This document shows positions 1 through 37,388 of a stretch of 37,388 bases of DNA, piece after piece. The notes under the pieces are model-generated. The model searched no databases. It saw nothing but the letters and a program-made list of their open reading frames with translations, and was not told the origin of the DNA. Position numbers and translations under genes: made by a program. The DNA comes from Coriobacteriaceae bacterium (GTDB lineage Bacteria > Actinomycetota > Coriobacteriia > Coriobacteriales > Atopobiaceae): assembly GCA_003862195.1 (NCBI GenBank), contig QOUO01000017.1:1-37388 (forward strand), given 5' to 3'. How positions within the stretch are numbered: position 1 is the stretch's first letter; every line of letters begins with the position of its first letter.

Positions 1-1313
1 GTGACGGAGTGGTCCTTCTCGTCATGCCCTATGTCCGCGAAGTGCTGGCGCACGGCCTTGGTGATGCTCACCTCGCGCAGGGTGGCGCCCAGCGCATCGG
101 CCAGCACCTCGGAGTTGCCGTGCGTGCGCTCCGTCGTGCCAAAGCCCGGCATCGTGACCGCGATGATGCCCGCGTGGTCCATCCCCAGGATGTCGAAGGC
201 GCGCGCGATCACCAGGAGCGCCAGCGTGGAGTCCAGCCCGCCGGAGACGCCGATGACGGCCGAGCGCGAGTGCGTGTGCGCCAGGCGCTTGGCGAGCCCA
301 TACGACTGGATGGAAAGCACGTCCTCGCAGCGGGCGTTGCGCTGAGCCGGGTCGGACGGCACAAACGGGTGCGGGTCCACCGCGCGCGTGAGCTCCGTCT
401 GCTCCACCTCGAGCGAGAAGGACGTGGCCACGTAGCCCGCGGCCTCCGCCGTGGGCGCGCTCACGAACGTGCTCAGGCGCCGGCGCTCCGCGGCGAGCAT
501 GTCCACGTCGACCTCGCTCGTGGCGCTTGCCTCGCCAAACGGGCGCCCCTCCGCGAGCAGGGAGCCGTTTTCCGCCACCATGTCGTGCGCGGAGAACACG
601 AGGTCCTGCGTGGACTCGCCCCATCCGGCGCTGCAGTACACGTAGCCCGCCACCAGGCGCGCGGACTGCCCCGTCACGAGGCTGCGCCGGTAGGCGGCCT
701 TGCCCACGATCGCGTTGGAGGCGGACAGGTTGCAGATCACGGTCGCGCCCGCCAGCGCGTGCGCGATGGAGGGCGGCTCGGGCACCCAGAGGTCCTCGCA
801 CACCTCCGCCGCGACCACGAGGTTGGGCACCGTGGCGCAGCGGAAGAGCTGCCTCGTGCCAAAGGGAACGCCCTCCTGGCCGGCAAAGTCCAGGCGCGTC
901 ACGTCCGCCGGGCCCGCCGTGAAGTGGCGCGCCTCGTAGAACTCGTTGTAGTTGGGGATGTGCGCCTTGGGCACGATGCCCAGCACCCTGCCGTGGCAGA
1001 GCGCGACGGCGCAGTTGTAGAGCTTGCCGCCCGCACGCACGGGGGCGCCGACCAGCACCAGGGCGTCCACCTTGGACGTACCCTCCGCGATGGTGGCCAC
1101 GCCCTTCTCGGCCGCATTGAGCAGCTCGTCCTGCCAGAAGAGGTCCTCGCAGGTGTAGCCCGTCACGGCGAGCTCGGGCAGCACAATCACGCGCGCGCCG
1201 TCGAGCGAGAAGGACTCCCTCACCTCCCGCACGATGCCCTCCACGTTGGCGTCCACGTCGGCCACGCGCACCATGGGGGTGCGTGCCGCGACCTTGATGA
1301 ATCCGTCCTGCAT
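1..1313 (-). CDS. nadE: Glutamine-dependent NAD+ synthetase, 3' end cut by window edge
   Basis: Makes NAD+ from nicotinic acid adenine dinucleotide, using ATP and ammonia released from glutamine; cytoplasmic. The first 437 residues are present. The N-terminal nitrilase-type glutaminase domain shows its Glu-Lys-Cys triad: Glu in LPELAVTGYTCEDLF, Lys in IVPKAHIPNYNEFYE and Cys in AAEVCEDLWVPEP. The synthetase domain begins near residue 375 with the ATP-pyrophosphatase loop GVSGGLDSTLALL, and the gene leaves the window about 25 codons later in the SITKAVRQHF region. The ATG is preceded by GGGAGG at 6-nt spacing and lies 1 nt after the stop of the amidohydrolase gene, so the two are probably translationally coupled. 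The family is certain; only the C-terminal part of the synthetase domain is unseen. Confidence 0.95.
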   Translation of the reverse strand, partial: MQDGFIKVAARTPMVRVADVDANVEGIVREVRESFSLDGARVIVLPELAVTGYTCEDLFWQDELLNAAEKGVATIAEGTSKVDALVLVGAPVRAGGKLYNCAVALCHGRVLGIVPKAHIPNYNEFYEARHFTAGPADVTRLDFAGQEGVPFGTRQLFRCATVPNLVVAAEVCEDLWVPEPPSIAHALAGATVICNLSASNAIVGKAAYRRSLVTGQSARLVAGYVYCSAGWGESTQDLVFSAHDMVAENGSLLAEGRPFGEASATSEVDVDMLAAERRRLSTFVSAPTAEAAGYVATSFSLEVEQTELTRAVDPHPFVPSDPAQRNARCEDVLSIQSYGLAKRLAHTHSRSAVIGVSGGLDSTLALLVIARAFDILGMDHAGIIAVTMPGFGTTERTHGNSEVLADALGATLREVSITKAVRQHFADIGHDEKDHSV

Positions 1314-1314
1314 G

Positions 1315-2940
1315 CTATGCCTCCCATACCGGGGTGCCGCCCACGTACGTGGCGATGGCCTTCACGTCCTGGATGCGCTCGGGGTCCGCCTGCATGAGGT
1401 TGGCGTCGAGCACCACGAAGTCCGCGAGCTTGCCGGGCGCGAGCGTGCCCAGCTCGGCCTCGCGGCCGACCAGGCGCGCCGGCCCGCGCGTGTAGGCGTC
1501 GATCGCCTGCGCCATGGGGATGCGCTCCTGGGGGAGCCACCCGCCCGCCGGCTGGTTGGTCCGCGGCACCTCGCGCGTGACGGCGCAGCTCAGGACCTCC
1601 ATCGCGCGGTCGGGCACGCAGGGCGAGTCCGTGCCGAAGGCCATGGTGACGCCCTCCTTGCGGTAGGTCGCGAACGGCCACATGAAGCTCGCGCGCTCGG
1701 GGCCAAGGTCGCGCTCCGGCTGCGTCACGTCGATCACCACGTGCTGCGGCTGGACGGAGGCCACGAGGTCGATCTTGGCCATGGCCCGAACGTCCTCGGG
1801 CGTGAGGTTCTCTATGTGCTCGATGGCGTTCATGCCCAGCCGAGGGCGGCCGTACTTCTCGCGCGCCTCCGTAAAGATCTTGATGGCGCAGCTGATGGCC
1901 TTGTCGCCGATGGTGTGGATGCGCGTGGCGATGCCCCGCTCCGCCGCGGCGAGCACGTAGCCGCGCATGACCTCCGGGTCGACGGTGGGCCGGCCGCAGT
2001 CGCCCGGGAAGTAGGGGTTGGCGTAGGGCTCGTGCAGCCACGCCGTGTGCGCGCTCGATATGCCGTCGAAGAACTGCTTGGTGCCGGGCACGCGCACGAG
2101 ACTGCCCGTGAACTCGCGCTGCAGGCGCTCCACGCGGTCGAACTCGCCCACGTTCTGGGGGTACAGGTTGAAGCGCATGGGGATCTGCCCGGCTCCAAGC
2201 AGCTCGCGGTAGATGTCGTCGTAGACGAAGTCCGTGCCGGGGATGGCGCACAGGGCCATGTCGCACACGCTCGTGATGCCCTGGGAGAGGCTCATCCGCA
2301 TGTAGTCGCGATAGGCGTCGATCACCTTCTGGCGCGGCAGGCTCGCGAAGACCTTGGCCACGTAGTACATGCCCGCGGCCTCGTGGATGACGCCCGTGAG
2401 GTGGCCGTCCGCGTCGCGGTCGAAGAAGCCGCCCTTGGGAGGCTCCGTGTCCTCCGTGATGCCCAGCGCGGCGAGGCCGGCGCTGTTGACCCAGAGCGTG
2501 TGGAGGTCGCCCTCGTACATGCAGACGGGGCGGTTGGGGAAGGCCGCGTCGAGTGAGGCCTTGGTGGGCGGCACGGCCGGGTCCCAGAGCGCCCAGCGGA
2601 AGCCCTGGCCCAAGAGCCAGCCGTCGCCGGGGTGCGCCTGGGCAAACTCCTGCATCCTGCGGACGCAGTCCTTCTCGCTCGTGCCCGCGTAGGAGAGCGC
2701 GAGGTCGCTCCTGAAGAGCGCCGTGTGGAAGACGTGCTGGTGGGCGTCGTGGAAGCCGGGGCAGACGAAGGCGTCGCCAAAGTCGCGCACCGGGGCGCCC
2801 TCGGGCAGCACGTCTGCCAGGCGCTCCGGCGCCACGACGTCCGCTATGGCGTCGCCGTCCATGACGAGGGCGCACCGCGCGTCTGGATGCGCCTCGTCCA
2901 GGTAGACGTGGTTGGAACGGACGGCGCTGAGTGAGCCCAC
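1315..2940 (-). CDS. YtcJ-like metal-dependent amidohydrolase
   Basis: A member of the amidohydrolase superfamily (YtcJ/exoenzyme-regulatory AepA type), expected to hydrolyse an amide or ester bond with metal-bound water; substrate unknown. About 541 aa, normal for the family. The metal-binding HxH is visible in PGFHDAHQH near residue 70, a second metal histidine in RIHTIGDKA, another in NAIEHIENL, and the late Asp in AFGTDSPC. The open frame extends to a GTG at 2949, but the AGGGAG ribosome site overlaps that codon. The in-frame GTG at 2940 sits 8 nt downstream of the site and is the better start. No signal peptide is seen, so the protein is probably cytoplasmic. It lies 12 nt after the M20 peptidase stop, in the same operon as an amino-acid-type ABC transporter, which suggests that it processes an imported compound. 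Confidence 0.85.
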   Translation of the reverse strand: MGSLSAVRSNHVYLDEAHPDARCALVMDGDAIADVVAPERLADVLPEGAPVRDFGDAFVCPGFHDAHQHVFHTALFRSDLALSYAGTSEKDCVRRMQEFAQAHPGDGWLLGQGFRWALWDPAVPPTKASLDAAFPNRPVCMYEGDLHTLWVNSAGLAALGITEDTEPPKGGFFDRDADGHLTGVIHEAAGMYYVAKVFASLPRQKVIDAYRDYMRMSLSQGITSVCDMALCAIPGTDFVYDDIYRELLGAGQIPMRFNLYPQNVGEFDRVERLQREFTGSLVRVPGTKQFFDGISSAHTAWLHEPYANPYFPGDCGRPTVDPEVMRGYVLAAAERGIATRIHTIGDKAISCAIKIFTEAREKYGRPRLGMNAIEHIENLTPEDVRAMAKIDLVASVQPQHVVIDVTQPERDLGPERASFMWPFATYRKEGVTMAFGTDSPCVPDRAMEVLSCAVTREVPRTNQPAGGWLPQERIPMAQAIDAYTRGPARLVGREAELGTLAPGKLADFVVLDANLMQADPERIQDVKAIATYVGGTPVWEA

Positions 2941-2952
2941 GGTGAACACTCC

Positions 2953-4383
2953 CTAGAGTAGTGCCTCCTGAACGAGGCGGATGAGGAACCTGATTCCCTG
3001 CAGGTAGGAGCGGCGCGTGATGCGCTCGTTGGTGCCGTGCACCCCGCGCTCGATCTCGTCCGCGTCCGCGACGAAGGGCGAGAAGCGCAGGCACGCGTCG
3101 CATACCCCCTCGTACATACTAGCGTCTGTCGCGCCCGATTCCAGGGACGGCACGAGTGGGAGCGGCTCGGCGGTCTGCGGGTCGCAAAAGTAGCGCGACG
3201 CCACGGACTCGAGCAGGGCAAAGCCCACGCCGTCCGAGCGCGACGTGTGCGAGGGGCCGTTGCTGACGGAGCGGTCGAGAAGGACCTCGACACCAAGGTC
3301 GTCAACCAGCTCGTGGACGCGGGCCTCTATATCGTCCATGGTCGTGCCGGGCAGGATCCGGAAGTTGATCGTGGCGCTCATGTCCTGCGGCATCACGTTG
3401 GACTGCTGGGACGAGCCCTCGATCATGGTGGGGGCAACGGTGGTGGTGACCAGCGGATAGAGCGCGGGCGTCGCCGCGAACACGCGCGCGATGGCGTCCG
3501 CGTTGGCATCGATGGCGGCACGGCCGCCTGCGGTCAGGCTCGCGAGCGGCTCCTGCGTGATGTGGGGGGCCAGGGTCTGGAGCATCGTGCGGTCCACGTC
3601 GATCAGCTCGACCGGCCAGGCGTCGCTGGCCACGCGGTCGATCGCCTTGGCAAGGCGTGCCAGCGACGTGCCGCCAAAGGGGTTCGACGAGTGCCCGCCC
3701 GCGCTCCGCACGGTCAGCACGACGTCGGCGTAGCCCTTCTCGGCCAGGCCCACGGGCATGCAGTGGCAGCCGGGCGCGCCGTAGACGGAGGCGTCCACGA
3801 CGTCGTAGTCGCCCTCGTCCAGCAAGAACTCAAGGCGCACGCCGCGCCGCTCCAGGAGCCGGCCCATGGCGCGGGCGCCGGACTGGAGGGTCTCCTCGTC
3901 CTGGCCCAGGCACACCAGGAGCGTGCGGCGGAACTCCCAGCCGTGGCGCAGCGCGTACTCCACGGCCTCGAGCACGCCCACGACCTGGTCGGTCATGTCG
4001 AGCGCGCCACGGCCCCAGACGTACTCGCCGTCGACGTAGCCGCCAAACGGGTCATGCGTCCAGTCGCCCTCCGTGCCGGCCACGACGGGAACCACGTCCA
4101 TGTGGCCCATGAACATGGCCGGGCGCAGGGTCTGGTCGCTGCCGTGGAGCGTGAGCATGAGCGAATGGTCGACCTTCTCGACCTCCGCCGTCTCGAACAC
4201 GTAGGGGTAGGCCCTGCGGAAGAATTCCTCGAGCTCGTCGAAGGCTGCCCAGTCCGTGCCGTCGTGCGTGGGGCCGTCCACCGTGGGGATGGAGAGCGCG
4301 TGGCCCAGCCGCTGGCACAGCTCGTCCTCGTTGAGGTCCGGGTAGTCGTCCTCGTGCGAGAAGAACCGCCACACGTCCGCCAT
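2953..4383 (-). CDS. M20-family metallopeptidase (carboxypeptidase/aminoacylase type)
   Basis: A zinc-dependent peptidase or amide hydrolase of 476 aa in family M20, resembling the Cps1/PM20D1 branch. Visible motifs: metal-binding MGHMDVVPV near residue 95, WGRGALDMTD with the bridging Asp, GQDEETLQSGARAMG with the catalytic acidic pair, a dimerisation domain starting near AEKGYADVVLTVRSAGGHSS, and a C-terminal ESGATDASMY...HGTNERI with the last metal histidine. No signal peptide, so cytoplasmic. The ATG follows GGAGG at 7 nt; longer upstream frames only shadow the ATPase gene. The ATG lies 2 nt after the ATPase stop. Likely substrates are small peptides or N-acyl amino acids brought in by the adjacent transporter; this is inference from context. 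Exact specificity cannot be read from the sequence. Confidence 0.9.
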   Translation of the reverse strand: MADVWRFFSHEDDYPDLNEDELCQRLGHALSIPTVDGPTHDGTDWAAFDELEEFFRRAYPYVFETAEVEKVDHSLMLTLHGSDQTLRPAMFMGHMDVVPVVAGTEGDWTHDPFGGYVDGEYVWGRGALDMTDQVVGVLEAVEYALRHGWEFRRTLLVCLGQDEETLQSGARAMGRLLERRGVRLEFLLDEGDYDVVDASVYGAPGCHCMPVGLAEKGYADVVLTVRSAGGHSSNPFGGTSLARLAKAIDRVASDAWPVELIDVDRTMLQTLAPHITQEPLASLTAGGRAAIDANADAIARVFAATPALYPLVTTTVAPTMIEGSSQQSNVMPQDMSATINFRILPGTTMDDIEARVHELVDDLGVEVLLDRSVSNGPSHTSRSDGVGFALLESVASRYFCDPQTAEPLPLVPSLESGATDASMYEGVCDACLRFSPFVADADEIERGVHGTNERITRRSYLQGIRFLIRLVQEALL

Positions 4384-4385
4384 GC

Positions 4386-5171
4386 CTATGCCTCCTGCAC
4401 CTGGTCGGGCTTGTCCTCCAGGTAGCGCGAGAGGAACTCGCGCGTGCGAGGCTTCTTGGGGTTGGTGAAGATCTGGCGCGGGTCGCCCTCCTCGGCGATG
4501 ACGCCCTGGTCCATGAAGACGACCTTGTCGGACACGTTCTTGGCGAACTCCATCTCGTGCGTGACGACGACCATGGTCATGCCGTCCTTGGCGAGGTCGC
4601 GCATGACGGAGAGGACCTCGCCCACGATCTCGGGGTCGAGGGCGGACGTGGGCTCGTCGAACAGCATGAGGTCGGGCTTCATGCACAGGGCGCGCGCGAT
4701 GGCGACGCGCTGCTTCTGGCCGCCGGAGAGCGACGTCACGGGCGACTTTGCGAAGTCCGCTAGGCCCACCTCGTCCAGGTGGCGCATCGCCTCGGCCTCG
4801 GCGTCGGCCTTGCTCGCCTTCTTGAGCGTGACGGGCGCGAGCGTGCAGTTCTGGAGCACGTTGAGGTTGTTGAAGAGGTTGAATCCCTGGAAGACCATGC
4901 CGATCTTCTCGCGCAGCTTGTTCACGTCCACGTGCTCGGCCGCGAGGTCCTGGCCGTGGAACCACACGTGGCCGGCGTCGGGCGTCTCGAGCAGGTTGAT
5001 GCAGCGCAGCAGCGTCGACTTGCCGGAGCCGGACGCGCCGATGATGGTCACGACCTCGCCGGGCATGACCTCGAAGTCGATGTTGCGCAGGACGACGTGC
5101 TTGCCAAAGCTCTTGCGCAGGCCCTCGATCCTGATGACGGGCTCACGGCCCTGGGTGCTCTCGCTTGCCAT
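4386..5171 (-). CDS. Polar amino-acid ABC transporter ATPase
   Basis: ATP-binding subunit of a GlnQ/ArtP/HisP-type importer, 261 aa. Walker [14 protein letters not shown] is near residues 41-53, the Q-loop is in MVFQGFNLF, the signature is [17 protein letters not shown], Walker B with the D-loop is [14 protein letters not shown], and the switch His is in [10 protein letters not shown]. All catalytic positions are intact. It sits at the inner membrane face with the permease encoded just upstream (TAA 3 nt before this ATG). GGGGAGG precedes the ATG, with 9 nt between. The family assignment is firm; the precise substrate (glutamine, arginine, cystine or other) is not determined by the ATPase. 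Confidence 0.95.
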
Positions 5172-5174
5172 GGC

Positions 5175-6455
5175 TTACATGCCTCCCCTTCTGACGCGGT
5201 CTTCCGTATGGTCGACGTCCACCTTGATCGTCTGATCCGCGGAGCCGGCGATGCCCGTGGTCACGGCGACCTCGGAGGAGGACAGGGCGGGACCCATCGC
5301 GGGTGCGTCGAGGTGCTTGGCCAGCATGGAGAGGAGCTTGGAGGCGACCATCGTGAGGATGAGGTAGCAGACGGCCGCGGCGATGTAGGTCTCGAGCTGG
5401 CGGTAGTAGATGCCGGCGACGGTCGTGGTGGCGAACATGAGGTCGAACACGCCGATGACCGAGAGGACCGAGGAATCCTTGATGTTGATGACGAGCTCGT
5501 TGGAGAGCGCCGGGATGGAGTTCTTGATGCCCTGCGGGAAGACGACCTTGCTCATGGCCTGCCACTGCGAGAGGCCGAGCGAGCGCGCCGCCTCGGTCTG
5601 GCCGGGGTCGACGGCCTCGATGCCGCCGCGCAGGACCTCCATCATGTACGCGGTGGAGTTGAGCGAGATCGTGACGAGGCCAGCGACGAACGTGGACCAC
5701 ACGGCGCGGATGTCGTTGGTGCTCATGCCAGAGCCGGAGAGCACGGCGAAGCCCGCGAAGTAGATGATGAGCGACTGGACCATCATCGGCGTGCCGCGCA
5801 CCACGGCGGAGTACACCTTGGCGAAGCCGCAGCCGATGACCTTGAGGAAGCGTACGAAGTCGTTGTCCGGGCGGTCGATCTGCTGCAGGCGCAGGAACAC
5901 GAGGAGCAGCGCCAGGAAGAACGCGATGACGGTGCCGAAGACGGCGAGCTCGATCGTGGTGGCGATGCCCCTCGCGAAGATGCCGCGGCCCTTGTAGACC
6001 ATGTACACCATGCCGCCCACGAAGTCCTGCGGGTTGGCGTTGGAGCCCACGGCGGACTTGACGATGGCGACGAAGCCCATGATCGCGCGGTCCACGAAGA
6101 GCACGGCCGAGAAGAGCCAGACCACGTAGGAGCAGATCCGCTCCACATGCTTGGCCGCCGGCTTTGCGAACGGGGACTTCTGCTGGTAGTCACGCCAGTG
6201 CACGAGCTTGGTCACGAGCGCGACCAGCGAGACGACGACCCACGCCATGAGCGCGTAGTACATGACGACCTCGAGAGCGTAGGCGTTGGCGAGGAAGCTC
6301 TGGCTCGAGCGCGGTTGCATGGAGAACCACATGCCGATGAGCGCCACGACGCTCGTGCCGAGCAGCACGTAGCGGTGGTCGCTCGCGAAGAAGCGGACGA
6401 GGCCGCCCTTCTCCTCTTCCATCGAAGGCTCCTGGGCCTCCTGAGTTGTGCCCAT
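5175..6455 (-). CDS. Amino-acid ABC transporter permease with extra N-terminal membrane helices
   Basis: Membrane subunit of a HisM/GlnP-type importer, 426 aa, much longer than the usual ~220-230 aa. The first ~155 residues hold a charged start and three predicted membrane helices (about 29-46, 60-82 and 107-131) that are not part of the standard permease fold. The binding-protein-dependent transport domain follows, beginning with GIATTIELAVFGTVIAFF near 163. The ATPase-coupling EAA loop is VDPGQTEAARSLGLSQWQ. A ~40-residue hydrophilic tail, rich in Ser/Thr/Asp/Arg, ends the protein. ATG 6455 has AAGGAGG at 8 nt; the GTG two codons earlier is too close to that site. It is separated from the binding-protein gene by a strong hairpin. 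Confidence 0.92.
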   Translation of the reverse strand: MGTTQEAQEPSMEEEKGGLVRFFASDHRYVLLGTSVVALIGMWFSMQPRSSQSFLANAYALEVVMYYALMAWVVVSLVALVTKLVHWRDYQQKSPFAKPAAKHVERICSYVVWLFSAVLFVDRAIMGFVAIVKSAVGSNANPQDFVGGMVYMVYKGRGIFARGIATTIELAVFGTVIAFFLALLLVFLRLQQIDRPDNDFVRFLKVIGCGFAKVYSAVVRGTPMMVQSLIIYFAGFAVLSGSGMSTNDIRAVWSTFVAGLVTISLNSTAYMMEVLRGGIEAVDPGQTEAARSLGLSQWQAMSKVVFPQGIKNSIPALSNELVINIKDSSVLSVIGVFDLMFATTTVAGIYYRQLETYIAAAVCYLILTMVASKLLSMLAKHLDAPAMGPALSSSEVAVTTGIAGSADQTIKVDVDHTEDRVRRGGM

Positions 6456-6480
6456 GGGCACGACCTCCTTAAAAGCAATG

Positions 6481-6515
6481 CGTGTCCCCGTCGTCTGCGC
6501 GACCACGGGGGCACG
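6481..6515 (-). terminator. Intercistronic hairpin between binding-protein and permease genes
   Basis: An 11-bp stem (arms 6481-6491 and 6505-6515, one G-U pair in the minus-strand RNA) with a 13-nt loop. In the transcript it is followed by CATTGCTTTTAAGG, a short U run just before the permease ribosome site. A leaky terminator or 3' stabiliser at this place would leave more message for the binding protein than for the permease and ATPase, a known arrangement for ABC importers. The structure is seen; the role is inferred. Confidence 0.7.
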
Positions 6516-6550
6516 TCCTTACGAAGCTATCTTGCGTGACGCACGCCTGG

Positions 6551-7510
6551 CTACGACGGCTGGCGCTCGACGCAGGCGTCGAACATCTTGGTGCGGGTGT
6601 CCTGGTCGACGGCCTTGATCGCCTTGTTGATCTTGGCGAGGATGGCCTTCTGGCCCTTCTTGAGGCCGACGTTGGCCGGGACGGTCTCCTTGAAGCCCTT
6701 GCCCTTCTCGAACTGGATGGCGACGAGGTCAGGGTTGGCCTTGAGGAAGCCGTTGGTGTTCTCGGTGTTGTACGTGATGGCGTCGCACGTGCCCTGGTTG
6801 AGCTGCGAGAGCTGGTTGGGGACGGAGTCGACCGGGGTGAGGTGGTTGACGTTGGGGATCTCGTCGATGACGGTGTCGAGCAGCGTGTCCTTCTGGCCGA
6901 GGACCGCGGCGCCCGAGAAGTCCTTGAGCGAGGTCGCGTTGGCGTACTTGGAGCCCTTCTTGACGAGGAGGCCGAAGCCGCCCACGAAGTACGGGGTGGA
7001 GAAGTCGACGGACTGCTTGCGCTTGGCCGTCGCGGACATGCCGGCGATGATGACGTCGATCTGGCCGTTGTTGAGGGCGTCGATGAGGCCGGAGAAGCTC
7101 ATCTTGACGGCGACGGGCTCCATGTCGAGCGCCTTGGCGACGATCTTGGCGAACTGCACGTCATAGCCGTCGGCATAGGCGCCGTCGACGTTCTCGATGG
7201 GGATGGTGTACTCGGTCTTGGTGGTCGTCTGCCAGTTGTAGGGGGCGTAAGCGGCCTCCATGCCGACGCGCATCTTCTTGCCGTCGCCGAGGACGGTCTT
7301 CTTGGAGGACTTGGACGAGCTGGAGGAGCTGCTGTCCGAGGTGCCCTGGGCCGCGGGTCCACAGGCCGTGAGGAACATGAGCCCACCTGCGGTGAAGGCC
7401 GTGATGCCGGAGAGCTTCAGGAAGCCGCGGCGGGACATGTCCTTCTCGCCCAGTCCTCCCGCCTTGCCCGTCTGGCCGGTAATGCGTCCATTGACCTTGC
7501 TGTTCTCCAT
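6551..7510 (-). CDS. Amino-acid-type solute-binding lipoprotein (family 3), Tat-like signal
   Basis: Extracellular substrate-capture subunit of the importer, 319 aa. The N-terminus has a twin-arginine pattern SRRGFLK (residues 26-32), a hydrophobic stretch, and a lipobox LTAC with the lipidated Cys at position 50, followed by a Ser-rich linker. The mature part matches family 3 binding proteins: MRVGMEAAYAPYNW, ADGYDVQFAKIVAKAL, LIDALNNGQIDVIIAGMSAT and VDFSTPYF. The ATG at 7510 has GAGGAAA upstream. A second in-frame ATG at 7438 (Met25, just before the twin Arg) also has AGAAGG ahead of it and would give a more typical Tat signal length; either may be used. First gene of the transporter operon. 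Substrate not determinable beyond amino-acid-like. Confidence 0.93.
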   Translation of the reverse strand: MENSKVNGRITGQTGKAGGLGEKDMSRRGFLKLSGITAFTAGGLMFLTACGPAAQGTSDSSSSSSSKSSKKTVLGDGKKMRVGMEAAYAPYNWQTTTKTEYTIPIENVDGAYADGYDVQFAKIVAKALDMEPVAVKMSFSGLIDALNNGQIDVIIAGMSATAKRKQSVDFSTPYFVGGFGLLVKKGSKYANATSLKDFSGAAVLGQKDTLLDTVIDEIPNVNHLTPVDSVPNQLSQLNQGTCDAITYNTENTNGFLKANPDLVAIQFEKGKGFKETVPANVGLKKGQKAILAKINKAIKAVDQDTRTKMFDACVERQPS

Positions 7511-7632
7511 CGTTTCCTCGATTCCCTGTGGAGTGATGCGGTTGGTTTCCCCTTTCGCGCGACGCAACCGGAGGGGACCCATTCCCCTCCCCCTTGCAAC
7601 CTAATGCGAGAAAGTTACGCGCACACGTACAC

Positions 7633-7666
7633 CTTATAACGATTTGGGCCTGAAGCAGACCCAAAT
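7633..7666 (-). promoter_or_regulatory. Candidate promoter with overlapping inverted repeat, transporter operon
   Basis: On the minus strand, a TATAAG box (complement of 7633-7638) lies immediately downstream of a perfect 7-bp inverted repeat ATTTGGG/CCCAAAT (arms 7642-7648 and 7660-7666, 11-nt spacer). The arm TTGGGT falls roughly where a -35 element would be, though the spacing of 20 bp is long. The repeat could be an operator for a repressor of the transporter operon. The inverted repeat is seen; the promoter assignment is tentative. Confidence 0.4.
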
Positions 7667-7673
7667 GAGCGGC

Positions 7674-7694
7674 CGTAACGACTGCGTAACGACT
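7674..7694. repeat. Two tandem 10-bp repeats, 11-bp period, upstream of transporter operon
   Basis: CGTAACGACT occurs twice, at 7674-7683 and 7685-7694, so successive copies lie one helical turn apart. The pair sits just upstream of the inverted repeat and candidate promoter of the binding-protein gene. Helically phased direct repeats are the usual recognition layout for OmpR-type winged-helix activators, including SARPs. The repeat is exact; the binding role is inference. Confidence 0.6.
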
Positions 7695-7705
7695 TTGGTT
7701 GGTAA

Positions 7706-7745
7706 AAGGACACATGTCCGCTTGGCGCCGCGGGCATGTGTCCTT
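7706..7745 (-). terminator. Rho-independent terminator of the tsaB/rimI/tsaD operon
   Basis: A perfect 11-bp inverted repeat (arms 7706-7716 and 7735-7745), extended inward by five more pairs including one wobble to a 16-bp stem with an 8-nt loop. On the minus strand it is followed by TTTT and lies 31 nt after the TsaD stop codon. It separates the essential-gene run from the transporter operon. Confidence 0.8.
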
Positions 7746-7776
7746 CATGATGCTTTGAACCAGTTTGTTGCCGTTG

Positions 7777-10245
7777 CTATTTGGCCTTGGGCCACGGGCC
7801 GCTGACCACGGGCTTCTCGCCCTTTGCGGACCAGCAGCCGAGCTTGGCGTTGGGGTTGGCGTCGAGCGAGAGGTCGCTGAACACGCCGGCCTTGTAGTTC
7901 CTGAGGGCGGCGACCGCGATCATGGCGCCGTTGTCGCCGCAGACGACCATGGGCGGGACCGTGACGCGCACGCCGCGGCGGCCGAACTTCTTGCGGTACT
8001 CCGCGCGGAGCTCCGGGTTGGCCGCGACGCCGCCGCCGACGCAGAAGTCGGACACGCCCGTCTCGTCCACGGCGGTCATGGCCTTGGAGACCTGCACGTC
8101 GATCACGGCCGCCTCGAAGGAGGCCGCGAGGTCGGGCAGGTTGATGGGCCGGCCGGCCTTGTTCTCGCCCTCGATGTAGGTGATGACGGCCGTCTTGAGG
8201 CCCGAGAGGCTGAAGCGGTAGTCGTGGCTGTGCATCATGGCGCGGGGGAAGTGGATGGCCTTCTTGTTGCCCTTGGCCGCGAGGCGCGAGATGACGGGGC
8301 CGCCGGGGTAGCCGAGGCCGAGCGCCTTTGCGACCTTGTCGAACGCCTCGCCCACGGCGTCGTCGATCGTGGCGCCGAGGATCTGGTAGTCGCCCCAGTC
8401 GCGCACGTGGACGAGCATGGTGTTGCCGCCGGAGACGAGGCTCGCCACGAAGGGCGGCGTGAGGTCCGGCGTCTCGAACAGGTTCGCGAGCAGGTGCCCC
8501 TCGAGGTGGTTGACGGCCGTGAGCGGGAGGCCCGTGGCGGCGCAGAGGCCCTTGGCGAAGGCGACGCCCACGACGAGCGCGCCGACGAGGCCGGGGCCCG
8601 CCGTGACGCCCACGCAGGAGAGGTCCGCCGGCGTGAGGGTGTCGCAGCCGAAGTGCCTGCCCGCCTGCGCCATGGTCTCCTCGTACACGCCGACGACGGC
8701 CTCGACGTGCTTGCGCGAGGCGATCTCGGGCACGACGCCGCCGAAGCGCGCGTGGAAGTCGATGGAGGTCGCGACGACGTTGGCGCAGATCTCGCCGTGG
8801 GAGTCGATCACGGCCATGGCCGTCTCGTCGCAGGAGGACTCGATGGAGAGGACCAGGGGTCCCGCGGCCGCAAGACGCTCCTGGGCCTGGGCGTCACGCG
8901 GGCCCACGGCGATGGGCCACGGCCTGATGGACGCCGACGGCTCCACGTGGTCGAGCGTGTGCTCCGCGTCGACCTTGAGCGGGAGGTCGACCCTCATGAC
9001 GAGGGCGTCGTGCCCCTCGCCGTAGTAGGCGCGGCGGCGCCCCACCTCCTTGAAGCCGAGGGAGGCGTATGCGGCCCGCGCGGGCTCGTTCTTCTCGTCC
9101 ACCTCGAGCGACGCCGTGGCCGCATTGAGGACGTGCGCGTCGTAGCAGATGCGCGAGACGAGGCGCGAGGCCACGCCCTGGCGGCGGCGGTCCGGGCTGA
9201 CCGCGACGTCGTCCACCTCAAAGTCGTCGCCGGCCATGTGGCCGCCGGCGAAGCCGATGATCGTGCCCAGATCGTGCGCGACCCACCAGCTGCGGCCTGG
9301 CTGCTCGAGCTCCTCGTAGAAGAGCTTGCGCGTCCAGGGCGTGTGGGCGGCGCCGGCGTACGCGACGGACTCGATCTTGCTCACGGCGTCGAGGTCGTTG
9401 ACGGACATGGGGCGCAGCTGCAGGTGACGGTCGGCAAGGGCGTCGTCCACGCCCGTGACCTCGACGCTCGCGGGCGCCTTGAGGCCCAGGCGCTTGCGCT
9501 CGTTTTCCTCCGCGTCGGAAAGGCGGGTGTAGATGGGTAGCACGAGCGCCGGGTCGCCGGCACCGCGGGAGCTGGACGCGGCCCAGGCGCGGGCGAGGCC
9601 CTCCGCCGTGGGATGCCAGAGCGACTCGTCCAGGATGCGCGTGAGGCCTGCCGCCCCGAAGCGGTCGCGGTACTTCTTGAGGCCGTCGCCCGTAAGCGTG
9701 AGCTCCGCCGCGTCCGCACGGGCCGCGAGCTCCTGCACCGCGGCGTCGGCCTTCACGACGCGCTCCGCCTCGAACGTGCGGTGGGCGCCCTTCTCGTCCA
9801 AGTTGTAGACGCCGGGATAGACCTCGCCGCGCATGGCGTCGTCCACCACGGCCACGAGGCCGCGCGTGCCGGCGACCCAGGCGCGCCAGGCCACCGCGTC
9901 GAGCGTGGACGCGCCGTAGAGCGGCCGCTGCAGGCCGCAGGCCAGGCCCTTTGCCGTGGCGATGCCGATGCGCACGCCCGTGAACGAGCCGGGGCCGCGC
10001 CCCACGAGGACCGCGTCCACGTCGGACATGGCGAGGCCCGCCTTGCCCAGGCAGTCGAGCGCGGTGTTGACGAGCTGCTCGTTGGCGTGGCGGCGGCACA
10101 GGTGGTCACCCGCGGCGAGCACGGTCACGCCCGCGTCGGGCGCCGGGCCGTCCACGCGCGCCACGGCGCACGCGAGCATGTCGGTGGAGGTGTCCAGGGC
10201 AAGGACGGTGAGCGCCCCGGACTGGTCTGGGTTGTGGTCTAGCAT
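7777..10245 (-). CDS. tsaD: Three-domain fusion TsaB-RimI-TsaD (t6A synthesis plus N-acetyltransferase)
   Basis: One 822-aa protein carrying three normally separate functions. Residues ~1-235 are TsaB-like (LALDTSTDMLACAVAR; VGRGPGSFTGVRIGIATAKG), the partner of TsaD. Residues ~270-430 are a GNAT acetyltransferase of the RimI type (VSPDRRRQGVASRLVSRI; PARAAYASLGF). Residues ~460-822 are TsaD (SIESSCDETAMAVID; metal-binding VNHLEGHLLANLF near 581; VCGDNGAMIA), which transfers threonylcarbamoyl to A37 of ANN-decoding tRNAs. No stop or frameshift interrupts the joins, and all landmark motifs are intact. The start ATG has GGAAAAGAGA upstream and follows the tsaE stop by 36 nt. TsaB+RimI and RimI+TsaD fusions are known in actinobacteria; the triple form fixes a 1:1 ratio. 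Cytoplasmic. Very sure of the domains. Confidence 0.96.
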   Translation of the reverse strand: MLDHNPDQSGALTVLALDTSTDMLACAVARVDGPAPDAGVTVLAAGDHLCRRHANEQLVNTALDCLGKAGLAMSDVDAVLVGRGPGSFTGVRIGIATAKGLACGLQRPLYGASTLDAVAWRAWVAGTRGLVAVVDDAMRGEVYPGVYNLDEKGAHRTFEAERVVKADAAVQELAARADAAELTLTGDGLKKYRDRFGAAGLTRILDESLWHPTAEGLARAWAASSSRGAGDPALVLPIYTRLSDAEENERKRLGLKAPASVEVTGVDDALADRHLQLRPMSVNDLDAVSKIESVAYAGAAHTPWTRKLFYEELEQPGRSWWVAHDLGTIIGFAGGHMAGDDFEVDDVAVSPDRRRQGVASRLVSRICYDAHVLNAATASLEVDEKNEPARAAYASLGFKEVGRRRAYYGEGHDALVMRVDLPLKVDAEHTLDHVEPSASIRPWPIAVGPRDAQAQERLAAAGPLVLSIESSCDETAMAVIDSHGEICANVVATSIDFHARFGGVVPEIASRKHVEAVVGVYEETMAQAGRHFGCDTLTPADLSCVGVTAGPGLVGALVVGVAFAKGLCAATGLPLTAVNHLEGHLLANLFETPDLTPPFVASLVSGGNTMLVHVRDWGDYQILGATIDDAVGEAFDKVAKALGLGYPGGPVISRLAAKGNKKAIHFPRAMMHSHDYRFSLSGLKTAVITYIEGENKAGRPINLPDLAASFEAAVIDVQVSKAMTAVDETGVSDFCVGGGVAANPELRAEYRKKFGRRGVRVTVPPMVVCGDNGAMIAVAALRNYKAGVFSDLSLDANPNAKLGCWSAKGEKPVVSGPWPKAK

Positions 10246-10281
10246 GCAAGTCTCTTTTCCGGGCGTCGAGCGCCCTGTGGA

Positions 10282-10800
10282 TCAGGCCCCGAGCTCGGCG
10301 TCGAGCCGGTCGATCAGCTCTTCTCCCCTGGCGTTGCGCGCGACGAGCCTGATGCGGCGCGGCGGCTCCTCGCCGGGCGCCACCTCGTCGTCCAGGCGCG
10401 ACACGAAGACGTCCACGCGGTCGTCCCCGATCTCGTCCGAGAACTGCTCGCCCCACTCGATGAGGCAGGGTCCGTCGACGCCCATCGCGTCGAACAGGCC
10501 CGTGTCCTCGAGCTGGTCGGCGTCGTCCAGGCGGTACAGGTCAAAGTGGTAGAGGGGCATCGTGGAGCCCTCGTAGACCATCTCGATGGTGAACGTGGGG
10601 CTCGTCACGTCGTCCGTGACGCCCATGCCTCGTGCGACGCCCTTGGTGAGCTGCGTCTTTCCCGCGCCGAGGTCGCCCGTGAGCACCAGGACGTCCGTCG
10701 GGCCGAGCACGCGGCCCAGGGCCTCGCCCAGGCCGATGGTCTCTTCCGTCGAGGTCGAGAAGAACTCGCCCCTCGCGCTTCTTGTTGCGATCTGGCCCAT
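10282..10800 (-). CDS. tsaE: tRNA threonylcarbamoyladenosine synthesis ATPase TsaE
   Basis: The P-loop ATPase that binds the TsaB-TsaD pair and resets it after each t6A transfer. 172 aa, normal for the family. Walker A is LTGDLGAGKTQLTKG near residue 46; typical later motifs are SPTFTIEMVYEG, LYHFDLYRLDD and LIEWGEQF. The C-terminal ~25 residues are rich in Arg/Glu and vary between species. The ATG has AAGGAGGAG, 4 nt upstream, overlapping the end of the uracil-DNA glycosylase gene; the two genes are 2 nt apart. Placed directly before the TsaB-RimI-TsaD fusion, so three of the four t6A proteins are encoded together. The TsaC/Sua5 enzyme is not in this window. Confidence 0.95.
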   Translation of the reverse strand: MGQIATRSARGEFFSTSTEETIGLGEALGRVLGPTDVLVLTGDLGAGKTQLTKGVARGMGVTDDVTSPTFTIEMVYEGSTMPLYHFDLYRLDDADQLEDTGLFDAMGVDGPCLIEWGEQFSDEIGDDRVDVFVSRLDDEVAPGEEPPRRIRLVARNARGEELIDRLDAELGA

Positions 10801-10802
10801 GG

Positions 10803-11471
10803 CTACTCCTCCTTGGGACCCTCGGGCGCCGCCGGCGCCGCGGGCGTGGTTCCGGGCTGCGCCGCCCCGTCGCGCGGGTGCTCGCGCAGCCACGCGCCGA
10901 CCATGGCGAGGTCCTGCTCGAGCAGCGGCTGCCAGTCCGAGTGGTAGATGCAGGCCGCCGGGTGGAACGTGGGCGCCACCACGAAGTGGCCCGTCTGGTA
11001 GAGCCTGCCGCGCAGGTGCGTGACGCCCTTGTCCGTGCGCAGCACGAACTGCGTGGCAAAGTTGCCCAGGCACACCAGCACGTCGGGCCACACGCTCCTG
11101 ATCTGCTCGCGCAAAAACGGCGAGCAGGCCTCGATCTCGCCCGGCTGGGGGTTGCGGTTGGAGGGCGGGCGGCATTTCACCACGTTGGCGATGTAGATCT
11201 GCTGCCGCGTGAGCCCCGCGATGGAGAGGAGCGAGTCGAGCTTGTGACCCGCCGCTCCCACAAAGGGCTCGCCCTGCAGGTCCTCGTTGCGCCCGGGGCC
11301 CTCGCCTATGAACATCACGCGCGCGTTGGGGTCGCCCACGCCAAACACGATGTTCGTGCGCGTGTCACCCAGCGGGCAGCGGTGGCAGTTGCCCAGGACG
11401 TCCTCTATCTCGGCGAGCGAGACCTCCCTGGGGCGCTGGTGCTCGTGCCCCGGTATGTGCATGACGGGCAT
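10803..11471 (-). CDS. Uracil-DNA glycosylase, family 4 (iron-sulfur)
   Basis: Removes uracil from DNA as the first step of base excision repair. 222 aa. Cysteines for the [4Fe-4S] cluster are seen in NCHRCPLG near residues 29-32, in NVVKCRPP and in ACSPFLREQ. Motif 1 is [19 protein letters not shown], followed by [10 protein letters not shown], and motif 2 is TFHPAACIY (family 4 HP-type). The C-terminal ~25 residues are Pro/Ala/Glu-rich. The ATG lies 12 nt after the alanine racemase stop. An in-frame ATG three codons downstream is also possible. The gene sits between alr and tsaE with no functional link beyond co-transcription. Confidence 0.93.
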
Positions 11472-11483
11472 GCGGGCCGCCCC

Positions 11484-12644
11484 CTAGACAAATATCCTGT
11501 CGAGGCGCTCCGAGAAGTTGCAGACGACCTCGTAGTTGATGGTGTCGCGACGCGCGGCCATCTCGTCCGCGGTGATCTGCTCGTCCCCGTCACGGCCTAT
11601 CAGCGTGACGACGTCGCCCTTCTCCACCGGCTTCGTGGGCTGCTCGTAGGCGCGTGCGCCGCCCGTGTCCACCGCGAACATGAACTGGTCCATGCAGATG
11701 CGGCCCACCTGGCGGGCGCGCGTGCCGTTCACGATCACGTCCATGTTGTTGGAGAGCGAGCGCGCGAGCCCATCGGCGAAGCCGATGGGCACGGTCGCGA
11801 TCTGGATGCTCGACTTGGGCACGCGGTACGTGAGGCCGTAGCCCACGCCCTCGCCCACGGCGGGGTTGGTCACGCGCAGCACGCGGGCGCGCACGCTCAT
11901 GGCGGGCGTCAGCTTGATGCGCGGCGCCGTGCTCTCCGCGGGCTGCAGGCCGTAGAGGCCGATGCCCACGCGGCACATGTCGTTGTGGAACTCCGGGTGC
12001 AGGATGGTGCCCGGCGTGTTGTCGCAATGGACGAGCCCGACCTCGAGGTTGGCCTGGCGCAGCGCCTCCACGGTGTCCATGAAGCGCCTGGCCTGCTGCT
12101 TGAAGTCCCAGTCGCCGATGACGTCCGCGGTCGCGAAGTGCGTGAACGTGCCCGCGCACTCGAGCCCGCGGTGGAAGTCGATCATGTGGCGGAACTCCAC
12201 GGCGTCCGCCGGGAGCACGCCGATCCTCGTCATGCCCGTGTCCACGGCAAGGTGGTACTTGCCCACCTTGCCCAGCGCCACGGCGCGCTCGCCGTAGGCC
12301 AGCGCAAACTCGGAGTCGTACACCGCGGGCATGATGTCGTACTCGAGCAGCGTGTCCAGGCTCTCGAGCGGCGACTCGTTCAGCATGAGGATGGGCTCGG
12401 TCACGCCGCCTCGGCGCAGCTCAACGCCCTCGTCCACGGTCGCCACGGCAAACTGGTCCGCGCCGGCCTTCGCCATCGTCTTGGCGCACTCCACGGCGCC
12501 GTGGCCGTAGGCGTCCGCCTTCACGGCGCACATCATCTTGACGCCCGGCTCGAGCAGCGCCTTGAACGCGCGCGTGTTCTTGCGGATGGCGTCGAGGTCT
12601 ACCTCGACCCACGCCCACCTGTTCTTGGGATACTCAATCGCCAT
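11484..12644 (-). CDS. alr: Alanine racemase
   Basis: PLP enzyme that interconverts L- and D-alanine for peptidoglycan. 386 aa. The PLP lysine lies in [13 protein letters not shown] near residue 42. The substrate and cofactor region [12 protein letters not shown], the GIGLYGL motif near the phosphate-binding loop, [10 protein letters not shown] with the catalytic Tyr, and the late GRICMDQFM motif are all intact. The ATG is 16 nt from the stop of the NAD(P)HX repair gene upstream. With glmM and glmS nearby, it puts cell-wall precursor synthesis in one stretch. Cytoplasmic homodimer in known members. Confidence 0.97.
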
Positions 12645-12660
12645 TGCTCAACCTTCCAGT

Positions 12661-14274
12661 CTATTCCGCGTTGCCAGAGTCGGGAAACGCGATCTGCTCC
12701 TCCAGGGCGTCCTCGGCAAGGCCGATGGCGTCGATGATGTCGCGCGCCATCGCGCCGCGCGAGCCAAAGCGCTCCGCCGCGATGGAGCCCGCGTAGCCGT
12801 GGACCTCGCACGCGAGCGCCGTGAGCACGGGGATGTCCTCGTTCTCCACGTTGGCGCGGGCGAGAAACGCGGCGATCACGCCTCCGAGCACGTCCCCGGA
12901 CCCGGCCGTCGCCAGGGCCGCAGGGCCCGGCTTGGGAAGTATCGCCACGTCCACGCCGACGCAGGCCGTGGCCGAGCCCTTCGCCACGACGGTGAGCTCG
13001 GAGCCGCCGTCGGCCCAGGCGATCCTGCGCGCGGCCTCCATCGCGGAGGTGAGCGACGCGGGCGGCGTGTCCTGCAGCCCCACGAGCCTGCCCAGCTCGC
13101 GGCGGTGCGGCGTCAGCACCAGAGGCGCGCTCCTGCGCAGCAGCTCCGGGAACTCGTCCAGCCTGTTGGACGTGAGCCTCGCGATGCAGTTGAGGCCGTC
13201 GGCGTCCACCACCAGCGGCACCTTGGACTCGAGCAGCCTCGACACCACGCCCACGGTGCCCGAGCTCACCCGCATGCCGGGCCCCACCAGCGTGGCCGTG
13301 CGCTTCTCGGCCAGCTCCGCCACGAGCTGGATCGCCTCGTTCGAGAACGTGCCATCCTTGCCCGCGGGCAGGCCCAGCACCGGGATCTCCATCATGCGCG
13401 CCTGGATGATGGGCGCGATGGGCTCGGGCACGGCGAGCGTCACGTAGCCGGCACCGGCGCGCGCCGCCGCCATGGCCGCCATCATGGGCGCGCCCACAAA
13501 GCGCGTGGAGCCGCCCACCACGAGCACGGAGCCGCGCGAGAACTTGTCGACGGCGTTCGAGGCAGGCTCGAGCACGTCGATGTAGTCCTCCAGGTCGGCG
13601 CGCCACGCCACGGGGTCAGCCTCGACGGCCAGGTGCTCGGTCTGCTCGGCCAGGGGCGCCACCACGATGGCGCCGCAGGCGTCGCGACCCTTGTCGGAAA
13701 GCAGGCCCGGCTTGAGCACGAGCATGGTCACGGTCGTGTCCGCGATCACGCACTCGCCGGCGGAAAGGCCCGTCTGCGCGGAAAGGCCGCTCGGCACGTC
13801 GACGGAAAGCACGCGCGCGCCGGACGCGTTGATGCAGTCGATCCAGATGTCGAAGGGCGCGCGGGGGCTGCCGTGGAAGCCAGTGCCCAGCATGGCGTCG
13901 ACCACGACGTCGGTGGACGAGAGGAGCTCCTCCACCTGCTCGCGCGGCGGTGCCACCAGGATCTTGACGCCGGCCGCCTGCGCGCTCTTGGCGACCACGC
14001 GCGCGAGGTCGCCCGCGATGGCGTCCGGGTCCTTGGGCGAGACGACGGTCACGGGCACGCCCTTGCCCAGCAGCGCCTCGGCAGCGACCCAGCCGTCCCC
14101 GCCGTTGTTGCCCAGGCCGCAGAAGACCGCGACGCTCCCCAGGTCGCCCATGCGGACGACCTCGCTCGCGGCGGCGTTTCCCGCCCTGTGCATGAGCTCG
14201 GAGATGCTGACGCCCACCTCCGTGAGGCCAGACTCGACGCGCTTCACGTCCTCAACGTTTAGAACAGGCTGCAT
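12661..14274 (-). CDS. nnr: Bifunctional NAD(P)HX epimerase/dehydratase
   Basis: Repairs hydrated NADH and NADPH: an N-terminal epimerase (YjeF-N, residues ~1-215) converts R to S epimers, and a C-terminal ADP-dependent dehydratase (ribokinase-like, ~225-530) restores the cofactor. 537 aa, the usual fused form. The epimerase shows FCGLGNNGGDGWVAAEAL and VDAMLGTGFHG; the dehydratase shows SVLVVGGSTRFVGAPMMAA, LTPHRRELGRL and the nucleotide-binding AGSGDVLGGVIAAFLA. ATG 14274 (MQPVLNVEDV) has GAGGGG upstream and lies 7 nt after the stop of the AcpS-like gene. The longer frame upstream only shadows that gene. In line with alr and tsaE, as in many actinobacteria. Confidence 0.95.
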   Translation of the reverse strand: MQPVLNVEDVKRVESGLTEVGVSISELMHRAGNAAASEVVRMGDLGSVAVFCGLGNNGGDGWVAAEALLGKGVPVTVVSPKDPDAIAGDLARVVAKSAQAAGVKILVAPPREQVEELLSSTDVVVDAMLGTGFHGSPRAPFDIWIDCINASGARVLSVDVPSGLSAQTGLSAGECVIADTTVTMLVLKPGLLSDKGRDACGAIVVAPLAEQTEHLAVEADPVAWRADLEDYIDVLEPASNAVDKFSRGSVLVVGGSTRFVGAPMMAAMAAARAGAGYVTLAVPEPIAPIIQARMMEIPVLGLPAGKDGTFSNEAIQLVAELAEKRTATLVGPGMRVSSGTVGVVSRLLESKVPLVVDADGLNCIARLTSNRLDEFPELLRRSAPLVLTPHRRELGRLVGLQDTPPASLTSAMEAARRIAWADGGSELTVVAKGSATACVGVDVAILPKPGPAALATAGSGDVLGGVIAAFLARANVENEDIPVLTALACEVHGYAGSIAAERFGSRGAMARDIIDAIGLAEDALEEQIAFPDSGNAE

Positions 14275-14281
14275 GTGCCCC

Positions 14282-14851
14282 TCACTCTCCAATAGGGCCT
14301 TGCGTGGGCGCCTCGTCCGTGCGGGGACGCTCGTCTTGCCCTTCTCCCTCAAGCGTATCCATTATGCCGTCCTGGAGCCGCTCGAGCTCGTCGATTATCG
14401 ACTTTGCCTCCCTGAAGGAGGCCTGGAGCTCCCTCTTGGGGTCGTGCTCCTCCCGCGGCCGCGGGCGCGCGGCGTCCGTCATGGCCACGGCGTTGGCCAC
14501 GGCCACCTCGTGCGTGCGGGAAAGCGAGATCACGACCTCCTCGACCCCCTGCTCGCGCGCCGCCTGCGCCACCTTGCCCGCAAGCCCCGCCACGAGCTGC
14601 CCGCGCTCGCCGGACTCGACGGCCACGTCGCCCAGGCGCACGCCGGCCGCGTCCGTCATGCCCAGCGACTTGAGCACCGCGCCGTGGGCCGCCAGGCACT
14701 GGGCGTAGCGCTCGGAGGGGCGCACGCCCGCGTCGCAGTACGCGCGCTCGGCGGCGGAGAAGACCTTCTCGCCAAAGCTGGGAATCCGTTCCAAGGCGCC
14801 GGCCACCCTCGATATCTCGAGCATGCCGACGCCCACGCCGACTCGAGCCAC
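14282..14851 (-). CDS. AcpS-like (4'-phosphopantetheinyl transferase fold) protein lacking metal ligands
   Basis: 189 aa starting at GTG 14851 (GGAG 5 nt upstream, inside the glmS 3' end). Residues 1-~120 align by eye with holo-ACP synthase: VGVGVGMLEISRV for the usual GIGxDxxEIxRI, KVFSAAERAYC for the FTxxEx(x)YC segment, LAAHGAVLKSLG for the FAAKEAxxKAxG helix, and VVISLSRTHEVAVA for the SLSHTxxxAxA strand. The Asp of the first motif is Gly, the Lys-Glu of KEA is His-Gly, and the His of SHT is Arg, so the Mg2+ ligands expected of an active enzyme are missing. A ~70-residue charged, helix-forming C-terminal tail follows, absent from normal AcpS (~120-130 aa). The position between glmS and nnr is the normal acpS locus of actinobacteria. 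It may be a degenerate or repurposed AcpS; function is uncertain. Confidence 0.75.
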   Translation of the reverse strand: MARVGVGVGMLEISRVAGALERIPSFGEKVFSAAERAYCDAGVRPSERYAQCLAAHGAVLKSLGMTDAAGVRLGDVAVESGERGQLVAGLAGKVAQAAREQGVEEVVISLSRTHEVAVANAVAMTDAARPRPREEHDPKRELQASFREAKSIIDELERLQDGIMDTLEGEGQDERPRTDEAPTQGPIGE

Positions 14852-14853
14852 GC

Positions 14854-16701
14854 CTACTCCACCGTGACGGACTTTGCCAGGTTCCTGGGCTTGTCCACGT
14901 CGCAGCCGCGCGCGCGGGCCACGTAGCGGGCCAGCAGCTGCAGGTGCACCACGGCCACCAGCGGCACCACCCACTCCTCGGGGCAGGGCGGAATCCACAG
15001 CACGTTCTCGCAGAGCTTCGCCACGCGCTCGTCGCCGTCGGTCGCCACGGCCACCACGGTCGCGCCGCGCGCGATGGACTCCTCGATGTTGCTGACCGTC
15101 TTGTCGTGCACGTGGTCGGCGGGCACGATGGCCACCACGGGGAAGCCGGGCTCCAGAAGCGCGATCGGGCCGTGCTTCATCTCGCCCGCGGGGTAGGCCT
15201 CGGCATGCAGGTAGCTGATCTCCTTCAGCTTGAGCGCACCCTCGTAGGCCGTGGTGGAGTTGACGCCGCGTCCCAGGAACAGCGCAGACTTTGCGTTGCG
15301 GAAGACGCGCGCGGCCTGCTTGTCCTGCCAGCGGCGCTTGATGACCTCCTCCATGAGCGAGGGCACCTGCTCCAGGCTCGCAAAGTGGCTGCGCACCTCG
15401 TCCAGGCCCATGTTGCCGTTGGTGTAGGCAAGGCGCAGCGCCAAAAGCGCGGACGCCACCATCTGGGCCGTGTAGGCCTTGGTCGAGGCGACGCACACCT
15501 CGGGGCCCGCCTGGATGTACATGGTGCCGTCGGACTCGCGTGCCGCGGAGGAGCCCAGCACGTTCGTGATCGCAAAGACCTTGCAGCCCATGGCCTTCAT
15601 GCGGCGCGCCGCCGTGAGCGTGTCCGCCGTCTCGCCCGACTGCGTGATGATCACGCAGAGCGTGTGGTCCGTGACGAGCGGCTCCTTGTAGTTGAGCTCG
15701 GAGGCGTACTCGCAGAACACCGGGATCTTGGCCCAGTCCTGCACGAGCTCGCGCGCGATGAGGCTCACGTGGTAGGACGTGCCGCACGCCACCATATAGA
15801 TGCGGTCGATCGCCTTGAGGTCGGCCTCGCTCATGGAAAGCTCGTCCAGCTCCACGCCATGCTCGCCCAGGCGGTCCTTCAGCAGGCGCGAGATCGCCGC
15901 GGGCTGCTCCGCGATCTCCTTCGCCATGAAGTCGGAGTATCCGCCCAGCGTCGCCGCGGAGGCGTCCCAGTCGATGTCGAGCGGCTTGGGGTGCTCGACG
16001 GGGTTGCCCTCGCGGTCCACGATGTCGATCGAGCCGTCCTCGTGCAGCGTCGCGATGTCGTAGTCGTCAAGCTGCAGGCAGTGCGAGGTGGCCTTTGCCA
16101 GCGGCATCACGTCGGAGGCGGCGTACGCGCCGTCCTTGGTCGAGGCGACCACCAGCGGCGACGCCTTCCTCGTGACGACGACCTCGCCCGGGCAGTCGGC
16201 GCACACCACGCCGAGCGCCCACGAGCCCTCGAGCCTGTCACAGGCGTAGCGCACGGCCAGCGCCAGGTCGCCCTTGGCCGGACCCCTCCAGGCGTCCTCC
16301 ACCAGGTGCGCCACGACCTCGGTGTCCGTGTCGCTCTTGAAGTTGTGACCCTCGGCCATGAGCTGGCGCCTCAGGGTCTCGTAGTTCTCGATGATGCCGT
16401 TGTGGACCACGGCGATCCTGCCGTCGCAGCTCGTGTGCGGGTGGGCGTTGCGGTCCGTCGGCGCGCCGTGCGTCGCCCAGCGCGTGTGGCCGATGCCGGT
16501 GTTGCCCACGAGGTTCGCCGCGTCGCAGCGCTCCTTCAGCGCGGCCACGCGCCCGGCGACCTTCACCAGATGCAGGCTCTTGTCCGGCGACAGCACGGCG
16601 ACGCCAGCCGAGTCATATCCGCGGTACTCCAGGGTCTGGAGCCCGTACAGCAAAAAGTCGATTGCCTGTCCCTTGCCCGTGTAGCCAACGACGCCGCACA
16701 T
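14854..16701 (-). CDS. glmS: Glucosamine-fructose-6-phosphate aminotransferase (isomerizing)
   Basis: Makes glucosamine-6-phosphate from fructose-6-phosphate and glutamine, the entry step to UDP-GlcNAc. 615 aa, normal length. The N-terminal glutaminase begins MCGVVGYTG with the nucleophile Cys2 and continues with EYRGYDSAGVAV and GIGHTRWATHGAP. Two SIS sugar-isomerase domains follow (ACGTSYHVSLIARELVQ; TQSGETADTLTAARRM; GRGVNSTTAYEGALKLKE; HAEAYPAGEMKHGPIALL). The C-terminus PRNLAKSVTVE is the conserved end carrying the gating lysine region. The ATG has AAGGAGG, 7 nt upstream. First gene of a long minus-strand run, 206 bp after glmM. Confidence 0.98.
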   Translation of the reverse strand: MCGVVGYTGKGQAIDFLLYGLQTLEYRGYDSAGVAVLSPDKSLHLVKVAGRVAALKERCDAANLVGNTGIGHTRWATHGAPTDRNAHPHTSCDGRIAVVHNGIIENYETLRRQLMAEGHNFKSDTDTEVVAHLVEDAWRGPAKGDLALAVRYACDRLEGSWALGVVCADCPGEVVVTRKASPLVVASTKDGAYAASDVMPLAKATSHCLQLDDYDIATLHEDGSIDIVDREGNPVEHPKPLDIDWDASAATLGGYSDFMAKEIAEQPAAISRLLKDRLGEHGVELDELSMSEADLKAIDRIYMVACGTSYHVSLIARELVQDWAKIPVFCEYASELNYKEPLVTDHTLCVIITQSGETADTLTAARRMKAMGCKVFAITNVLGSSAARESDGTMYIQAGPEVCVASTKAYTAQMVASALLALRLAYTNGNMGLDEVRSHFASLEQVPSLMEEVIKRRWQDKQAARVFRNAKSALFLGRGVNSTTAYEGALKLKEISYLHAEAYPAGEMKHGPIALLEPGFPVVAIVPADHVHDKTVSNIEESIARGATVVAVATDGDERVAKLCENVLWIPPCPEEWVVPLVAVVHLQLLARYVARARGCDVDKPRNLAKSVTVE

Positions 16702-16844
16702 GTGGTTGCCTCCTTGGTGCGCGCCCCGCGCGCATGGTCGGTCACAGTCATCTGACTATGGTACCAGCACGAGGCCACGCCCTTCTCGCCCTCCCACAAA
16801 AGACATGCCACTACGGGGAAACATGGTTACACAGGGGAGAAGAA

Positions 16845-16872
16845 CGGGCGGATGCCGGTTGGCACCCGCCCG
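16845..16872 (-). terminator. Rho-independent terminator after glmM
   Basis: A 12-bp hairpin (arms 16845-16856 and 16861-16872, one G-U pair in the minus-strand RNA) with a 4-nt loop, 36 nt after the glmM stop. It is followed by the U-rich GTTCTTCTCCCC. The rest of the glmM-glmS gap (16702-16844) holds the glmS leader and promoter region, including a short palindrome AGTCA-TC-TGACT at 16746-16757; no glmS ribozyme-like structure is evident. Confidence 0.7.
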
Positions 16873-16907
16873 CAGGCCTCACACCTTGGTTGTCGCAACC
16901 CGTGTCG

Positions 16908-18248
16908 CTACTTCTCGCGATACGGCTCGAGCGCCTTGATCACGATGTCGTCCGCCTTCTTGCAGAGCTCGTCGGTCGGCGCCTCGGCCAGCACCCTGAT
17001 CAGCGGCTCGGTGCCGGAGGCGCGCACGAGCACGCGGCCGTTGCCCTCCAGGAACTCCTCCGCCTTCGCGACGGCGGCCTTCACGTCCTCGCTCGCCATC
17101 ACGGCGTCCTTGTCCTCCACGCGCACGTTGATGAGCAGCTGCGGGTAGAGCTTGACCGGCCTCGTGAGCTCGGAGAGCTTCTCGCGCTCCGCGCCGAGGA
17201 CCTCCATCACGCGCAGGCTCGTCATGATGCCGTCGCCGGTCTTCTCAAGGTCGCCAAAGATGATGTGGCCGGACTGCTCGCCGCCGAGCGTGTAGCCGTG
17301 CTCCATCATGCAGGCCCACACGTTCTTGTCGCCCACGGCGGTCGAGACGTGCGCGATGCCCGCGGCGTCCAGCGCCTTGAAGAAGCCGAAGTTGCTCATG
17401 ACGGTGGGGACGACGGTGTTCTTGGCGAGGCGACCGTGCTTGGCCAGGTAGGTGCCGCACACGTACATGATGAGGTCGCCGTCGACCACGTGGCCGCGCT
17501 CGTCGACCGCGATGCAGCGGTCGGCGTCGCCGTCGTAGGCAAATCCCACGTCCAGGCCGTTCTGCACCACAAAGTCCTGCAGGCGCTCGATGTGCGTGGA
17601 GCCGCAGTCGACGTTGATGTTGAAGCCGCTCGGCGCGTTGTTGATCACGTGCGTCTCGGCGCCCATCGCGTCGAACACGGGGCGCGCCACGGAGGACGCG
17701 GCGCCGTTGGCGCAGTCCAGGCCCACCTTCACGCCCTGCATGCTGAATCCGCACGAGGCGATCAGGTGCGCGATGTAGCGGTTGCGGCCCTGCATGTAGT
17801 CCACGGTGCAGCCGATGGCGTCGCCCGTCGCCAGGGGCACGTCGAACTTGCCGTCGATGTAGTCCTCGACCTGCTCGAGGACGTCCTCCTCCATCTTGTA
17901 GCCCTCGGTGTTGACGAGCTTGATGCCGTTGTCGGTGTAGGGGTTGTGCGATGCGGTGATCATGATGCCGCAGTCAAAGCCGCCGTCCGCGGTCTCGTAC
18001 GCGAGGCCCGGCGTGGGGATGACGTGGAGCATGTAGGCGTCCGCGCCCGATGCCACGAGGCCCGCCACGAGGGCGCTCTCGAACATGTAGCTCGACCTCC
18101 TGGTGTCCTTGCCCAGGATGACGCGGGCCTTCTTGCCCACGCGCGCGCCGTAGTGCCAGCCCACAAAGCGCCCGATCTTGTACGCGTGCTCGACGTTCAA
18201 CCCCTCGTTGGCGACGCCGCGGAAGCCATCCGTCCCAAAGTACTTCAT
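16908..18248 (-). CDS. glmM: Phosphoglucosamine mutase
   Basis: Converts glucosamine-6-phosphate to glucosamine-1-phosphate, the step after GlmS. 446 aa, normal for the family. Substrate-binding start KYFGTDGFRGVANEG; active-site phosphoserine in MITASHNPYTDNGIKL near residue 100; Mg2+-binding DGDADRC near 240; sugar-binding GGEQSGHI near 325; phosphate-binding RASGTEPLIRV near 415. All intact. GAGGAGGG precedes the ATG. It is separated from the rpsI terminator by a gap of about 65 bp, which must hold its promoter, and has its own terminator downstream, so it is probably transcribed alone. Confidence 0.97.
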   Translation of the reverse strand: MKYFGTDGFRGVANEGLNVEHAYKIGRFVGWHYGARVGKKARVILGKDTRRSSYMFESALVAGLVASGADAYMLHVIPTPGLAYETADGGFDCGIMITASHNPYTDNGIKLVNTEGYKMEEDVLEQVEDYIDGKFDVPLATGDAIGCTVDYMQGRNRYIAHLIASCGFSMQGVKVGLDCANGAASSVARPVFDAMGAETHVINNAPSGFNINVDCGSTHIERLQDFVVQNGLDVGFAYDGDADRCIAVDERGHVVDGDLIMYVCGTYLAKHGRLAKNTVVPTVMSNFGFFKALDAAGIAHVSTAVGDKNVWACMMEHGYTLGGEQSGHIIFGDLEKTGDGIMTSLRVMEVLGAEREKLSELTRPVKLYPQLLINVRVEDKDAVMASEDVKAAVAKAEEFLEGNGRVLVRASGTEPLIRVLAEAPTDELCKKADDIVIKALEPYREK

Positions 18249-18315
18249 GCTCGACCCTCCTCGCTCGCGTCCGCGCGCCGGCGCGACGCGAATCCATTCC
18301 CTATAGACACCTTAA

Positions 18316-18351
18316 CCAAAAAGGGCCTGCCGACCAGAGTCGACAGGCCCT
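18316..18351 (-). terminator. Rho-independent terminator after rpsI
   Basis: A strong GC-rich stem (AGGGCCTG core; arms about 18322-18334 and 18339-18351 with one mismatch) and a short loop, followed on the minus strand by TTTTTGG. It ends the rplM-rpsI transcript about 30 nt after the rpsI stop. Confidence 0.88.
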
Positions 18352-18380
18352 CCGATAGCACTTCGTAAAGCCAGTGGGCC

Positions 18381-18776
<396 letters not shown>

Positions 18777-18779
18777 CGG

Positions 18780-19220
18780 TTAAGCCTCCAGATCGATCTT
18801 GACGGGGTTCTGAGCGGCGTGCGGATGCTCGGGGCCAGCGTAGACCTTGAGCTTCGTGCCCTGCTGGCGGCCAAGGGAGCTCTTGGGGAGCATGCCCTTG
18901 ATGGCGTGCTCGACCACGCGCTCGGGGTGCTTCTCCATGGCCTCCTTGAAGGACTCGGTCTTCAGGCCGCCGAGCCAACCGGTGTAGCGCCAGTACTCCT
19001 TCTTCTCCGCCTTCGTGCCGGTAAGCTGGACCTTATCGGCGTTGATGACGACCACGAAGTCACCGGTGTCGGTGTTGGGGGTGTACTGGGGCTTGTTCTT
19101 GCCACGAAGAATCATGGCAGCCTTGGTGGCAAGGCGGCCAAGAGTGGCGCCGTCGGCGTCGATGAGGACCCAGTTGCGCTGGACCTCGCCCTTCTTGGCG
19201 TAATGAGTCGACTTGTTCAC
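18780..19220 (-). CDS. rplM: 50S ribosomal protein L13
   Basis: Large-subunit assembly protein, 146 aa. Recognisable stretches: [54 protein letters not shown] and [18 protein letters not shown] start with GGAGGAG, 5 nt upstream. First gene of the two-gene rplM-rpsI operon. The 5' leader (19221-19300) includes the 12-bp palindrome AAAACGCGTTTT at 19247-19258, which could take part in control; not demonstrated. Confidence 0.99.
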
Positions 19221-19295
19221 TTGACTCCTCCATGTGCTTACTAAACAAAACGCGTTTTCCTATGAGATTACGGGGCTCAGTGGAAAAGCCTTAGA

Positions 19296-19301
19296 AGTAT
19301 A
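19296..19301 (-). promoter_or_regulatory. Candidate -10 box for rplM-rpsI
   Basis: The complement of 19296-19301 reads TATACT, a good -10 match, and would give a leader of about 70 nt. I see no convincing -35 hexamer at 16-19 bp upstream, so this is tentative. Confidence 0.35.
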
Positions 19302-19387
19302 CAACACCTACGCCCTGGGGGAGAAAAGCTCAATTTCCCCACACAAAGCGACCACTTTGGCCGGGCCCCGCCACCCTCGCGGCACAA

Positions 19388-19421
19388 GGTCGCGGCGCCA
19401 CCCGAGGGCGACGCCGCGACC
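19388..19421 (-). terminator. Hairpin downstream of hcp
   Basis: A perfect 10-bp GC-rich inverted repeat (GGTCGCGGCG at 19388-19397, CGCCGCGACC at 19412-19421) with a 14-nt loop, about 30 nt past the hcp stop. There is no real U run after it on the minus strand (TTGTGCC), so it may be a weak terminator or a 3'-end stabiliser. Confidence 0.5.
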
Positions 19422-19451
19422 GCGCTTGCATCCGGCTCTGTCAGGCCGTCC

Positions 19452-21092
19452 CTAGCCCACGAGGAGCTTGAGGTCGTCCTCGACGTTGGTGATGCCGCCG
19501 ATGCCAAAGTTGTCCACGAGCACCTTCGTCACGTTGGGCGAGAGGAACGCGGGCAGCGTCGGCCCAAGGTGGATGTTCTTGACGCCCAGGGCGAGCAGGG
19601 CGAGAAGGACGATGACTGCCTTCTGCTCATACCACGCGATGTTGAAGGCCAGGGGCAGGTCGTTGATGTCGTCGAGCCCGAAGATCTCCTTGTGCTTGAG
19701 CGCGATGAGCGCGAGAGAGTAGGAGTCGTTGCACTGGCCGGCGTCAAGCACGCGCGGGATGCCAGTGCCGGGGACGTTGCCCAGGCCGAGCTTGTTGTAC
19801 TTGTACTTGGCACAGCCGGCCGTGAGGATGACGACGCTCTTGGGCAGGGCCTTCGCGAAGTCGGTGTAGTAGCTGCGGCTCTTGGCGCGGCCGTCGCAGC
19901 CGGCCATCACCACGAACTTGGTGATCTTGCCGGTCTTGACGGCGTCCACGACCTGGTCGGCCAGGGCGAACACCTGCTCGTGCGCGAAGCCGCCCACGAT
20001 GGTGCCCTCCTCGATCTGGGTCGGGGGCTCGCAGGTGCGGGCGAGCTCGATCAGCTGCGAGAAGTCCTTCTCGCCCTTCTCGTTCGCCTCGATGTGGACG
20101 CAGCCAGGGTAGCCCGCCTGGCCGGTGGTGAACATGCGGCCCTTGTAGGAGTCCTTGGGCGGCACGATGCAGTTGGTGGTCATGAGGATCGGGCCGTTGA
20201 AGCTTTCGAACTCGCTGGTCTGCTTCCACCAGGCGTTGCCGTAGTTGCCCGCGAGGTTGGGGTACTTCTTGAGCTCGGGGTAGTAGTTGGCGGGGAGCAT
20301 CTCGGAGTGGGTGTAGACGTCGACGCCGGTGCCCTGGGTCTGTTCGAGCAGCATCTCGAGGTCGCGCAGGTCGTGGCCGGACACGAGGATGCCCGGGTTC
20401 TTGCGGACGCCGATGCTCACCTCGCTCACCTCGGGGTTGCCGTAGGCGCCGGTGTTGGCGGCGTCCAGCAGCGCCATGCCGTCCACGCCGTGCTTGCCCA
20501 GCTCGAGCGTGAGCGCCACGAGGTCGTTCACCGTGAGGCTGTCGTCCAGCGTCTTGGCGAGCGCCTCCTGCATGAAGGCGTCCACGGACTCGTCGTACTT
20601 GAGGAGCGCGTTCGCGTGCGCGGTGTAGGCGGAGAGGCCCTTCACGCCGTAGGTGATGAGCTCGCGCAGGCTGCGGATGTCCTCGTCCTTGGTGGACAGC
20701 ACGCCGACGGTCGCCGCCTTGGCCTCCCAGTCGGCCTCGGGCGCGGTCCAGAGCGCGGCCGCGGGCAGGTCGTGGGCGTTGTCCAGCTCGCCCAGGAGAT
20801 TCGCCTTGACCTCGAGCGTCTTGGCGATGCGCTCGCGGATGGCCGCCTCGTCGAAGTTGGCGTTGGTGATCGTGCGGAACATGTTGGTCGCCACGAGGTT
20901 GTTGACCTCGCGGGAGACCTCGCCACCCTGCGCGCGCAGCGCGGTGGTGACGGCGCTCAGGCCGCGCGTCACGTACACGAGCAGGTCCTGCAGCGCCGCG
21001 AGCTCCGGCGACTTGCCGCAGACGCCGCGCACGGTGCAGCCCTTGCAGCCCGCGGTCTCCTGGCACTGGAAGCAGAACATCTTGGGATCCAT
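19452..21092 (-). CDS. hcp: Hybrid-cluster protein (hydroxylamine/NO reductase), class I type
   Basis: Iron-sulfur enzyme that reduces hydroxylamine or nitric oxide and protects anaerobes from nitrosative stress; cytoplasmic. 546 aa. The N-terminal cluster motif [21 protein letters not shown] gives Cys7, Cys10, Cys19 and Cys25 (spacing 2, 8, 5), typical of strict-anaerobe class I proteins. Hybrid-cluster ligand regions are visible: [66 protein letters not shown] and [18 protein letters not shown] 21092 has GAGGAGAGG upstream; the longer open frame runs into the upstream intergenic DNA. A palindrome about 80 bp upstream may control it. No hcr reductase gene is adjacent; the rubredoxin fusion at 22776 is a possible electron donor (inference). 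Confidence 0.96.
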
Positions 21093-21171
21093 GGGTACCT
21101 CTCCTCTTCTTGTGCGGCCCCCTGCCGCATCCGTTTCAAGAGTGAGGTTACGTTGCGCGCCCGCGCGAGTC

Positions 21172-21187
21172 TGTTGCTCGTGCAACA
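21172..21187. promoter_or_regulatory. Palindrome upstream of hcp, CRP/FNR-like operator candidate
   Basis: TGTTGC-TCGT-GCAACA is a perfect 6+6 inverted repeat with a 4-bp spacer, directly after the patatin stop and 80 bp before the hcp start. Its length and symmetry fit a CRP/FNR-family dimer site; hcp genes in anaerobes are often under HcpR-type regulators of that family. The palindrome is seen; the regulator is inferred. Confidence 0.5.
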
Positions 21188-21188
21188 A

Positions 21189-22130
21189 TCACGATTTGGC
21201 GAGAAACGCGCGAATCTCGTCCAGCCGCTCCTCCGCCTGCTGGCGGCCGCGCACGTAGAGCGCGAGCAGGGACGCGCCGTCCGAGCCGGTCACGTCCACG
21301 GTCACGGGCTCCTTGGGGGCGATCACGAGCACGCGGGGGTCCTCCTCGCGCTCCATCGCGAAGAGCAGGTCGCGCTGGGCGTTGTAGCGCAGGTAGCGGG
21401 TCTCGAGCGCGTGCGTGAAGTAGGGGTAGGAGTCGTAGCGGTGGCTGCGCAGCACCAGGCCCTCGTTACCCAGCTCCTTCACGTAGTCGCGGTCGCGCGT
21501 GAGCACCACCAGGCCGCGGCGCGCTGGCACGTAGCCGTCTATCTGGCGGCCACCCTCGAGCCCCAGCGCCGTCTGGAACGGGATGGAGTCCGTCGTGCCG
21601 CCGTCGAGGTAGCGGTTGCCGTCGACCTCGACCATCTGCGAGACGCCGGGCATGGAGGCCGACGCCTGGACCTTGGCCACATCCTCGGGAAAGCTCTTGC
21701 ACTCCAGGTAGTCCGCCGTGCCAAAGATCACGTTGGAGGCCACGCTGAACATGCGGATGGGGTTCGCGTTGAACGTCCTGACGTCGCAGGGGTCGAGCAC
21801 GTTCTGGACCTCGTCGTACACGAACTCGCCGTTGGCGATGTTGCCCGTGGTGAGGAGCGACCAGAACGACATGAAGCGGCGGTCGTCTCTGAAGGCGAGC
21901 ATGATGCGGCACGTCCGGCCGATCTGGCGGCTCTTGAAGCTCGAGGCGCTCATGCTGCCGGCGGATACGCCCCAGACGCTGCCAAAGTCGTAGATGCCGT
22001 GCTCCATCAGCACGTCGAGCACGCCAGCGGTGAACATGCACCTGAAGCCGCCGCCCTCGAGCACGAGCGCGGTGCCGGAGTGGCCTGCCTGCACGGCGGA
22101 CTCCCCTGTCTTGGCGTTGTCTTCGGCCAT
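21189..22130 (-). CDS. Patatin-like phospholipase (YjjU type)
   Basis: A serine hydrolase predicted to cleave fatty acyl esters of lipids. 313 aa. Oxyanion-hole glycines in LVLEGGGFRCMFTAGVLD near residue 25; nucleophile Ser in WGVSAGSMS (GxSxG) near 57; catalytic Asp in YLDGGTTDSIPF near 175, completing the Ser-Asp dyad. The region after ~200 resembles the DUF6363-type C-terminal part of YjjU proteins. No signal peptide, so intracellular. The ATG has GGGGGA, 4 nt upstream. It starts just after the ssrA terminator and ends at the palindrome preceding hcp. Substrate unknown. Confidence 0.9.
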   Translation of the reverse strand: MAEDNAKTGESAVQAGHSGTALVLEGGGFRCMFTAGVLDVLMEHGIYDFGSVWGVSAGSMSASSFKSRQIGRTCRIMLAFRDDRRFMSFWSLLTTGNIANGEFVYDEVQNVLDPCDVRTFNANPIRMFSVASNVIFGTADYLECKSFPEDVAKVQASASMPGVSQMVEVDGNRYLDGGTTDSIPFQTALGLEGGRQIDGYVPARRGLVVLTRDRDYVKELGNEGLVLRSHRYDSYPYFTHALETRYLRYNAQRDLLFAMEREEDPRVLVIAPKEPVTVDVTGSDGASLLALYVRGRQQAEERLDEIRAFLAKS

Positions 22131-22164
22131 GTCTCCCCCTTCGCTCGGCGCGCGACGGCGCGGC

Positions 22165-22204
22165 GTACAAACAAGCGGCGCCCGTGCAAGGGCACGGACG
22201 CCGC
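22165..22204 (-). terminator. Rho-independent terminator of ssrA
   Basis: A 13-bp stem (arms 22175-22187 and 22192-22204, one G-U pair in the minus-strand RNA) with a 4-nt loop, followed on the minus strand by TTGTTTGT. It begins about 10 nt after the encoded CCA end of tmRNA. Confidence 0.88.
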
Positions 22205-22214
22205 GGCAAACTCA

Positions 22215-22578
22215 TGGTGGAGGCGCGGAGAATCGAACTCCGGTCCAAAGCAATCCCCTGGCAGGTGTCTTCAAGCTCAGTCGTCAGTTAGGTCTCGGGC
22301 GCATCGCACCTGGCGACACGCGCTCAGCGCCCCAGCTGGTTCGGTCTTACTTCCGGGCATACCAGCCACGTCCCGAAAGGCATCTCCCTAAATGACGTCG
22401 CACCCGGAGCGGGAGAATATCCGGGATTGACGGCTGCTAGTTAAAAGTTAAGCAGCGAGGGCATAGCCCTGATAAGAATCGTTGTCAATTAAATTTGACG
22501 GTACCCCTGTTTTACGTGGCGAGGAGACCACGGCTTGCTGCCCACCTCAGAACTACCCTGTCGAAACCAGTCGCCCCC
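22215..22578 (-). ncRNA. ssrA: Transfer-messenger RNA (tmRNA)
   Basis: Rescues stalled ribosomes with SmpB by acting as tRNA-Ala and then as mRNA for a degradation tag. About 364 nt. The 5' end GGGGGCGACTGGTTTCGACA pairs with the 3' end CGCCTCCACCA (7-bp acceptor stem with one G-U, encoded CCA). A T-arm GGAGTTCGATTCTCC precedes the 3' end. The tag frame ends with codons for DNDSYQGYALAA and a TAA (complement of about 22451-22489). The exact resume codon is not certain; the frame is open for several codons before the Asp. Encoded 197 bp downstream of the flavin reductase-rubredoxin gene and near smpB. Confidence 0.95.
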
Positions 22579-22612
22579 ACATCGTGCCTGGGGCCGATTG
22601 CCACCATGCATC

Positions 22613-22618
22613 TGTCAA
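22613..22618 (-). promoter_or_regulatory. Possible -35 element of ssrA
   Basis: The complement of 22613-22618 is a consensus TTGACA located 35 nt before the mature tmRNA 5' end. No good -10 hexamer stands at the proper distance, so the promoter assignment is weak. Confidence 0.3.
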
Positions 22619-22680
22619 AGTCCCATACTGCCTTGGACCCTAACAGTCTACCCAAAAGTCGCCGCCGGATTGCAACGCTT

Positions 22681-22714
22681 TTCTCGCCCAGGCGCCTTTG
22701 CCCTTGGGCGAGAA
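22681..22714. repeat. Perfect 10-bp inverted repeat between rubredoxin-fusion gene and ssrA
   Basis: TTCTCGCCCA (22681-22690) and TGGGCGAGAA (22705-22714) can form a hairpin about 60 nt past the stop of the flavin reductase-rubredoxin gene. No U run follows on the minus strand, so it is not a classic terminator, though it may still end or protect that transcript. The rest of the 22579-22775 gap shows no open frame. Confidence 0.55.
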
Positions 22715-22775
22715 GGACGGAGCCCCCGCAGGGACCCCGTCCGGACGTGCCATCCTTGCGATGCGGCGGCCGAGG

Positions 22776-23486
22776 CTACTCGTCGACGCGCTCGAACTGG
22801 TCGGGACCCACGCCGCACACGGGGCACACGAAGTCCTCGGGCAGCTCGGGGGTGTCAACCTCGACCTCGTAGCCGCAGACGGTGCAGACAAACTTGTAGG
22901 TCTTCTTCTCGTCGGCCATGGTGCTTCCTCTCTCTATGTGGTCGTCCGCGTTTGCGGAACCGTCCCCGGATTTGATCGCGCCTGCGTCCACATACGAGGA
23001 CGCGCGCTGGGGCGTCTTGCCCTTGAGCACAGCATGATAGTACGAATACGTGAGCGGCTCGGCGTCGCCCAGGACCTTCGCGTCGAGCACCTCGCCCACG
23101 AAGACCATGTGCGTGCCCACGTCGAGCGTGGACACCACCCTGCAGGCGAGCATCGCGCAGACGTGATCGGTGGGATAGCGGTCGCCCAGCGTGGTCGTGG
23201 CGGAGCCGATGCCGGCAAACTTGTCGAAGTCCGCCGAGGACCTGAAGCCAAAGCGGCCCACGAACTCCATATCGCACGTCAGGTCGAGCGGGCAGAGCGC
23301 GAAGTGGCCGGCGGAAAGAATCTTGCGCTCGGTCGCGTTCTGCTTGTTGACCACGACCTCGACCTGGAGCGGCGAGCTCGTGAGCTGCAGCCCCGTGTTG
23401 ATGACGCAGCCAGCCGAGCCGTCCGCATCGGTTGCCGAGACCACATACAGACCAGAGGAAAACTTGTACAGCGCCTTTGCGTCCAT
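22776..23486 (-). CDS. Flavin reductase-rubredoxin fusion (high-molecular-weight rubredoxin type)
   Basis: A 236-aa redox protein. Residues ~1-155 are an FMN-binding flavin reductase domain ([70 protein letters not shown]). After a linker, residues ~200-236 form a short rubredoxin-like iron site with two CxxC pairs ([12 protein letters not shown] and [13 protein letters not shown]), spaced as in rubrerythrin-type domains. Moorella Hrb, with this layout, takes electrons from NADH and feeds flavodiiron NO/O2 reductase. ATG 23486 has AAGGAGG, 5 nt upstream. It lies between smpB and ssrA with its own leader. A role in O2 or NO defence is likely but inferred. Confidence 0.9.
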
Positions 23487-23493
23487 CCGTCCT

Positions 23494-23514
23494 CCTTGCA
23501 CGAACCTTGCACGA
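23494..23514. repeat. Tandem 10-bp repeat, 11-bp period, before the rubredoxin-fusion gene
   Basis: CCTTGCACGA occurs at 23494-23503 and 23505-23514, overlapping the ribosome site of the gene. It may be a small local duplication or a binding site. Further upstream a TACAAT (complement of 23562-23567) could be the -10 box, without a clear -35. Confidence 0.45.
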
Positions 23515-23605
23515 TCCCTGTGCGAGCCCCACGCCGAGCCGACGCGCCGGCCCACGACCACATTGTAGACCGCGGCCGGGCCCCTCCGGGCGAGAAGTGC
23601 CCCGC

Positions 23606-24103
23606 TCAGACCCGGCTGCGCTGCTTGAGCGCGCGGCGAATCTCGCGGTCGGAGTCGCGCGCGGCCATGTCGGCGCGCTTGTCGTAGAGCTTCTTGCCGT
23701 GGGCGAGCGCGATCGTGAGCTTGACGCGGTTGTGCTCGTCAAAGTACATCTGCAGCGGCACGATCGCGGCACCCTTGGTGCGGAGCTTCTGCTCCAGGTA
23801 GTCGATCTGGCGGCGGTGCAGCAGGAGCTTGCGCCGGCGGTCCGGGTCGGGGTTCCACACGCCGCCGTTCACGTACGGGTGGATGTGCATGCCGTTGAGC
23901 CACACCTCGCCGCCGCGGATGAGCACGAAGGTGTCGGTTATCTGCGCGGCACGGTCGCGCAGGCTCTTGACCTCGGCGCCGGTGAGCTCGATGCCCGCCT
24001 CGAACGTCTCGTCGATAAAGTAGTTGTGGTGCGCCACGCGGTTGCGCGATATCACCTTGATGTTGGGCTTGCCCTTGGCCTTAGCGCCCGCCATCGGCAC
24101 CAT
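23606..24103 (-). CDS. smpB: tmRNA-binding protein SmpB
   Basis: Binds the tRNA-like domain of tmRNA and carries it into stalled ribosomes. 165 aa from the first ATG. Family motifs: [69 protein letters not shown] and the basic tail [19 protein letters not shown] that occupies the empty mRNA channel. Two ATGs, 24103 and 24094, are possible; the second (MAGAKAKGK) has the SD-like GAGAAGGG at 11 nt, while the first is only 2 nt from it. The start overlaps the end of the upstream gene by up to 23 nt, so translation is coupled. ssrA lies about 1 kb downstream. Confidence 0.97.
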
Positions 24104-24980
24104 CGCCCTTCTCGCCCTGGGCGGAGCCCTCCGCGGACTCGCGCTCGAGGTCCGCGTCGCTCTGGCGGATCAGGCGCAGCAGCGCCATGGACGCGTCCTC
24201 GCCCACCAGGTCGCGGGCGCGCACGGTCAGGTTGGTGGCCACGTCCTGCTGGCCGGCCTGCGCCGCGTCCGTCGCGCACATGAGGAGGCAGATCGCGATC
24301 TCCGCGTTGGCGCCGTCGGGCAGGCCCTCCTGCGCCAGGAGGTCCGTCGTCTCCTCGTCCGTCACGGAGTCGGGGTCGTGGTCCGTGCCCTCGGCCTCGC
24401 CCAGCGCCTGGTCGAGCGCCTTGTCGCGCACGTCCAGACGGCGCGCCGCACGCAGCGCCGCCGCGGCCGTGCGGGGCTTCTCCTGCACGAGGAAGTACTC
24501 CGCAAAGTTGGAGAACGCGCGCGCCAGGTGCCGGGCGTCGCTCGCGCGCTCGAACACGGAGTACGTGAGGGCCAGGTACTCGTTCACGTCGCCCGCGATG
24601 CGGAAGAGGTCCGCCAGGTTGAGGCGGTACTCGCAGCCCATGGGGTTCCAGCGCACGGCCTGCTTGAGCGCCGCAGTCGCAACGTCGTAGTCGTTCTCGT
24701 GCACCGCGGCGAGCGCGAGGTCGTTGTAGAGACGGTCCATGGGCTCGCCCACGTCGCGCAGCTCGCGCGGGTCCTTCTCCACGCGGCGGTACGCCAGCCG
24801 CTCGAACATCGTGGGGAAGCTGAACCACTGCACCTCGTCCGTCGTGGGACAGTTGCGGTCCACGTACTCCTCCGCGTCCTCCGCGATCCTCCTGAGCTCC
24901 GCGAGCGCCTGCTCGCTCTGGCCCTCTATCAGCAGGGACTCGGCGTGCGCCAGCCCCTCGGTCATTCCCGTGTAGTCCAT
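24081..24980 (-). CDS. Helical-repeat (TPR-like) protein of unknown function
   Basis: 299 aa, not recognised as a named family. It looks all-helical, with repeats of the tetratricopeptide style (for example LLIEGQSEQALAELRRIAE, DLALAAVHENDYDVATAALK, RIAGDVNEYLALTYSVFER and EYFLVQEKPRTAAAALRAAR), suggesting a protein-binding scaffold. The C-terminal ~25 residues are acidic and Gly/Asp-rich. No signal peptide or membrane segment. ATG 24980 has GGAGG, 4 nt upstream; an adjacent TTG is also possible. It overlaps smpB, pointing to co-expression with the ribosome-rescue factor, and follows the exoribonuclease gene by 83 nt. Whether it works in trans-translation is unknown. Confidence 0.8.
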   Translation of the reverse strand: MDYTGMTEGLAHAESLLIEGQSEQALAELRRIAEDAEEYVDRNCPTTDEVQWFSFPTMFERLAYRRVEKDPRELRDVGEPMDRLYNDLALAAVHENDYDVATAALKQAVRWNPMGCEYRLNLADLFRIAGDVNEYLALTYSVFERASDARHLARAFSNFAEYFLVQEKPRTAAAALRAARRLDVRDKALDQALGEAEGTDHDPDSVTDEETTDLLAQEGLPDGANAEIAICLLMCATDAAQAGQQDVATNLTVRARDLVGEDASMALLRLIRQSDADLERESAEGSAQGEKGDGADGGR

Positions 24981-25063
24981 CAAGCCTCCAACGGCCGCAG
25001 CACGCGCGCATCCGCGCCCGGTCCGCCGGCCAATCCTTATGTCCCTAGGCTACCCATGGGACG

Positions 25064-27100
25064 TCACTTTGATGCATCGCGCCCCCGCGCCAGCGCAAAG
25101 TCGATCTGCCCGCGCTCGGGCCGGGCGTCCGTCACGGTCACGGCCACGCGCTGGCCCGGCCGCCACGTGCGCCCGGACTCGCCGCCGGTGAGGCACATGC
25201 GCTTCTCGTCGAAGTCGAACCACTCGTCCCCCAGCGCGCGCACGGGGACGAGGCCCTCCGCGCAGGTGTCGTCCAGCATCACGAAGAGCCCGTAACGCTC
25301 CACGCCCACGACTATGCCCGAGAAGGACTCGCCCACGTGCCCCTTGTAGAGCTCGGCCATCTTGACCCTCTGGGTGTCGCGCTCCGCGCCGTCGGCCAGG
25401 CGCTCGCGCTCCGAGCACGTGCGGCAGAGCTGCGGCAGCACGTGCAGCACCTGCATCTGCTCGCAGCTCGTGCGGCGGCCCTCCAGCAGCGCCCGGAGCG
25501 ACCGGTGCACGATGTCATCCGGGTAGCGGCGGATGGGCGACGTGAAGTGGCAGTACGCCGGCGCGCCCAGCGCGTAGTGGCCCTCGTTCCTGGGCAGGTA
25601 GACGGCCCGGCGCTGCGCCCGCAGCAGCACGGAGTTTGCCAGGAACTCGCCCGAGGTGCCCCGGGCGGCGCGCAGCACGTCCTGGATGGCGTGGGGGTCG
25701 CCCTCCGCCACGCGCGCCGCGAGGGGTGCATCCACCAGCTGGAGTTCGCGCAGGACGGGGAGCGTCGTACGCAGGTCCTCCGCCGCGGGCGGCTCGTGCA
25801 CGCGGTACGCCGCGGGGGCCTCCGCGTCCGAGAGGAACTTCGCCACGCTCTCGTTCGCGATCAGCATGGCCTCCTCCACCAGACTCGTGGCCCGCGTCTT
25901 GCGGCGGACCCTCACGCCCGTGGGCACGCCCTTCTCGTCCAGCGTCACCTTGGCCTCGGCGGTGTCGAAGTCGATGGCGCCGCGCTCCTCGCGGCGGGCG
26001 CGCCTGAGTGCCGCGACCTCGTCCAGCACGCGGATGGGCTCTGCCACGCGCGGGCGGTCCGCGGCGTCGCAGCAGGGCAGATCGTCTGGGGTCGCCGTGC
26101 CCTCGAGCAGGCGGTCCACGGTGTCATAGTCCAGACGCGCGACCGAGCGGATGGCCGTGGGCGCGGGGTCGGCGCTCACGACGTTGCCGCGGCGATCGAG
26201 CCGCATGAAGACGCTCATGCACAGGCGGTCGACGCCGGGCTTGAGCGAGCACACGTCGTTGCAGAGGCGCTCCGGGAGCATGGGCAGCACGCGGTCGACC
26301 AGGTAGACGGAGCAGGTGCGGCGGCGCGCCTCGCGGTCGATGGGCGTGTCCCAGCCCACGAAGTGGGTGACGTCCGCGATGTGCACCTCGACCTCGTAGC
26401 CGTCGTCCAGCCTCCGCGCTCCCACGGCGTCGTCAAAGTCGCGCGCGTCCGTCGGGTCGATGGTAAAGACGCAGTGGTCGCGCACGTCGCGGCGCAGCGG
26501 CTCTTGGGCAAGCGCCTCGGCCACGTCCTCGCGCATGCGCTCCGCCTGGTCGAGGGCCTCCTGCGGAAACTCCGTCGCAAGGTCGTACGACGCGATGACG
26601 GACTCGACGTTCATGTCCACATCGTCGGACGAGCCGATGCGGGCGTCGATGGTCACGATGCCCGCGGAGTAGCGCGTGGGGTATTCCACGACGCGGGCGC
26701 GCACGAGGTCGCCCTCGCCCACGCCGAGGCGCTCCGGGCTCTTGTCCTCCGGCACCACGAAGAAGTCCCGCTTCACGCGCGCGTCCAGCGGAACGACGGC
26801 GCCCAGGGGCTCGAGGCGGCGGTACACGCCGGCAAAGGTGGTCGTGTGGCGCACGAGCACGGACTGCACGCGTGCCAGCCTCCTGCCGTCGCGGGCGGAG
26901 GACAGGCTCGCCTGGACCTCGTCCCCGCTCATGGCCTCGCGGATGCCGCCGCGCGCGACGTCGAACGTTCCCTCTGAGGTGTAGAGCTCGGCCACGCCCG
27001 GCTTGAGCACGCGCAGGATGCCCGTCACGAGCTGGTGCGGCTTCCTCTGCCTGGACTGGCCCCGCCGTCCCCTCTGGTGGCGCGCCCGCTTTCTTCCCAT
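25064..27100 (-). CDS. rnr: RNB-family 3'-5' exoribonuclease (RNase R/VacB type)
   Basis: Degrades RNA, including structured and rescued messages, from the 3' end. 678 aa. A very basic N-terminus (MGRKRARHQRGRRGQSRQRK) is followed by cold-shock-like domains, the RNB catalytic domain with the metal-binding acidic cluster TIDPTDARDFDDAV near residue 215, EVEVHIADVTHFV, the SLKPGVDRLCMSVFM stretch, and HYALGAPAYCHFTSPIRRYPD. A C-terminal S1 domain (FSGIVVGVERYGLFVMLDD) lies around 590-670. Somewhat short for RNase R because the N-terminal part is reduced. Proximity to smpB and ssrA fits its known role in degrading tmRNA-released messages. Confidence 0.95.
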   Translation of the reverse strand: MGRKRARHQRGRRGQSRQRKPHQLVTGILRVLKPGVAELYTSEGTFDVARGGIREAMSGDEVQASLSSARDGRRLARVQSVLVRHTTTFAGVYRRLEPLGAVVPLDARVKRDFFVVPEDKSPERLGVGEGDLVRARVVEYPTRYSAGIVTIDARIGSSDDVDMNVESVIASYDLATEFPQEALDQAERMREDVAEALAQEPLRRDVRDHCVFTIDPTDARDFDDAVGARRLDDGYEVEVHIADVTHFVGWDTPIDREARRRTCSVYLVDRVLPMLPERLCNDVCSLKPGVDRLCMSVFMRLDRRGNVVSADPAPTAIRSVARLDYDTVDRLLEGTATPDDLPCCDAADRPRVAEPIRVLDEVAALRRARREERGAIDFDTAEAKVTLDEKGVPTGVRVRRKTRATSLVEEAMLIANESVAKFLSDAEAPAAYRVHEPPAAEDLRTTLPVLRELQLVDAPLAARVAEGDPHAIQDVLRAARGTSGEFLANSVLLRAQRRAVYLPRNEGHYALGAPAYCHFTSPIRRYPDDIVHRSLRALLEGRRTSCEQMQVLHVLPQLCRTCSERERLADGAERDTQRVKMAELYKGHVGESFSGIVVGVERYGLFVMLDDTCAEGLVPVRALGDEWFDFDEKRMCLTGGESGRTWRPGQRVAVTVTDARPERGQIDFALARGRDASK

Positions 27101-27112
27101 GGTGTCCCCCTC

Positions 27113-27151
27113 AACAGAAGGAGGCGGCGTGACCCGTGGCCGCGCCGCCTC
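27113..27151 (-). terminator. Terminator-like hairpin after ftsX
   Basis: A perfect 9-bp GC stem (GAGGCGGCG 27121-27129, CGCCGCCTC 27143-27151) with a 13-nt loop, followed on the minus strand by CTTCTGTT. It lies in the 78-bp gap between ftsX and the exoribonuclease gene, about 28 nt past the ftsX stop. Confidence 0.6.
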
Positions 27152-27178
27152 GCCAGATGGCAGTGTGTCGAAGCTTGC

Positions 27179-28105
27179 TTAGACCTTGAGGTAGCGCCTC
27201 ATGGCAATCATAGACCCAAACATGCCCAGGAGCATGCCGATCACAATCAGGCCAGCATACGTAGTCACGAGCACGTTGGTCGGCAGGTTGAACGAGAGGA
27301 ACTTGAGGCTCGTCTGCAGCTTGGGCATCACGACGGAAAGCCCCGCATGCAGCGCGATGACCGCAAGCACCGAGCCGATGAGCGCCTCGAGCAGGCCCTC
27401 CATCATGAACGGCCCGCGGATGAACCCGTTGGACGCGCCAACCAGGCGCATGATGGCGATCTCGCGGCGGCGCGCCGAGATGGCGAGCCTGATCGTGTTG
27501 TTGATGAACACGAACGCGATGAAGGCCAGGAGGGCAACGAGCACGATGGCCGCAATTCTCAGATAGTACGTGACCGAGAAGAGCCGCTCCACGGTCTCGC
27601 GGCCGTACTGGACCGACGCGCTAGGCTTGCTGGAGTTATCGGCAACCTTCGCGAAGTCAGGGTCCTTGATGAGGCGCGCCGCGACCTTCTCCACGTTCTG
27701 CGGGTTCTTGAGCTTGATGACGAGCGACGCGGGGATGGGGTTCGTCCCGTCGAGCGCCGCCACGGCGTCGGCCGCGTTGCGGTTGCTCATGGTCTTCTTG
27801 TACTGCTCGAGCGCCTGCTCCTTGCTCTTGTAGGTGACGGACTCGACGTACTTCCAGCCGTCGACCTTCTTCTGGAGCGCGGTGATGGCCGTCTTGTCAG
27901 CGTTGTCCGAGAGGAACGCCTGGATCGTGACGCGATCCTCCACGTTGCCCACGAGGTTGCCGACCATGACGGAGCCGAGCACGAACATGCCGATCACGAA
28001 GAGCGACAGGAAGATGGTGACGATGGCGCCCAGCACCGTCGACCAGTTGCGTCGGAAGTGGCGGAACGCCTCGTGGAGCGAATACCCGATGTTAGATGGC
28101 ACCAT
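27179..28105 (-). CDS. ftsX: Cell-division ABC permease FtsX
   Basis: Membrane partner of FtsE; the complex activates septal peptidoglycan hydrolases. 308 aa. One N-terminal helix after a cytoplasmic start (GYSLHEAFRHFRRNW; VLGAIVTIFLSLFVIGMF), an extracellular domain of ~130 residues (VTIQAFLSDNADKTAI; YVESVTYKSKEQALEQYKK), then three C-terminal helices (LRIAAIVLVALLAFIAFVF; LLEALIGSVLAVIALHAGL; TTYAGLIVIGMLLGMFGSM). The coupling segment RREIAIMRLVGASNGFIRGPF is conserved. The start overlaps the ftsE end by 14 nt. Standard length. Confidence 0.96.
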   Translation of the reverse strand: MVPSNIGYSLHEAFRHFRRNWSTVLGAIVTIFLSLFVIGMFVLGSVMVGNLVGNVEDRVTIQAFLSDNADKTAITALQKKVDGWKYVESVTYKSKEQALEQYKKTMSNRNAADAVAALDGTNPIPASLVIKLKNPQNVEKVAARLIKDPDFAKVADNSSKPSASVQYGRETVERLFSVTYYLRIAAIVLVALLAFIAFVFINNTIRLAISARRREIAIMRLVGASNGFIRGPFMMEGLLEALIGSVLAVIALHAGLSVVMPKLQTSLKFLSFNLPTNVLVTTYAGLIVIGMLLGMFGSMIAMRRYLKV

Positions 28106-29198
28106 AGAAGCCGTAGCCTCCCCTCTCCTGGTCGCGAACGACGTGGCCCGCCTCGAGCGCGATGACGCGACGGCGCATGGAGTCCACCATCTCGCGGTCG
28201 TGCGTCGCCATGACGACGGTCGTTCCCGTGCGGTTGATTCGGTCGAGCAGCCTCATGATGCCGAGCGAGATCGCGGGGTCGAGGTTGCCGGTGGGCTCGT
28301 CGCACACCAGGAGCGGCGGGCGGTTGACCATGGCCCTGGCGACGGACACGCGCTGCTGCTCGCCACCGGAGAGCTGGTCGGGGTAGTTGTCCATCTTCTC
28401 GGCAAGGCCCACGAGGCGGAGCGTCTCGGGAACCTGCACCTTGATGACGGCACGCGGCTTGCCGATGCACTCGAGCGCGAACGCGACGTTCTCGTAGACC
28501 GTCTTGTCCGGCAGGAGCTTGAAGTCCTGGTAGACCGTGCCGATCTGGCGGCGCAGGTACGGGACCTTCCTGTCGCGAAGCTTCGTCAGGTCCTGGCCCG
28601 CGACGATCACCTTGCCGCTCGTGGCGCGTAGCTCGCGCGTGATGAGCTTGAGGAGGGTCGACTTGCCGGAGCCCGAGTGCCCCACGACGAAGACGAACTC
28701 GCCGGGGTAGATGTCGAGGCTCACCTGGTCGAGCGCGGGCTTGTTGGGTTGGGCCGGGTAGATGAGTGTTGCGTTTCGGAGCGAGATGGTCGGCCTTCCC
28801 GTGTGCGGGACGACCCTGTTCCCATCATCCTGCAGGGGTGCGAAGACGCTCTTGGTCTCGGGCTGCGCCGTCACGTCGCCGGCGTCCTTCGAGACCACGA
28901 TGCCCTCCTGCCCAGTCGCCTGGGCATCCGATGCGTCCGGTGCCGCCGATGCCGTGACGGTCGTCACGGGCTGCGGCTCGTCGGAGCCGTCACCCGCCTC
29001 GGACGCCGCTCGAGGCGCCGCGTGCGATGCCATATGGCTCGCCTCGGCGGCCGTCTCCTCGCGTACGATCTCGTCCACGCGAGACGCGGGGTCCATCGAC
29101 CCGGTGTCCTGCGTCTGGTCGGGCGTCGCGGGTGCCTGGCTCAAAGGCTCGGGCTTCTCGTTCCCCTGCCGCTCGCTGCTGCGAAAGTGGTTGGCCAC
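28092..29198 (-). CDS. ftsE: Cell-division ATPase FtsE with long N-terminal extension
   Basis: ATPase that drives FtsX. 368 aa, while the core (residues ~137-368, 232 aa) alone matches normal FtsE. Core motifs: ISLRNATLIYPAQPNKPALD, Walker [16 protein letters not shown] (171-185), VYQDFKLLPDKTVYENVAFAL, signature DQLSGGEQQRVSVARAM and Walker B LLVCDEPTGNLDP. The first ~136 residues are low-complexity, acidic and rich in Ala, Asp, Glu, Pro, Ser and Thr, likely disordered. The extension is real coding: its GTG start has AAAAAGGAG, 5 nt upstream, and the 29199-29351 gap is the promoter region. Overlaps ftsX by 14 nt. Confidence 0.95.
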   Translation of the reverse strand: MANHFRSSERQGNEKPEPLSQAPATPDQTQDTGSMDPASRVDEIVREETAAEASHMASHAAPRAASEAGDGSDEPQPVTTVTASAAPDASDAQATGQEGIVVSKDAGDVTAQPETKSVFAPLQDDGNRVVPHTGRPTISLRNATLIYPAQPNKPALDQVSLDIYPGEFVFVVGHSGSGKSTLLKLITRELRATSGKVIVAGQDLTKLRDRKVPYLRRQIGTVYQDFKLLPDKTVYENVAFALECIGKPRAVIKVQVPETLRLVGLAEKMDNYPDQLSGGEQQRVSVARAMVNRPPLLVCDEPTGNLDPAISLGIMRLLDRINRTGTTVVMATHDREMVDSMRRRVIALEAGHVVRDQERGGYGFYGAI

Positions 29199-29321
29199 AA
29201 GAGCTCCTTTTTCTACAAAGCGATACTGACAGAATCTGTATAAGTCTACACAACGCGGCGCGATCCCCGCCCGCGCTCACGGACGTCGCACATTTAAATC
29301 AGAGGGGTGAAGGCTCCCTTG

Positions 29322-29341
29322 CGCCCGCATTACCCCGGGCG
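29322..29341 (-). terminator. Short GC hairpin after the YitT-family gene
   Basis: CGCCCG (29322-29327) and CGGGCG (29336-29341) form a 6-bp stem with an 8-nt loop, about 10 nt past the stop. No U run follows, so termination is doubtful. The remaining gap to ftsE (29199-29321) is AT-richer and probably holds the ftsE promoter (a TATACA is present near 29240), with no clear -35. Confidence 0.35.
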
Positions 29342-29351
29342 AGAAGAACGC

Positions 29352-30230
29352 CTACGAACCTATGCGCGCGAACCCCTCGCCAAACGCCTCGTGCACCTCT
29401 CCCAGGATCACGATGGCATCCGGGTCCGTCTCCCCCACGATCTGCTTCAGGCGCGCCGTCTCCGTGCGACCGCAGACGCACATGAGTACCGGCCGGTCGT
29501 TGCCGCTCCAGACGCCCCTCGCCTGCAGCTCGGTGCAGCCACGGCCAAGGTCGTACATGATCTTGTTCGCGATGGCCTCGTGCTCGTCGGATATTACGTA
29601 CGCGACCCTCGCCGTGCGTGGGCCGTCCACCACCGCGTCGATCACGCGCCCGCCAATGTACATCGCGACGCCCGCAAACAGCGCGTTTCTCAGCGAGAAC
29701 ACCGGAATCGACGCGAGGACGATCACGCCGTCCACAATCATGCTCAGCGTCCCCAGCGGCATGCCGTTTCGCTTCGCGATCAGCTGGCACACGATGTCCG
29801 TGCCGCCGGTGTTGCCGCCAGAAAGAAACACGACGCCCACGCCTGCGCCCACAAACACGGCGCCCCAGATGGCCGAAATCAGGAGCTCCCCGTGGGTCGG
29901 GACGGGCAGGACGGGCTGCAGCGCGTCCATCATGAAACCCGAAACCAGAATGCCCGCGATGCTCCTCGACACGTAGCTCCAGTCCCTCGTCGTCAAGACC
30001 ACGTAGGCGAGAAGGACCACGTTCATGACGATGGTCTGCATGCCGACAGGGAGGATGACGCCTGCCTGCCGGGCGACCGCGTGAATGATCGTCGCCAGGC
30101 CCGTCAGACCGCCGGCCGCGATGCCGTTCGGCAGCTCGAAGCAGTCGATGCCAATCGCATAGAGCACGGAGCCGCCCACGATGAGAAGGGCGTCCCTCAC
30201 GAGACGCCGCCAGTCACTCACAAGCCTCAT
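29352..30230 (-). CDS. YitT-family membrane protein with DUF2179 domain
   Basis: 292 aa. About six predicted membrane helices in the first ~200 residues (ALLIVGGSVLYAIGIDCF; LPVGMQTIVMNVVLLAYVV; LISAIWGAVFVGAGVGVVF; NALFAGVAMYIGGRVIDAV), with family motifs LPNGIAAGGLTGLA and GGNTGGTDIVCQLIAK. The C-terminal cytoplasmic DUF2179 (AYVISDEHEAIANKIMYDLGRG; CGRTETARLKQIVGETDPDA) is present. ATG 30230 overlaps the prfB stop as ATGA and has AAGGAGGG, 4 nt upstream. An earlier in-frame ATG at 30254 lies inside prfB and is less likely. The family is widespread in anaerobes and Firmicutes; its transport role is not established. Confidence 0.92.
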   Translation of the reverse strand: MRLVSDWRRLVRDALLIVGGSVLYAIGIDCFELPNGIAAGGLTGLATIIHAVARQAGVILPVGMQTIVMNVVLLAYVVLTTRDWSYVSRSIAGILVSGFMMDALQPVLPVPTHGELLISAIWGAVFVGAGVGVVFLSGGNTGGTDIVCQLIAKRNGMPLGTLSMIVDGVIVLASIPVFSLRNALFAGVAMYIGGRVIDAVVDGPRTARVAYVISDEHEAIANKIMYDLGRGCTELQARGVWSGNDRPVLMCVCGRTETARLKQIVGETDPDAIVILGEVHEAFGEGFARIGS

Positions 30231-31339
30231 TTGCCCTCCTTGCTCGTCCGCCATCTGTGGTAGCCGATGATGAACTGGTCAAGGTCGCCGTCCCGCAGTA
30301 CCGCGTCGACGTTGCCCGTCTCCACCCCCGTGCGCAGGTCCTTCACCATCTTGTAGGGATAGAGCACGTAGCTCCTGATCTGGTTGCCAAAGCCGATCTC
30401 GCGCTTGGGCCCGCGCAGCTCGTCCATCTCGGACTCGCGTTCCTCCAGCGCCCTCTCGTACAGCCGGCTCCTGAGGATCCCCATGGCGATGGCCCTGTTC
30501 TGGATCTGGCTCCTCTCGTTCTGGCACGTCACAACGATGCCCGTCGGGATGTGCGTGATGCGCACGGCGGAGTCGGTCGTGTTGACGCCCTGCCCGCCAT
30601 GGCCGGTCGCGTGGTACACGTCGACCCTGATGTCGTTCGGGTCGATGTCAACGCTCACGTCCTCGGGAAGCACGGGAAGCACCTCGACGCCCGCGAACGT
30701 CGTCTGGCGGCGCTTCTTGTCGTCCGTGGGCGAGATTCTCACCAGACGGTGCACGCCCTGCTCGGCGCGGAGCATGCCGTACGCGTTCCTGCCCGAGACG
30801 GTGAACGTCGCCCTGTCGATCCCTATGACGTCGGCCACGGGGGCGTCGTTCACGTCCACCTTCCACCCGCGGCGGTCGCAGTAGCGCAGGTACATGTGGA
30901 ACAGCATGTCGCACCAGTCCTGCGCCTCGAGCCCGCCCTGTCCGGGCGTCACGGTCACGATGGCGTCGCCGTGGTCGAACTCCCCCGTGAACCAGCTCGA
31001 GAGCTCGAGCTCCCCGAGGTCCTTCTCCAGCTTGTCGTAGGACGACTTCGCCTCGGCGAGAAGTTCCTCGTCCGAGGTCTCGAGCCCCAGCTCGAGCGCG
31101 GCGCTTACGTCGTCGAGCTCCGCGCGAGCCGAGTCGATTGCGGACACGTCCTCCTTCGTGCGGGTGAGCTCCGCCATCGCCTTCGTCGCGCCGTCGGCGT
31201 CATCCCAGAAGCCGGGGCGCGTGCTCTCCAGCTCGAGCTCGGCCACCCTGCCGCGCTTCTCGTCTATGTGAAGGTAGCTCTCGACCTTGTCCAGGCGTTC
31301 CGAGAGCTTCCTCACGTCCTCGTTCGAAATGTCGACCAT
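30227..31339 (-). CDS. prfB: Peptide chain release factor 2 (with SPT in place of SPF)
   Basis: Ends translation at UGA and UAA. 370 aa. The GGQ peptidyl-hydrolysis motif is in HATGHGGQGVNTTDSAVR near residue 245. The region that normally carries the stop-codon tripeptide SPF reads HRLVRISPTDDKKRRQTTF, so the Phe is Thr. N-terminal helices (RKLSERLDKVESYLHIDEK) and the RF2-type PGFWDDAD segment are normal. The gene is one continuous frame: the classic programmed frameshift (CTT TGA C) is absent, with CTT CAC at that place. The ATG lies 14 nt after the secA stop; the ribosome site is weak. Confidence 0.95.
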   Translation of the reverse strand: MVDISNEDVRKLSERLDKVESYLHIDEKRGRVAELELESTRPGFWDDADGATKAMAELTRTKEDVSAIDSARAELDDVSAALELGLETSDEELLAEAKSSYDKLEKDLGELELSSWFTGEFDHGDAIVTVTPGQGGLEAQDWCDMLFHMYLRYCDRRGWKVDVNDAPVADVIGIDRATFTVSGRNAYGMLRAEQGVHRLVRISPTDDKKRRQTTFAGVEVLPVLPEDVSVDIDPNDIRVDVYHATGHGGQGVNTTDSAVRITHIPTGIVVTCQNERSQIQNRAIAMGILRSRLYERALEERESEMDELRGPKREIGFGNQIRSYVLYPYKMVKDLRTGVETGNVDAVLRDGDLDQFIIGYHRWRTSKEGK

Positions 31340-31353
31340 GTTCCAACGTTCCG

Positions 31354-34116
<2,763 letters not shown>

Positions 34117-34172
34117 ACTCTTCCCCCGCATAGTCAATGGCACAACGGCCACGAGCGTCATTCAACATTTCA

Positions 34173-34186
34173 CTCTATCAATAGAG
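34173..34186. promoter_or_regulatory. 14-bp palindrome upstream of secA
   Basis: CTCTAT-CA-ATAGAG, a perfect 6+6 palindrome 57 nt before the secA start, in the 113-bp gap between secA and the regulator gene. It may be an operator or part of the secA leader. A TTGAAT about 20 bp further toward secA could be a -35 element; no good -10 accompanies it. Confidence 0.4.
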
Positions 34187-34229
34187 CGCCACTCGGACGC
34201 CCTCGACGCCCGCAACCATCAAAATGGCA

Positions 34230-37220
34230 CTACGAGGTGGGGTCATTACTAAGATTGTCAATCTCTTTGGTCGTGAGGTCGCTCCCACTGCGCTCCAGCG
34301 CCTCGTCAACGCCCCGACATACCGTCTTTGATGGCGTAATGTGAAGCTCGCGGAGAAGAACGTCCCTATAGCGCCGGTATGCTGCCGCAATTTCCGCAGT
34401 CCTGCCGAGCATGCCAAGCGCGGTGACGTGCGAGATTACGGCATCCTCACGCATACAGTCATCCTCGAGTGCTTCCCTGGAGAATTGAGACGAAAGGTAG
34501 GCCTTCCCTTCCCGCAGTGCCGCCAGCGCACCCGCCGCCATCGCATCCGCGTGCAGCTGAACCAGCGCCTCCATGCGCGCGGTACTGTTCCCCGACGGGT
34601 CGTCGAAGGCCTCCGCGATGCCGCCCGAGTAGACGGCCCTCGCCTTGCCCGCCAGCGCCATGACGCTCTTATCCAGCCCATCGCTCGCCAACGCGGCGAT
34701 GGCGCACCGCTCGAAGTCGTCTACGTCCACGGAGACCTTGGACATGTCGAGCGAAATCCTTCCCGTGCCGCGCCCCGTGAGGATGAACGATTCGTCCTCG
34801 TCACTTATGCGGAGCGCCTTCCTTGCCATGCAGACCGACTCATAAAGCTTCTGGTTGCCCGTGTCGTAGTCGTAATCTCCCCAGATCATCTCTATCGCAT
34901 CCCTCTTCGAGAGCGAGTGGCCCCTTGTGAGCGCCAGCGCAAACACAAGGCTCCGTCCGCGGCGAGCACCGAGCGCCTTGATTGGCAGCTCCCTTCCGTT
35001 GATCATCACGGAGAACGTCCCAAGGATCCTTATCCTCACCGGCTTCTCCTTTGGCTCTTCCTCGTTAGGGATGGTGTCGCCCATCGTCAGTTCCCCCTCG
35101 TCCACCTGAGTGTCTCCAACGGTCTCAAGCAATGCGGTCGTGAAGTTCTTCCAGTTGACCGGCATAAGCTGTCTAAAGTTCTGCGAAACCAGCCCGCAGT
35201 CGTTCATGAGGACGTTCAGCGCCCAGAGGACCTCTCGAGAGCAGCTTGCCCTCGAGAGCGTGTCAAGGCGAATCGGATAGTCCGTCTCCGACCTCGACGC
35301 CTGTCCGAGCATCCTTCTCAGGTCCATGAGCGCGCTAACCTCTGGCGTCACCTTTGCTGGAGCAACACCGAAGGAGTCCCCGATCTCCGACCCCGTTGCG
35401 GCTTCCACCGCATCCGCCAACAAGCACGCCGCGGCCTCGAGGTAGCCTGCAGATGCACTTCTCGCAATCTCCACCGCCCGCTTTGCGCGTACGCTGGCAC
35501 GCGCGTATGCCTTGAGCCTTAGATCGGCGACAGCGGCTGCGCAGAGAAAGAAGGCTTCCGGAATCTTGTCGCCAGTGGCGCGAAGCCGCGTGACTATCTG
35601 CTCCACATCGGGAAATACAGTCACCCTTCCAACAAGAATGCGCAGCGCAGACATAGTTCCCGTATGCAGCGCCGCAAGTCTCCCCGACCCAGACTCGACT
35701 AAGATTCGATTTGCGTCGGAGGAGGCGGGGTCTTGCCGCGCAGTCGGCGCCTCCCCAAGCAACGCTTCGCAAATCCTGAAGTCATCTACAAGAAAGGAGC
35801 TGGGGATGCTGTTGGGGGACTTTCGTCTAGGATTGTCCAGGAGGGAATCGAAGCCCTCGAGAAACTTTCCGTCGATGATTTTCCTCATCACGTCAATGTG
35901 ATCTATCATCGTGCAGATTTGCTCGTCATCGAGATTTGGGTCCCTCTCGACCTCGAATATGGGCGACCTCGCAAATGCGTCCCTGCACACGCCAAGCATT
36001 GCCGCGTGCCGGAGCATAGACTTCTCCGACTGCCTCAATCGTGATAGAGAGGCACAGGACTCGCGAAGGTGCAGGGCCTCGTCCCGCCGCGCCGAGACCT
36101 CCGCAACGGCGAGGGCGTTAATCAAGCTCACTGGGCCAAGTGCGTCGGCACGATCTCCAAGAAGGCGCGTCGACCTTGCCACAAGCTCAACATTCCCAGA
36201 GCAAACAAGGTTGGCCCCACTCTTGACAGCCTTCTCGGCCGCCTCCGGTGAATCGCCGATCAGCTCGAGCACCATTCCCATGCGGCGATATTGCCCCCGC
36301 TTCCGGAGTACGTCCGACACGCCCAAAGCGGCGTCCTCATGTCCGCGTACGACGCCCCCAAGCACGGCAAAGCATTCGCGCAGGATACAGTCATCGCCCA
36401 ACGCTGCCACTCTGAATGTTGAGTCGATGTTCGAGACGCCAAAGAAGGGCGCCTCCCTCTCGAGAAGGTTGAAGGCTTCTCCATCCGCATGCCGACAGAT
36501 ACGAACTACGTCATCAAAAGTTCCCTTGCCGAGAAGAACCATGGCAAGCCTAAGATCAACGTCCTCGTCCGCAAGTGAGTCCCTCAGCGACGCAGCTACC
36601 ATTTCCTTTACCGCATTCGTAAAGGTGGCGCCCCTGGAAACCTTACTCCCTAAGACGGCGACATCCTCCCTGAGAGACACGAGGAGTTTTGGGAGCAAAT
36701 TTGTCAGCGCGTGCGACTCACCATCTGATGAACGTGCGATAAGCCTTGACGAATCGATAATGGAAGCTCCATCCACCGCCTCAACCAGGCCCTCGCATTC
36801 CGGCCTGGCAGAAATCAGAAGCCTGCAGCCAGCGCTCACCATCTTCCCCATCGCCTTTGCTACGCGACCATACGCCCTCTCGTCAGCAGCAGGCATATCA
36901 TCGATGCAGACCGTCATTCGCGGCGAGCCGTCGCAAGCCCTCATCATCTCACGGGAAAAGCGACCAAAACGAGTAGCGAGATCGGACTCTTTGCAACCTA
37001 TCAGCGAGGCATGTTGTACTCTCGCGCCAATGCTCTTCTCGTACGTCATGGCGCACTCGATGAAGTAAGTCTTACCAACCCCTGCGTCTCCAGTTACGAA
37101 AACAATTTGCGACTGGCCCTTTAGAGTGTTCCAAATTCCAACCGCCTCGCCCCTGGTCATCAGAACGCTAGATTCTAGCTCGGCATCACGACGATATGCG
37201 TCCACGTAGCAGTCGTCCAC
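34230..37220 (-). CDS. STAND-ATPase regulator with C-terminal SARP (winged helix + BTAD) module
   Basis: A 996-aa predicted transcription activator. Residues ~20-200 are a STAND/AAA-type NTPase: Walker A FVTGDAGVGKTYF (G44-T51) and Walker B RMTVCIDDMP (D107-D108). Residues ~200-720 are helical, TPR-like, with no named domain visible. An acidic linker (DEGELTMGDTIPNEEEPKEK) leads to an OmpR-type winged helix at ~728-830 (VRIRILGTFSVMINGRELP; SKRDAIEMIWGDYDYDTGNQ) and a BTAD domain at ~835-975 (VDVDDFERCAIAALASDGL; RYRDVLLRELHITPSKTV). Classical AfsR-type SARPs have the DNA-binding part first; here it is last, as in MalT. GTG start with GAGGAGAAGGAA upstream. GC is visibly lower than in secA, and the gene is isolated; the target genes are unknown. 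Confidence 0.85.
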   Translation of the reverse strand: MDDCYVDAYRRDAELESSVLMTRGEAVGIWNTLKGQSQIVFVTGDAGVGKTYFIECAMTYEKSIGARVQHASLIGCKESDLATRFGRFSREMMRACDGSPRMTVCIDDMPAADERAYGRVAKAMGKMVSAGCRLLISARPECEGLVEAVDGASIIDSSRLIARSSDGESHALTNLLPKLLVSLREDVAVLGSKVSRGATFTNAVKEMVAASLRDSLADEDVDLRLAMVLLGKGTFDDVVRICRHADGEAFNLLEREAPFFGVSNIDSTFRVAALGDDCILRECFAVLGGVVRGHEDAALGVSDVLRKRGQYRRMGMVLELIGDSPEAAEKAVKSGANLVCSGNVELVARSTRLLGDRADALGPVSLINALAVAEVSARRDEALHLRESCASLSRLRQSEKSMLRHAAMLGVCRDAFARSPIFEVERDPNLDDEQICTMIDHIDVMRKIIDGKFLEGFDSLLDNPRRKSPNSIPSSFLVDDFRICEALLGEAPTARQDPASSDANRILVESGSGRLAALHTGTMSALRILVGRVTVFPDVEQIVTRLRATGDKIPEAFFLCAAAVADLRLKAYARASVRAKRAVEIARSASAGYLEAAACLLADAVEAATGSEIGDSFGVAPAKVTPEVSALMDLRRMLGQASRSETDYPIRLDTLSRASCSREVLWALNVLMNDCGLVSQNFRQLMPVNWKNFTTALLETVGDTQVDEGELTMGDTIPNEEEPKEKPVRIRILGTFSVMINGRELPIKALGARRGRSLVFALALTRGHSLSKRDAIEMIWGDYDYDTGNQKLYESVCMARKALRISDEDESFILTGRGTGRISLDMSKVSVDVDDFERCAIAALASDGLDKSVMALAGKARAVYSGGIAEAFDDPSGNSTARMEALVQLHADAMAAGALAALREGKAYLSSQFSREALEDDCMREDAVISHVTALGMLGRTAEIAAAYRRYRDVLLRELHITPSKTVCRGVDEALERSGSDLTTKEIDNLSNDPTS

Positions 37221-37388
37221 TTCCTTCTCCTCTTCTCGGCTAATACGAACCTGAAAAGTACCTATACATATAAATGCACCTATTTAGCTTCTTTGTCACT
37301 ACTAAATAGTGAATTATTCTTCTGAGCCGTTACTTTTTTCAAAGCTAGCCGAAAGATTCGAGAGTATTGCCTCATTAACATAAAGACA
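37221..37388 (-). promoter_or_regulatory. AT-rich promoter region of the SARP-type regulator with nested inverted repeats
   Basis: This stretch is strikingly AT-rich against the surrounding genes. It holds CTATTTAG (37280-37287) matched by CTAAATAG (37302-37309), an 8-bp inverted repeat, and the overlapping TCACTA-CTAAA-TAGTGA (37296-37312). On the minus strand these precede a TATATG/TATAGG stretch (complement of 37262-37272) that may contain the -10 box, so a factor bound there could control the gene. No open frame is seen between 37221 and the window end. Confidence 0.5.

Follow-up and report, generated by a model that had tools for sequence, protein, structure and literature searches.

AcpS is usually regarded as a purely catalytic housekeeping enzyme, which arms acyl carrier proteins (ACPs) and is normally essential. 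In bacterial pseudoenzymes in general, the fold is conserved and selection maintains the protein although catalytic residues have been lost. Our literature search returned no report of an AcpS pseudoenzyme or of a non-catalytic role of AcpS. In solved AcpS structures, the equivalents of Asp8 and Glu57/58 are ligands of the metal at the CoA pyrophosphate (PMC3447402), and Arg14 and Arg28 contact ACP according to a passage of the same paper that cites Parris et al. 2000. The reaction of AcpS is also catalysed by Sfp-type (group II) PPTases, which require the counterparts of this Asp and Glu and are able to serve fatty acid synthesis alone in other bacteria (PMC4103896).

The acpS orthologue described here belongs to a Parafannyhessea-like Atopobiaceae MAG of 155 contigs and lies within the 37,388 nucleotides that were analysed as a whole (the window). 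It encodes a protein of 189 aa (VARVGVGVGMLEI...LAAHGAVLKSLGMTDAAG...SLSRTHEVAV) from which catalytic residues have been lost. The gene occupies positions 14282..14851, as given correctly but without the strand in a preliminary description of this DNA; it is on the minus strand, with a GTG start at 14851 and a stop at 14284-14282. It starts 2 nt past its upstream neighbour glmS (14854..16701, minus strand) and ends 7 nt ahead of nnr, which encodes NAD(P)HX epimerase/dehydratase (12661..14274, minus strand). The locus order glmS-acpS-nnr therefore holds, and the protein groups with orthologues from Olsenella and from a congener that is probably, and is here called, P. umbonata. Elsewhere in the window, Rfam matches to Corio-PBP RNA (7551-7624, minus strand) and tmRNA (22215-22578, minus strand) fit an origin in the Coriobacteriia.

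The protein retains the AcpS fold. An AlphaFold2 model, built as a monomer only, consists of an AcpS core (residues 4-125; 14477..14842, minus strand) with pLDDT mostly >90 and one additional helix (residues 138-168). Foldseek places it closest to AcpS and fungal PPT domains, with AcpS of S. coelicolor (2jbz; TM 0.86 by target) among the best matches. Family scores remain below their cut-offs, with 17.8 bits against 25 for the Pfam ACPS model (PF01648) and 25.6 against 59.8 for TIGR00516, and the NCBIfam AcpS models cover the first 122 residues, likewise under the curated cut-offs.

The active site is a different matter. Residues were mapped onto B. subtilis AcpS, in agreement with the numbering in the published structure paper. 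The two metal-binding carboxylates, noted as missing in the preliminary description, are indeed replaced: codon 9 (14825..14827, minus strand) and codon 57 (14681..14683, minus strand) both read GGC and encode Gly, where all 85 intact family orthologues have Asp and Glu, corresponding to the Mg2+ ligands Asp8 and Glu58 of Bacillus AcpS. Since Asp and Glu are invariant in these 85 and the change from Glu to Gly at residue 57 takes two base changes (GAG to GGC), their loss is more than would be expected by chance. Compared with the intact orthologues, Arg52, Phe53 and the CoA loop GTGF have also disappeared, which the preliminary description did not mention; GMTD at codons 64-67 (14651..14662, minus strand) replaces the CoA-site loop G(T/C)GF. 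Ser111, Thr113 and Lys61 (14669..14671, minus strand; Lys62 of Bacillus AcpS) are kept, the last as previously described. Two further replacements that had been counted as part of the loss were rejected as markers, as both occur in intact orthologues: P. umbonata, with Asp and Glu in place, has an identical SLSRTHEVA, the column of the SRT change holds H, Y, F, T or R among intact copies, and His at residue 56 is found in 5 of the 85. Nor are the replacements conserved across the Coriobacteriia, as had been proposed for a check; they are specific to the window genome, and other lineages have lost the same residues, partly in favour of different letters. Judged from its sequence, the protein has almost certainly lost catalysis.

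Of 140 family genomes, 138 have an orthologue, among them every one of the 101 near-complete genomes. Among 103 aligned family orthologues, D9 and E57 are both kept in 85, including P. umbonata, and E57 is lost in 18, a proportion which is not a frequency because suspected-lost genomes were fetched on purpose. The 18 come from six genera (g1, g3, g18, g23, g25 and g35) and carry G, R, S, Q or K in place of E57; D9 is lost as well in 11 of them. In a 19th genome (G139), whose orthologue is truncated at a contig end, D9 is changed to N. Every genome with a lost copy has glmS and/or nnr adjoining acpS. On trees from which the catalytic columns had been left out, 8 changes had to be assumed (7-9 in the bootstrap), with branch support for 4 or more of them, and no bootstrap tree (0%) gave the loss a single origin. 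The exact number of losses is uncertain, since many deep branches are weakly supported and some lost copies are long-branched. The trees thus indicate that the same residues have been lost independently in several Atopobiaceae lineages. Two side observations concern acpS copies of the family. In the complete genome of another congener (G002), acpS (L005 1501-1872; G002:C1:2297398) keeps both D and E, but a single base is missing from a run of G, so that the frame is broken near residue 70; this is either a real mutation or a base-calling error. In genera g33 and g27 (L034-L043), a second, short AcpS-like protein (GIGIDSVDIEEM), which has FAVKEA and SITNE and is tail-less, is encoded in addition to the locus copy.

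The older losses have been followed by purifying selection. In a codon model, the maximum-likelihood omega of the core was 0.098 in the lost clade of g18 and 0.093 in that of g35; intact clades gave 0.03-0.09. For pairs of genomes in which both copies are lost, dN/dS was 0.07 (G033/G034) and 0.06 (G131/G135), and the tail helix was without amino-acid change. In the lost copies, constraint has been relaxed at V8, D9, Y38, A43, E57, G66, F67, S77 and N120, several of which belong to the CoA/Mg site, and fold positions are maintained. The lost copies in g18 and g35 are retained proteins and not pseudogenes. Since these clades are constrained at an omega of about 0.09, a copy that has lost catalysis does not, as a rule, go on to decay, and they have likely kept a non-catalytic role.

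The genome encodes a second PPTase with intact motifs. A search for a second AcpS or Sfp, which the preliminary description had suggested, found an Sfp-type protein on another contig with the motifs GVDVE and WTRREAILK. Four ACP-like proteins are encoded in the genome; one of them is located beside plsX-/rnc-like genes and one beside a fabH-like sequence, with these neighbours read by eye, and because such ACPs persist, holo-ACP is still needed. A second PPTase is present in 18 of 18 genomes with lost copies versus 46 of 85 with intact ones (Fisher p = 9e-5, uncorrected for phylogeny); after phylogenetic pairing the link was not significant, as too few independent pairs differ. PF01648 alone undercounts PPTases: the Sfp-type proteins of genus g18 escape it and were detected by a search with the Sfp-type protein of the window genome. 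Genus g35 also has a separate family of PPTase-like proteins (L182, L188-L190, L239-L245), which are extended considerably at the N-terminus and carry G(V/L)GIDL and FAAKEAAFK as motifs; some genomes encode two copies.

Two parts of the protein outside the catalytic centre could carry a remaining function. One is the basic surface for ACP docking: Arg is kept at codon 15 (14807..14809, minus strand), the equivalent of Bacillus Arg14 with its contact to ACP Asp35/Asp38, and Lys at codon 29 (14765..14767, minus strand) keeps a basic residue at the ACP-binding position of Arg28. In the 18 lost copies, position 15 is R in 17 and K in one, R22 is present in 18/18, and position 29 is R in 15 and K in three. 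These residues may be retained for folding instead of ACP binding. The other is the C-terminal helix (residues 138-168; 14348..14440, minus strand), which comprises about 30 residues with a conserved F..AR...DEL motif. The tail had been described as an addition to this protein, an idea that we rejected: the helix is old and is shared by Eggerthellaceae, by Collinsella-like genomes and by further orders of the class (family names being partly provisional), and the active site is intact in every one sampled. It is absent from the sampled AcpS proteins outside the Coriobacteriia, and in our sample is therefore specific to this class. Its conservation across the class is at the protein level and not at the codon level, and no constraint on the DNA of the tail codons was seen across the family. 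A known domain was likewise rejected, since matches in Pfam were only weak noise (DUF3391, DUF7795 and FtsK_gamma). Searches of 11 genomes gave no credible second copy of the helix, and neither these genomes nor Pfam held another match that could point to a partner. Within the genus, about 62 nt of helix-coding DNA (14350-14411) are identical in three species, although about 45% of synonymous sites in the acpS core differ; this segment contains a near-palindrome (GTCGATAATCGAC) and ATA codons and is possibly a local promoter/operator or a product of gene conversion. In the single-contig genome G022 (L053, L079; G022:C1:230834-231347), an intact acpS core is accompanied by the conserved tail helix in another frame.

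Taken together, these observations lead us to favour, by a modest degree, a reading in which catalysis has passed to another PPTase and AcpS has been kept as a non-catalytic, probably ACP-binding protein. With the PPTase active site of the orthologue destroyed and the protein presumably inactive, the conversion of apo-ACP would most likely fall to the genome's separate Sfp-type PPTase. AcpS would be retained, here and in other Atopobiaceae lineages, for a non-catalytic role in which the dead core binds ACP and the C-terminal helix recruits a partner, making the protein an ACP-binding adaptor or regulator. A wider version, to which we give somewhat less than an even chance, is that AcpS of the Coriobacteriia is bifunctional, arming ACP and fulfilling a class-wide second role through the C-terminal helix, and that where another PPTase takes over, catalysis is no longer needed and is lost repeatedly, which exposes the second role as the indispensable one. 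The preliminary description had left the choice between a repurposed pseudoenzyme and a divergent transferase. The former is the better supported by the missing metal ligands, the presence of a second PPTase and the recurrent loss with purifying selection in other genera. For a transferase that is still active, with other metal ligands or with no metal, speak the preserved fold and Lys61; however, no replacement ligands are seen, both carboxylates and the CoA loop have been lost together although Sfp-type PPTases cannot do without the corresponding pair of residues (PMC4103896), and lost copies of different genera share no single set of replacements, which makes this reading very improbable. 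Even less credible is a sequencing or assembly artefact, as might be suspected in a single MAG of this many contigs with a canonical nearest relative, because the substitutions are numerous, keep the frame, in several cases involve more than one base and introduce no stop or frameshift, and because other genomes show parallel losses.

The main rival is a decay in progress: AcpS would have become redundant through the Sfp-type PPTase, leaving a young pseudogene whose frame is still open. This applies to the window's own lineage, where the loss looks recent. Omega on the core branch is 0.63-0.92, with wide intervals including 1, versus 0.10-0.17 on the sister branch of P. umbonata, and acpS is only 61% identical to that of P. 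umbonata, whereas glmM, glmS, nnr and alr reach about 86-96%. The frameshift in G002 could further mean that the gene is dispensable in the genus, unless it is a base-calling error. The earlier judgement that this is not simple decay thus holds in the older lost clades and does not extend to the window lineage, with its near-neutral core. On the other hand, the reading frame has stayed open, the tail helix is nearly unchanged with respect to P. umbonata (1 nonsynonymous and 2 synonymous differences in 24 codons), and the older lost clades are constrained, so that we consider decay rather unlikely, and a retained non-catalytic role for the window's copy somewhat the more probable. The contrast between core and tail could also mean that the core is free to drift and that selection acts only on the C-terminal helix, its DNA element or the translation coupling to nnr. 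The near-constancy of the helix within the genus while the core diverged, including the segment identical in three species, would fit this explanation, but the core is constrained too in the lost clades of other genera and tail codons lack synonymous constraint across the family, and we regard it as improbable.

Overall, the orthologue shares with AcpS (group I PPTase; PF01648, TIGR00516) its fold, the glmS-acpS-nnr locus, orthology and the basic ACP-docking residues, and differs from it in the absence of the Mg2+ ligands and the CoA loop, in scores under the Pfam and TIGRFAM cut-offs and in the C-terminal helix. The label holo-ACP synthase from automatic annotation is therefore misleading in at least six Atopobiaceae genera. 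Sfp-type PPTases, of which the genome's own copy is the likely substitute, are larger (>200 aa), have a two-fold pseudosymmetry (PMC4103896) and are encoded elsewhere than at the acpS locus. An active site lost repeatedly while the gene, its locus, the docking residues and the class-specific helix were kept would amount to a natural separation-of-function experiment and would point to a non-catalytic role of AcpS that is directly testable. With conserved bacterial pseudoenzymes, the acpS orthologues have in common a conserved fold with lost catalytic residues and, in g18 and g35, purifying selection after the loss (omega 0.09-0.10).
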